A stretch of DNA of 64,000 nt from Polytrichum commune (Eukaryota; Streptophyta; Polytrichopsida; Polytrichales; Polytrichaceae). Below, piece by piece: positions 1-64,000 of this stretch. The notes under the pieces are model-generated. The model was not told the DNA's origin, did no database searches, and saw only the letters and a program-made list of their open reading frames with translations. Made by a program: the position numbers and the translations under genes. The stretch lies in NCBI GenBank assembly GCA_950295325.1, contig OX485805.1, forward strand, positions 48,818,758-48,882,757. Reading direction: 5' to 3'. Each line of letters starts with the position of its first letter. The first letter of the stretch is position 1.

Positions 1-153
1 TAGTCACAATGCCCTACACTTGTTGGTTCTTGTGGCAGATTTTCAAGATTCAAAAATGCCATTCCAATCCATGAATTCAACTCCAAATCCATTTAGACTA
101 ACCGTCATTAAAGCGACGTGATCAATGATGTGATCAACACACTTTGAGCTCAC

Positions 154-457
154 TTTAGATTGCACCCGTTTCAATCTAGCTCTCAGTCTCGCCACTTTCA
201 ATCTCACTTCTCCCATTCTGGTGGCAAACTTCAAGGTCAACACTCGACAGTATCGCGAAATGAACTAAAATCAACAGGAAACAACAAAGGGAAAATTTCA
301 GCACAACAAATGAGATTTGAGAACAGCCTTACAACACTTCTAACCTTAATTCCAATCTTACAAAACGGCCTCAGAGCATTTAAGTTTTCCTAGTTTAAGG
401 GCCACTACCAGTATTTACTTGGCAATCTCTTACGTCCATTATCATTCCGTCGGCCAT
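154..457 (-). CDS. candidate first two exons of an unrecognised gene (partial)
   Basis: I do not recognise this product. Reading the minus strand, an ATG at 457 opens a short exon (457-434, MADGMIMD) followed by a good donor (GTAAGA). After a T-rich stretch and TTTTAG, an open exon (264-154) continues in phase and ends at AAA|GTGAGC. The second exon encodes 37 residues rich in Lys, Arg and Leu (for example EVRLKVARLRARLKRVQ) that would form a basic amphipathic helix or short coiled coil. The remainder would lie beyond the left edge. Without splicing at 154 the frame stays open only to a stop at 43-45. The matching phases and two consensus donors are the only support; the whole could be chance. 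Confidence 0.35.
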
Positions 458-1696
458 GGCTGGAAAATCAGATGTCGTTTTACACAAGGAGCTCGATTTA
501 AAAAAAATCTCTCACAAGGCTCGTAACCAGAACTCTTTGCAAAAAAATCTTTGCAAATTAACCCTCACTATGGCCTCTTATAACTTTTGCATCTCCTCTT
601 GGATTCTGCAGCTTGAAGTCCTAGCCTTCTTGATTTGTGATTGCTAACCAGGTAACACAATCCATTGGCCAGAACTGTTTGTGGTGACAACTTAAAATTT
701 ATCCTCAAGTTGAAGTTTGTTCAGTGAGGAAGAACAAAGCCCTACACCCAACGACCAGGATCAATATCTGAGGCGAGTTAGACTGCAATAGCATTTTATT
801 AGTACTAATAATAGACCGATGAAGAGATCGAAGCATTCAACAATCCAAGATTGAGTCCATGCATAATGATTCGGTCCACGAATTCCTCCAGTCTAAGCAA
901 AATTTGGGAGTTAATTCCCACCTAATTGTATAGAGAAGCAGCTATAAGCTCCAATATAACTCCAATTTGCAAACATGCAAGCACATCAAGCCAGGAATAA
1001 GACAAAGACTATTGTGGTCTACGTCAAACACTGCAATATGCTTTGACACCAATTACTAGAGAGAATTCTTCACTTCCAAAGACGGTCCACGTGACAGTTA
1101 TAACTCAAGTTGCAGTATATTGTGACAGTATTCTTAGATCACGCTCCACGCAGCGCACAAAAATTCCCCTAAAGCAGATCACCCGCCCAACAAAGCAGCT
1201 CTAAAAGCTCTCTAAAGATTGCACAATTCCACAAACAATGCGATCTGAGGTTGTCGAAGCTTGTCCATCAACATCAAGCCTCAATGGGAAGGGAATCAAA
1301 CAAAATCAGCGGCTTCATGAGCACCCTAACCTAGCTTCAGGGGTAAGCTATCTGGATATTAAAGAGTTACTTTTTCCGACTAGCCCACAATCTCGATTCT
1401 TGGGTCTCCGCTCTCCAGGAATGAATGAAATTTGCTTGATCAATTTTCATATGAACAATGCTTGACGGGCAAATTTTATTGAGGATTTCAAGTGACGTAT
1501 TCATTTTCAATTTGGGCTTGTGTTTTGAGGGGCAATTTTGAGAGGGGTACATTTTGAAGGGTCAAATCACATTTGAAGGACATTGAAGACTTCAATCTGG
1601 AACACTGCATAGGAGGGGGACTAACCAACTTTCCATCATATAACTTGGCATAATGAGTTTTGGCTGCCTGAAGATCTACATAGTCAGGATAGATGT

Positions 1697-1730
1697 TATT
1701 AGGGTTTAGGGTTTAGGGTATTAGGGTTTG
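1697..1730 (+). repeat. short interstitial telomere-like tract
   Basis: Three full or near-full TTTAGGG-type units are joined with one TATTAGGG variant, matching the plant telomere repeat. It is too short to be a chromosome end. It is more likely a telo-box or a remnant of break repair. Confidence 0.6.
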
Positions 1731-2304
1731 ATAAATGGTATTCATAAAACTATTAAATTTAATTCCTCTCTTCCCACAAATGTATTCATTTGTTGTGGTG
1801 TGCATTGTAAGGTCCACATGTGGCGACTCGTGCTTGTATAGCAATACAATGGTTTGAGAAAAACTAAAGGCGTTGGAGTTTCAGGACCACACATAGTTGG
1901 AACTCGAATTGCATTTGCAAAATCTATGATGAAGCATCAACAAAAATTGGATTGAAAATTGGTTTTCCCTTGATGTAGTTATGGCTATCAAAACTACACA
2001 AATGTTTGTTGATTCTTTAATTGAATACATAAGTCCTTCCAATTGTGTTTACAATTGAATGTGGATTGGTTAATAACATATGAAGTTGTAGTACAATCTC
2101 ATGTAAACATGTGTCTTTAGGGTGTTTGTTCTTTGAACCTCACCTAACTACAGTTCATCAATTAAATACATGTCTCTAGTTATGAAAAGTAACCAAATAA
2201 CACCCACATACCTTATGTACATTTAAGACTTGAATTTGTGTGTATATGTCACTACAAGTCCAACAACTCAACCAATCATCTATTTGAGCACACCTTGAAA
2301 TTGA

Positions 2305-2420
2305 GGCAGCATGCCCACCTGCTGCAAGGATAGACAATAAACCCTACCTCTGTAACAAGGAGACTCTTGAACAGAGTAAGGCCAACAGGCTCAAATTCAC
2401 ACCAATAGAAACACCAATAT
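2305..2420. repeat. dispersed repeat, copy 1 of 3
   Basis: This segment shares its order of motifs (GGCAGTAAACCCTA-like, then GACTCTTGAACAG, then GGCTCAAATTCACA) with 28646-28745 and 30398-30500. The class is unknown. The GGCTCAAATCCAC part loosely resembles a tRNA B box, so a SINE origin is possible. Confidence 0.5.
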
Positions 2421-3237
2421 TTATTTTCCTATTCTTTTGAGGCGGCATTGAAATTTGAAGCCATTGAAGTGTGCCAAATCGCTGACACAATACTAGAAGG
2501 GATACAACGAGTGCGATGCAATTACTTGAGGGCCCAGTAGGACTTCTGGGTCTTTCTTGCATTCAAGTTAGGAGGTTTCAGTTTCCTGGACAAGAAGTTG
2601 AATGTTCCTACTGCAAACTGTTTGTGGGGGATCCACAAAAGCTACTTATGTATATAATACACGGCAGATTTGTTAATTTGGTTATAAACTGTGTGATTGA
2701 AGACTTGATAATTGTCACATGTATTCTGTACCATAACAATGATTGTGCATGATATACATATGTTCAAATCTAGAAAAATGTCATATATATAAATGTGTAC
2801 ATATCCTTCACCTCAGTAGGTGTTGTATTAGAATAAGGCACCTTCAAGCAAAATAATTCCACAAACAAAGTACATGAAAGAGACAAAAATTATATACGAC
2901 TTTACTCATAGCTCAAACTTACATACTGAGATCTAAAAGGCTTCCTCTTTGAGACACATACTCTACATCTTGGTCACATGTCATGAGTGGAGTAAGGTGA
3001 TCAGGCTCACATTCACATCAGTGCATGAATACCGATGCTACCTATTCTTTTCTTTTCCTCTCTGAGACCCCTCACAAGGGCAAAGGGGTTCGACCTAGCC
3101 ACTGCCCTCTTCCTCACTAGTACAACATGCAGTCGAACTAACTAATGTCTCTAACGACAAAGTCACTGGCATGTCCTCCACTGCATTAGCATCCTATGCA
3201 AACTTGATGAAATTTACACAAAAGTGGTGTGCCATGC

Positions 3238-3440
3238 AATGGCCGGGGAGGATTTTGGGCTTAATCAGTCGAGATCCTAGTGTTTCAAAGACCAACCAGT
3301 TATAAGCTGACATCTTTTGATTTTTTTTTATAATTTTAAGATGGATATTCTCTAAATTTCTCAAAAATGATCAGTAATCTCACAAAGTCTTAAATTACAA
3401 CCAGTTAATTCTAAAACTCAACCATGTTCATTAGAGTGGT
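3238..3440 (+). repeat. dispersed repeat family H, copy 1
   Basis: It is homologous to the reverse complement of 4850-5030 and to the two halves flanking the MITE at 47308-47814. Shared landmarks are GATCCTAGTGTTTC near the start and CTCAACCAGTTCATC-like sequence near the end. No coding potential was seen. Confidence 0.55.
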
Positions 3441-4684
3441 CTTTAAGACCTAGCATGTAGCATCAAGTTGTCATGTGACACCCTCTCTAGTTGCCACCCT
3501 CAATATTTTCATAACATGAATCAGTGTGGCTTAATGATAAATAGTGTGGGCCACACTATATCAGATGTTTAGTGTACTGATCAAGTGCATGAACCTTATG
3601 GCCACCATATCAGGAGCAGATGTTGAGCCACGATGGAGAAGCCCTTGGGAACCACTAGTGTTGCTTCACATCTTCAAAGAAGTTCCCGCCTGGGCTATCT
3701 CCCATGGGGTGCGGATGGTATGTAATGGCAAGAAACAATTTTCCATGGATTTCATTTGTCTCAGGGTTTTCGAGCTCACAACACATTTCCTTCTCCACAC
3801 CTGGAGGGAATTGCCACACCAAGAAAACAACGAAAATGAAACAAGAATGACAACGTTGCACATATTTTCCCACATCAGTGTATGATGCCAATGCTTACTT
3901 GAGACAACTCGCTCTATGAACTATTGACTGAACCTCTTCAATGATAACATAATTGAACCATCAAAGCCCCTGCACATTTTTATCAGTGGAAGCAACTTGG
4001 GGATGCATACAGTAAGCACTAAATAAGGGCTTCTCCACCCCATGAACTCATCACATGGATTTTGAACTCCAATCATGTCCATGTGCAACAACTCTTCAAA
4101 CCACGATGAAAACCAACTACTAGGAAAACGTCCTAATGACACATGTAAACAAGGTCATGTCCTAATGACCACCCGTGTCAAACGGGAAGTGAATTCTAGG
4201 GCCCCACAATCCTAGTAGTGACCCTTCCACACTTAACTTTGAGGGTCCAAGGGCCTCAAAACCTTCCAGCCTCTGAATTCTAGTGTAAGGTAGGATAGCG
4301 CACGGGACACCTATATTCTTGAAAAGCTCCAACACATATACGATATTTTCATGAAGCACTCTCTATCCTTTATCAAATTTTGCTTAGTATCCTTTAGCAA
4401 AAATACCTTACATCATATTACTAAGCTAGATCCACCTCTACATTATAAATCGATATTTTGAGTAACACTCCATTATGGGAAGGAAATAATGTTAGACTAC
4501 TTTTAGTTTAGTATGGACCATTCCCCTCTACAATAGCAGGTACCCTTGGTGTTCTATAGGGCAGGGGCAAAAATATCTTAGCTATGTAACTAAGAAACAA
4601 CACTGAACTGTGTAGTTTAATAGAGAGCGACGATAATGTGGATGAAAATAATTGTGGGACCGATTAAGAAAAATTCAATGAAAA

Positions 4685-7600
4685 TTAGATGGGATGGAAA
4701 GCAAAAACCTTGACAGCAGGAGTCCACTTCCCCATCAAGACCCCGTTGTCACGAAACATCAAGATCTGGTTCCAGGAACCATCCAATGCAATATCATCAA
4801 CAGACTCACTCCGCAACTCTTGACACTCTAGCAATGAACGGGGAGAACCGGCTGCTAGTTACAGATGAACCGGTTGAGTTTGAGAAATAATGGGTTGAAT
4901 TTCAAGACTTTTGGAAAATTCCTCATCATTTTAGAGGAATTTAACGAATATGCCACAATTTGATAAAAAAAACCTGAAATATGTCAACATGTAGACCGGG
5001 TGGACTTGGAAACACTAGGATATCGACCGACTATGCCAAAAAAATCTCTCTGGACACTGCTCTCGAGTGAAGGAGCTAATGAAGTCATTTATTATGCAAT
5101 AACTCATAAGATTTTGCGAAATTGCTGAGTTAAAGAGAGATACCTGTGCGATGGGCAACTTGTGAGAGCCTATCAACTTGTCTGGCAAGCGACCCGAAAG
5201 CCTTGATCTCCTCCAAAGTTGTACAGTTAATTTCTGCGTTTCTGGATCTTCAACCTGCATCGTGGTAGACAAGGACATTCATTTGATTAAAGGTGACATG
5301 CCTGATAGACATTGGGCACTTGCCTCCATATTTGTGTACAGCAAATTATATGCCAAGAAATTTCTACAATCCACATGAAAGAGGAAACAGACCAAATCTG
5401 TCAAAATTTAGAGGCTGCCCAGGACTTATCTAGGCTGATCTCCACATAGGAACCAGTCAAAGAAAATGAATTGTGCAACATGGCAAGATTATGAATGCCA
5501 TACAAAAATTTTAAAAACTGTAATGGAAAACTTGGTTGATAGTTTTTGGGATACCTAATTAGAGTGCAAAGAAAATTAATTTTCTTGCAAATCTTTGACA
5601 ACACTACGGATCACCTGAACTGCGAATGTCTCATTCCAGAATGCTGAGCCCTTTGAACTCTTTTTTAACGTGCTGCGCTCGACTTTGCTTTGATACACAG
5701 ATATCTCCACAAAATAGTCTACATTGCCGATATGGTGGGTGTACACAATATCCTCAACTTTCATTAACGTCACTTTTAATTCCCCAACTGCCTGTGACTC
5801 CAAGAAGCTGTTCCAGATTTCCAACAGAGAATCAGAACATGGATAAAATATTACTAGGATATACCATAGTACCATGGCAACTTCAACACTCATTTATTCA
5901 TTTTTGAAGGCAAAATGTAATGTGTCACAAAACTATTGACCGAAACCCAGTCTAAAGTTGATGTGGCACAAAAATAGAGTACAGCTGAACTGTGAGGTGT
6001 AGAACCTGCCATGGTAATACAGTATATTCCCCAGTGATCCATGCAACCTAAAGTCATAAGAAAATCAGATCTGTGGTATTAAACATATTATTTCCCAGAG
6101 ATGGTGCCCACCACTTAGAACCAAGCACCCGTGATGATGCAACCAGATTTGGAATTGTTTGTCCAACCCTTTTTGTTTTTATTCTTTGTGAGGAGCTAAT
6201 ACTCAGAAATTTAAAACGCATAACAAAAACTATAGCATGTCCAGAGAAATATTTAGGCAACTGAGGTATGCCATTACCTGAAGTCTTCACCAGGAATGGT
6301 GGGAAATACAAAGCGGCGGGGCCAAATAATTAATTCCATCAAAGCACTCTCGACATATTCCTGCACACCATTGACAAGATCTAATGAGAAGAAATATGCA
6401 ATTTTTCCAATATCATTTCTTCCTTAAATGTTACTTTCAGATATCTGCAAGCTGGAACAGATGAAATAAAAATACTTACAAAACAGCAATAACTGACCTG
6501 AATGATCTTCTTGCGGTTTATTTTGTCATTAATGTACTGAACCCCAAAGTCCAGATCGAAATCGACAGTCGGCTGTTGTGAGATTCAGGTCAGAAAACAA
6601 TATTGAACTTCAATCTATCAAAAGTCATTCAGAATTAGCTTATGCAACACAAGATTTGGCTCTTGCCAATAGTTCAGAAACGCTCCAAAGAGGATCAATG
6701 GTGATAAGTTGTGAAGTGATAAGTTTCATGGTGATGTCCTCAGATGTCCTATGCATTAAATAAAAGTGTCCACCATCTAATTCTCAACGAAAGCAAGGAG
6801 TTTGTAGTAGTAGTAGTGGCAGAATGCTTACAGCCTCCTTTAGTGATACCAGCACAGCACCAAATCCTGGAATTTCTTCTCTGAGTGGCTTCAGTACCAA
6901 CTTTACAGTCCCTTCCAAGTGCATATTCTTGACCTACACATAAATTGCAATCATAGCATCATCAACAACACGCTCAGCCCTAGAATCGGAGATGCCCAAC
7001 TTAAAAGATGTCCTCGAAACGAGGACAGTCACACTTCCAGAAATAACCTTCTACTCTCTCCACCAACTCTAAAAGCTCCAAATACATTCACCAATTAGCT
7101 GTATAATTCATGCATTCTTTATCCAATTCAATTAAGTTGGAGATTATCAGTTCAAACCACTCACGACTTTGTATGATTTCAGAAATTGAAGAAGTCCAAC
7201 ATCTCCAATTACTCGGTATATACAACCTTGAGAACTGTATTTAGCTAATAGAGAAAGATGTGCACTCTGATTGTTGACACAAAGACTTCACAATGTGTAT
7301 TATAGCCCCATAATCACGAGATTTCCTTGAGGAATGTGCTGAGTATTTATTAATATACTTGTTTCAGAAGTATCACCAGGAAGATTTGAACAACCTGAAT
7401 AATGTCCCACGAATCAAATGAGAGCTTCAATCCTGCACCCTCAGGTTCCCAACGGAGCCCTATCTCCACAGCACATTCATCTAGTCCATCTTGATGTCTA
7501 ATTTCTGCTCCGCAACAAAACAGTAGACTTGTCAGAATTGCTTGTGTGTGAACTTGTATGTCACAATTATCACAAAGTATGCAAAGGGGATCCCTGGACT

Positions 7601-10600
7601 AGGCAAAGATAGAACATTCCTTAATGCCCATTCAAAGTGAGAGGAAAAATTACCTATCATTGCAAGTGGCTTGAATATTGTGCGAATCGCATGGTCTTAC
7701 CACTTAGTTCCACTTGATCATTTTATGATCTAGAATACTAAGATGGTAGATTCTAACTTAGTATACTAGATCATAATATAACCATGTGATGAAAGACAAC
7801 CGGTTCACACCGGGTCCCAAATCCATGCAATCTGAGCCGTTGAGAGAATGGAAGTTGGGACTTATCATTTCACACGGGTCCCAAGTCCTAAGTCCCAAGT
7901 ATGACATGGATGTCTACATGACAACACTTTTGGAGGTGAGGCTTGGGAGTTGTGTTGAGAGTTGCGTCAAGCGAAAAGCTAGTAAAAGACCCAACTCGTA
8001 ACACAAGTCCCCATAAGTTTTTTTGCATAAACTAATCAAATTTTGACTTTAATGGATACAAATCATACTTTGATGGTTTCTTGAGTCTCAAAAGTTGGGG
8101 CTTTGCCTCCATGTTGGGACTTGTTGACATGAGACTGTGGGACTTGGGACCCCATGTGAACCAGCCCTAAGACCACATAAATCCCATTATAGTGTTTGTG
8201 TATTCCTCCAAAAATAAGAAGTAACGTTATTTAGTGGGTATAAATGCTTTGCCTATGTATGTGTTTCAAAATAAACTAAACATGTTTTGAGGGCACACAT
8301 GTTGTTTACACATGCTTTATACACAAATGTGATGTGTGGGGATTCAAAACAGGTGTGGATTTGCATTGTAAAGCAATGAGTTGTGTGGGAATTTGTGACA
8401 TGTGATGCAATTGGTGTCAAAAAGAGGCCACCCCATTTTAATGTATCTTGACATAAATTGATAATCATAACAGTTTAATGCAAACACTATTATTCTTGAG
8501 GACAAAGAATTGGACAAAAGCATATCTTACTAGTTATTTGTGGAGGTTTGGTGCCCAAATCAACCTCTTTCAGGGTAACTCTTTTGATTGTTTGTAAAAC
8601 ACCATATTCAAGCTCATCCATAACTTTCTTCTTCGAAGCACAAAGTACCTGATGAAAGGATTTAAGCCACAACACACTGGTTCAAAATCATCGATTCAAA
8701 GGTACATGAAGCAGTAGTAGAATGATTATTTAAGCGATAATGTTATGAGTTGTATGGCTATGTTACACAATGGTCTACAAGTTGACCGAAAGGGTACATA
8801 AATGACACATGGAAAAAAATCTTCCTCTTGCATACTAGATTATCAACATATGAAACCCACCATCAATATGCTCAATAACATCTTCCCATTGCATACTAAA
8901 TTGCAAAACTATCATCTGAAATATCCCAATATGCTACGTTAAATATCATAATGTAAATAAACTCTCATCTCAGAGAGTTACTTATGTTGACAAATAGTAT
9001 CTCGTTGATAATTAGTGGGCTTGACACTTTGAAACCTCTAAGCATCTAGTTTAAATTGTTCACAAATAGTGTGTGTTACACTAAATACCATAAATGGTGT
9101 ACCTATACAGGAAGATATCAATAAGTGATCACCTTGTCAAGGATCTTCCCAAACTTGGGCAGAGTCACAGCTCTCAGGCCAATGTGCTTACTCCCATCTG
9201 TGACATAGCCATCGATTTTTTCTTGCACTGCATTTTTGATACGATCTCCTAAATCCTGATCATGGAAGAAGAATCACAAACACATCCATAGCATCATCAG
9301 TCTTAAGACCGCCAAAGAAGGTATGTGGGCATTATTTGATTCGTTTTTCATGTTCTCCAACTCCTACCAATTAGATTTACACAACCAAACTCTTGTTGCA
9401 TTAGCAAATCTACGATGAAATATATGCAAAAAAAGGTTTGAAAATCGGACCTCCCCTAATTTAATTATGTTCATCGGATGTGTGTGTTTATTGATTTCTT
9501 AAAAAGATGGCATACCATAGCAGTGAGGCTACGCCATGTACACCTATTACTGTGGGTCGAAAGTTAGGATGGGTAGAAAATTTTGTGGCTCACTGTACTT
9601 TTATGTGTTGGTTTTAAAACTAGGGTAGCTTGTAAATTAAGTAAACTATAAATATCAAAATACATAATGATACATTATTAACATAATATTGAGATTTTGG
9701 TATTTTATTTATGTGATGTTGATATTCTATTCTCCAACCCATAGTAATTCATGTTTGAGTTAAGAACACATATTCCATGTTCCTAATTTCGAACGTATAA
9801 TATTGTGGGCTCAAAAGCGGCGTGGGTCAAGAAAATTTACATTGACCAAAATTATTATGCTATGACAAAAATATAGTGGGTCAAAGTTATTATAGATGCA
9901 GTAGGTGTAGTTCATCACTAACATACTATTACTTTTCCAATATGAAAACATTGCTAAATTAAAAAACTTAGTGCCATGACAATGAAATTCCGGAAAATTA
10001 AAGCTTTTGATCTCCTCAAAGTGACAAATCGAGCATGATGTCATGCTATTTCCATCATCATTTATGCATGTCAATATTCCTAACATACTTACACAACATG
10101 TTTTTGAATTGATGATGAAATTTTCAAATATGTTGTATGAAATAAAATCATATGAACACCCACCTTTTGAATGCATGGCCAAAGAGTGGTCGTGAGAGTG
10201 TTGAGCACTGCCACCTGATGCACATCTCCACCCATAAAGAGTATCACACAAGCAGTGGTAATTTAGGAGACCCATTGACAATGTCCATTCCAAACCTGGC
10301 AAGCGACTCAACCTGGATACATTTCATATATATATATATATAGATATACTCTAGCAAAAGCTCCTCAAAACAATGCTAAAAGTTGCAAACTTTGTAATTC
10401 CAATGGCACCACAATTATTGCTCCAAACAGAGACGGAGTCCAGCTAACAATGAACTCCAAACTCAAAACTCAAAACTCAACGGAGCTGCCAGAGCATATA
10501 TTCAAGGGAAGAAAGAATAGGTAGATACATCTTGGAAGCCGCTGTTTTGTAGAGTTTGAAGGATATTTTTCCTCGGATCCGAGGCCGCACGACGATTTGG

Positions 10601-11052
10601 ATTCTCTCTCGAGCTTTGTACCCATCGCACGCTCTTCAAGACGCAAAACCGCAAAGCAGCGCGACATCACTTGTAAGACTCAGATGATGAGAATCAAGAA
10701 TTTGCAGTTTCCAGTGATATTGGTGATTGCAAATTAGGGCCGCTTTAGACACGTCTTTAATAAGGAGATTGTGTATTCTTACCGATAGGATGCGAAGGCA
10801 GATGAGGAGTAGAACCACTGCAGTTAGAGCAGAGCCGCACCAAAATCCGGTCCAGAACACGAGCATGAGGCGGACATGGAATGACATCTTATCTAGAATG
10901 TGCAGGAACAGGTTATATACGAAGGCTAGAATCGCCGTCAAATATGGCCACGTTCCCAGACTCCGAATGATCTTGGTCCACTTCCTCCCTTCGGAACCCG
11001 CCGTGCTCTCCGCCGAAACGCACAAAGCCGCTCCAAGTCCCAATTTCCACAC
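4685..11052 (-). CDS. SMP- and C2-domain membrane-tethering protein (synaptotagmin/CLB1-like)
   Basis: Predicted role: an ER-anchored tubular lipid-binding (SMP) protein at membrane contact sites, moving or tethering lipids. Exons on the minus strand: 11052-10783, 10312-10250, 9255-9133, 8648-8531, 7504-7395, 6933-6832, 6572-6498, 6360-6278, 5807-5615, 5254-5144 and about 4825-4685 (TAA at 4685-4687), giving about 462 aa. Residues 1-90 carry two hydrophobic segments (about 34-53 and 60-88), probably an ER hairpin or anchor. The SMP domain follows, with DLGTKPPQI, LKPLREEIPGFGAVLVSL and LIIWPRRFVFPTIPG as diagnostic stretches. One C2 domain occupies about 330-455. Start chosen at the first ATG of the open exon 1 frame. 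Exon 5 could begin 3 bases earlier, and exon 11 has a weak acceptor with in-frame alternatives. The last exon could also splice at AAG|GTTTTT. The C2 loop residues look non-canonical (see findings). Several introns contain transposon relics. Confidence 0.85.
4850..5030 (-). repeat. dispersed repeat family H, copy 2 (last intron of the SMP-C2 gene)
   Basis: The reverse complement aligns with 3238-3440 and with the two flanks of the MITE at 47308-47814. It lies between exons 10 and 11 of the SMP-C2 gene and represents an uninterrupted version of the site that carries the MITE at 47.3 kb. Confidence 0.6.
7799..8170. mobile_element. MITE family A copy in intron 4 of the SMP-C2 gene
   Basis: The element starts with CGGTTCACACCGGGTCCCAA and ends with the inverse, GGACCCCATGTGAACC followed by AGCCCTAA. 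The ends are imperfect terminal inverted repeats. The interior matches 36299-36690 and the 32.88-34.26 kb block in inverted orientation. No coding capacity; non-autonomous. Confidence 0.75.
8755..9107. mobile_element. TIR element family B, truncated copy in intron 3 of the SMP-C2 gene
   Basis: This stretch is collinear with about 13490-13832, including GTTACACAATGGTCTACAAG near one end and ACACTAAATACCATAAATGG at the other. Only one terminal repeat is present, so the copy is truncated. Non-coding. Confidence 0.7.
10326..10341. repeat. (TA)n microsatellite
   Basis: A pure TA run sits just upstream (minus strand) of the acceptor of exon 2 of the SMP-C2 gene, where a pyrimidine tract would be expected. 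Confidence 0.9.
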
Positions 11053-11620
11053 TTCTTCTGGCGTTTTGGTGATCGTGAGCTGAATGTGAGACTACGAACC
11101 AGATACCGTAACCCAACACAGACTTCCTCAGGTCCTTCGCTCTTCACCAATTCCTTCTCCTGTCGGTAAGTGCTCGCGACTAAGAAGAAAATGAAGAAGA
11201 AGAAGAAGAAGAAGAAGAAGAGGCCTGTGGGAAATAGGAGTTTCGAAATTCAGCTTCCAGCACGCTTGCAGACACCAGGTACAGACTTGGAAAACTGTCC
11301 CCCAAAATGTGCTCGATTCCCGAGCTCAATGTGCCTGTTGCCATTCCAGACCCAGAGTCCAGAAAACAACGCACACTTCCGAAACCCGTCACAACGACCA
11401 GGTCGATCACTCGAGGCCTCCATCTTTTGAAATCAGCAAGAGAATCAGTGCACCGATAATCGTTAAAGGTGTCACTTGTATTGTTGGATGGGACTCCGGT
11501 GCCATGTAAGCAAGCAGTCCAGAGTTTGTAGTGTCGGGACAGATCGACCTATAAACTTCTGACACGCGGCGACTTCCTAGTAAGTTTAAATACCTGCTAT
11601 GCTCACACGGTCTAATAAGT
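11053..11620 (-). promoter_or_regulatory. 5' leader and promoter region of the SMP-C2 gene
   Basis: The stretch upstream of the chosen ATG is richer in G+C than the introns. It contains a (CTT)n tract when read on the gene strand (11182-11221). CT-rich leaders are common in plant genes. I could not fix a TATA box or transcription start. No open frame here has protein-like content. Confidence 0.4.
11182..11221. repeat. (GAA)n/(CTT)n microsatellite
   Basis: About a dozen GAA units, interrupted once by AATG. Read as CTT on the strand of the SMP-C2 gene it would lie in the 5' leader or core promoter. Confidence 0.9.
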
Positions 11621-11835
11621 TGAGTCCATCGGAGGAGCTAGAGCTAGACATCCACCTCTTTGAGCCGGGCCCACCCACATTACCCAAACATGAAAACGTT
11701 GTATATCATAGCATTTCTTTTCCATTGTAAAGGGCAATTTGGCAATATAATCAGCATTAAAGACTTCAAATTATTACATTGTTTATGGTATTGGATGTCA
11801 TTCGCTATTCCCAATCAATACTCAATGTTATAACT

Positions 11836-12218
11836 GCACTAAATATTGTAGTTGGTGTCACCAATTCTATTTGTCTTGCTCAATACCAATTGTAAACCGC
11901 CCGTGCATTGTCACCAACACTAAATGTAACCCTAACATTATTATCGCTTGTAAAATAAAATTCTTGTAAAGAGAAATTGGGCACCATAGATTAACAAAGT
12001 TACAATCATTGTCACTTACTAAGTGATTTTCCATCCAAATTTCACACATATGACGATATTTCATAGCATGATTGTTAGGATGGAAAATATACCAGAAGTG
12101 GATGACCTAAAGGTAAATTGGGATGACAGTACTTGTAAACTTATTCCTTAGAAGTGTCATCAGAAAAGTCATAAAATGCCATATGACGCTAAATACAATA
12201 TTTAGTGTAGTTATTGAC
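11836..12218. mobile_element. MITE family C, copy 1
   Basis: The left end AACTGCACTAAATATTGTA recurs inverted at the right end as ACAATATTTAGTGTAGTT. The element is about 380 bp, A+T-rich and non-coding. The reverse complement of 40868-41240 aligns along its whole length, so both are copies of one family. Confidence 0.75.
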
Positions 12219-12544
12219 AATACAACATTTTCCCAAGCAAAGTCATGTGTATTCTATAACGTATGAACGACCTATTCAACCTTTGCTAGTAAAATGCCAT
12301 AAATTATGAAGTCTAGAAGGACTTACTTGAGATATATTAATCACAGGTATATGGGGTTTAGGTTTTTAATAGGACCCCTTTACTTTGGTTATGTTGGTGG
12401 GGGGGCAACTCTAAGAGTGAGTGTTTAGCCTAGCCCATGGGAGGGGGTGGCAAGCATTTTCATGTGCCTACGTTGAATACTCCTTTCCATTATGGACCAC
12501 TGCAATAAATGAGTTGTAGTTCATGCCCACTCTCAACCGTAGCT

Positions 12545-12690
12545 ACACTATATTATCATTTCTATTGTGGGCCACACTAATTCTCTAAAGCTTATGCTAA
12601 TCATCATAACGAGAATTAATGTGGGCCACACTAAACTTTCCACACATGCTAAGTTTCTAAAAGAAAATTAGTGTAGGCCACATCAATTGT
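12545..12690. repeat. copies of the GTGGGCCACACTAAT motif
   Basis: Three copies of a GTGGGCCACACTAAT-like motif occur in both orientations within about 130 bases. Related copies lie near 3545, 32.1, 32.5-32.6 and 48.3-48.6 kb. This looks like terminal debris of a DNA transposon family; no intact unit is visible. Confidence 0.45.
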
Positions 12691-12759
12691 TTTTCTAGAT
12701 TGTTTGATGTGGGGGATTACTTGTTCTTGTGCTGCTTTTGATGTACATTGACGTACTAT

Positions 12760-12968
12760 CATCTGACGTACATTAACTACGTCAAATGTACACTAAGCAT
12801 AGCACATTGGAATGATGATGGACATCTAACGTACATTAACTACATCAAATGTACATTAAGCATAGCACATTGGAATGATGATGGACATCTAACATACATT
12901 AACTACGTCAAATGTACATTAAGCATAGCACATTGGAATGATGATGGACATCTAACATACATTAACAT
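12760..12968 (+). repeat. 63-bp minisatellite, about 3.3 copies
   Basis: A unit containing CATAGCACATTGGAATGATG is repeated head to tail with few differences. Because 63 is a multiple of three, the array is open in one frame and would give a repeated 21-residue peptide; I regard that frame as an accident of period length. Confidence 0.9.
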
Positions 12969-13004
12969 TAGATGAGGTACAGTTTAGTCTGCAAGGGGAA
13001 GATA

Positions 13005-13310
13005 TTTTTTAGCTTACTAATGGCAAGTGTCATGCGTTTACATTTTAATATGCAAGAGGAAGATATTCTTGAGTATAATAATGACACGTGTCATTTGTGT
13101 ACACTTTAGTCAACTTGTAGACCATTGTGGAACATAGACATCCACCTCATAACACTATTGAACATACTCATGCCAAGAAATTAGTAAGTGCACTTGAATA
13201 CCAAGTGTCATGAGGTGACACTAACGATAAAGTTGTTGATCATTAGTGTAACCTAGCATACGCCTCAAAACAAGGTCAGTGACATTATTACGCATGTGAC
13301 ACTAAATACA
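13005..13310 (-). mobile_element. TIR element family B, inverted truncated copy
   Basis: The reverse complement aligns with 13316-13640, best over the inner 200 bases. It ends at a terminal repeat 6 bases from the start of the neighbouring full element, so the two copies lie head to head and form a long foldback. Confidence 0.8.
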
Positions 13311-13315
13311 ACAAG

Positions 13316-13832
13316 CATTTATGGTATTTAGTGTCACATGCGTAATAGTGTCACTTACAATGTTTTGAGGTGTATGCTAGGTTACACTAATGATCAACAA
13401 CTTTATCATTAGTGTCACCTCATGACACTTGGTATTCAAGTGCACTTACTAATTTCTTGGCATGAGTATGCTCAATAGTGTTATGAGGTGGATGTCTATG
13501 TTCCACAATAGTCTATAACTTGATTAAAAGTGTACACAAATGATCCTTGGCATTAGTTCAAGCATATGTTCCTCACTGCATAGTAAAATGCAACACATAA
13601 CACCTACCATTAGTAATGATATCTTCCACTTGCAAATTAGAATGCAAAACTATCATCTCAAGTATCCAAATGTACCACGCTAAATGTTATGTATTTTTTT
13701 CACTTTAAAAAATTGTTGATCTTGACAAATGGTATCGTGTTTGACAATTAGTGGATGTGACACTTTGAAACCTCTATGCATCTACTTTAGGCCCTTTGCA
13801 AATAGTGTACATGACACTAAATACCATAAATG
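13316..13832 (+). mobile_element. TIR element family B, full-length copy
   Basis: About 517 bp, bounded by CATTTATGGTATTTAGTG and its inverse CACTAAATACCATAAATG, with a 22-base terminal match carrying one mismatch. No transposase frame. Related fragments lie at 8755-9107 and 59876-59975. Confidence 0.8.
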
Positions 13833-14167
13833 GTGTAGTGGTTTACTGAGTACTTTCTTTAGTTCTATTTCCATGGAAAGGGTATAATAGATATTAACTA
13901 CAATACTCCTCCTATAGTCTTACAACCTCTCCATTAGACCTACTTACCTATGAACATGGAAAATGTTTTTGGTAGCATTGGATGACCGTCGAAATTCGAT
14001 CAAAGTATTCATGATCAAGGATTGGTCCCCATGGCTTGCCATCCTTTTCATGAGGTCAAGGAGGTGAATCCAAAAACTTCTCATACATTTTCTACCACCT
14101 TCCAAATCCACCCCCCGTGGCCCCACCTTACCCCCATCAACCCTCCTACTCCACATGGTCTTTGAAG

Positions 14168-14836
14168 TACACTCTAATCTCGTTAATGCAACACTTGTTT
14201 ATACGACACCCTCAATATTACGACACATTTTTGCGAGACCCAACTTTCTAGTTCAGAACTCCCTCCTTTATACGACTACGACACTCGATAATGTAATATT
14301 TAGAATCTCCGTTTTGTCATATTAAAGAGGCAGTTAATGTTTAAATTCTTTTTATCTATGTTATGTACATCTAAAATACATCCATTTTCACTTGGGAACT
14401 ACTTGGAAACTTCACTTATCATTGGGAACTTAATGAGATAAAACATCATGCATCATTGTTGTTTATTTTCTTATTAAAGAACTCTTTATGTCTTGGTGTT
14501 AATGAAAATATTAGTTTTCAAAAGTTCCTAGGGAATTTAGATAACAATTGTTAACTTGGGTAGGCAACACTAGAGATCTTTAGACTCCTATTTCAAGAGT
14601 TCTTGAGAATAATTGTATTTGTTTGGAGTTATGAGTTATTATTTCATACCATCTATATTGCTTAAACTTGTTGTGTGTGTGTGTGTGTGTATAAAGCTCA
14701 TATTGCTTATGTTTTCGTATTCCCTCAATAATACGACAACATTATGACATTTGTCATATTTATGAGACAATGACACCTTGATAATACAATTTTTTTGTGT
14801 TTCCCAAACGTGTCATACTAAAGAGGGAGAACAATA
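14168..14836. mobile_element. pogo/Tigger-type MITE
   Basis: The right end read inward is TATTGTTCTCCCTCTTTAGT, almost identical to the left end of the transposase-bearing element at 44732. Several ATACGAC-type motifs near both ends also resemble the right end of that element. Both ends abut TA, the usual target of Tc1/mariner-pogo elements. About 670 bp and non-coding. Confidence 0.6.
14671..14691. repeat. (GT)n microsatellite
   Basis: A pure GT run of about ten units inside the pogo-type MITE. Confidence 0.9.
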
Positions 14837-15557
14837 CTCCACATGGTTAACCACCCTTGGGGTGCTCATTCATGCTCATGTGGCATTGTTAGAGGCCAAG
14901 GTCCGGGGAGAAAGTTGAGGAGGCAAACATTTCAAAACTATTGTCAACTAAGTGTTATGGCTTCAATATTGGTCAACTAAGTCACCTAATGCTTTCGAAA
15001 TAGAGTCCGGGGAGTTATGTAGAGAAAATGGATAATTTCCTAGCTTCTAGGAGGTGGCTCGGATTTTTCAAATTTTACCTGGAAGTGGGCCTAGAGAGTG
15101 CAAATTTTATCAGTTGATATCCCCCATTTCCGAATGTATTTGGGCAATTAGCTGACATTTTTTTTTCATTTATCCAATTTCCTAAATGTCTAAAATGGGG
15201 TTGGTTTTGTATTTTGGTGGTGGATGTTTATTCCCTCGCCATTTTTTTTCTTTAAGTTTCATTGTCATTCATTCCCCCCCCCCCCCTTTTCAAGTGTGCA
15301 GGGTTAAAAAATATTGGCATTCGCTCTCAATTTTTTTGTTTAAATAATATCCTTAGCATGAATTGAACCTGGCAAAGCCCCTACCATCTTAGGACCAAGG
15401 ATGTAGCCTTTAAAAAATACAAGATCCACAAAGGGTCCAAGTATTTTCCGAAGGGTGGTTAGTATTGAAAGTCACGAAATTTGCGTACCATTGCCATTAG
15501 TATCAACTGCCCCAAACGAATAAGACACATCACTCACACTCGGTGTATTAGGAGAAT

Positions 15558-16194
15558 TCAAATAAGAAGAGGGATTAACATACAAAAATGATGTTTACTG
15601 TCATTCTTCCAAAGTGGGACAACATCATTGATAATGTCATCTATCCCCTCATCTAGCCCTTCCAAGGCAATTTGCAACATTGCCTCGAGATTCTTATTGC
15701 CCAACCTATTTCTAACTTTAGTCTTGATCAAATTATGCACACTAAAAGCACGCTCACACGTTGTTGTAGAAACACATTGCACATGAGCTAACTCTGCAAG
15801 AACGAGGAGGTTGGGGTACCGTACTTGCAAAGCATGATTCCAAGTTATCATGCCCCACAAATCCCTTAAATTCTTATCCACCCATTCCGTAGTGCACTGA
15901 AGTTTAAAGGCTACAAAATTTACGCTTACATGCTGCCTGGTCCACAAAAGGAGGTGGTTTGAAACTTCCATGTGAGCGGTCTACCCCATAAAGGCCCAAC
16001 AAAGTATCCAATTCAAAGATACACCAATTTTGTAAGCCCACTTGCCCTAAAGGCATATTAGTCAGGTTTAAAATCTTAAAGCAAGAAATCAAGTCATTGT
16101 CACTGAAGTGTGCATCAAGGGCGGAACTCCAACTATGCATAGTATTAAAAAATATATGTATGGTTGACTGCCCGTCATGAAAAATGCCTTTCAA
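15558..16194 (-). pseudogene. hAT-superfamily transposase, C-terminal relic
   Basis: The minus strand encodes a typical hAT C-terminal dimerisation segment: CERAFSVHNLIKTKVRN, preceded by YPNLLVLAELAHVQCVS and followed by a short acidic tail. An upstream frame (16194 to about 15910) supplies FELDTLLGLYGVD and FKPPPFVDQAA, and a frameshift near 15920-15950 separates the two. The N-terminal zinc finger and the RNase H-like core are missing or unrecognisable, so the element cannot encode an active enzyme. Confidence 0.75.
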
Positions 16195-16388
16195 TCAGTA
16201 ATTTGTTATGGATACTCCTAGGGCAACTTGCCTAAATCTTGGCAATTTTTTTTTAATCGGCACATTTCCGAAAACCTAGATTTTTCTTCCAAAACCCCTT
16301 CCTAAACACTTCTATTTCATTTGGAAATTCTCAAAATCAACCGGCTAGCTTGTAACTAACTGCTGTCACTCCATGTTCATTGTTTTGA

Positions 16389-16625
16389 AAGAGAGGATTA
16401 TCATATATGAGCGTATTTCTCATCCTTCCAACATAAAAACTTTACCCCTTATATGTTTGTGGCCAAGTCATCCTAAATGACTAGGACTGGACTAATTTGA
16501 GGTCTTTAAAGTTGATTCTAGTACCATTTAAACAAAACAAAAACCTCCAAGATGCGTATTACTTCAAGGTTTTTATGTTGAATGAATGAGGGATACATAC
16601 ACATTCGATAACTCCCTCTATCCAT
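16389..16625. mobile_element. MITE family K, copy 1
   Basis: About 50-base inverted terminal repeats flank a short core. The outer end reads GAGAGGATTATCATATATGA and the inner edge CATCCTTCCAACATAAAAAC. The right arm is the inverse with about 75 percent identity by eye. Further copies occur at 27.7, 44.0, 49.8 and 50.1-50.8 kb. Confidence 0.65.
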
Positions 16626-16929
16626 GCTCTTGAAGCCATTATCGAATGCACCAAATTACTCTAACCTTGTGATTTAGTGTGACCCACACTATTCATTATC
16701 ATACCAAATACCAATTATGTTGTAATCACTAGGTGGCATCTAGACAGGTGCCGTATGACACTTGGCACTACATAACAATTCACGAAGACCAATCTAATTA
16801 GCATGGCACAACAAATTTGAATGGCACACCAAAATTAAATTTTAACATTCATTGATATGGGCAAATAAGTTGCCTCATGGTAATATATTGACATTCCACA
16901 CTACTTAAATACTTATTACCACAAGTAAA

Positions 16930-17365
16930 AATACACATGATCTATTTTTATTATTGTGATTTCTATACGGAAGAATGAACTAAGTTGTAAGTTTTGGCCC
17001 AAGGTAATTTGCATGCGTGAAGGCAACCTAAGAATTGCACATGTATCAGTGCAGGCTGTGGACGAGGATGAAAGTTCTCCACTTCTTCATCCATCCTGGG
17101 GTAGAGACTTCTCGTCACTTTGGACAACTCTCCAAGAGCTAGAATGCGACGAAGCTCTCTTGGAGCTGGCGGGAAGAGTCGCGATTGCAAGTCACAATTT
17201 GCTCGAGTTTTAATCTGACGAGGCTCAGATCGAGAATCCCATTCGATCAGTTTTATCAGGACATTCGAATCGCTGAAATTGGTTCAGATTCGGATCCATT
17301 TGGAGTGAGTTTTGCATGAAACCCTAATGCAGAGGTGTGTGAGGGGGATTTAGAAAGAATTCAAG
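16930..17365 (+). promoter_or_regulatory. 5' leader and promoter region of the kelch gene
   Basis: G+C content rises from about 17050 towards the ATG. No clear TATA box was fixed. A short open frame at 16956-17213 lies in this stretch, lacks a recognisable domain and is probably leader sequence. Confidence 0.35.
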
Positions 17366-20300
17366 ATGAAGTGGGTGCAATGCGGGCCTGGCGATTTCAA
17401 AGGCGAGCCTCCTTCTCCCCGCAGGTAAAAGAAACACTGCTTCCATTCCCTTGAATTCCAATTCAGATCTGCGCTTAAACCTCATTTTCTTCATTTCTTA
17501 ATGGCGACCTCGAAGAATGGCCAATTCGTGTGGATCTCTTTATGAATCCTGTCTGAATACTACTAGAGTCCTGGAGAAATGAAAATCTGAAGAAGATATG
17601 AATCCGATGTTGCCATCGACGTGAATTATGGTGTTGCTTCATCTTCGAGTTGGTCGAAGTCTACATGTAATCCTGAAACGGACATCATGAGAATTAGAGA
17701 ATCAGAGGGCTCCTTTTAAAGGTGAACACCTTGCTTGAACGGGCGCGGCCTCGACGAGTGGCCCAAATCATGTATGAGAAAGATTTGAGCCATGAGAAAT
17801 TAGAAACTGAAGAAGAGATGATTCCGATGTTGCCACCGGTAATGAATTATGGTGTTTGCTTCATCTTTGAGTTGGTCCAAGTCTCTACGTAAACCCGTCC
17901 CCAAAACGGGCATCACGAGAATTGGAGAGCCCGAATACTATTGCCTCCTTTAACACCTTAACACCTTGATGGACAGTCCATTGACGAGCGGCCAAAACGT
18001 GCGGATCTCTCCTAAGAATCCTATGTGAGTAAGATTGAGTCCAGAAGGAATTCGAAATTGAAGAAGAGATGACTCCAATGTTGCCACCGGCGTGTGGTGC
18101 TGCTTTGTCTTCAAGTTGGTCTAAGTCTATATGTAATCCCGAAACGTGCATCACGAGAATTAGAGGAGGCCCTCGAAGACTACTACCTTCTTTGAAAGGT
18201 GAACCACTTGAATGACATTTAGTTTACTACTAGTCTCTTAGTGGGGGACCTCGAAGAGTGGCCAAATCGCGTGGATCTCTCCTATGAATCCTGTCTGAGT
18301 ATGACCAGAGCTCGGGAGAAATTCGAAATTGAAGAATAGATGACTCCGATGTTGCCACCGGCGTGAATTATGGTGTTGTTTCATCTTCGAGTTGGTGTAA
18401 GTCTATATGTAGTCCAGAAACGGGCAGCTCGAGAGGGCTCGTCGAGGTGCCCGAAGACTACTGCTTCTTCCTTTTCATGAGCTTTCTAATCGTCCTTTCA
18501 GTCGATGATATGTGCATATATTTCACAGTATATCTGTGAACATTTACTGCCTTTTTGGCTTCAGGGTTTATCCCTGTCAGCTCATCTTGACTTTTAGATT
18601 CTTTGGCATTTGTAAAATCGCCTCTAGATTCCATCCATATGAGCACAGTACTTTAAAAAACTGCAAATACTTGGTGACAAATCTCCAGTGATCAGAGCCT
18701 TAGAAGTGGCCTGAATTGGGACAAATTGAAATTTGAAGTGTTTCACCATTTCCAGTTGAGGTTGTGAAAGAGTTAAAGCTGTGGACAAGTTTAATATTCT
18801 TTCGTCCATGAGCTTCTAATTCACTGACATGTGCAAATATTGCACCAATATATCTGTGCACATATATTGCCCTTTTGGCTTCAGGGTTTTCCCCTGTAAG
18901 CATATCTTGACTTCTCGATTCTTGGCATTTACGAACTGCCTCTAGATTCCAATCATCTAAGTGCAGTACCTCAAGAAACTGCAACAACTTGATGTCAAAT
19001 CTCCAATTTCAAGAGCCTCGCCTATGACCAAAAGAAATAGGTTGAAATATTGGCATTCGACAATTGGTGGATTGTACTCACTTTCTTATGCTCAATGCTG
19101 AAAGAGGCTGTGGTGTCTGGCAGTGGGCACTCTGCAGTACGTGTGAGAGGGAATCAAGTAGTCATCTTTGGTGGACTCCATGACAAGAAATTTCTTCATG
19201 ATCTCATTGTTCTTGACATAGGTATGATTTTACTTCTGTTTTTGGTTATGTTGGACCTTATTGCTTTAGTTGGACTATGTATGGGTGTTACATGTTACTT
19301 GTTCAGAGGGCTTAAAAATTTAGCTGTGTTCTTCCTGATGTAGCTACTTGGATATTTTCTATAAGATTGTTGTGGAGTGTTGAATCTTGTTCCTCATGCT
19401 GGTTGCAGAGAACAGAGTTTGGTATCAGCCAGAGTGTACAGGTACTGAGGATGGGAGTTTGGTGGGTCCAAGCCCACGAGCCTTTCATGTGGCTGTTGCA
19501 ATCGATTGCCACATGTTCATTTTCGGTGGCCGCTGTGGCCGTAAGCGGTTCGATCCTTTAACATTATTGCAACTGACTGTTTATGTTATTAGCCACGTAC
19601 AATTTCCACAGTTTATTTTCATGTCTAACGTCGTGGATATTCTTAGAAGGTTACTGATTGTGCTTATCAAAGCCTTTTCACGTATAGCACTGATTGGCTC
19701 ATCAATAGACACAGGGACAGTTTCTTTGATGTGTAAAGCTATATGAAAAGTGAAATAGTTTATATAATTTTAGTTCTTCACTTCATTGTTCTTGAAGAGT
19801 CCTGATGTCTGCCCTCATATCTCATTATCAAATCGACTGTCACTGACTTTTTCTAGATCTGGGGTTGCTCGACACAGGTTGGGAGATTTTTGGATGCTAG
19901 ACACTGGTGAGTATCCAAGTAGACATGAGATTCTTCTGTGGTGATGCTGAATCTGCTTGTTAATACGGATATCTACAATGAACCTATCCTGCAGTTTTAC
20001 TATAAACTGGTTTGTCAATTTGCTGCATCTAAGTTGAAGGAAGATCCCAAGAGGAGGCCACTGACTTTCTTCAATTGTACACAGATACTTGGCAGTGGGT
20101 AGAGCTTAGTGGTTATGGTGATCTTCCTCCTCCTCGAGACTTTGCAGCTGGTGCCTCTGTTGGTAATGGCAAGCTTGTCATGTGAGCCTCCCTCCTTTCT
20201 AGTTGGATCAAGATGCAAAAGGGTGTCTAGAGGTCAAGGGTATCTAGGCGTTCACTAATATTTCCGCCATTTCAAGGCTAAGCATGCTCATTTTGTTATT

Positions 20301-23300
20301 TGATTCAATGCATGCAACATTACTAAACTTATGGACTATGCAACATGAGCAGCATGTTTAGCCCTGGAAAAGGTATTTTTTTCTTCTAGCATCTTGAAAG
20401 TCAGTCTTGCATATTGGATTTATGTGCTCTAATTATGATGTGATGGCCTTCCATCATTTCTAACCATGAGGATGGAATTATATGTGCAGATATGGAGGTT
20501 GGGACGGCACAAAGTGGTTGGCTGATGTCTATGTACTTGATACAAGTATTTTCCTGGCCTTCATTGTTGTACAGATGTGCTTTTATATATATGATTTGTA
20601 TATTTTCCCTCCTTTTCTGAGTAGATCTATGTGTATGGCCTCCTGCAACATAATCTCTCACATAAATTTCTTATGTGTATCATCAGTAGAGTAAGGACAG
20701 CATTTTCTAACTTTTCCCAACATTCTTGATTCAGTTTCTTTGGAATGGAGGTCTCTGCCATTGACAGGGCCAGCACCAGCTCCACGATGTGGCCACAGTG
20801 CAACCATGGTAGAGAAGCGCATGCTAATCTTTGGTGGGCGAGGTTTGTATTCTTATTCACAGTTATATTTTCAGTTGGAGAACACATCTGCTTCGTGACG
20901 TTTGGATATCCTGTACATGTCTCTCGGCGTCCAGTGTTTGAATTTGTAAATTACTTTTGCTGAGCTGCAGGAGGTGGTGGCCCTATCATGGGTGATCTAT
21001 GGGCATTGAAAGGTCTCTTTGATGAAGGTAAGGTCTAATTCCTTAATTGATTAATGGCAGCATGGTTACATCTTTGTCATCAACAACTTTGGGCTAAGAA
21101 AGCTGAATTGTTGGGCTGCATGCATACCAGTGGCTCAAAGCCATAAATGTAAGAACTGCACTTAGCTTTTTGTGAATCACAGCAGGATAATAAAGGCTAT
21201 TGAAGTAGGCGGCAAGTATGAAGAGAACGTGAGATCCTAAATAGGTAGGTTTACCACTCCAGTTCTAATCCAGTCTTGCCTATTTTGTGGGATGAAGAAC
21301 GGGAGCCACCAGCTTGGACACAACTCAAGCTTCCAGGTTCTGGTCCTGCACCTCGCTGTGGTCACTCCACCACCCCAGGTGGATCTCAGGTCTGTAAGTC
21401 GGTCTCTACTGCAGTATACTGTCAATTTGCTCCTTATTGTCCTGTTCCTCATATGGCAACTACTTTTCAGTTTGCACCTTCTGGCACTAGTTGGATGACT
21501 AAAATGAAATTGCTCATCCTATGTGTCTGGTTTTCTGGCATTGCAGTTGTTAATATTTGGAGGCCATGGAACTGGTGGATGGCTCACACGTTATGACATC
21601 TATCATAGTGATTGTGTTGTTCTTGATCGAGGTTTGTGTGCTTTTTCTAAATTTAATTATTTTCCTTACATTGTTCATTGTTCAGTCCCCCCATCGTTGT
21701 AGTCCAACCCCTCTCAAGCCTTCATACTATTTCCCACCTTGACATTGGTATATCTCTGCAGCAACGGCACACTGGAAGAAGATGCCCGTCAGTAATGAAC
21801 CGCCCCCACCAAGGGCATACCATACCATGACCCGCATTGGTTCTCGGTTCCTGCTGATTGGAGGTTACGATGGCAAATCCACCTTCAGCGATATGTGGTG
21901 GCTAGTATCTGAAGGTCTTTTTTCTCTTCTCTCAAGTGCTTTTGGTATTCTTACATGAAACTTTGAAAGCAGCAGTTTTAACAGTTTACTTTGAGACCAA
22001 GTAGACCACAGACTGGAGCTTAAGCCTACTGTGCACTTCTTTGGATCCCTGTGTTATTTTTTTATGTTGTACTTACAACTACAATTGTGCGGGTCACTGG
22101 CAGAGGACCCAATTGCCAAACGGGCGGTTCTGTCCCCGGCCAACAGTTTCAAAAATGCCAGTCCTGCAGGAGCTAGGACATCCCCAGGCCAGTCACCTTC
22201 AGGAGATAGTAAGGTATAATTCAGCATTCACATTTACAAACATAGATAAAGGTTGAAACCTGACACATCCACTTGGATCTTGTGCATTGATCTGGAGATA
22301 TCTACTTTTGGTAGGCCTTGATCAAAATTATTTCTTGAGATTTCTCTAATATGTTTCAGTGGTTCAGCAGAATAGTGGCCAAGGGTCGCCATCACCACTG
22401 CATGAACTGCGACAGCGTCTTGGGCTACCTCCTGTTGTTGTCGCCCCAGCTCCTGAGATGATTAGTGATGATAAGGAGCTTCTTGCCTTAGGGCAGGCCT
22501 TGTCAGAGAACACTGGATCCAGTCCAGGCACAACAACCTCAATGTTGGAGGTATGTTGTCTGTTCAATATTGTGGAGGTATTATGCAATGGATTCTTGAA
22601 ACCTCTTAACTCACTCAACTGTGTGTATGATATTTTAATTTTACATATGCTGCAGTTAGTATCTTAGAAAAGTTAGGAAGCTTACTAGTTATGAAGGACA
22701 AACAGTCACAGGTGTTGATGATGGCTTACTGGTAAATTTGTGTAATTATAAGGTTTGAGCCACAATAATCACACTTCCAGAGGGTATAAATCATGTACTC
22801 TTTGTGTTTGCTACCAGTTGCTCCTTTCTATTCAATGATTGCTCTACAGCCCTATTATGGTCCTTCAATCGCCTCTATAGCTCCTTAGCTCCTCTGTTTC
22901 TTGGTCTGGCTTTGATGACTTTCTCTATCACCTCAGGCTGTAAGGAACCATTGGAAGCAGTCAGATGCACATTCAATACAACTGCGAGAGTTGAGCCCCC
23001 TACTTCGCGATTACAGACGTCTGCTTACCAAGATTCAAAGGTAGCCTTCTTGTAGCAGCTACTTGAAATTGCTGATGCGGATGATGTCTTGTGTTGAATT
23101 CTTGACCTGCAGTGCATTCTTGTTATGTTTTTTTGACATAAGTTGTGCTAGTGTCCTCATGAATGTGCTCCTTTAGTACATATGAATACCCCAGGTGAGT
23201 AAATGACTGCATCACACATATGTTGGTGGTTGGCCCTTAGCTGTTACTTTTAGGGAGTTCCATTAAATTCTGAGCTTATTAGGTAATTTTATATACCTTG

Positions 23301-24185
23301 AGCAAGCCTACTACTAGCCATAACATAGCGAGTTCCCTTTCATAGTGAACTTACTACTTGCTCCTACCTTGAGGCATAGGGTAGTCATTCCCTTGAGCAT
23401 ACCCAATCTCAAGTCTATCTCTAATTATTACATAGTGACCTCACTATTGAAGTTGCTCATACCTTAAGACATAATTTAAGCATTTGGAAAACATTGCCTT
23501 AGCTTTATCTTGGGCACCTCACATGGGAAACTTTGATATCTTAGAGTTTGTAAGGCAGCTTCTTGTAGACATGTGAGATACACACATGGATCGTTTTCAC
23601 AGCCCAGAGGGCACTTCTCTGGGCACTTTCAAATTTTGAAGGTCAAGAGCACAAGGGGAGGAGATTTAGAGCGGCCATGCTACTATACTCACGAAGGGAA
23701 AGTATTTTATTTTCTATAGTTCATTATTTCCCAAAGAAATTGGCACATGCATATGTTCACACGCTTTGTTTGCAGGAGCGGAATCTTGGAATCCTGGGCT
23801 TTGAATGAAGAAGGCACAAAGCTACACATTTACCGTTTCTACCACTTAAATGATGCTAACCAGGTAAACTAGTACTTGCAATGAAAGTTAAACACCTCTG
23901 AATCAAACAGGCATCTCCTGTTTCAATAGCAGGAACAATGTTTATGTATTTACACCTTACAGTGGAGGTTGTGAATATGTTCTGCCCAAGAATAGCTATC
24001 TAGGCATACGTTTGTTAAACTTACTATCCGCTGACTCCTGTGGCTAAAAATGCAATTTTTGTGAGGGTACCAAACTCCAGAGGATCTGATTTTGATTCAT
24101 TGACTGTCAGGTGCGAATGGATGACATCCCTGCATTGCTGGCAGAGTACAAGCAGCTTCTTCACCTGCATGGTACAATGGTTTAG
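17366..24185 (+). CDS. six-kelch-repeat protein (plant galactose oxidase/kelch family)
   Basis: Exons: 17366-17424, 19124-19221, 19409-19547, 19878-19906, 20085-20181, 20490-20545, 20735-20842, 20971-21027, 21298-21389, 21547-21631, 21762-21914, 22104-22208, 22360-22550, 22937-23040, 23776-23863 and 24111-24185 (TAG). Phases close throughout, giving 511 aa. Six kelch blades lie at about residues 18-345, each with a PR..H start and a di-Gly motif: [44 protein letters not shown] and [16 protein letters not shown] follows the propeller. Then come a low-complexity linker (about 335-420), an amphipathic helix (about 424-457) and [20 protein letters not shown] at the end. The layout matches Arabidopsis At1g18610/At1g74150 as I recall them. 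Propellers of this type bind proteins; no catalytic site is evident and the partner is unknown. The exon 3 donor (CG|GTTCGA) is weak but is the only one keeping frame. Confidence 0.92.
17505..18475 (+). repeat. four degenerate tandem copies of a ~240-bp unit in intron 1 of the kelch gene
   Basis: Units start near 17505, 17750, 17985 and 18245. Each contains, in order, GACCTCGAAGAGTGGCC-like sequence, CCGATGTTGCCACCGG, GAGTTGGT..AAGTCTA and CATCACGAGAATTAGAG. Copies 1 and 4 are most alike. Indels break any shared reading frame, so these are not exons. Confidence 0.85.
18476..19010 (+). repeat. two-copy ~200-bp duplication in intron 1 of the kelch gene
   Basis: 18476-18690 and 18809-19015 align along their length, sharing TTTTGGCTTCAGGGTTT, CATCTTGACTT and GCCTCTAGATTCCA, at an offset of about 333 bases. 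They sit between the four-copy array and exon 2. Confidence 0.8.
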
Positions 24186-24840
24186 TGTTGATTGCTCTAA
24201 ACAGGATTCAAATCAAGGTCAGGTCCAATCTTCTTGTGTACAGGGAGATTGCTGTAGAAAATTCTTTAGCATAGTTTGTACAGCGGACTTGGTCTTCTGA
24301 ATATAACTGGCCAAATTGGGCAGCCATGGTCTTTTTGTGCATCGTTTTTCACAACTCCTCCTGCCTTGGACACACTTCCTGCAGTCGAATTGCTGGCAGA
24401 GTGAAGATACATGTATCTTACTTTTAGAAATTGTGATGCACATCCTCAAGGCTATGACAGAGGTACAGATTTTGTTTAATTAACAAGCAGATGATATTTG
24501 CATGTGTTGGATGAAACCCATTTATGTAGGTGTATACCACTTGCCTGAAACTTTCTGATACCAAATGTAAAGTACGTGCTGAACTTGATAAACTTTTTTT
24601 CGAGTACCTGATTTCTTGTACAGAATCTGCAGATGCACATGGATGTGCTCTCGTAGAGGTTCCTGTATCTACTAATGTCAGGGCACCAACTTGAAATGTT
24701 CAACACTCACACCATGAAGCCTTCATTTGTTGCAAGCAGATTCTTAATGTGTCAATCACTGTGACGAAGGAAATGTATGCAGTACCACCAGCTATTACTT
24801 ACTGCAGACCAATTTTACTTGCAGATGAGGTAAGAGTAAT
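24186..24840 (+). other. probable 3' untranslated region of the kelch gene
   Basis: No further exon continues the protein after the TAG at 24183-24185. The sequence keeps an exon-like look (moderate G+C, no repeats detected) and probably includes the 3' UTR. A polyadenylation site was not fixed. Confidence 0.35.
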
Positions 24841-26330
24841 ATGGGCTATGTCAAAACGATGGATAACTATACTTCAGAAGTAGATAGTTGAAGTTACACC
24901 TACATCTGAACTCACCACATCACAAATATCTAGATCCATATATCAACATTGAATTCATATTCATTCAATGACATCAAATGTGAATTATAACTACATTACC
25001 GAAACAATGGTTGCCAAAGATAGGGCTGCAATCATAATCTTTTGTTTCTGTATTTGAAAATTGTAGGTATAATGGTTGAATCAGTGCTTGATGAATCATT
25101 TCCTAAATTAGCACTCAGAATATTAAATTATGAAGGATAACCATAACTGAGTTGCACCTGACTAAGGATGAGGAACATCTGCACTGAACTTTCACAAATT
25201 AATGAAGGATAAAGAACCATGCAATTCTTTAACAAGGGATTGTTTCCATCAACCAAAAGCTATGCAAGTTCTTCGCCACACAACAAAAAATGTTGCTAAA
25301 AAGTTCCAACTTCTTACACATTGTATGTTTCCATGGTGAGCATCATATCAAAATTATTTTGCAAGTATCAATGGCCATCATATTCACCCAATGCGCAGGG
25401 GTTCAATTGAAGATTGGGTGTTTAAATAGGAGAAATTGAAGAGTAGGGATAATAATAATAATAATAATCATTGTTAATTCCTAAATGCCTACTACCCATT
25501 GGCCTCCCCAAAATTATTGACATAAGGATATAAACTTTCACAATTTTTAACTCCACATTTGGCAAATGAATGTCAAAATTTCAATCGTATAGATGTTCAA
25601 GTTGTGTAGGTGACCCATCCCTCAAAACATTTCAACCATCCAAGCATTTTCATGCGGAACATAATAAGCTATAAGTGATGAGGTGTCTCAACATCTAAGA
25701 AGTTTTCACCCAGACTTCTTATCAAGCTGCATGTCTTATGGACACCAATTGAACCAAAAAAATACCATTATAAAGCTTATGAAATCTCCAAACACAAACA
25801 ACTTTTAGATTTTGATTTGGCCACAATTTCATTTTCTTCATAAGCTATACAAATTGGACATAGAGGAGATAGTCCTTTGTTTTGGGGGCATAGACTTCGG
25901 ATGCACATGTTGCAGATCCTAATGGTAGATCTGGGCCACATTACATGACAAAAATTTCAAAAAAAATAAATATAAAAATGAAAAGGAAAAAAAATTGTTG
26001 TGTTGGGAAAGATATACTCTTGTCCCCTTGGTTGTGAATGCGGGCATGGGACACATGGCCATGGCCCATTCATGAACATGAGGTCAAAATCCAAGGAGGT
26101 TAGTCATCACAATACTTACATACTTGAGAGATGGAAGGTGATTGTGTGCACATCGCAGTTTTAGAAGAGAGCCACCAACTTATTCTAGAGGCCTCCTCCT
26201 TTGCACTAGTGCAATTACGAATGTGCACTAGAGCCACATCGCCCAAAAACGTCACTTTTATCATGACATGGACTCATTGTTTGTTATTTTATTTTGCCTT
26301 TTGCTTTGCCAAGGTAGATGGGTCTTAAGT
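24841..26330. other. A+T-rich intergenic sequence, nothing recognised
   Basis: I see only an (AAT)n tract at 25449-25468 and no protein homology or terminal repeats. Confidence 0.5.
25449..25468. repeat. (AAT)n microsatellite
   Basis: A run of about seven AAT units. Confidence 0.9.
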
Positions 26331-26337
26331 GGTTCGT

Positions 26338-26640
26338 TTCCTTAATCAGACCCCTAGAGTGAGGATCAACAAGCAAATATCATAAAGACACATGTTTAAA
26401 AGAGATCAGACTACATCCCTAAATATTAATAACCACTCGACACTCAATAGTAAACACAGTTGGGAGGACCTATGTATCTTATTAAGAAATCAACAAACAT
26501 GCACTTCCGATAACCGTAACTAAATCATGGGAGCTCCAATTCTCAATCCGGTTTTTGCGGAGGTTGCATCATAGATTTGCGACCGCAACACAAGTCTTGT
26601 TGTGTGCATCTAATCGATAGAAGTTGGAGAACACGAAAAC
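26338..26640. repeat. dispersed repeat shared with 40.07-40.24 and 43.2 kb
   Basis: Shares CAGTTGGGAGGACCTRTGTAT, CACTTCCGATAACCGTAAC and TAGAAGTTGGAGAACA-like stretches with 40066-40240. Its start (AATCAGACCCCTAGA and following) matches 43230-43350. Non-coding transposon debris. Confidence 0.55.
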
Positions 26641-27684
26641 GAATGAAAACACACCCACGCCTCTTGCAACTTTTTGGCATGGAGATACTCACTTGTGCTC
26701 GTGCACCAAGCTTCGGTAGGGTAGTAGGGGCCCAATGAATATTGTAGAAAAGCGGATCCAAGGCACAAGCTCAAGCAAACCAAACGGATAAGAAGGTGGC
26801 CCCAATCGTGCAAGGCCGTTATAGTCGCAAAGACAAGAGCGGCCAATGGGAATGTTGGGTGCGAGGAGCGCGGATTTTGGAGTCGTATATATGCATGTAT
26901 GGGTGTGTGTTGCAAAAGGGGAAAAGGAGGGAGGGGAGGGGTCACAAAAGCTAGGAGACAATCATTCCGCAACTCACTATACCCACAAAAACCGTCACAT
27001 GGTCCCCATGACTGTCCCACCTGACACACCCAAGTGACGATGTCCTTATAATAATAAGCCTCACAAGCTCGTACAATGCAAACTATGCATTTCAATGGGG
27101 CCCCGAATTCTTTCCCCCAAAAAGCCGACACTATGCACTAGTGGGTACTGCGCCCGTAGTACAAGCCGTGGGCCTTGGACCCACCGAAATGAATTTCCTT
27201 TGCCAAGAGCCAACAACCGTTCCGAGTTTCCAATGAATTATTTTGTCTCGGCTTAGCGGCCTTCTAACGTCCAACTAGTGTATTTTATAGGTTTACCCTA
27301 ACTTGTGGCAAGAGGAGAGAGAGAGAGGGGGGGGGGAGTTAGGGTGAGTTTCCACGTGGGGTCGTTCGTCTATTAGATTCTAGATAATGGTGGGTTGGAG
27401 GTGTTGTGTACATGTAGAGAATGTGGAGGACCGTGGACATGGGCTGCTAGATTTCTTTGCATTCATTAAAGCACTTTTTAACCTATAAGTGGCGGTCACC
27501 AAAGGATTGAAGACCAATTTTTGGAGGAGGAGGACGTTAGTAGGTGGACCCGGATTTGAGAAGATGAGAGTAGCTAGTCGGCACAGACAAGCCCTACCCC
27601 ACCGTAGTTCATCTACATTTCGGTGAGATTGTCCCTATTACCATTAGACTAGTGGGCAAGTAGCCTACATGGAAACTTGCTCTT

Positions 27685-27897
27685 ATTGTAGGCAAGTGCA
27701 CTTGCCATTCATCCAACATAGTATGCAACCCAAATGTTGCTCAATCTAGTTGATTTGACACCGGAATTAGCTTTGAAGACCCCCAAATTAGTGTATTGGA
27801 GGTCGTTTGAGATGAATCAACAACAAACCTATAGGGGGTCAAGTTTTTATGTTGATGGATGAGAGGTACGCTCACATACAAATACTCCCTCTCTTTG
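27685..27897. mobile_element. MITE family K, copy 2
   Basis: The right arm (about 27838-27897) has TTTTTATGTTGATGGATGAG followed by AGGTACGCTCACATA. The left arm (CCATTCATCCAACATAGTAT near 27712) is shorter. The core carries the family block GGAATTAGCTTTGAAGAC and AACAAACCTATAGGGGGTC. Confidence 0.55.
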
Positions 27898-27899
27898 TG

Positions 27900-28300
27900 G
27901 CAAGGGTAGCTCTATTTGAATTTTTAGTTGTTGCTTACCGCACCTTAAATCTTAGACTTGCCATTGCAATTGGATGGTGGTCCACTATACCCTATCTCTA
28001 GAGATGATAGATTATGCCACTTTCCCTCCTATAATGTAGTTAAAAGTTAGACACACTTTGTGCTAGAGGGTCCCCTATATAACTTCATTAGAGATGAAGT
28101 TTCGGTCATTATTCGAGAATTTTGTATGAAGTCTCAAGTCTTCCTTCCAATTGGACCATCAAGTTGATGTTAGCCTCTCTATCTTACTCATGTACTTTTC
28201 GTCCCATAAGCCTTTTGGATTCCCAAACTTTAGAACTTATTGCAAACCACTTCATTAGTGAGTTATTGACTCCAAGTTCTTTTATTTCAACAAATAAGGT
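27900..28300 (+). repeat. dispersed repeat shared with 43668-43990
   Basis: Both copies include AGTCTCAAGTCTTYCTTCCAA, GGACCATCAAGT and CCCATAAGCCTTTTGG in the same order and spacing. Type unknown; the open frames are broken. Confidence 0.6.
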
Positions 28301-28465
28301 TGGGTAATTAGATAAGCTTGCATCAGGCGGTTCACTTTACAACCATGTGGTTTGAGATCTATTTCATTCTATTTACTAGGGTACCCTAAGATTATTCCCA
28401 AAAACTCTCTTCTGGTTGAATGACCCCTCCCGCGCTTAGAGTTAAAGAGGTGTTTTGGACCCATA

Positions 28466-28575
28466 CGAGGTCTAAGATGACCCTAAACTACTGGGTGATA
28501 GTGGAGAGGTACCCATTTCCAAATGGAGTGGTTGGCGGTTCAAGTCCCGTTATCAAATCTTCTCTCAACTTGACC
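28466..28575 (+). mobile_element. tRNA-derived SINE, 5' part
   Basis: The sequence aligns with the reverse complement of 32185-32325. It holds an exact polymerase III B box (GGTTCAAGTCC, 28537-28547) and an A-box-like TGATAGTGGAGAGG about 35 bases earlier. The 3' part is lost or replaced. Confidence 0.65.
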
Positions 28576-28645
28576 CCATGAAGGAATATTTAATTTTATT
28601 AAATAATTAAATAATTAAGGGAAAAAAAGTAGGTTGGTGAAAGCC

Positions 28646-28745
28646 AAGAGCCCACCCACCACAAGGTAGGCAGTAAACCCCACCATGCACCAAGAAGATT
28701 CTTGAGCAGGATAAGACCAAAGGACTTAAATTCACGTCAAATTGT
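28646..28745. repeat. dispersed repeat, copy 2 of 3
   Basis: Homologous to 2305-2420 and 30398-30500 (AAGGTAGGCAGTAAACCC, then TTCTTGAGCAGGATAAG). It begins about 70 bases after the SINE fragment, so the two may belong to one composite element. Confidence 0.55.
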
Positions 28746-29589
28746 CCGACGTTGGTTATTTATTTATTCATTTGTGTGGAGTCCCCAATATTTGAAATAA
28801 TAATTCAAAGAAATGTCTATATTCACATGCACTTATTATGTAGAACATGTTCAAACAAATACAAGTTTTGAACATGTTATGATTATCGTGAGCACATATC
28901 TCAATTTATGTCAGATATTACAGTCAATAGTCCCTTAAGGGTGAGTAAAAACTACAAATATTTTAGAATATATGACTCTATGTGGCCACCCTAAAATACC
29001 CTTTGCTAACTCCTCCGCAATTTGGTTGAATCCTCCTAATCAAGCTCCGCTACACTAGAACGTACAATTATTGTGGAATGTCATTACGAATATATGCAAT
29101 TCTATAACTCATTTTTGACGATGTGATCTTTTACAAGTGTATAACAAAAACGTAATTTGCAAATCCTCTTCCTTCACAATCATGCTTGCCTCTTCGACAA
29201 GAGCCAAGGAAGACCGAACGAAATACAATAAAAAATGTATGTAAGACTTAATATGAAGTTTCTTTGAAGGTGGTCTCTCTCTCTCTGTGCATTGAATTGT
29301 TTTGTTGATGGAGACATTTTCACCATAAAGCAAGGTGAATTTCGCACATGGTGTCTTTAGAACATTCCAACATGCAAGGTCATTGTAAGTAGTGACGACA
29401 AATCATACGCATAAAAAGTCCCTCAAGAGTTTTGAAGGGGCTTGTGTTCGAGTTTCAACGAGTTTTTCATGACTCAAAAGCCACACGCAAAGTTGACTTC
29501 CATGAACCACACAATTTGGTCATGAAAATGACATCTAACTCTACAACAAGTATACATATAAAATTGGACCAACAAAGAAATAAACCACA

Positions 29590-30350
29590 AACTATTTAAA
29601 TGCTTTTGGAAAGCCCCACACACCACAAACACACAAATCACACAACTACTCAAGTTCCGATTTGTTCAATACACGGGCAACCATAGAAAAAATCTTTTTT
29701 TGGCCACAAACATGTACCAATCCCAACTGTACATTATGTGATAATAACAACAAAGACACATGGCCACACCTACTCTCCTTATGTAACAACAAATTTCTCA
29801 GAGGCTTGAGAATTGAAAGACATAATGCCACGACCCACCAACTCACCAACTTATTAAAATCAAATGAACACACCAGACACTTAACACTTACCAACACTAG
29901 CAAGCAACTTGGTAATCAACAAGACAACACCATCCCATCATGGATACTAAGATGCACGTGCAACAACACACAATGTGAATGCCTCGCAAAACTGCGACCC
30001 GACATTGTATACGTACAAACAAAATGACCCCCTGATACCCACACCGGACCTAACCATACAAATCATAGAATTCACCTTCACATGTGACAAATTTATTGAA
30101 CAAGCCATAAAAACAAAGAAACCAATTACAACCCGCTAATAGACACAATAAAAGCACAAGGTTGGAAAACAAGACCCCTTATAACTATCACCATAGGAGT
30201 AAGAGGCACAACACACACAAGAAGTATAGAACTCCTCGAAAAAATACAAATCCCAATGGCACTAAGAAAAGGAAGTATGAAAAATATTCACCAAATTGCT
30301 ATTATATATCTACAACTCAATAACAAACAAAAACCCATTACCCCCCCCCC
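29590..30350 (+). pseudogene. non-LTR retrotransposon relic: zinc-knuckle and restriction-like endonuclease C terminus
   Basis: Three short frames in succession give a degenerate C-terminal polyprotein of a LINE. First come FRFVQYTGNHRKN and the knuckle-like CTLCDNNNKDTWPHLLSLC, then ERHNATTHQL. Next is WILRCTCNNTQCECLAKLRP with RPDIVYV. After a frameshift follow TPDLTIQIIEFTFTCDKF and KAQGWKTRPLITITIGVRGT, then HQIAIIYLQL. The RPD/PD..IEFT..K order fits a PD-(D/E)XK endonuclease as in R2-like LINEs, unlike the APE-type endonuclease of ordinary plant L1 elements. The plus strand is markedly A+C-rich. The reverse transcriptase domain is absent. Stops and frameshifts make it non-functional. Confidence 0.7.
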
Positions 30351-30397
30351 CACCTCACATAATAAAAGAATACTAGGTAACACTACCCCTGCATACA

Positions 30398-30500
30398 AGG
30401 GCCCACCTACCGTAAGGTAGGCAGTAAACCCTATCAGGCACCAAAGGGACTCTTGAACGTGATATGGCCAACAGGCTCAAATCCACATCGGATTGACTAA
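30398..30500. repeat. dispersed repeat, copy 3 of 3
   Basis: Homologous to 2305-2420 and 28646-28745, with GTAGGCAGTAAACCCTATC, ACTCTTGAACGTGATA and GGCTCAAATCCACATC in order. It lies directly after the LINE relic. Confidence 0.6.
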
Positions 30501-32100
30501 CATCAAATTTACAAAATTGGATAGCCCATGCTTTAGAAAAATATATATCTAAGTTGCTATTCACCTCAAACATTTAAATTCATGTCCACGTTGACTTCGA
30601 ATTGATTATGGCACGTCAAACTCATCAATGCATGCCAAGCATAGCATTAAAGATTTGATCAATTCATTATAGTTTTAAAGACCTAAAGGTTGCATAATGA
30701 GATGAGTCAATGTTAAATGCATCATGATTCATTAAAGCTACGCGTAAGTCTTGGGATCAAACTCCCGTTGGTTTCACTTTCAAAACGTGATTTTGCGAGT
30801 GTATCTAGAAAGTCACTAGAACTTTCTTAAGGTCTAAATTAACATGCTCAAAGAGTGGCGTCATAACATTAAGTAATAAGTCCATAATGACCTTCTCAAA
30901 AGAGCATCAAACTAACACACACCGGTTTGATGTTCTTTTGAGAGCAAAGGTGACATTACCTTTGAGTTTTTCTTCTGTTATTTTTAATCCATCTGGATAG
31001 TTACTTTCATTATTAAGTTTTAAATATATTGGTTTCTAGGACAAGACTAATGCCAAGTGGCAATAAAGGTTCTAATCCAAACAAAATTATAGTCTAAACA
31101 AATCTAAATACCTATAAAGCAATGGGATAAAGTTGGTGGGGTCAAAAAAGTAGTTGTATTTTTTGGAAATTCTTCTGAAACCCATTGTGGAAACCTTTTC
31201 GACACCCTTTTTAACATATTTTTAAATTAATTTCTCATATATTCAACCTCGCTTTGCAAACTTTCCCCTGCTTGTTGAAGTAATATTGTGGGTACTCAAA
31301 GGGTACCCCCTCGCATTGCTACTTAATGTTAAGGTTGGCCTATATTTGTATGTTTTTAAAACAAGCAACCATGTTTCTATCTTGTCATACAAAGATGGGT
31401 GGTCCAAGCTAGCCTTGCATAGGTTGATCCAAGATTCAAGTCTCAAAGGTTAACGCTAGTAGTTTAGATCTTTAAGTTTTTCCAAAGTTTTTGGGACAAC
31501 AAGAAGAGGTCCAAGGAGTTCCACCCAACTTTTCCAGATAGGTGCCAGCACACAACAAGCTAGCAAGCTCTTGATAGAAAAAGTATCTCAAAGAAGGATG
31601 AAACCTAAGGTTTTGTCACTCTTTGAGTGACTTTACACATAACATTATCAACTGATTAAATAGTGGGTTAACATTGCAAATATGATAAACCTTTTATGAA
31701 TCAACATCTACTCACCTTGCATTATTAACAATGAAGGTTCTCATCCCCCCCCCCCCCACCTTCTCCTATATTAAGATAAGCAACCTAGTTCAATTTGCTT
31801 ATCTCAATTGGACATTTGTATCATAGAGCATGTATATACTATAGTAGTGATCAAGGGTTGTTATCGCCATTTACCAAGACTCTGATTGATTGAGAATTAA
31901 GTGGCATCCACATAGACAGAGCCACCTAGGATTTTCAAGGGTCTGACGGTGGGTGGGGGTGTTCATTCATGAACATGTTTGATAGAGGACCAGTGGGAGG
32001 CACAAATGCGAGGAGCTTGTGCTTTCTCGTTGGCTTTTCACAAAAAGGGTAAATTTGCTATTTTGACATTTAAATATTAGTCCTATTAGTGTGAGTGGAA
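30501..32100. other. A+T-rich sequence, nothing recognised
   Basis: No coding or terminal-repeat signal was seen. A C13-type homopolymer lies near 31746. Confidence 0.45.
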
Positions 32101-32135
32101 TAGTAGAGTGGAAATAATTAACATGGGCCACACTT

Positions 32136-32330
32136 ATTTTCTTTCTTTCTTTTGAGACAGAAGGCTGACACGCCAGTGCCAAAGCACATGATGCAGTTGA
32201 CCACCCGGCCAGTTATTCTGTCAAGTAGAGAGGAGATTTCACAACCAGGAATTGAACCGCCAACCTCTTCCTTGAGATTTGGGTATCTCTCCACCATCAT
32301 CCAGTAGTTTAGGGTCATCTCAAACCGCTA
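32136..32330 (-). mobile_element. tRNA-derived SINE, near full length
   Basis: Read on the minus strand the element opens with GATGACCCTAAACTACTGG and an A-box-like GATGGTGGAGAG. It has a consensus B box GGTTCAATTCC (32258-32248) and a tRNA-unrelated body. It ends with CTTCTGTCTCAAAAGAAAG and an A-rich tail. The 5' half recurs at 28466-28575 and the 3' half at 47093-47172, so this is a mobile family and not a single tRNA pseudogene. Confidence 0.75.
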
Positions 32331-32479
32331 CACTTACTTTCTAGTCAAGGTGGAATTAACGTGGGTCCAAGACCCCGGGTTTTCCCCTAAAGTTTTCACA
32401 AAGACTTTTGACCAACACAATGAATTTTAGTTTTAGGACAAAAGTAGCACAAAATGAAATAGTCTCCACATGAATACTC

Positions 32480-32625
32480 TAGAAAAACAATTATTGTGGC
32501 CCACGCTAATTTTCTATTATAAATTTAGCGTGGGTTGAAAATTAAAGTGGCCCACATTAATCCTCATTATGAAAATCAATGTGGGCACTAAAAATTTTAC
32601 TCTGGCCCACAATAAAAGGACATTT
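32480..32625. repeat. inverted copies of the GTGGCCCACACTAAT motif
   Basis: Four short copies in alternating orientation (GTGGCCCACGCTAATTTTC, AGCGTGGGTTG, GTGGCCCACATTAATC, CTGGCCCACAATAA) could pair into hairpins. Related copies are at 12.55-12.69 and 48.25-48.6 kb. Confidence 0.45.
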
Positions 32626-32883
32626 TAGTGCAATGTGGCAAAGATCGGCATAAAATTTTTAACTTGTCCAAAGAAATTTATACCGGTGGTACAAAGGTGT
32701 GAGGTTAGGGGTCAAGACCACATTGTAGAATTGTTGGATAAAAAGGGTTAAGTCCACTTTACAAAATGTCATGTGACCAAGGTTTCTAAAAAATGACATA
32801 GATTTCTCCTCATCATGGCTCCATACCATGAGAAATCCCACATCATTCTTTCTCATGGGCTTTTAGTTGTGAACTGACCCTTA

Positions 32884-33221
32884 GGGCCAAGGGATCCCGA
32901 TTCCCAAGTTCTACTCATATTAGCAAGTCCCAACATGGAGGCAATGTCCCAACTTTGGAGCCTCGTGAAATCAGTAGGTTTTGAATTATATCCACTTAGA
33001 TAAGATCTCAATTATTTCATGCAGAACAAATATTGGGACTTGTGTTGGGAGTTGGGTCTAGCTAGAGCCAATGGCCATCCATGTCATACTTGGGACTTAG
33101 GACTTGGGACCCCATGTGAAGTGGTAAGTCCCAACTTCCATGCTCTCAATGGGTGAGATTGCACATATTGACCTCAAGTGAATTAGGACTTTGGACTATG
33201 GAATATTCGTGAACCAAATGT
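32884..33221. mobile_element. MITE family A, copy 2
   Basis: Shares the body with 7799-8170 and 36299-36690 (CAAGTCCCAACATGGAGGCA, GACTTGTGTTGGGAGTTGGG, CTCTCAATGGGTGAGATTG). It abuts the next copy head to tail, and its terminal sequence is diverged. Confidence 0.6.
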
Positions 33222-34265
33222 TAGGGCAGGTCCACAAGGGGTCCCAAGTCCCAAGTCCTAGTTATGTCAGCAACTCCCGACATGGAGGCAAAGTCCCCAA
33301 CTTTTGAACCTCAAGGAACCATTCAAATATTCAGTCGGATCTTGATTATCTTCTGCAAAAACTATTCTCGAGACTTGTGGTAAGAGTTGGGTATGGCTTT
33401 TTGCTTGACCCAACTCTCAACAGAAGTCGCAAACCTCACCTCCAAAAAATGTTGCCATGTAAGCATTCATGTCATAACTTAGGACTAAGGACTTGGGACC
33501 CCGTGTGAAGTGGTAAGTCCCAACTTCCAAGCTCTCAACAGTTGAGATTGCACATATTGACCTCAAGTGACTTGGGACTTAGGACTCGAAACCCCGTGTG
33601 AAGTGGTAAGTCCCAACTTCCAAGCTCTCAACGGTTGAGATTGCACAGATTGACCTCAAGTGACTTGGGACTTAGGACTCGAAACCCCGTGTGAAGTGGT
33701 AAGTCCCAACTTCCAAGCTCTCAACAGTTGAGATTGCACAGATTGACCTCAAGTGACTTGGGACTTAGGACTCGAAACCCCGTGTGAAGTGGTAAGTCCC
33801 AACTTCCAGGCTCTCAACGGTTGAGATTGCACAGATTGACCTCAAGTGACTTGAGACTTAGGACTCGAAACCCCGTGTGAAGTGGTAAGTCCCAACTTCC
33901 AGGCTCTCAACGGTTGAGATTGCACAGATTGACCTCAAGTGACTTGGGACTTAGGACTCGAAACCCCGTGTGAAGTGGTAAGTCCCAACTTCCAGGCTCT
34001 CAACGGTTGAGATTGCACAGATTGACCTCAAGTGACTTGAGACTTAGGACTCGAAACCCCGTGTGAAGTGGTAAGTCCCAACTTCCAGGCTCTCGACGGT
34101 TGAGATTGCACAGATTGACCTTAAGTGACTTGGGACTTAGGACTCGGAACCCCGTGTGAAGTGGTGAGTCCCAACTTCCAAGCTCTCGACGGTTGAGATC
34201 CCACGGATTGACCTCAAGTGACTTGGGACTCAAGAACTCAGGACCCAGTGTGAACGGGCCCGTAA
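33222..34265. mobile_element. MITE family A, copy 3, expanded by internal satellite
   Basis: The left end AGGGCAGGTCCACAAGGGGT and right end GTGTGAACGGGCCCGTAA match the family termini. The normal body is followed by about eight copies of one subterminal segment, which makes this copy about three times longer than its relatives. Confidence 0.7.
33480..34250 (+). repeat. 93-bp satellite, about 8 copies
   Basis: The junction CCCCGTGTGAAGTGGTAAGT recurs every 93 bases (its CCGT at 33501, 33594, 33687, 33780 and 33873, and onward). Copies are nearly identical in the middle and diverge at both ends, as expected from unequal exchange. Single copies of the unit exist in family A MITEs elsewhere in the window. 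Confidence 0.95.
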
Positions 34266-35592
34266 AAAGATATAGTTGACAGCCTAGATATTGAAAGCCA
34301 CTGCATGGAGTCCTTCTATTTGCTAGAAGGGACGAAAAACAAATTGTCCCGTTTTTTGTTGTTGAGTTTGATGATAGCTATTGACTTGAGCAATTGTGGT
34401 CCTGGATGATAAGTTACTCTGGAGTCTCATGGGTGGCAGGGCAGGCTCCAACTGTGCCTCAGTACTACCAAATTGTAAGTAAGCAGCAAAAATATATTGC
34501 CCAAATATTGCATGCTTATTAATGAATGGCTCACTTGACCAGGCCACCGCAAACTGTAGCAATCGTACGTGTACCAATTTAAATAGGACGCCCATTAACC
34601 TCTAAAGGCCGAGGCCGATATGTTGTTGTTCGGCAAGTTATCAAGGTGTTCGAGAATACCAACACATATGTTTACGTTATAATCTTCTGGTTTTGGACAC
34701 GTGGACTACTGAAAGTTTTAAGTGATTATGTTTCGGTCTTCAACGGTTAGCTTCTGAGTGTCTGAGGGTGTCCAAATGGGTCTCTCTGTGCATGAAAACA
34801 TGTATTTGAGTTACATACACCTATTCTAAAGGGTGGTCAAAGTTCAATGACCGGATGATGAGTGTCTCTCATAATGAGCTTGGATGTCTATTTTGAAACA
34901 GATGGTCAATCCTTGCAACGGGCAACACCCTGGGCATGAAATTCTTCTTCTTCCTTCAAGTCTCAGTAGCCTTCTACGAGCTTCAAAAAAAAGCTTTGGA
35001 GCATCGCTCTACTTCAAATTAAAACGAAATTGAACAAGACTTGCACCTATCTGTTCTTGAAACGTTGAATAATCTCCATTCCGAGTGGGGTCCTTGGATG
35101 AAGACATGAGGTGGCTCCGCAATGGTTTCTTGTTATGAAGAGGACTTTAATTCCCGGGGATTGGACTTTTCATACCATGTACGAAGTACAATATCGTGAG
35201 TGTAAGAAGGGGTATTATTTGAGGCATTAGCATGCATCATATACATAAGGGAGAGGTGTTATTTTTCATTAGTTTGTACATTTAAGTAGCCTATTAAGAG
35301 TTTTGAAGTAAACATAGATGTACAAAAGGGGGCCCTAAGTTTAGAGAAGAAACTGACAATAGATATGTGAATTCAATCCGGTCCACATCATGTATTGTTG
35401 TCATATGGCTCGCACCTTCACATCATTTGTCATGCTTTTATTCTCTAAAGATTTGTAATTCCTCTTACAATAATATTATCTATCTTGGACAATGTTTTGT
35501 CCATATTAGAGCCACATACAAAATTGTTGCAATACTAGTTAACCCCAAACCGTAATCGGTGTCACAACTTCAGTCCCCATGATGGTCTCTTC

Positions 35593-35895
35593 TTGGACTC
35601 ACATGTCATAACACATTCCAAAGCATACACTATCACCTACGAAGAACTAACAATCCCACTAAAACTAAGAATTGAACCTAGAACAAAAGGTAATGCCATC
35701 CATATACTTTGCATACACCATAAAAATACACCCGTCGGATCTAATGATTTTACACATCAAATGATTGCTATTGCCAACACCTTACAAATCCCCGCAATAT
35801 TCACACAAGCCACACCACCTACACCCTCATGTGTCTCAATAAACTACAATACAAAATGGTCTAAACTTACATTAGCCCCTCAATTAATCAACTGA
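35593..35895 (+). pseudogene. A+C-rich open frame, possible LINE fragment
   Basis: A 100-residue frame runs in sequence with the same plus-strand A+C bias as the LINE relic at 29.6 kb, including IHILCIHHKNTPVGSNDFTH and INYNTKWSKLTLAP. I recognise no domain. Shared composition suggests, but does not show, that it comes from the same element type. An A-rich stretch with AAAAAAC repeats follows at 35930-35970. Confidence 0.3.
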
Positions 35896-35929
35896 ATCTT
35901 AAATATTAGTAATCTAGAACGGTGTTTAC

Positions 35930-35970
35930 CAAAAAACCAAAAAAAAACAAAAAACAAAAAACAAAAAACA
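35930..35970. repeat. (AAAAAAC)n microsatellite
   Basis: Four to five A6-7C units, placed where a LINE 3' tail could be. Confidence 0.8.
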
Positions 35971-36298
35971 AACGATAACTATAGCCCCACCAAACGCTTC
36001 AAAATCGCCGAAAGATTATTGTGAATACAAAATGTTCTACGAGCAAAATTGATGGCCATACGTTGCACCCTCCAAATCCTCACCATCACTTATAGTAATG
36101 AACTAGCTTGATGTCATGTATCTACTATAACACCCAAGTCAAACACCCCACAATGCATAAGACCACTTTTAGCTCCATTAAGAATTGCTTGGGAGAGGTC
36201 ATTGGCTGACACTACATTTCTTGCATGTACTCACATAGCAACACCATGTCATTCTACGACCACAAGAATCAAACTCAGAGCATATAATATGGAATCAA

Positions 36299-36690
36299 GG
36301 GTCAGTTCACACAGGGTCTCAAGTTCCAAGTCCCACTCATGTTAGCAAGTCCTAACTTGTGAGCCTCAAGTAATCACTAAAATATAGTTGAATATCATTA
36401 AAGTCGGATCTTGATTATTTTATGCAATACTATTCGCGGGACTTGGGTTGAGAGTCGGGTCTAGCTTTTTGCTTGACCCAACTCACAACACAAGTCCCAA
36501 GCCTCACCTCCAGAAAGTGTTGCCATGTAGGCATCCATGTCATAGTTGGGACTTAGGACTTCGGACCCCGTGTGAAGTGCTAAGTTCCATCTTCCATGCT
36601 CTCAACGGTTGAGATTGAATGGATTGACCTCGTGTGACTTGGGACTTGGGACTTGGGACTTGGGACCCCATGTGAACCAGCCCTAACACC
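36299..36690. mobile_element. MITE family A, copy 4
   Basis: The left end GGGTCAGTTCACACAGGGTC is the inverse of the right end GGACCCCATGTGAACCAGCC; the right end is followed by CTAA. About 390 bp, with one copy of the 93-bp satellite unit near the right end (about 36560-36660). This is the reference form for the family in the window. Confidence 0.8.
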
Positions 36691-39020
36691 AACTCCTAAC
36701 CAACATGGAGCTATTAACATGGTATCCACTCACTACCAAAACATACCCTTATACCCCACTTCTAGTGATATTATTTTCTAGGGAAAACACCCAACAAATA
36801 GTCATAGGTTATTGATTACCATTATTGGCTTATGGATACTAAGATAGTGTTTATCCCCTGCAAAGGGTCAAGTAGTTCTACATCCAACCTCATTGCCCTT
36901 TAGGACATGATCATGGATGTCTTAAAAACAAACACTTTATTCACTTTGGTCCTCTTTTGGAGGCCGGAAATTTTTCTTCTTTTGTTGCCACATGGTAATA
37001 GTCATCGATGACTACCATGTTCAATCTTGTTAGGGTTTTCATTTGAGTTCTAGGGTTTTACAACCCCAAGTTCTTCTCTCCAAATTGTGGCTAAGTTATT
37101 GTTCTCTTGTCTTTGTTTGTTGGATGCAAACATGGAGTTACATGCTATGGATGAAAAACAATTCAATGACTTTCTCACTAGAGATTGAAAGTGTAACTTA
37201 TTTGTAATAAGGCATGTTTGATTCATGATTTATATTTTGTATATGTAGTGGAGGCATTTATCACATTAAATTTTGAAAAGCTTAATATAAATACATGAGT
37301 CCATTTTCTAGAATGACATTAGTACGTATACATTGTTGTTCTCAATAAATTTCTCATATGTTGGGGGTTTCATTTCATGGGGACCCACGCACATCATTTT
37401 GGTTCATAACGAAGAGTCCACCCCCTGGGCCCCAATTGGATTTATATTTTCAATTTTTTATTTTGGGTGAATAATGGTTGATTACACTCCTAAAACAAAC
37501 ACTTGAAGTATAATCCTAAGGATCAATGCCACGATTCATTGTTGGTTGGGATAGCCAAATAATGAAAGCACAACACCAACTCAACACTAACCACTTTAAG
37601 CACACTTAAGAAGATAATGTACATGCCAATCAATTATTTATTCATTTTTCACAAATCAATGTTTAGCCATCTTAATATTGCTCTTGAAAATAGTTATAAT
37701 TTGGTTTTAACCCTAAAAGGCTGCCAAGGGACCAACGGAACTTTGAATATAAGAAAAACAAATCTTGTTGTTAACTTCATTTTTAGTAAAATTTGATAGA
37801 GATGACCCTTATTGAAATAGTTCCATCGTTCTAGTGATATCATCCAAGTGGAGAAATACACTCAAAACAATGTCCATGTAGAACAAGGACACAAAGTACG
37901 GTTCTATGCAATATATAGGATTCTTAGCCACCATTTCCACACATGGTTATTTTTTCCTTGCAGTCCTTCAACCTTTCACACATGTTAGTTTGATCCTTGG
38001 AACATAATATTGATATATATTACCTTGATGTGAATGGTTTGTGAACAATTTACAATCAACTCTTATACATGGGATTTATGCCATGTCAATATGTTAAATT
38101 AAAATCTTAACATGTAGATGTAGTCTTTGGGTGCTTTGTCACAACTCCCGTTTTTGTGTGTACGACATTTGAGCACATGGAAAGTCACTCATCTTAAGTT
38201 TTCTCGCCTTCAAGTAACACATGTGACCTTTACGGGTTATGAACCCTTGTAAGGAAAGCGGACCTTTCATGATTAATTTTCTAAACTGAAGATCTATATT
38301 TAAGTAGTATGTGGTTAGGTGTGGATGTAACAACACACACTAAAAAGACATGTGCTCAAAAGAGAACAGGCTACATTCTTACAACGTTGTGACCATTCTA
38401 GGTCCAATCGTTAACATAATTGGGGGAGGGGAGACTTATAAGACCATTTAACAACGCCAAGAAATCTTTGCATTGACAATGAATAATAGATTCACATGCG
38501 CTCTAATCATCACAAGGCAAATTACCACATACATGATATGGAATCAACAACCATCGCACACTAGTTTCGCATCCTACAAGAAGTAAGTGCATTGCTTAAG
38601 ATGACCATTTTAACACACGCCTACCTTATTGACTACTTACTACTTAGTCCAAATCTTTTACTATCACCATGCCTTGGCTAGGGTAGATGGATATAATTCG
38701 GTGTTTTCACACCTTTACTTGAGTGGTGGATGGTTGTGTTCGAATCTAGGAACATACACCAAAGAGACATTTGTTCAATAAAAGATTGCACAACATGGTC
38801 AAGTTTTCTTAACCATTATAAACGCAACAGTCAATATATGATCATTTATCAACTCATACACCGACATCACTTTTGACGATGAGCACGATATCCATACGAA
38901 CAACACAAATTATGAGGGAAGTGATTACGAGCATGATTTGGGCTTTGCTAATTAATCAATCATCTCACAACTAATTGCGTGCTTCACATGATCCCACGGG
39001 AAGTGGGTGCCGAACAAAAG
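36691..39020. other. intergenic, repeat debris only
   Basis: No protein homology was seen. 38340-38560 and 38740-39000 share phrases with 43.3-43.56 kb (runs such as CAAAAGAGA..GG..ACA and GTTAACATAATYG), indicating an old dispersed family. Confidence 0.4.
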
Positions 39021-39053
39021 AAGGAAAGGAAAGAAAAGAAAAGAAAAGAAAAG
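39016..39053. repeat. (GAAAA)n microsatellite
   Basis: AAAAG units in a short purine run. Confidence 0.85.
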
Positions 39054-39390
39054 TGTCCGTTTAAGGCCCCGATTACCTTACATTGCATAATTGCATAAAC
39101 ACGAGTTACACACCGAGAATGGCCAAGAATTATGCATAGGGGTCAATGATTGTTGTGTTAGGCCAAAACCCCAATAATGCATGCTCAGGAGCCCACTGCC
39201 TGGATGTCATTGCATATAATGCAGGCAGCCTTGGGGCCCACTACTACCAATGGCCACCCCCCCCTATACGGAAAACCCTAATCATCATGGGACTCAAGGG
39301 TTATGCCAAGTCAACAAGTACTCGGAGTCGGGCCCCATGGAGATCCCATCGTCATTATTGGGCCTCACATTTTGAAGGAGGACACTCACT

Positions 39391-39905
39391 TAGGGCCACC
39401 TCACACACGAGACCGAGAGCCCGTGACCAAGACACTTCAAGCACTCTCATTGGTGGAAAAGGGGGAGCCGGTCCAAGTTTGCTTCACACCACGTTTGAGG
39501 GACCAACGGAGTATGTGAATGCAAGATGGATGTAAAGTCTACGTGGATCCCTACATGGCATCGAATGGATCATGTTTCATGGTCACTTTGACTATTTTTA
39601 GAAAATGCCTTTTGGAGGGAGGTCTAACACAAAACTGGGAGACCATGGTACTCCAAACGCTCACAACCGTTGATTTATTCTATTTTATCATGCGTGAGGA
39701 CCCACGTGAATAGAAATTCATTAAAATAGCATTTGGTTGAGGGTCTAGTCACGTATAACTTCACACTACACTTGAGGGTCCATGACCACACTACATGATT
39801 TTGGAGGTGTCTTGGGACGGCCTTTGGACACTTTCTTAATTGGACACATGTATTTGACTGGCGTGTGGCTAGGCAAGGTTTGAAGAACAAAAACTTTAAA
39901 GACAC
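39391..39905. mobile_element. MITE family F, copy 2 (one end eroded)
   Basis: The left terminus AGGGCCACCTCACACACGAG matches the right terminus of 47308-47814 inverted. The body aligns with that element in reverse complement, including the ATGGCATCGAATGGATCATG stretch. The far end has diverged past about 39860. Confidence 0.65.
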
Positions 39906-39915
39906 ACGTTGAGAT

Positions 39916-40016
39916 AGATAGATAGAAACTCCGGTCCCTTTTTAGCAAGGGGCCGGCGTGAATAAAGTGTCCGTTCGTAATGCCAATGACCCGATGCCCA
40001 CTGGACAAGGGGACAC
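39916..40016 (+). repeat. highly conserved ~100-bp repeat, copy 1
   Basis: About 100 bases from TAGATAGATAGAAACTCC to GGACAAGGGGAC are nearly identical to 49596-49694, much closer than other repeats here. Central phrases include GCCGGCGTGAATAAAGTGTC and GTTCGTAATGCCAATGACCC. Identity unknown. Confidence 0.75.
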
Positions 40017-40822
40017 ACGTTGAAAAGTGATTGGATTGTGATTTCATGTTATGTTAACTACAATCATAAACACTTAACAACAAACACAATTGGGAGGACC
40101 TGTGTATGCACTTCCGACAACCATAACTAAACTAGAGGAAGTCCAATTTTCAATTTGGATATTGTTGATGCTTCAAGCAACACAAGTCTCGTTATTTACA
40201 TCTGATTGGTAGAAGTTGGAGAACATGGAAACAAACCAAATAACACCCACATACCTTATCCCTGGATTTTCAGTTGAACTCCCCAAAATGGAATGAAAAC
40301 TACCCATAAGATATGATGGATGTTGTGTTCGTTTTGGAATTTGTCCCCCAAAAATGCACATAACATTCTTTAGCCCCTTAATAACGCTTGCTTTCTATTC
40401 TAGTGTCCATGTTTAGGGTGTGTATGTCAAGTCCCATCTACATGACACCTTGTTGGCTTGCATTTTACCACGTCCACATATTACAATTGCCTTGTTTGGT
40501 TTAATATCTTGGGTGTGGGAGCCTCCAATACATCGCTATAAGGACACAATTGCAAGTTTCACGTTGGCAAACCAACTTAAACTCAATCTAGGGATTTGTG
40601 TGATTGATCAACATACAATACTTCTTTAATTCCATGCCCATTGAACATTCTCAAGTTATTGAGTAATGTTTAGAGAGAGAGAGAAACACACAACAATCTC
40701 AAGGTTGGCGTGAATGAGGGACACTCCATCTTGATTATAGATGTGAGCTCATATGTTAACCATAGAAAGGTTTGTAGAGCCACTACCTCATGTTGGATGT
40801 GGTCCCTTTTAGTAACCGGTTG

Positions 40823-40834
40823 GGGGGGGGGGGT
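40823..40834. repeat. poly-G tract
   Basis: A run of ten or more G. It is one of several C/G homopolymers in the window (near 15277, 30341, 31746, 41797, 47209, 51950 and 52630). Confidence 0.85.
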
Positions 40835-40867
40835 AGGTGGGCCCCTTGGTGGGTGCGGGGTTACATA

Positions 40868-41240
40868 GTGCACTAAATGTTGTATAGAGCGTCATATGGT
40901 ATCTTGTGTCATTGTGGTAACTTTTGTAATGACACTTCTTATATATAAGTTTACAAATATTGTCATCCTAACTAACTTTTAGTTCATCCACTTCAATGTA
41001 TTTTGCATCCTAACATTTCTATGATGAAACATTGTCATGAATGATTGAAATTTGGATGAAAAACCACTTAATAAGTCACAATAATTGCAACATTGTAAAT
41101 CTATAATGCCCACATTTTTTACAAGGAATGACAAATGATGTTGGGTTGACATTCAGTGTCGGTGACACTATACGGGGTTTACAATTAGTATAGAATAAGA
41201 CAAATAGAATTGATGACATTAAATATGATATTCAATGCAA
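40868..41240. mobile_element. MITE family C, copy 2
   Basis: The reverse complement aligns with 11836-12218. The inverted ends are TGCACTAAATGTTGTATA at the left and GATATTCAATGCAATTTAGT at the right. Non-coding. Confidence 0.7.
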
Positions 41241-43225
41241 TTTAGTGGGAGTCTGGAGGTGTGTCCTAAGGGTAGGTGTTATGTTGGCACATGAGTTGTT
41301 ACTGCATGCAAGATGCGGTGGTTGTAGGTATGTTGAAGTTTGTTTACATGGATTGTATAGAGAGTTGGTGGTTTTCTAGCATACAAAGTGTGAGGTACTT
41401 GATGATGATTAGGCGGAAGTGTTGCATGCATACATGAGTGGACATGACAGGATGTAGCATTGTTCAAATGTTTTGGTGATGTCATCTATGTGGATGCCTC
41501 CTATGATGTCTACCATATGTGGATGGTGAGGGTGACATCACATCCGACATCTTTGAGCCTATCAACCAACACTTGGTATTTTGAGTTTTTTGGGCATTGT
41601 ATTGCGGATGTGGGGTCACGATCTTGGTACTTGAAGATAATGAATTCAAGTGACTCTAATAGTATCAACTCAATGTAAGGATAATTTGCATGTTTGTTGA
41701 GTCATACTTATGTACCTTGCAAACCCAACTTCTCACACTCATTGCAGCCCATGCATTATTGTTGACAAGCATTCAATATTGATTATCGACCTTTCACCAC
41801 CCCCCCCCACCCAATCTACTTAGCACATGTGTATGACTTACAATTGTTTTATTTGTAGTACGTGTGTATTATTGTCTTATACCACAATTTATATCTCCTT
41901 CGGCCAACCAAAGACAAAATAAAAGCATGAGCATCATGTGATGATATTGTGCACACAATGTAATGTGAGTTTAATTCTATGACTACCAAGACCTTGTATG
42001 TAAGAGTCTTAGGTATACACGATGTACTTAGGCTTCATACATAACATGTTAAGATTTATATTAACCCCTAAATACATGAGGGACCCAAAATGACCAATTT
42101 TTGATGGATTTTTGTTTTGAATGAGACGTTCGACTTCTTTTTGGATGGAGCCAATTTTTTTTTTTTTTGTCAAAATGAATGAATCTCATTTTGCATCTAG
42201 TGCCCCAAATTTCATTGGATCTGGACTAAACCTCATGATATCATAGGAAATGTGTTAGATAGGAAAACAACATTCATATGTACTTGGAAAGGTGTGAAAA
42301 TTTTGAAGAATTCAGTTTATTTCATGTTTCAAATATTTGTCGTCGGGATTGGAAATTTTGAAGTTACTCAAAAAATTTATATGTAAGAATGGATGTAAAA
42401 TAGAGTGCTACGCATTGCAAGGGCTCTCAGAAAATCACATCTGGTGCAAACATAAAATTTCAAGCCTTAGAGGTTCACAATTTAGTTGGAAATCTTATGC
42501 AAAACATTTCATCCCAATTGGGTCTCATCCCGTCACCCATTTGATGATGTCAGCAGAGTTAAAGTTTGTTTTCAATCATGTACTCCACCCATTACACCTT
42601 CACATATGTACTAGTTTCTCATTCACATTGCCACGTGGACAATTGATTTTTTCCCCCAGGTAGCTCATACAAAGGCGGATATCATATCCGCACGATTTGG
42701 ATTCTCAAGAACACCTACAAATTGAGTCCTAAATTATCTATCTTACAATCAATGATTTGAAACCAAGTTTGAGGAGAACGACGCTCAGGGATTTAGGGGT
42801 TAAAATCCTCTCGATCTTTCGGTGATGAAAATTCTTCTAGATTTTACTATTGGAAGTGGCAAAGACGGTGGAAATGGCCACTCTAGACCTTATTATTTTA
42901 GCATAACTTACACGTAATCTCGTGTGGAAGCTCGGTCCTTCTATTGTACTCAATCACATGATGATTACATAAGTATTCGGAAAGGCAAAGTAAGAATGAA
43001 AATCTGCGATTGTTACTCATTGAATCAGATGATGATCTAAACATGATGAGATGATTGACACTGCTACTCATATACTCCAAATAATATGAGAAGTACTTGA
43101 AATAAATATTTGGGGTCTTCAACGGTCTCAAAGAACAGTATGCCATCAGTGAAACGATCGATCATTGCAAATGGTGCATCGGAGGTTTTCTTTTCAGCTA
43201 AGGTACATGGGGTCTCTAGTGGCTC

Positions 43226-43570
43226 CTTTTCTTAATCGGACCCCTAGATTTGATTGCTTTGGTGAGGATCAAAGAGAAAACATCATAAAGAGTATGTGGT
43301 TATGTGTGTCTCTAAGAACCGATATCAAAAGGACGTATGTTTAAAAGAGATTGGACCATGTGCTCAAAATCTGATAATTGTTCTAAGCTTAGTAGTCAAC
43401 ATAATCGAGGAGACTATTCAATGAGCAGGAAAATCTTTCACTTTGATACTGAATAAGATATTCGTACAAGGCTTGAAAGTTGCGAGGGAAACGGACACAA
43501 CCTTGATTTGGAGTTGCTAACTATCTCCTACTAACCACATGTTTCATGTCATGCGAGAAGTGGGCTAGTC
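43226..43570. repeat. dispersed repeat related to 26.34 and 38.3-39.0 kb
   Basis: The start (CTTTTCTTAATCGGACCCCT) matches 26338 onward. The rest resembles the 38.35-39.0 kb stretch. No coding signal. Confidence 0.5.
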
Positions 43571-43667
43571 GGGAAAATGTAACCATATACGATTCATCTA
43601 CCTTATAAAGGCTTACTTCATACAACACCACAATCATGGACTTGCCATTTAAACTAAGCGATGGTTG

Positions 43668-43990
43668 ATTGTCCCAATCCCTAAAGATAACATATTATGC
43701 CACTTTTGAACTTACAATATAGTTGAAAATGAAGCCCACTTTGCGTTGAAGTGTCCCCTTTACAAGTGCGTAGAGCTAAAAAAACCCCTTCACTATTTGA
43801 GGATCTAATATCAGGGAGTCTCAAGTCTTTCTTCCAAGTGGACCATCAAGTCAATATCAACCTCTATCTCCTTGAGGCTCCCTCACTCTGCTACTATAGG
43901 GGAATTAGCCTCTTTGAGACCATCTTGATGTAACTCACTTCTAGTCCCATAAGCCTTTTGGCTTCCCGGACTCTAAAACCAACTTCATTT
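43668..43990 (+). repeat. dispersed repeat shared with 27900-28300
   Basis: Conserved blocks appear in the same order (AGTCTCAAGTCTTTCTTCCA, GGACCATCAAGTC, CCCATAAGCCTTTTGG). This copy has an internal insertion relative to the other. Confidence 0.6.
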
Positions 43991-44039
43991 CATGTCATTG
44001 CTTGGAACATAGTCAACCAAACCCATGGAACAAAGTTAT

Positions 44040-44440
44040 GAGGATGAAATTACCATATACGAGTGTACCTGTCATCCATCCAACATAAATAAATAAAATT
44101 TATATATAATTTTTTTTGACAACAACCCCCACACCCCTCCTTCCCTCCTCATGCCCCAATCACACCAAACTTTCTGTCCCATTCCAACTGTAAAATTGTT
44201 GGGGATTATGTTCAGAATTAGATATTGGCACACCAACGGATGGTGTCAGAACTAGTCAGTGTGATCAACCCCTCAATCCTACAAGCTTAGATTTGACCCT
44301 GAATACACTTGATTCAGGATCTCTATAACAAACTTTGCAGTCAAATTAGCTTTTCATTAAAGCTCCTCCATACCACATACTATTTCAGGGCTTTTATGTT
44401 GGATGAACGATAGGTACGCTCATATATGATAACTCTCTCT
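44040..44440. mobile_element. MITE family K, copy 3
   Basis: The left arm contains CATATACGAGTGTACC then CATCCATCCAACATAAA. The right arm carries CTTTTATGTTGGATGAACGA then GGTACGCTCATATATGAT. The ends are inverted relative to each other and the core differs from the other copies. Confidence 0.6.
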
Positions 44441-44473
44441 CTCTCTCCCTCCCTCCCTCCCTCCCTCCCTCCA
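44432..44473. repeat. (CT)n/(TCCC)n microsatellite
   Basis: A CT run passes into TCCC units directly at the end of the family K element. Confidence 0.9.
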
Positions 44474-45199
44474 CCCATGGACCAGAGTCACCTCACATGG
44501 GGTCTTCAGAATTCATCATCCACACCCGAAATTATGAGGTTTTGTCCTCTTGGAGTAATATACGACTCCAACCGGCCCCCTTGCTATTTTCTAGTATTAC
44601 GGAGGAGGTGGGTTTTTATTTGGAGGCTATGTTAAAGGTGTGATGAGGAGGTCGAAATCTGTCAGCCCCCCTTCAATAGACCTGCGAGGTGGTATGTTAT
44701 TCCTCATTCAATGTCAGAAGCTGTGATGTAGTACTGTTCTCCCTCTTTAATATGACACGTTTGGTCGCACAAAAGAGAGTGTCGTATTATGCGAATGTCG
44801 GATTCTTGTTAACATTGGGCCTCGAATGTCGCATTTGGGCCGAGAAAATGGCCTATCTCAATGTAAGATGTCAATTGGGGATACACAATGAAGGTAGATA
44901 AGTATGAAGGGACATTGTTGTTGAAGAAATATGCTCACAAAGTCAAACAATACGGAGTTTAGAAGAAGAAGAGGAAGAAATCCTATGATGATGTCGTCGT
45001 TGTATCACACATTGCGAAAGTAAGAATTTAGTGTCTTGTGTGATGATGTTTGTTGATGTTGGAAATTGGAAATTTTGTTCGATTTATCCATGAAAGATTG
45101 CATGTTCTTCACATCTACCACTGTAAACTCCAACGAACGTTCCACTGCAGATTTGAGAGCACACTCGTGGCCGGACTTGAGGAAGCTTGACTTATTGGT

Positions 45200-46480
45200 G
45201 TTGGGTGGTCATCCATGTCATTCCCCTCCATTGGCTCATCATTCGACTCTAAACCCAAATGGACTTCTCTCTACCCCATGCCAAATCCACCAACTCATCC
45301 ATGTTGTACATTGCATCAACAATTTCCTCCCTTGCAACTGCACATAAAGATGAAACGGGACTCGCCAATTCATTTGCCGCTTCTCTCATTCTCGACATCT
45401 CACGTTTATCACCCATGGCAAAATCAACACTCCAATTTGCATGTAGAATCTTGGGCATCCTTTAGTTGTTTCGTTGGATTTGGGGGTTCATCTCTCCCCA
45501 CACTTGAGAGCTCCACACAATAGCATGCCTTACATTAGGCGTTGTTTTCTTCGAGTTTTGGTGAGTAGTCGAAGAATCAAACCGAGAGAGAACCCGTTTT
45601 GAAAGCTTCTTCTTATATTGAACTTTGAATGAAGCAATCATTCCATGATCCAACAGTTGTACCATGCTTACAACATTAGGTGGTAAGAAGACAATAGTAA
45701 GGGGTTGTTTACATCATGGACCATGAAATCGTCCCTTGCTCCTCTAAAAAGTGTAATTGGCCATTGAACTCGTCCTAGAAATACTTTGGTTTACATCAAG
45801 AAAAAAGAAAAAAGAAAATGTAAGAGTGACCATGGAATTATGAGGTCCCTAAAAGGCCTAATTTTAGGCCTATATTCCACTATCATGGTCCAATAGGGTT
45901 TGCAATGGGGAGAGGCAAAAGAGGTTCTCTTTCTACAAATGTTAGGGGACCGTGGTAGAGAATTCCCGCTTTATATATTTATTTAATCATTTTTTTTGGC
46001 CAAATAGTTTTTCATAGTTATGAGGAAAGCAACGAAGGAGAAAAGGAGAAGGGGAGAAGGTCAAACATGAATATAATCCCCATAACTTCTATTTTTGGAC
46101 ATATATTTAAAAAGTCCATGCATCCACTTTCTGGTACATGGTCACTTCTCTCAGTCCACATTTGGTGTACACCTAGTCAAGGGCCCAAAGGCTTTAAGAA
46201 GACATTGTTTTTAAATAAAAAATAAAAATCAGACCACGGAAGTGTTACCATGAACTGTGACCATTGAAAAATGCCCTTTGACATGGGACAACTTTTGGTC
46301 CATGATGTAAACAACCCCTAATATTGCTCAACTATAAGGTTGAAAGAGGAAAGGTTTCACTACTACCAACATGCTTAAGGGAATGAGTAGCATAATTATC
46401 CATAACAAAAAGCACATTATGCTTTTGAGGTTTGAAATGTACATTGAAACTCATCATCCAACTCTCAAAAATATCTAATG
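45200..46480 (-). pseudogene. pogo/Tigger (DDE_1, CENP-B-like) transposase, C-terminal half, disrupted
   Basis: From about 46480 down, the minus strand encodes ALDIFESWMMSFNVHF and VLFVMDNYATHSLKHVGSSE, then LSNI. After the MITE, it continues with LPPNVVSMVQLLDHGMIASF, QYKKKLSKRVLSRFDS, VRHAIVWSS and ILHANWSVDFAMGD. The order, including the DN aspartate-asparagine signature and VVSMVQ.LD, is that of the catalytic core to C terminus of pogo-like transposases. Disruptions are an in-frame TAG just before the MITE, frame changes, and a TAA before ILHANW (at about 45462). It cannot give active enzyme. Confidence 0.75.
45701..46318. mobile_element. PIF/Harbinger-type MITE inserted in the pogo transposase
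   Basis: Terminal inverted repeats of about 22 bases begin GGGGTTGTTTACATCATG and are flanked by the direct repeat TAA (45698-45700 and 46319-46321), the 3-base target preference of PIF/Harbinger. 618 bp and non-coding. Removing it rejoins LSNI with a following segment that leads into LPPNVVS of the transposase. Confidence 0.85.
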
Positions 46481-47092
46481 CCATCTAGGCCGTTCAACCC
46501 TAAAACCCTCCACCTCCATTGGAATCCACGAATTCAGAAGTCCAGCGTTTGTTTTGGAACCGAGGTTTTAAACAATTAACTTGAGTCAAGTTCAATTTAA
46601 CTCACCGATGAATTCATTCTATACTCGAAACAACTCCCCGATCCCAAGGCAAGTCTTGGTGTCGTCCCACCACTTATGCACATTAGTTACCTTAATCATG
46701 TGACAAATTGGACCTGAAAGTTGTGGTATTACGAGCATCGTACTAACACTTAAAAAGTTTGGCTGACGGGATATGCGTCGTATAATTGAGGTGAGACTGT
46801 ATATACATTTGGGGATTTTTGGGGCAGGCATTTTAAAAACATAAAAAAATGAAATTGGGATTTGGTCATTGGCACATGCGACACGACACGACGGGCAGGC
46901 TGCCCGGGCCACAAATATACTTCCCCCTTAAATAAAGCTAAGGAATAAATGACTTTATCACATACTACAACTGTTGTAGTAGGTGTCAGGGTTGGCTTCA
47001 ATTAAATATCCCAGATCCAGATCCAGATCCAGGGGAGTGGAAAAGTGCAGAAGGTAGAAAAGCAAAAAAACTCTCTACTTGACGGAAAACTT

Positions 47093-47172
47093 GCCAGGTG
47101 GTGAATTGCCTCTTGTGCTTTGGCACTGGCCTGTCGGCCTTCTGTCTCAAAAAGAAAAGAAAAAAAGTAATA
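47093..47172 (+). mobile_element. tRNA-derived SINE, 3' fragment
   Basis: GTGCTTTGGCACTGGCCTGT then CTTCTGTCTCAAAAAGAA with an A-rich tail matches the 3' half of the minus-strand copy at 32136-32330. The truncated 5' end is typical of retroposed copies. Confidence 0.65.
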
Positions 47173-47242
47173 ATTACCATGTACACTGGGTAACGGATAA
47201 GTTTTTACCCCCCCCCTCCAAAAAAAAGAAAAGAAAAAACGT

Positions 47243-47962
47243 ATGTGGCCAGTCTCTGGGGAGATTTTTGGGTATAATCGATCGAGATCCTATTGTTTCT
47301 AATATAAGGGCCACTTTAACACACGAGCCCAGAGCCGTGACCATGAAATTGTGAGAGCCCAAAAGAAGGTGTCCAAAGGATGTTCCAAGGCACTTCCAAA
47401 ATCATGTAGTTTTGGTCACATGCCCCCAAGTGTAGTGTGAAGTCATAAGTGACCGGACCTTCAACCAAATGCCATTTCGATGAATTTTTATTCATGCAGA
47501 TCCTCACGCATGATAAAGTAGAATACATCAACGGTTGTGAGCATTCGGAATGCCATGGTCTCCCGGTGGTTTTGTGTTAGGCCTACCTCCAAGAAATGGT
47601 TTTTGAAAATAGTCCAAGTAACCATGAAATGTGATCCATTCGATGCCATGTAGGAATCCATGCAGACTTGACATCCATCATGCATTCACAAACTCCGTTG
47701 GTCCCTCAAGCGTAGTGTGAAGCAGCGAACTTGGACCGGCTCCGCCTTTTCCACCAATGAGAGTGCATGAAGTGTAACGGTCACGGGCTCTCAGTCTCGT
47801 GTGGGAAGTGGCCCTAAACTGCTCACATGTTGACATTTTTCAGTTTTTCTTTGTTAAATTGAAGAATATTCTGTAAATTCCTCTAAATCGATTGGTCGTT
47901 TTCCTGGAGTCTTGAATTTGAACCAGTTATTTCTCAAACTCAACCAGTTCATCTGCACTCAG
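47243..47962 (+). repeat. dispersed repeat family H, copy 3, split by a MITE
   Basis: The halves 47243-47306 and 47816-47962 align with an uninterrupted copy at 4850-5030 (inverted): GATCCTATTGTTTC before the insertion, CACATGTTGACATTTTTCAG after it, and CTCAAACTCAACCAGTTCAT at the end. Confidence 0.65.
47308..47814. mobile_element. MITE family F, full-length copy
   Basis: The ends are GGGCCACTTTAACACACGAG and the inverse of GGGCCACTTCCCACACGAGA, with about 35 bases of imperfect terminal repeat, flanked by TAA on both sides. 507 bp. The TAA target fits PIF/Harbinger. It lies inside a family H repeat. Confidence 0.75.
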
Positions 47963-48239
47963 TACTCCCCCATTCATTGCATGTGGCTTAACATACCCGG
48001 CGGTGAAGTGATTTTTACCTTGTTTTACCATATTGATTGGGTGATTATGAAACTACCGTGATGCCTTTTACCTTTTAAACTGTTTGTAGGCAAATTATTA
48101 TTTTTTAAATTTATAGATTAAAAAATCTTGGATTTAAAGAGAGAAAAAGTCAAATTTTCATATTAAATTCATATATTTTACATATATAATTTGTATTGTT
48201 TTTGGTTTTTCTTTAAATAGTTTAAAGAGTGTCGAAGTG

Positions 48240-48600
48240 GTAAGGGTACTACGGTACACTAAATAGTCTTATTACTACATGCCACATTCATTCTCCAGAA
48301 CCCATGTTAACGCTCATAGTGACAATTAGCTTGGGTTGCATTGATTTTCAGCCCTCGTTAAATTTATAGTATAGAATTAGCGTGGGTTACATTCATTTTT
48401 TTTTCTTCTAGAGTATTTATGTGGATGATATTTTTTTGTATTGTGCTAATTGTGTTTTATAATTGATATTTAATGTGTTGGTCGGAAGTCCTTGTGAAGA
48501 CTTAAGGGAAGACACGTGGTCTTGGACACACGTTATTTGCGCCTTGACTAGAGAAATAGCGTGGTCCACACTAATTGTTCCCACGTTGATTTTTCACCCA
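48240..48600. repeat. GTGGGCCACACTAAT-motif debris
   Basis: Motif copies such as AATTAGCGTGGGTTACATTC and ATAGCGTGGTCCACACTAAT occur in mixed orientation, like 32.48-32.62 kb. No intact element. Confidence 0.4.
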
Positions 48601-49071
48601 CACAAGTAGGATTGTTTTGAATAATTGGGGATGATTTAATGGTATTGATGTGTTTGGACTTGCATATGCGCTTTGATACACAGTGGTAAAACTATCTGGT
48701 CACTTTCCATTGTCATGAATGAGTTGTGTGTTGTTAACTAGACTTTCAAGAATGAGCTTAGTCGTAGCACTATAATTAACAACATACAACAAAAAAATAT
48801 CAGCATAGTGTGACTTGAGAGTGGTGATAAACTTTATCTTCATTGATATGCACAACGAGGTTGCATTCACAAAACATGTTGCCTCTTCACCCATGCAAAT
48901 TACCTTGGGTCAACATCAAATCACAAATAACTATTCACTTTGTTTCTTCATCCATATAACAACTCAATTAAGAAAGAAGTCCACGTATGTTTTTTTAGTG
49001 TGGTAATAAATATTCATATTAGTGTGGAATGTTGATAAATAAGATGAGGAAATCTTAGCTACAAATACCAT

Positions 49072-49107
49072 TATATATATATATAGATAGATAGATAGAT
49101 AGATAGA
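49072..49107. repeat. (TA)n(GATA)n microsatellite
   Basis: A TA run is followed by about six GATA units. Confidence 0.9.
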
Positions 49108-49595
49108 ATTTGGGTTATTTAGATGAACTCAATCTTCGACTTGAGATATGTGACATTTGTATTAGGAGTCTTAATAAAAACCTACCTTCCTATAGGTTTG
49201 TTGTTGATTCGTCTCAATGTAATCTCGTTGGACCAATTTGGAGGTCTTTGATGCTAATATATGTGCCCTAGAAGGAAGTTTTGAAGTGGAAGAGGGTTTC
49301 AATGTTTTCTACCTTCGACGTACATGGCTGTTACAAATCTAGAGCAAATTCTCAGCCCAAATCTCCCAATCTCCCGATTCTAGATACGCATAAGTTCCGT
49401 TCCTAGGAGTGGATTGACAACTATACTAAATTATCCTACTAGCTTGCATTACTATTTGTGTTACATGTTGATAGGACTCTCTATTATAATCGTCGTTTTT
49501 GCTCAAATAAGACAAACAGTTGTGCAGTATGCATGTCAAGGAACACGGAAAAACCCTAAACCCTAAAAAATGACATTTCTCTCAAAACAACATAG

Positions 49596-49694
49596 CTAGA
49601 TAGATAGAAACTCCAACCCCTTTCAAGCAAGGGGCCGGCGTGAATAAAGTGTCCGTTCGTAATGCCAATGACCCAATGCCCACTGGACAAGGGG
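49596..49694 (+). repeat. highly conserved ~100-bp repeat, copy 2
   Basis: Nearly identical to 39916-40016, with only a handful of mismatches by eye, mostly in the ACTCCAACCCCTTTCAAGC part. Identity unknown; the low divergence suggests recent dispersal or conversion. Confidence 0.75.
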
Positions 49695-49839
49695 ACATTG
49701 GGACAACGTAGCTATGTATTATTCCAAGCTAATTCATCTCGAATGGTTTGGACTAGACAAATTGCAACGTTGTATTGATTAATAATAGCAACCTCCATGT
49801 TGCATACCATTTGAAGACTTGTACATTGGATGAATGAGA

Positions 49840-50080
49840 GGTACGAATTATCACATACGAGAGTGCCTCTCATTCATCCAAAATACCAACTCTGAAATAG
49901 TATGTAGCCCATAGGTTACTTTCTTAAATTGATTGACACTGGAATTAGCTTTAAAAGTCCTAAATTACTTTAGTTGAAGACATTTGAGCTGAATTTGTTG
50001 CAAACCTATAGGGGGGTCAAGTTCTTATATTGGATGGATGAGACATACACTCGCATGTGATAATTTCCTCTCTCTTCATG
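49840..50080. mobile_element. MITE family K, copy 4
   Basis: The left arm GAATTATCACATACGAGAGT then CCTCTCATTCATCCAAAA is inverted at the right arm (TATTGGATGGATGAGACATA then CACTCGCATGTGATAA). The core has the family block GGAATTAGCTTTAAAAG and AAACCTATAGGGGGGTC. Confidence 0.7.
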
Positions 50081-50094
50081 TCATACTTATTACT

Positions 50095-50815
50095 TGAGAG
50101 AGGGAATTTTGCATACAAACGCATCTCTCATCCATCCAACATGAAATCTTTAACCTCTATAGAGTAGACAAGCCCATTTCCGAGAACCCCCTAATCTTAA
50201 TACATAGAGTCCCTTAGAGTTGTGAAGTTCCACACATGTAGCCATCAATATCTAACGTGAAGGAGAAAGCCTTGAAGAATCACACATGTAGCCGTCAATA
50301 TCTAACGTGAAGGAAATAACCTTGAAGGATCACACATGTAGTTGACACATTCGACGTGACAGAACAAATAAGTTAAACATGCATGGATTTGGGTTCCTTG
50401 AAAAGGGCACTAATTATACTCAAGTTTTCGTCTCCCAATTATAAAAAATTGGTCTACCTATGTTGTGAATATGGGTTGGGAGAGAGTTTTGCCGTTGGAA
50501 GTCTACATTAATTTCAAAACTTGGAAATAAATCGATTTTTTTGTTTTATTTTTGATGGTTAGTTAGATATCGTGGTGTCAATTTATAGACTTATGAAAAC
50601 CGTTTACATTAACGGAAAAAGTGTTTGTCTATTATAGATTTGTTGCCAGTTCATCTCAAATGACCTCAAATACACTAATTCGGGGTCTTCAAAACTAATT
50701 CCGGTGTCATATATATATATCAAATGGAGAAAAGCAACCTCCGGACTGCATACTATTTCAGAGCTTTAATGTTGGATGAATGAAAGGAGAGGTACCCTTG
50801 TCAACGATAATTCCC
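50095..50815. mobile_element. MITE family K, copy 5 (enlarged)
   Basis: The left arm GAGAGAGGGAATTTTGCATA then CTCTCATCCATCCAACATGA pairs with the right arm TTAATGTTGGATGAATGA ending in ATAATTCCCTCTTTCCC. The interior is longer than in other copies and includes a local duplication around CACACATGTAGCCRTCAATA (50230-50330). Confidence 0.55.
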
Positions 50816-50879
50816 TCTTTCCCTTATTACTCAAGCATTGACTCCAAGTTACCACCTAAAAGTTACCACGAACCCAACT

Positions 50880-51606
50880 TACCACGTAAGAGTTACCGCG
50901 ACGGCGTGGCTGGGATCCGATTCACCGCGCGGGGAATTCACCTCCCGTTTAACCTGTCTTAGTGGACGGGATGGTGAAAGTAAAAAAATGCCAGAGTAAG
51001 AATCCACTTTACCGGGGCCATTGCGGTGTTCCTCTGGGGTCGAGGAGGAGCGAGCTTGGAGCTGTGGCAGTAAGTTCACGCGGGTGGATGAGGGAGGCAA
51101 TTGCAAGTGCGATTCCCATAAACTTCCTCTGTCACCGGCCGGCCATTTGATTTCGAAGCCGATCATCGAGTTTCAACCGCTTTACAATACCTTTATCTGC
51201 GCATCTCTGAAGCCACGGGACAATTAATTTCGCCGTCTTTTGAGCACGTTGCTGCTGCTCCCCCAACCTGCCCTCCTTGTCCATTTTTGGTGCATCTGTC
51301 TGCTGAGGTTCTTCTGTTCTGTAAGGTAATAAGTTAAGGCTTTTGGGTTTTGGTTGTTCAATTTGCCGCAGCAGCAGTGCAGAGAGTTGGTAGTGGGTGG
51401 GAGCCGATCATCGACGGTGCTTTCGGAGTCTCATCAGCGTGCGCTGCCTCGTCACACTGCCTCTGCTCCTGCTCCTGCCCCAGGAAATCACCACAGTAAA
51501 ATAGAGGTCGTGGCAGTGTCTTCCGGTGACCGGTCGTTACGAACTTTATCCTGGAACCGAGAGAGAATCGTTTTACAAGGTGTAATTTCTTCACGGTAAG
51601 GCAAGG

Positions 51607-51644
<38 letters not shown>

Positions 51645-52648
51645 CTAGGTGGAAATTCGCTGTGGTAAGGTAAGGGATACAACGTTAAGAGTCATTTAGA
51701 GAGAGAAGAGGAGGGAGGGAGATAGAGAGAGAGTCAGTTTTACTTGGTGGAATTTCGCAGGGTTTTACGAGGGAAGGGCGGGGGCGTTAGGGAGTGTTGT
51801 TGCGCTTGTTTTGTTTTGTATTGTATTGTAATGTGACATGTTTGGGATGAATGATGGAGAGGGCGTGGCCAGTGGAGGCGTGTTACTGTGGGAAGGTTGA
51901 TTAGAAGAAGTACCTCATAGCGGAGTACAATGGCATCCGACCCTAAGATGGGGGGGGGATCATATGTATGCATCAGGAACAGCCGGGACGAATCGGAAGT
52001 CTACCTAGTACATAAGTTACACAGCGTGGAGCCTGCTGATAGAGACTGAGTATGACGCGGAGATATATAGGAAGTGAGAGTCCAGGGGAAAGTCGCGGAG
52101 AGGGCGAGAAAGGAGAAAGAATGAACTGGGGTAAGTGTTAGCTGGCAGTACGGATAGGCATCCCATTCCATTCCAGGTGGTATGTATGTTGGAGAAAGCA
52201 TCAGAGAACTCGTAGTTGGACAAGAGTTGAGGGCACTGGACAAGAAGGGGTGTTTATTTTTGGAATTTCGGTGTTATGAATGCGGGCCAATATCACGAGA
52301 CTCACTCCGACGGTTTCTTTAATATATACTACGCAGCAGTAAGTAAGAGTAGTAACAAGTATGTAAAGAAATTAAGCTAATCAGGTGAGGAAAGAGTCTT
52401 TTCAGTAGACAGAGCATCCAAGTTGACTTAAAGAAGACAAATCTCTTGCAAGCAGTGTGGCAAGAGCTTTCCGGGAACATCTTATTTTGGGAGGAAGGAA
52501 GCTAGGCTAGCAAGGCTCTCGAAGAATCACAATGCTCAGTAAGAAGTGAGGTTTATGCGAGGTGGCGGAGATCTAAGCTTAGGTCACGCCTGAGAGCGGC
52601 CATATATTGTACAAGAGAGATTTGTGTGAGGGGGGGGGCGGGGGCCGG
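50880..52648 (+). promoter_or_regulatory. upstream region and 5' leader of the PMT-type gene
   Basis: G+C content rises sharply compared with the repeat block to the left. A long (GA)n tract lies at 51609-51641 with more GA-rich sequence to about 51735, a common feature of plant promoters and leaders bound by BPC/GAGA factors. A donor-like CTGTAAG|GTAATAAG near 51326 could start a 5' UTR intron. The open frames here show no domain. A transcription start was not fixed. Confidence 0.35.
51609..51641. repeat. (GA)n microsatellite
   Basis: About 16 uninterrupted GA units, about 1 kb upstream of the PMT start codon. Confidence 0.9.
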
Positions 52649-55600
52649 ATGTTTGGTCGTGGAGCTAATACCACAAGAATGAGAGGTCGCAACGATGGCG
52701 GTGCTGCCCAGAAGCGCCGAGTGTTCATCACCGTGTGCACTTTGGTGCTCATGGTGTCGTTGATCACGCTGTACCATGGGTCCTTCTTCAGCAATCGACG
52801 GAGCAAGAATGTAGTGGAGGCAAACTTCGATCCAGCGTCGTCCGAGTGGTCTGCTTCTCTCACGGAGAAGAATACCAAGATTAGCGACGATGAATCTCGG
52901 AGTGTGCGTGAAGAGGAGGTGGAGAAAGCAAGGGCCGACGTTACCCTCGAGGATCGCCACACCGATGTGCTGGAGTCCTCGAAGGGCGAAGAAGAGGAAA
53001 CCAAGGTGGACATAGATGCGGAGATTAAAGACGACACTCCTGTGGAGACCAAAGATGTTGAGGTCGAAGCTAAGGAGGATGCCCCCATTGAGGTTGAGGC
53101 TAAAGATGACAGCCCAGTCGAGAAAGAGGTTTCCGAGAAGGAAGTGTCCGAGAAGGTAGATGACGATGGATCCGCATCTCGCGATGCCGAACAGGGTCAG
53201 GAAGCTGCCTCATCCGACGAAGACGCGCCCATCAAACCTTTCCCAGTAAGTGTTGTAGGAATTCATGTGGAATAGGGGGGGTTAGATTTAGATTCCTCCC
53301 TTTGTTTGGACGTCCGTAAGAGAAGATCTCCATGGCTGAAGCTTCTAATCACCTCGAATCCTTAAGGTTTATCCTGAAGATCCCTTGTGGGTGTATGTCA
53401 TGCTATTTATCTTTCTTGAAGTCCATTCCTCCTCCATGCATTCACTGTCAAGGTCGATGGCATTGTAGAAATTCATGTGCAGCAGGGGGCTAGATCTCTT
53501 CATGGTTTGGATGTTCATGGAGGAGGTCTGTGGTTGAATCGTCTAATCACCTAGTGCCCGAGAGGTTTGGCTGAGAGATCCTTTGTGGGGTGTACATCAT
53601 GCGGTTGCCTTTCTTGAAGTCCACTCTTTCTCCATGCATTCACTGTCCAGATCGATTGCATTGAGTTTGTGGAAGATGCACCTTATCAAACCTTTCATAG
53701 TAAGTATTTCAGAAATTCGTGTGCAACAGGGGGCTAGATGTAGATTTATCCATAGTTTGGATCTCCATGGCGAAAGTCTGAAGATGATTGAAAAATTTCA
53801 ATCACCCAGTGTCCTCAAGATTTGACCTCAAGACCTCTTGTGGGTGGACATGCATGTTATTCGATTGTGTTTCTTGAAGCCCACCCCTTCATGCAATCAC
53901 TCAATCTCAAATTCCATTGAGTTTGTCAGATCTAAGAACCCGTCTGAATTTTCCACTCTGGTTCTCATTCTTTGGTAGCTCAATGCGTGGCTAAGGTGGA
54001 TTAGGATGTTGCGGTGTTTGGAATACTGAGGATGCAACATTGGGTTTTCCAGGTTTGTGAGGCGAAGTACACGGAGATTATCCCTTGCTTGGACCTTGCC
54101 CTGCAGAAGAAATTGAAGCTCAAGGTCAACCATTCCAACATGGAGCATTACGAGCGCCACTGCCCTCCTCCTAATCATCGATTGCATTGTTTGATTCCTC
54201 CACCTGCCAACTACAAGGTAGGGGAGCAACAACTTTTTAAGTCGATTGCGCATGTAGACTCAGCCGCTGTAGATCTGGCATGTGATCTAGTGTTTTCTGT
54301 TTTCTGGTCAGTAATTGTTCTGGTAAGCTGATTCGCGAGGACTGAGGAATGGTATAACGTATTTAAGATATTGCTGAACTTCTTACCAAGGATTTTCTTT
54401 AGAATCCTGTAGGTTTTTCTTAGAAGGATCCTGATTCTTTTCCCTTCGTGGAGAGCTCCTCGATGTCTCTGAATAAGACGATTGATGCTAGGCATGGCAA
54501 TGTTTCTTGTTGAATTCGACAAGCCATTGTTCGTATCTGATTATCTTCATCTTTTGGCTGGGGCTTAGGTACCAATCAGGTGGCCAGAAAGTAGAGATGA
54601 AGTCTGGCAAGCGAATGTTCCTCACACCTTTTTGGCTACCGAGAAGTCGGATCAGCATTGGATGGTTGTAAATGGTCAGAAGGTGAACTTCCCAGGTGGT
54701 GGCACACATTTTCCCAATGGCGCGGACAAGTACATTGCTTCTATTGCAAAGGTATTGATCTCTTTGTTTAATTCGTACAGAGTATTGCAGTTTTTCTTTG
54801 TCATATCTGGATGAGTAGTATGCAAACTCGATTTGAATCGAGACATTTTTTCACAGTCCAGAATGACTAGGTAGGATGCTTGTTTCTCGATAGAAGTATC
54901 ACCTGGATAGCTGGTGATTTCTCATAACTTTCAGGACCTTCGAAAGTGCTTGCAAAAATTACGTCAAGATTTTATCAAGAATTATAGCCTTGCGATCCAT
55001 ATCCATTACTGTCCGCGACCTCAACCTATATTCTGCTTTCTGTGAATCTCCTCAAGTACTCACAATCAATCCGCATTTTGTTGTATCATCAACAGATGTT
55101 GAAGAACGAGGAGGGAAACTTGACTTTGAATGGTAAAATCAGAACTGTTCTGGATGTGGGTTGTGGAGTGGCAAGCTTCGGTGCATATTTGTTGCCTCTG
55201 GACATTATTGCAATGTCTGTAGCTCCAAATGATGTCCATCAAAATCAGATCCAATTTGCTCTTGAAAGAGGCATCCCTGCAACTCTCGGAGTATTGGGTA
55301 CAAAGCGTCTACCATATCCAAGTAAATCATTTGATTTGGCTCATTGTTCTCGCTGTCGCATTGAGTGGCACCAGAGAGGTGGAATCCTGCTCCTGGAAGT
55401 CGATAGGTTGTTGAGGCCAGGGGGTTACTTCGTCTGGTCTGCCCCCCCTGCTTACCGTGAGGATCCAGAAGATGTGGAGATTTGGAAGGCGATGACCAGC
55501 CTTGTGAATCGTATGTGCTGGTCGGTGGCTGCTCATCAGGACCAAACAGTGATATGGCAAAAACCTTTGACGAATGAGTGTTACGAGAGCCGTGAAGAAG

Positions 55601-57169
55601 GAACTGAGCCACCGTTGTGCAAAAATCCTGAACCAGACAGTGCTTGGAATGAGCCTATGGAAACTTGCATTACTCCTTTGACAGGTGCAATTTGAATTTG
55701 AATCTGGAGATGACATTTTCCATAGTGTGGATTGTTTTTGTACGAAAGTGGGGTCAATTGCTTTTGGTTTTCTCCTGATCTTTGTACTGTGAGTGGTTCA
55801 CTGTTCTTGATTATCTGTTAAGTGTGTACTCTGTATATAGCTCAAACTCTTCGTTGATCTGGACAACTGCTCAAGGATGGTTTGTTGACCTCTTTCTTTT
55901 GTTCTGTAGGTGAAGGTCCCATCGTTCAGCCTTGGCCTAAGCGTATGTTTGCCCCTTCACCTCGACTGAAGGAGCTCAACATCAATGAGAAGAAATATCT
56001 CATCGACACTGTGAGTTATTGGTTGCCTTTCTTGAATAAAGAGGTTTTGAAATACTGCGGAGTTTCTTGGGGCCTGGTTTATTGCATTTAATGTACTTAC
56101 ATATTTTAGATTTCGATCACTAGTTGTATTCTATCTATCTCCTCACATAGGAAAGCGTTATTAATCTTACACATGGTGTCAGGGTTATCTGTTTCTGAAA
56201 GCAAGGTATTTATTGTTATTCTTGTTGTTACTGCAGCGTGTGTGGAAGAAGAGGCTCAATCTGTACTGGAGCACTTTGAAGGGAGCTAACCAGGTGGAGC
56301 AATATAGTGTACGGAACATAATGGACATGAAGGCAAACTTTGGTGGTTTTGCTGCAGCACTAAGAGAGAAGGAATTTCCTGTCTGGGTTATGAATGTTGT
56401 TCCCTCAGCTGGCCCTAACACCTTGAAGATTGTTTATGACAGAGGCTTTATTGGCTCCATGCATAATTGGTAATTCTCAGGATCCGTTCCCAACCTTTCA
56501 AGAATAGTATAGGTCTTTGTTTTGAATGATTTTTAGTGCTTGCCTATAGATGGCCTTACTCAGATAGTTTTGTCTGCCATGACTTTTGAGGTTTGATTAG
56601 TTGAGCCGAATTTAGTAGGTTGTTTGATTATTCATGAGTGGACATGTCTTGGGTTTAGATGGTATTTTTCTGAGGCTTTTTGAACTAAACAAACTGAGGC
56701 TCAACAGTAAGGTTAACTCCCTAGAACCAAGTATAATATACTTGAATGACTTATTAGATGCATAATGTATTTCTACTTCTCTTGAACTATACTGTGGAAA
56801 AGCAAGTCATATTGTTGAGTGAAGCTCACATTTAGGGGTTTATTTGGCTACTGCAGGTGCGAGGCCTTCTCGACATATCCACGCACATATGATCTTCTGC
56901 ATGCATGGAATGTGTTCTCTGATATTGAGAAGGCCGGATGTAGCACGGAGGATCTATTGCTAGAGATGGACAGAATCCTACGACCAATGGGCCTTGTCAT
57001 CATTCGGGATAGGTCGGCTACTGTCGATCGCATAACCAAGTACCTTGAGGCAGTTCGCTGGTCACAATGGCACCTAGTCATTGAAGCCGAAAAAGATGAC
57101 CTCTCTGATGCAGACGAGAAGATTTTGTTTGCGAGGAAGGAGATTTGGCAACCTGAGGACGTCTTGTAA
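52649..57169 (+). CDS. probable pectin methyltransferase of the PMT20/PMT21 (ERD3) type
   Basis: Predicted role: Golgi type II membrane S-adenosylmethionine-dependent methyltransferase (DUF248) acting on pectin or related wall polysaccharides. Exons: 52649-53245, 54053-54217, 54569-54751, 55096-55684, 55910-56010, 56237-56469 and 56857-57169 (TAA), with phases closing exactly; 726 aa. One membrane anchor lies at about 25-43. Residues 60-198 are a strongly acidic, repetitive stalk. The conserved region starts at IPCLDLALQKKLKLKV, then MEHYERHCPPP, WMVVNG and FPGGGTHFPNGADKYI. The first SAM site is DVGCGVASFGAYL (about 335-347), with HCSRCRIEW and LLEVDRLLRPGGYFVW. The second half has VRNIMDMKANFGGFAAAL, VWVMNVVP and CEAFSTYPRTYDLLHAWNVF. 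These phrases match the PMT20/21 clade better than PMT24-26. An ATG 42 bases upstream is in frame but precedes a G-rich stretch; 52649 gives a typical basic N terminus. Confidence 0.92.
53228..53900 (+). repeat. three tandem ~220-bp copies in intron 1 of the PMT gene, including exon-end duplicates
   Basis: Copies start at about 53228, 53460 and 53680. Copy 1 begins in the last codons of exon 1 with the true donor. Copy 3 contains TATCAAACCTTTCATAGTAAG-like sequence mirroring exon-end ATCAAACCTTTCCCAGTAAG. Shared phrases include GGGGGCTAGAT, TCTTGAAGTCCA and CATGCATTCACTGTC. Confidence 0.85.
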
Positions 57170-59875
57170 AATATGTTGACGACACACCAGGGAAAAATAG
57201 TATATAAGACTTGCTTGAGCAGGGAGGTTTTGCGGATCAGGAAGGAGAAGGTAAGTGTAAACTCAGAGATGTTGCCAACTCCAGCTCATCCAAGTGTGAC
57301 AAGAAAAACGTGGAGCTTGAGCATGCCTGGGGGATTCTTGTAGTCGTTGACAATATTTTTGGATTTCTCCAGGTCTTTTAGACTGGTGACCGACGGAGTG
57401 ATGGAGAGGGCATGTACGAGTAGCTGTTAGTGTTGTTGCGAACATCAAGATGGACAGGGCACTCGAGTTGCAGTCATTCTAGTTGACCACACCTCGGAGT
57501 CCTACTTGTTCAGGCTGAAGGAGAATGAGCATCAGTAGCTGTTCTTGAAGGACAAATAGTTGGTGCTTTGAAAACTCACAACTTGGGAAAAAGCAGAGAG
57601 ATAGTGAGGGAGGGATACTGGTGATAGTTGAGCTTCATTGGTTACATAGGTTCCTTACATGTAGCCTTAATTCTTTTTAGGTATGATAATGAGAGGAGCT
57701 GTAGTAGTTCACGGGCACTCGATGGAGTAAAGCTGATGAATAGCTGAGTTGGGAAATGATTCTTCCGTACCTTGTCTCTCACGATTTATGAGCTGGAGCA
57801 TGATCAGCGTACTCTTGTACAGTCTATATTCCATAATCATAACCATAAACTGGTGGCTCTTCAAATTGGTAGTCTCGTGGGGGGTTCCCTCACCCCCACG
57901 AATTAGTTCCTGGTGTCACATTTATATTAATTGCTTATGAAGAACTTTGTCATTGTCCATGCTTACTGGGGGAGCCTCGAGTTGCTGGGTAGGATGCGTG
58001 GCACTCAAGAAATTTGTTGGAAATAATTCAATGAGCTGTGGAAAGGAGCTTTCTGCGAAGTCCTTGATCAGGTCTTTAATCAAAGCTTCAACACACCATC
58101 TGTACATTGATGGTTATATATATTCAAGGCATTAAGATAATATGTAAAGTTAGTCCTTATGTAACTTAAGGTGATTTTCTTGAATGGGTTAAATTACTAA
58201 TTTTTGCGTGAACCATTTGTCCCGTTTCCTGAATCAATTGTTACAAACCCACAGTGATATTCTAGGTCTTTGTATGTAATTCTGTTTAAAACCGTTAGGG
58301 TCAGGAAGGAAATACAGTCTGACAATGTTGTGCCTTGAATCGTTATTGATGTTGGCAATGTTTTTGTCTGCATCTGGATCCTTCATGCATCTCATTACCT
58401 GCAGCATGAATCTTTGCTTTGATGCAATCATTAGCTGTGTAAGACATTTTGTGATGATTTCACATGCCTGTGTAGAAACTGTAGTCAATTGCAATTCACT
58501 AGAGCTTGGGGTGTCCAACACTGTGTTTTAGTTGTGGTCACATATCTTGCACGTGCTCCTGTGGGCTTAGCTTGTACTTTTGCCTATCCACAACCTTGAG
58601 GTTTCTGAGCTTGTGTTACTAGGTATATTAGTATATGCTTGTTGTCTTCTGGTTCAAATTGGGCCACCGGACCAATTTGCATTTAACCAATGTGGTGATG
58701 GTGAATATGGAATTGTCGGACACTTTTGAGTTCAAAAGATTAGAATTCAATATTCCTTACCTCAGAGGAGAATTGATCACAAGTTTCTCCAGGATGGGGC
58801 GTTTGGATACGTACCATGCATGTGTACTTGATAATAACTTACTGTTGCTGCTCGATTGTCGTATTTTATGTGTCTTTGTGTTGTTGTATCCAATACCAAA
58901 TTGGAAAAATAGGTGCAAGCATTCTGCATAACTCTTGTTGCCTGTTGTGGTAATTCTTATGCAACAGTCCATTAGTTCCTTGATGCACAACTTGTGCAAC
59001 TGCTGAGTAGGAAAGATAGAAGGTAAATGTACCAGCACTATTAGTTAATGTTTCTGAGGAGTAGAAATATCAATCGGGACTCTTGTTGCAAGCTTATGGG
59101 AGATGGGAATGAGAAATGTGCGCTTCAAGGAACCCTTTAATTTCATAGCACTGAGTCTCCATATTTCCATGCTGTGCTGAATGAACTACGCGGAAGTTTG
59201 ATGAGAGTAAAAAATATCTTTGCTTCACCGCCTCTTTCATGTTTCAGTTTCAAAACTTGATTAAATGCAAGGACCTCACCATGATCTGCATAGAGGGAAG
59301 CACTTCGGATTCTTGGATCCAATATGCTTGGTCCAGGACATTCATTTCTCTGTATTGAAATCAACCCTTCTGGTGAGGTCCCCATTGAGCATTGAGACAT
59401 TGAATGGGGTATTGGAGAGGAGTTCTGATTACAACTATCTCCAAGTCTCCTCCAGGGGAAGAGACTTATTTATCTTTCATTTCTTTCTTGTTAATACGGG
59501 TATACCAATATCAAAACCTTCATGCTTGACTCTGTCTGAGGTACCGGCTTAGGTCTGGATTTTGGAGCTGGCTTTGATCTCCATTCCCACCAACCTCCTT
59601 CAGGTTTCGCTTGAGTGATGACCCATGCCTCTGTACATTGACCAGAATAATGAACAAGTTTATGTATTTGTCAATTTGAGTGAATGAGCCTAGCTTTTTG
59701 AAGTCTTCAAAATATCACTAATATCATGATGATCATAGCATTTCTGAAGAAACTTTCAAGTTGCCACAAATCTTTAATACACTCTGGAAAATTAATAATG
59801 CATTCAACTTGGCATTGATGCGTAGTTTTAAAGCAAAAGCTGGAGTTAAGTACAGATAATGCTAGGGAAACTATA
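57170..59875. other. PMT 3' region and unrecognised intergenic sequence
   Basis: The first few hundred bases are presumably 3' UTR. The rest has no recognisable domain or repeat. Its composition is closer to the genic parts than to the transposon block, so a non-coding transcript cannot be excluded. Confidence 0.4.
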
Positions 59876-59975
59876 CACTGTTTATGGTATTTAGTGTCAC
59901 ATACACTATTTGCGAAGGCCTAAACTAGATACCTAGAGGTCTCAAAGTGTCATGCCTGCGCTAATTGTTGATATG
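59876..59975 (-). mobile_element. TIR element family B, terminal fragment
   Basis: ACTGTTTATGGTATTTAGTG and the following sequence match, inverted, the right end of 13316-13832, through CTAAACTAGATACCTAGAGG and CAAAGTGTCATG. The fragment stops about where the phosphatase pseudogene begins. Confidence 0.7.
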
Positions 59976-59984
59976 ATTCCATTT

Positions 59985-60560
59985 GTTAAGCGACAATTCC
60001 TGGTTTTGGACCTCAATGGGGTCCTCGTCCAATGTCCCAAGGCCTGACGGTCCCCTTCTCTACACCCAAGAACATGGACTATGGCGGGCTTCTGACATAC
60101 ATCAACAACAAGCTTGTTTGCCTTCGGCCCGGACTCTGCCGTTTCCTTCATATTGTCCAATCCAAATTGTAGGTGACTATCTGGAGCTTCATGAATTTGA
60201 AGCACACCCAAGTCGTCATAGAGTTCATATTCAAAGGGATCAAGCCCCCTTGCATGGTGTTGGGCCAGGAGTTGTGCATGGTGTTGTTGACCTTGGAGTG
60301 GAGGTTGTTAGGAAGTTGAGAACCATGCCAACAACCAGTATTTGAAGGTGTTGAAACCCATATTTTGGGACCAATGCCCCACTATGATAGGGTGTCCTTA
60401 TGATTTGTGGCCCGCCCATGACAACACCCTCAAGCTCGATGACAACCCCTCCAAGAACATCTTGAGCACCACCTCCAACTACATAATTTGCCCCACATGG
60501 ACGGTTAGGAAGGTCTAGGACTGATTTTTGATCGACCTTGGGAGATACCTTCATACGCTC
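59985..60560 (+). pseudogene. HAD/FCP1-type (NLI-interacting) phosphatase pseudogene
   Basis: Three plus-strand frames in order give a recognisable but broken HAD phosphatase of the plant FCP1-homology type. KRQFLVLDLNGVLVQCPKA (frame of 59988) carries the nucleophile motif in the plant DLNG form. Then YINNKLVCLRPGLCRFLH and, after an in-frame TAG at 60169-60171, VTIWSFMNLKHTQVVIEFIF (frame of 60071) match the domain's RPG..FL and IWS...H motifs. NTLKLDDNPSKNILS (frame of 60423) corresponds to the DD catalytic motif. No introns are seen between the motifs, which suggests a processed or fragmentary copy. Frameshifts and stops make it non-functional. Confidence 0.65.
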
Positions 60561-63240
60561 ATAAGGAGCGGGCTCCCCATCCCCTGATTTGTACGGAGTA
60601 ATCCAGTAGGTAAAATAGTAGGTAACATAGTAATCCAATAACACATAGGATGTGCCTTTTCATTTATATAGAATACTAGAATTCATGATTCTTGTTATAA
60701 AAATTACATGTAGTTTCAAGGTATAGCATCTACAACATTTCTTCTTGTATGGCCAATAGCTTATTATTGTTGGATATTTACATATAAAGCACTACTTGTA
60801 GCTTTGCTGCAGATAAAAATTCCCAAGATTCTTCTCTTTCTTCCAATTGAGATAGAATTATCCTTGTCCAAGTTTTAGTTATCATTTTTTTACATTGACA
60901 TTTGAATTATGTTTTTTCTAGTAATTCGTGCCAAGTTTCTTGAAAAATGCCAATTGCAATATGTATAACACAATTTATCCTCTTAAACTTGCAGTTGTAT
61001 GATGATTCCAATGTAGTGCAGTTAATTACGTGATGAGAAACCATGAGGATACCCTGCAACTCTCAGTTGGTATGGAGAAAATCCATCTTACCTCAAATCA
61101 ACTTCAAATAATCCCCCGTGGTTGTGCTAAATGGTAAAGGGTTGACCTATATAAAATCATGACATCATCGTATAACCTAATATGCCCATGAACCAGTCCG
61201 AGAACCTCTTCCAGCTATCTATGACTGCTTGACAACATATAGGGTAACCATGAATTTTGAAATAAAGGTAATTTTCCAGACCTATACGAGGTTTTGCAAT
61301 AGAATTATGGGTGCCATTAAGGGCACCCAAAACTACATGAAGGTCACAAAGGGCCTTAAATTTTCAATTGAGTTTGACAAAGCTTTGGCAAGTAATCACA
61401 TGCCAAAGGCCAATGTTGATTGCATGGCAAGTGTCATGAAGCACAACTGACACAAATGAAACTTCAATTGCATACAAATCCATGCCTAGATGCTTGGACA
61501 AATCTTGAGCCAACTTAAACAAAGTATACACCACTCTAACTACAACTAGGATTATGGACCTATACCTAGTTGTTTGATGTTGAATTTGAGGCTCAACAAA
61601 GTAGCTAGGTTAAGATTATATATTTTTGGCATCCTAAACAATAACACTCGTCGATGGTTACCATATTATCATGACAAATGTAGACATAACCAAATAGTAC
61701 ACCTAGTTTTGACCCAAAAACCTAAATGACCATTATTAAAAAAAAAAGGGAGTTGAACATGAGAAACCAGAGGCAAGGTTGCAAAAGATGTGGATGATGC
61801 CATCCAAAAAATTCACATCAAGGAGGGCATGTTTGACAATGCGATTTCAAAATATTTTGCAATTCAACAATTCACGCATTGTTTGGAAAAAGATAGAATC
61901 TTAGACACAATGAACTTGTGCATTTGTAATGTGTGAAGTATTGGAAAGCAAGTTGGTAATTTCTTGGGTTGCATTTTACATGTACTTAGACGTAAATTAA
62001 GTGCTATATGATAGATAGAATTCATACAAGTTATGGGTGCTTGGCCATTAACAAATGTCTCTCAATATCAAGCAAGCTTTTCTTTATAAATGTTATTTAG
62101 ACATAAATCAAAAGTAGTTTAATACAAAATTAATAACTTAAAAATAATATGATCTATGCCTAATACAACCCACACGTATATCAATGGATTGATTTTCCAT
62201 ATGAAGCTTGCACCCCTCCTCATCCTCATGTTTTTTCTTTTGAAGAAAATGGAAAGATGTTTGTTGGTGTGCAAGGAGAAGCATTTTCTTGAGTCAAGTC
62301 CAACAAGATGCGATGGGAATGTCGTGTCACACTGGCACCTGTTTATATTCCATACCTACTTCCTGATTCTCTCCTACTTTTAATTTTGCAGCCCCCTTCT
62401 TTAAAATATAAAGAGATGGAAAGATCTATTGGGGTGCCATATCATTGAAATATGACTACTATAGTTCAATAATCAAAGTAGGAAAGTTTTACCTTGCAAC
62501 CCTCCCTCCCTCTTCCTTCCTCGTGCTTGAGTCCATTCCCTCCTACTCAATGCCTTCCATTGGTCTACCCTGGCCTTCATATACATTATGTTCATTGGAG
62601 CTCTTGAAAGTTCCTAAGGTGCTAGAGTAAGATTCTTGGTTCATATTTTGTTATGTTGGGCTACAATTCCCATGTAGAATTTGAGTGGGTATCCAACAAT
62701 GTTACAAGGTGGAAAAAAATCAAGAAAATCCGAAGCAAGTTGCACTCTATGGTATGTGCTATAAGAAAAAACATAGAAGCATAGCAAGAATCAGAGAAAT
62801 TACCAAAGAATATAAAACACACGGAACTACTTCCTAGACAACACAATAAACACTCATAATGTTAGTTATCTAGTAATGGCAATGATGTAAATTACTTTCA
62901 AAGGCCACTAGCAATGGAGACCTTATTAAATAATACTTAAGCTCAAAATGTGAGGCTTATCTCCACACTCACTTACTTCTTATAGACCTTCTAGTTTCTT
63001 TTTCTACCTCCTAACATTAGTTGTTCCAATTCAATTTCTTAGTATTCATGATGCCACTAACCCCCCACCATTCCCAACTAATGCTCCTTAGAAGGTCAAG
63101 GATACGTATTCATACTTCGGATCTTGATCCTAATGAAATGATATGAAATCGAATTTAAAATCAGGAAGCCAAAAGGGTCATAAGACCATAAGTACATTAG
63201 GATGGTTTCAAATTGACTAATCCCCTACAATAGTGGAGTG
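60561..63240. other. A+T-rich intergenic, nothing recognised
   Basis: No domain, terminal repeats or tandem array was seen. Short open frames are isolated. Confidence 0.5.
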
Positions 63241-63534
63241 GGATAACCTTCATGAGATAAAGGCTAATGTCAACTTTATGGTCCAATTTAAAGGAAGACT
63301 TGAGGCTCCCTAATTTAAACACACCCTTAAGTCTAGAACCCAAAAGACCTACGCTAGGTGGCAGGACGGGAGTGGGTCAACCGTTTGGGGATGTGGAGGT
63401 TTGGGACCTGGAGGCCTCAAAGACAATGACCGCAGGCGACGAAGGCGACGACAACACGACGCCATAGCCAAATTGCTCGTTCCCACGAGGAAGCAGACGG
63501 ACAGGGCGAGGGGGAGAGAGCTCGGGAATCCGCC
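63241..63534 (+). promoter_or_regulatory. promoter/5' leader of the QCR7 gene
   Basis: G+C content rises before the ATG, with GGCGACGAAGGCGACGAC repeats at about 63436-63453. The context at the start (CCGCCATGGCG) is a strong plant initiation context. No TATA box was identified. Confidence 0.4.
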
Positions 63535-63917
63535 ATGGCGGCCAAGCAGGCTCTGCAGAAGGCTCTGGATCCCATCTGGAACTGGGCGTCGCGGCGATAC
63601 CAGGCTGCCGTTGCCAAGGAGCTCAAGAAATACGGTGAGTGAAACCCTAATTGGTCCTTGTTTCCGGGGTTTTTCGCTATGAAACTAGGTCAGTCTATGG
63701 CTGCTATGTGGTGTTTTTTGATGCCTTTTCTGTGTTTTTTCTGCGGTTTCGGTGGCCAGGTTTGCGTTACGATGACTTGTATGATGATTTGAACGATCTG
63801 GACATCAAAGAGGCATTGAACCGGCTTCCTCAGCAAGAGGTGGATTCCCGTAACCAGAGGCTGAAGCGCGCCATGGACTACTCCATGAAGCACATTTACA
63901 TGCCCAAGGATCTGCAG
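63535..63917 (+). CDS. QCR7: cytochrome b-c1 complex subunit 7 (partial, 5' exons)
   Basis: Subunit of mitochondrial respiratory complex III (14-kDa ubiquinol-cytochrome c reductase binding protein) on the matrix side of the inner membrane, bound to cytochrome b. Exon 1 is 63535-63634 and exon 2 is 63760-63917, joined in phase at TACG|GT. The product begins MAAKQALQKALDPIWNWASR and has the family signature YGLRYDDLYDDLNDLDIKEA, then NRLPQQEVDSRNQRLKRAMD and KHIYMPKDLQ. About 86 of the usual 120-125 residues are present. The exon 2 donor (CAG|GTCGGT) at 63918 leads to further exons beyond the window. As usual for this family there is no obvious cleavable presequence. Confidence 0.93.
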
Positions 63918-64000
63918 GTCGGTGTTAATATTTTTCTTCCCATTTGTGGAATTCCTCCCGCTTTCTATCACCCCCTTGAAATCAGCTTGATTCTCGAGTA

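Follow-up and report, generated by a model that had tools for sequence, protein, structure and literature searches.

A family of MITE-like elements with one array-bearing member

The window, by which we mean the whole 64-kb stretch of Polytrichum commune DNA analysed here, contains four copies of a roughly 390-bp MITE-like element, designated E1 to E4 (Table 1). When 33222-34265 was searched against the window using blastn (E ≤ 1e-3), 47 of 47 matches, array self-matches counted, fell within these four elements, and the 93-bp unit that is repeated in E3 was not found by this search elsewhere in the 64 kb. E1, E2, and E4 each carry the corresponding segment once. For 36299-36690 (E4) and 7799-8170 (E1) this had been recorded in a first-pass annotation of the sequence and is borne out by blastn, with the qualification that E1 has lost part of the segment. 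The same annotation had described all four elements as sharing termini and body. The bodies of E4 and E1 are 82% (191/233) and 81% (202/249) identical to that of E3, respectively, but the termini are not common to all four, as both ends of E2 are eroded and the right end of E1 lacks part of the segment. The terminal sequence TTAGGGCTGGTTCACA is exact at the right end of E4 and the left end of E1; the left terminal inverted repeat (TIR) of E3, TTAGGGCAGGTCCACA, differs from it by 2 mismatches and the right end of E3 by 4, and all ends other than these two exact ones and the left end of E3 are eroded. In E2, ~7 bp are missing at the left end, the right end is degenerate, and part of the body has been lost.

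Table 1. Positions of the MITE-like elements and of the array-related features in the window
Feature	Coordinates	Strand	Basis and remarks
E1, single-copy member, reverse orientation	7799..8170	-	blastn; segment partly deleted; core spacing 65
E2, single-copy, internally deleted member adjoining E3	about 32881..33219	+	blastn, core spacing 93
E3, array-bearing MITE-like element	33221..34265	+	left TIR TTAGGGCAGGTCCACA at 33221; right end near 34264
93-bp tandem array, 8.1 copies	33477..34230	+	TRF, unit table; u1 33477-33569, u8 34128-34220
Internal copy of TIR core, start of u1	33477..33513	+	core alignment
Terminal TIR core of E3, diverged outer array bound	34221..34264	+	94 bp after u8 core
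E4, single-copy member, ~390 bp	36297..36686	+	blastn; core spacing 100; extra GACTTGG heptamers at right end

As expected of a MITE, E4 is a short element (~390 bp) with terminal inverted repeats, and the family is present in multiple copies, four in 64 kb, without coding capacity. Among the 22 open reading frames of at least 120 aa (stop-to-stop) in the window, a single one, 34000-34377 on the minus strand, overlaps a family copy, and it passes through the array and continues out of E3. Because 93 is a multiple of 3, a portion of the array is read as this open frame of 125 aa, which has a 31-aa repeat and bears no sign of being a gene. A single strand of E4 (36299-36690) folds with a z-score of -9.14, with 0 of 100 shuffled sequences folding as well, and the element is therefore foldback-like. 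Read by eye, the flanks are TTA...TAA for E3 and CAA...TAA for E4, neither being an unambiguous target duplication; E2 is flanked by TTA on each side, although the right-hand TTA belongs to E3 and is separated from E2 by four bases. A candidate 8-bp target duplication at E1 was imperfect and was dropped. PIF/Harbinger (Tourist-like) elements generate a 3-bp TWA target duplication, and TTA or TAA beside a GGGC-type TIR is compatible with membership of that superfamily, but the duplication here is not clean. When the letters of the TIR were used as a literature query, no related paper was recognized by title. Immediately before E2, at 32869-32883, lies GTGAACTGACCCTTA, the inverse of the left end of E4 except for its last base, which stands back to back with the TTAGGGC of E2 and is perhaps what is left of another family member, or else an aberrant end.

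The array is bounded on both sides by E3 sequence

Tandem Repeats Finder (TRF) identified 754 bp of E3 as an array of period 93 with 8.1 copies, 96% matches, and 0% indels, in agreement with the annotated estimate of about eight copies at an exact 93-base period. Across 33222-34265 the self-identity at a lag of 93 was 0.749, while 100 first-order Markov resamplings peaked at 0.309 at any lag from 20 to 299. Eight full units, u1 to u8, were cut in phase from the array. On its left the array is bounded by the body of E3, the preceding 93 bases differing from each of u1-u8 at 70-74 of 93 sites, and on its right by the own, diverged end of E3, so the earlier observation that the array still ends in the element's own end is upheld. 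E3 thus contains a tandem array of an element-derived unit with element sequence on both sides, the arrangement seen in arrays internal to transposable elements of the Tetris, Xstir, and miDNA4 kind. Folding of single units revealed no special hairpin structure in the three of eight that were folded (z-scores of -1.29, 0.51, and -0.88).

Pairwise, u2-u7 differ at 0-5 of 93 sites, while the edge units are the most diverged, u1 and u8 each differing from the others at 6-11 sites. From u1 to u8 the mean number of differences per unit is 8.57, 3.14, 3.71, 3.14, 3.71, 3.14, 5.14, and 7.71, which confirms that the middle units are most alike (3.1-5.1 for u2-u7) and the edges diverged (8.6 for u1 and 7.7 for u8). 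Units u4 and u6 are identical in sequence, leaving seven distinct sequences among the eight units, and u5 and u7 have one site in common.

The array period corresponds to the spacing of two native TIR cores

The right end of the element natively consists of an internal TIR core, a spacer, and a terminal TIR core, with the two cores forming direct repeats. The common core is ~33 bp long and the spacer is ~60 bp, with a small palindrome (CTCAACGGTTGAG). Within E3, 33480-33507 is complementary to the left TIR at 33233-33260 (89% over 28 nt), and the internal core of E2 pairs with the left TIR of E3 over 37 nt at 84%. When each right end was aligned with itself at successive shifts, the cores of E2 matched at 22 of 33 sites at a shift of 93 (next best 18, at 86) and those of E4 at 29 of 33 at a shift of 100 (next best 21, at 93), while at the outer edge of E3 the core of u8 and the terminal core are spaced by 94 (21/33 matches). 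The spacing of 65 in E1 reflects the deletion of part of its segment and has weak shift support (16/32 at 65 vs 15 at 64). From the spacings in E2, E4, and the edge of E3, it follows that the period of the array is the native spacing of the core pair, the match being exact in E2, within one base at the E3 edge, and within one heptamer in E4. The last of these arises as the spacing of 100 equals 93 plus one GACTTGG heptamer, and TRF detected 4.4 exact copies of GACTTGG at the right end of E4 (36636-36666), which suggests variation in the TIR core itself, in steps of 7 bp.

The cores at the junctions between units (u2, u5, and u8 as aligned; u2-u8 in the unit table) have the left context of the terminal copy, CCTCAAGTG and once CCTTAAGTG, and the same cores, u2-u8, have the right context of the internal copy, GTGTGAAGTGG. 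This combination places the crossover within the common ~33-bp core, and the junction contexts are what exchange between two cores would leave. A narrower crossover position was sought and rejected since the diagnostic sites conflict, the array matching neither the internal nor the terminal copy of E3 cleanly. A relationship between the spacer and the left part of the element was likewise considered and is not claimed, the matches being weak (best E 0.023 among the matches listed). The two-core pair at the right end, which the first-pass annotation had missed, is the likely cause of the array.

Divergence of the units and of the single-copy segments

All four copies have homologous segments, at 84-93% pairwise identity with u1 standing for E3, which settles in the affirmative whether the unit has counterparts in the other elements. 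Mean Jukes-Cantor (JC) distances, computed on 92 shared columns, were 0.023 among u2-u7 and 0.055 for u1-u8. The single-copy segments of E1, E2, and E4 were at a mean distance of 0.161 from each other and of 0.162 from the array. As the inner units are ~seven times less diverged than the single-copy segments, the array either postdates the spread of the family or was homogenised later. Distance rises with separation in the array (r = 0.57, a proportion of 0.001 of 5000 shuffled orders being as high), a trend partly driven by the two edge units u1 and u8. A two-unit (186-bp) higher-order step that was suggested by eye was rejected, a proportion of 0.48 of the 720 orders of u2-u7 being as extreme. 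The role assigned earlier to unequal exchange is therefore upheld in part, in that it is consistent with the divergence of the edge units and with distances that increase with separation, while the 186-bp step is not significant.

In a tree of the units together with the single-copy segments, the outgroup comparison that had been proposed for this array, the eight units were not set apart from the neighbouring E2. A single separate origin of all eight is accordingly not claimed, only 38% of 200 bootstrap trees grouping them. In 139 of 500 shuffles the unit label was clustered at least as strongly, five of the seven inner branches were weak, and E2 falls with the units (92/90 for E1 and E4 against the rest).

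Possible exchange between the array and the adjoining element

E2 directly adjoins E3. Its segment is 92.5% identical to u1 (86/93), while body identity between E2 and E3 is 73.4% (141/192; Fisher p 0.00013); for E1-E3 and E3-E4, segment and body identity are alike (p 0.50 and p 0.75, respectively). However, the E2 segment also exceeds the E2 body in similarity to E1 (p 0.024) and to E4 (p 0.008), and the effect is therefore partly due to a fast or decayed E2 body. Informative sites unite E2 with E3 in 3 of 3 cases within the segment and in 1 of 8 cases within the body (p 0.024). A fair reading of these comparisons is that E2 and the array have exchanged sequence; a subfamily common to E2 and E3 is another reading. 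Because the E2 segment may have exchanged with the array, its spacing of 93 may not be an independent witness, and if such exchange took place, the independent spacings are those of E4 (100) and the E3 edge (94), neither of which is exactly 93.

Proposed origin of the array

We propose that E3 is probably a MITE/foldback-like copy whose two cores seeded the array by exchange or slippage, with expansion thereafter. The starting point would be a non-autonomous DNA transposon with two direct cores ~93 bp apart at its right end. Misaligned exchange or replication slippage between these cores could duplicate a single unit of core plus spacer. The perfect 93-bp repeats so formed could then grow to eight units through additional rounds of unequal exchange or slippage, which would keep the interior units similar while those at the edges lagged behind. 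What is observed are the array and the sequence that bounds it, the paired cores of the single-copy members, the agreement between their spacing and the array period, and the context at the junctions. From these we infer the exchange events, their order, and their occurrence at the site of E3, and from three single-copy relatives, in a comparison of four elements only, we infer the direction from one unit to many.

The array may instead have formed in an earlier copy elsewhere, E3 having inserted with the array already present, which we consider unlikely. Nothing within the window ties amplification to the E3 locus, and copies of Tetris and miDNA4 are described, in the portions of those reports available, as having variable internal repeat numbers at several places, but E3 is the only one of the four copies in the window that has an array, and the possible exchange with E2 would weakly favour events at the E3 site. 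It is decidedly improbable that the multi-unit state was ancestral and that the same exchange process reduced E1, E2, and E4 to a single unit each: exchange between repeats is bidirectional, and a contracted array would presumably resemble E2 or E4, but three contractions to exactly one unit would be required, and the inner units are much less diverged than the single-copy segments, a difference that concerted evolution could mimic.

Whether the unit number reflects the genome is a separate matter, as short tandem arrays are frequently mis-sized in assemblies. That assembly error created or altered it is nevertheless extremely improbable, given the sequence differences among the units, of which only u4 and u6 are identical. 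That the unit was a pre-existing repeat taken up by the element has a published precedent in Xenopus, as described in part of a review (PMC12628747), but it is very improbable here because the TIR core of the element lies within the unit and the array period is the same as, or close to, the native spacing of the cores.

The first-pass annotation had called the array a satellite born from a transposon and a direct snapshot of satellite birth. Amplification of a segment within one MITE copy is supported by the homologous segments, the element bounds, and the alike inner units, but the snapshot claim is too strong for a 754-bp array compared across four elements with units not separated from E2, and the term satellite is premature for one such array in a 64-kb window. 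It is possible, if doubtful, that the second direct TIR core acts as a built-in seed that sets the period, so that 93-bp (or 93 plus 7n) arrays arise repeatedly from the family, and that the array also exchanges with abutting members and so spreads past its own element.

Relation to published systems

Arrays born inside MITE or foldback ends have already been published (Tetris, Xstir, and miDNA4), and the E3 array is of that kind. The available part of PMC4079207 describes Tetris as a foldback element with TIR-internal tandem repeats that seeds satellite arrays. As in E3, the tandem repeats of Tetris/TIR-220 in Drosophila virilis are located within the TIR of an element that is foldback-like and non-autonomous, and 37 bp of its unit (~80%) are common with the terminal domain, comparable to the 93-bp unit, which has its core in common with the terminal TIR. 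Tetris differs in that its unit is ~220 bp, its TIRs reach 1.7 kb, its arrays are of kb size, and the assembly contains 610 units, whereas here there is one array of eight in a ~390-bp element. Reviews, consulted in excerpt (PMC12628747, PMC6947457, and PMC9659126), between them name Xstir, miDNA4, rye D1100, and others. With a unit of 93 bp and cores of ~33 bp, the E3 array would fall within the range of the first step of array formation described in this literature. Xstir, a Xenopus MITE, likewise has an array derived from an internal MITE part and occurs as MITE, array, and composite forms, but for it the excerpt of PMC12628747 gives a stem-and-loop hybrid between two neighbouring elements as the proposed origin, while here two native direct cores could suffice. 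The Tc1/mariner MITE miDNA4 of Xenopus tropicalis contains one or many satellite-like monomers, according to the excerpts of PMC12628747 and PMC9659126, and, as here, short flanking direct repeats are invoked for copy-number change; it differs in that capture of a pre-existing repeat was proposed, the unit in E3 being the element's own end. The rye satellite D1100 is also a plant repeat tied to a MITE (PMC6947457 and PMC9659126, in part); it differs in its Tnr1/Stowaway assignment, listed in a table of PMC9659126, and is likened to our array by description only. In corals, the part of PMC2872659 available describes tandem arrays of whole MITEs.

This very case was not met in the open-access literature searched. 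There were no matches in phage or plasmid collections and one 20-base pattern had no match in viral contigs, collections that say little about a plant repeat. What distinguishes E3 is that unexpanded copies beside the expanded one predict the period, exactly or within one 7-bp subrepeat, with the likely pre-state (E2 and E4) and the expanded state (E3) within 4 kb. If arrays in other copies are likewise seeded by the two cores, the initial stage of array formation, which is usually lost, would be countable across the family.

Other features of the window

A further element of ~630 bp at 45692-46326 has inverted ends (TAAGGGGTTGTTTACATCATGGACC and its inverse) whose end stretches match at 85% over 47 columns, with TAA on both sides. 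Another repeat family with a similar end is represented by copies in opposite orientation at 39390-39500 and 47817-47704, which are 89% identical over 114 columns and both start with TTAGGGCCAC. A 63-bp tandem repeat (3.3 copies, 96%) lies at 12760-12966, and the adjoining 12980-13120 recurs inverted at 13513-13634 (75%) and 8775-8903 (71%). The minus-strand fragment at 15558-15980 contains a hAT dimerisation domain (PF05699, E 2.3e-07), and 54988-55695 encodes a Methyltransf_29 domain (E 1.3e-91), a family typical of plants.
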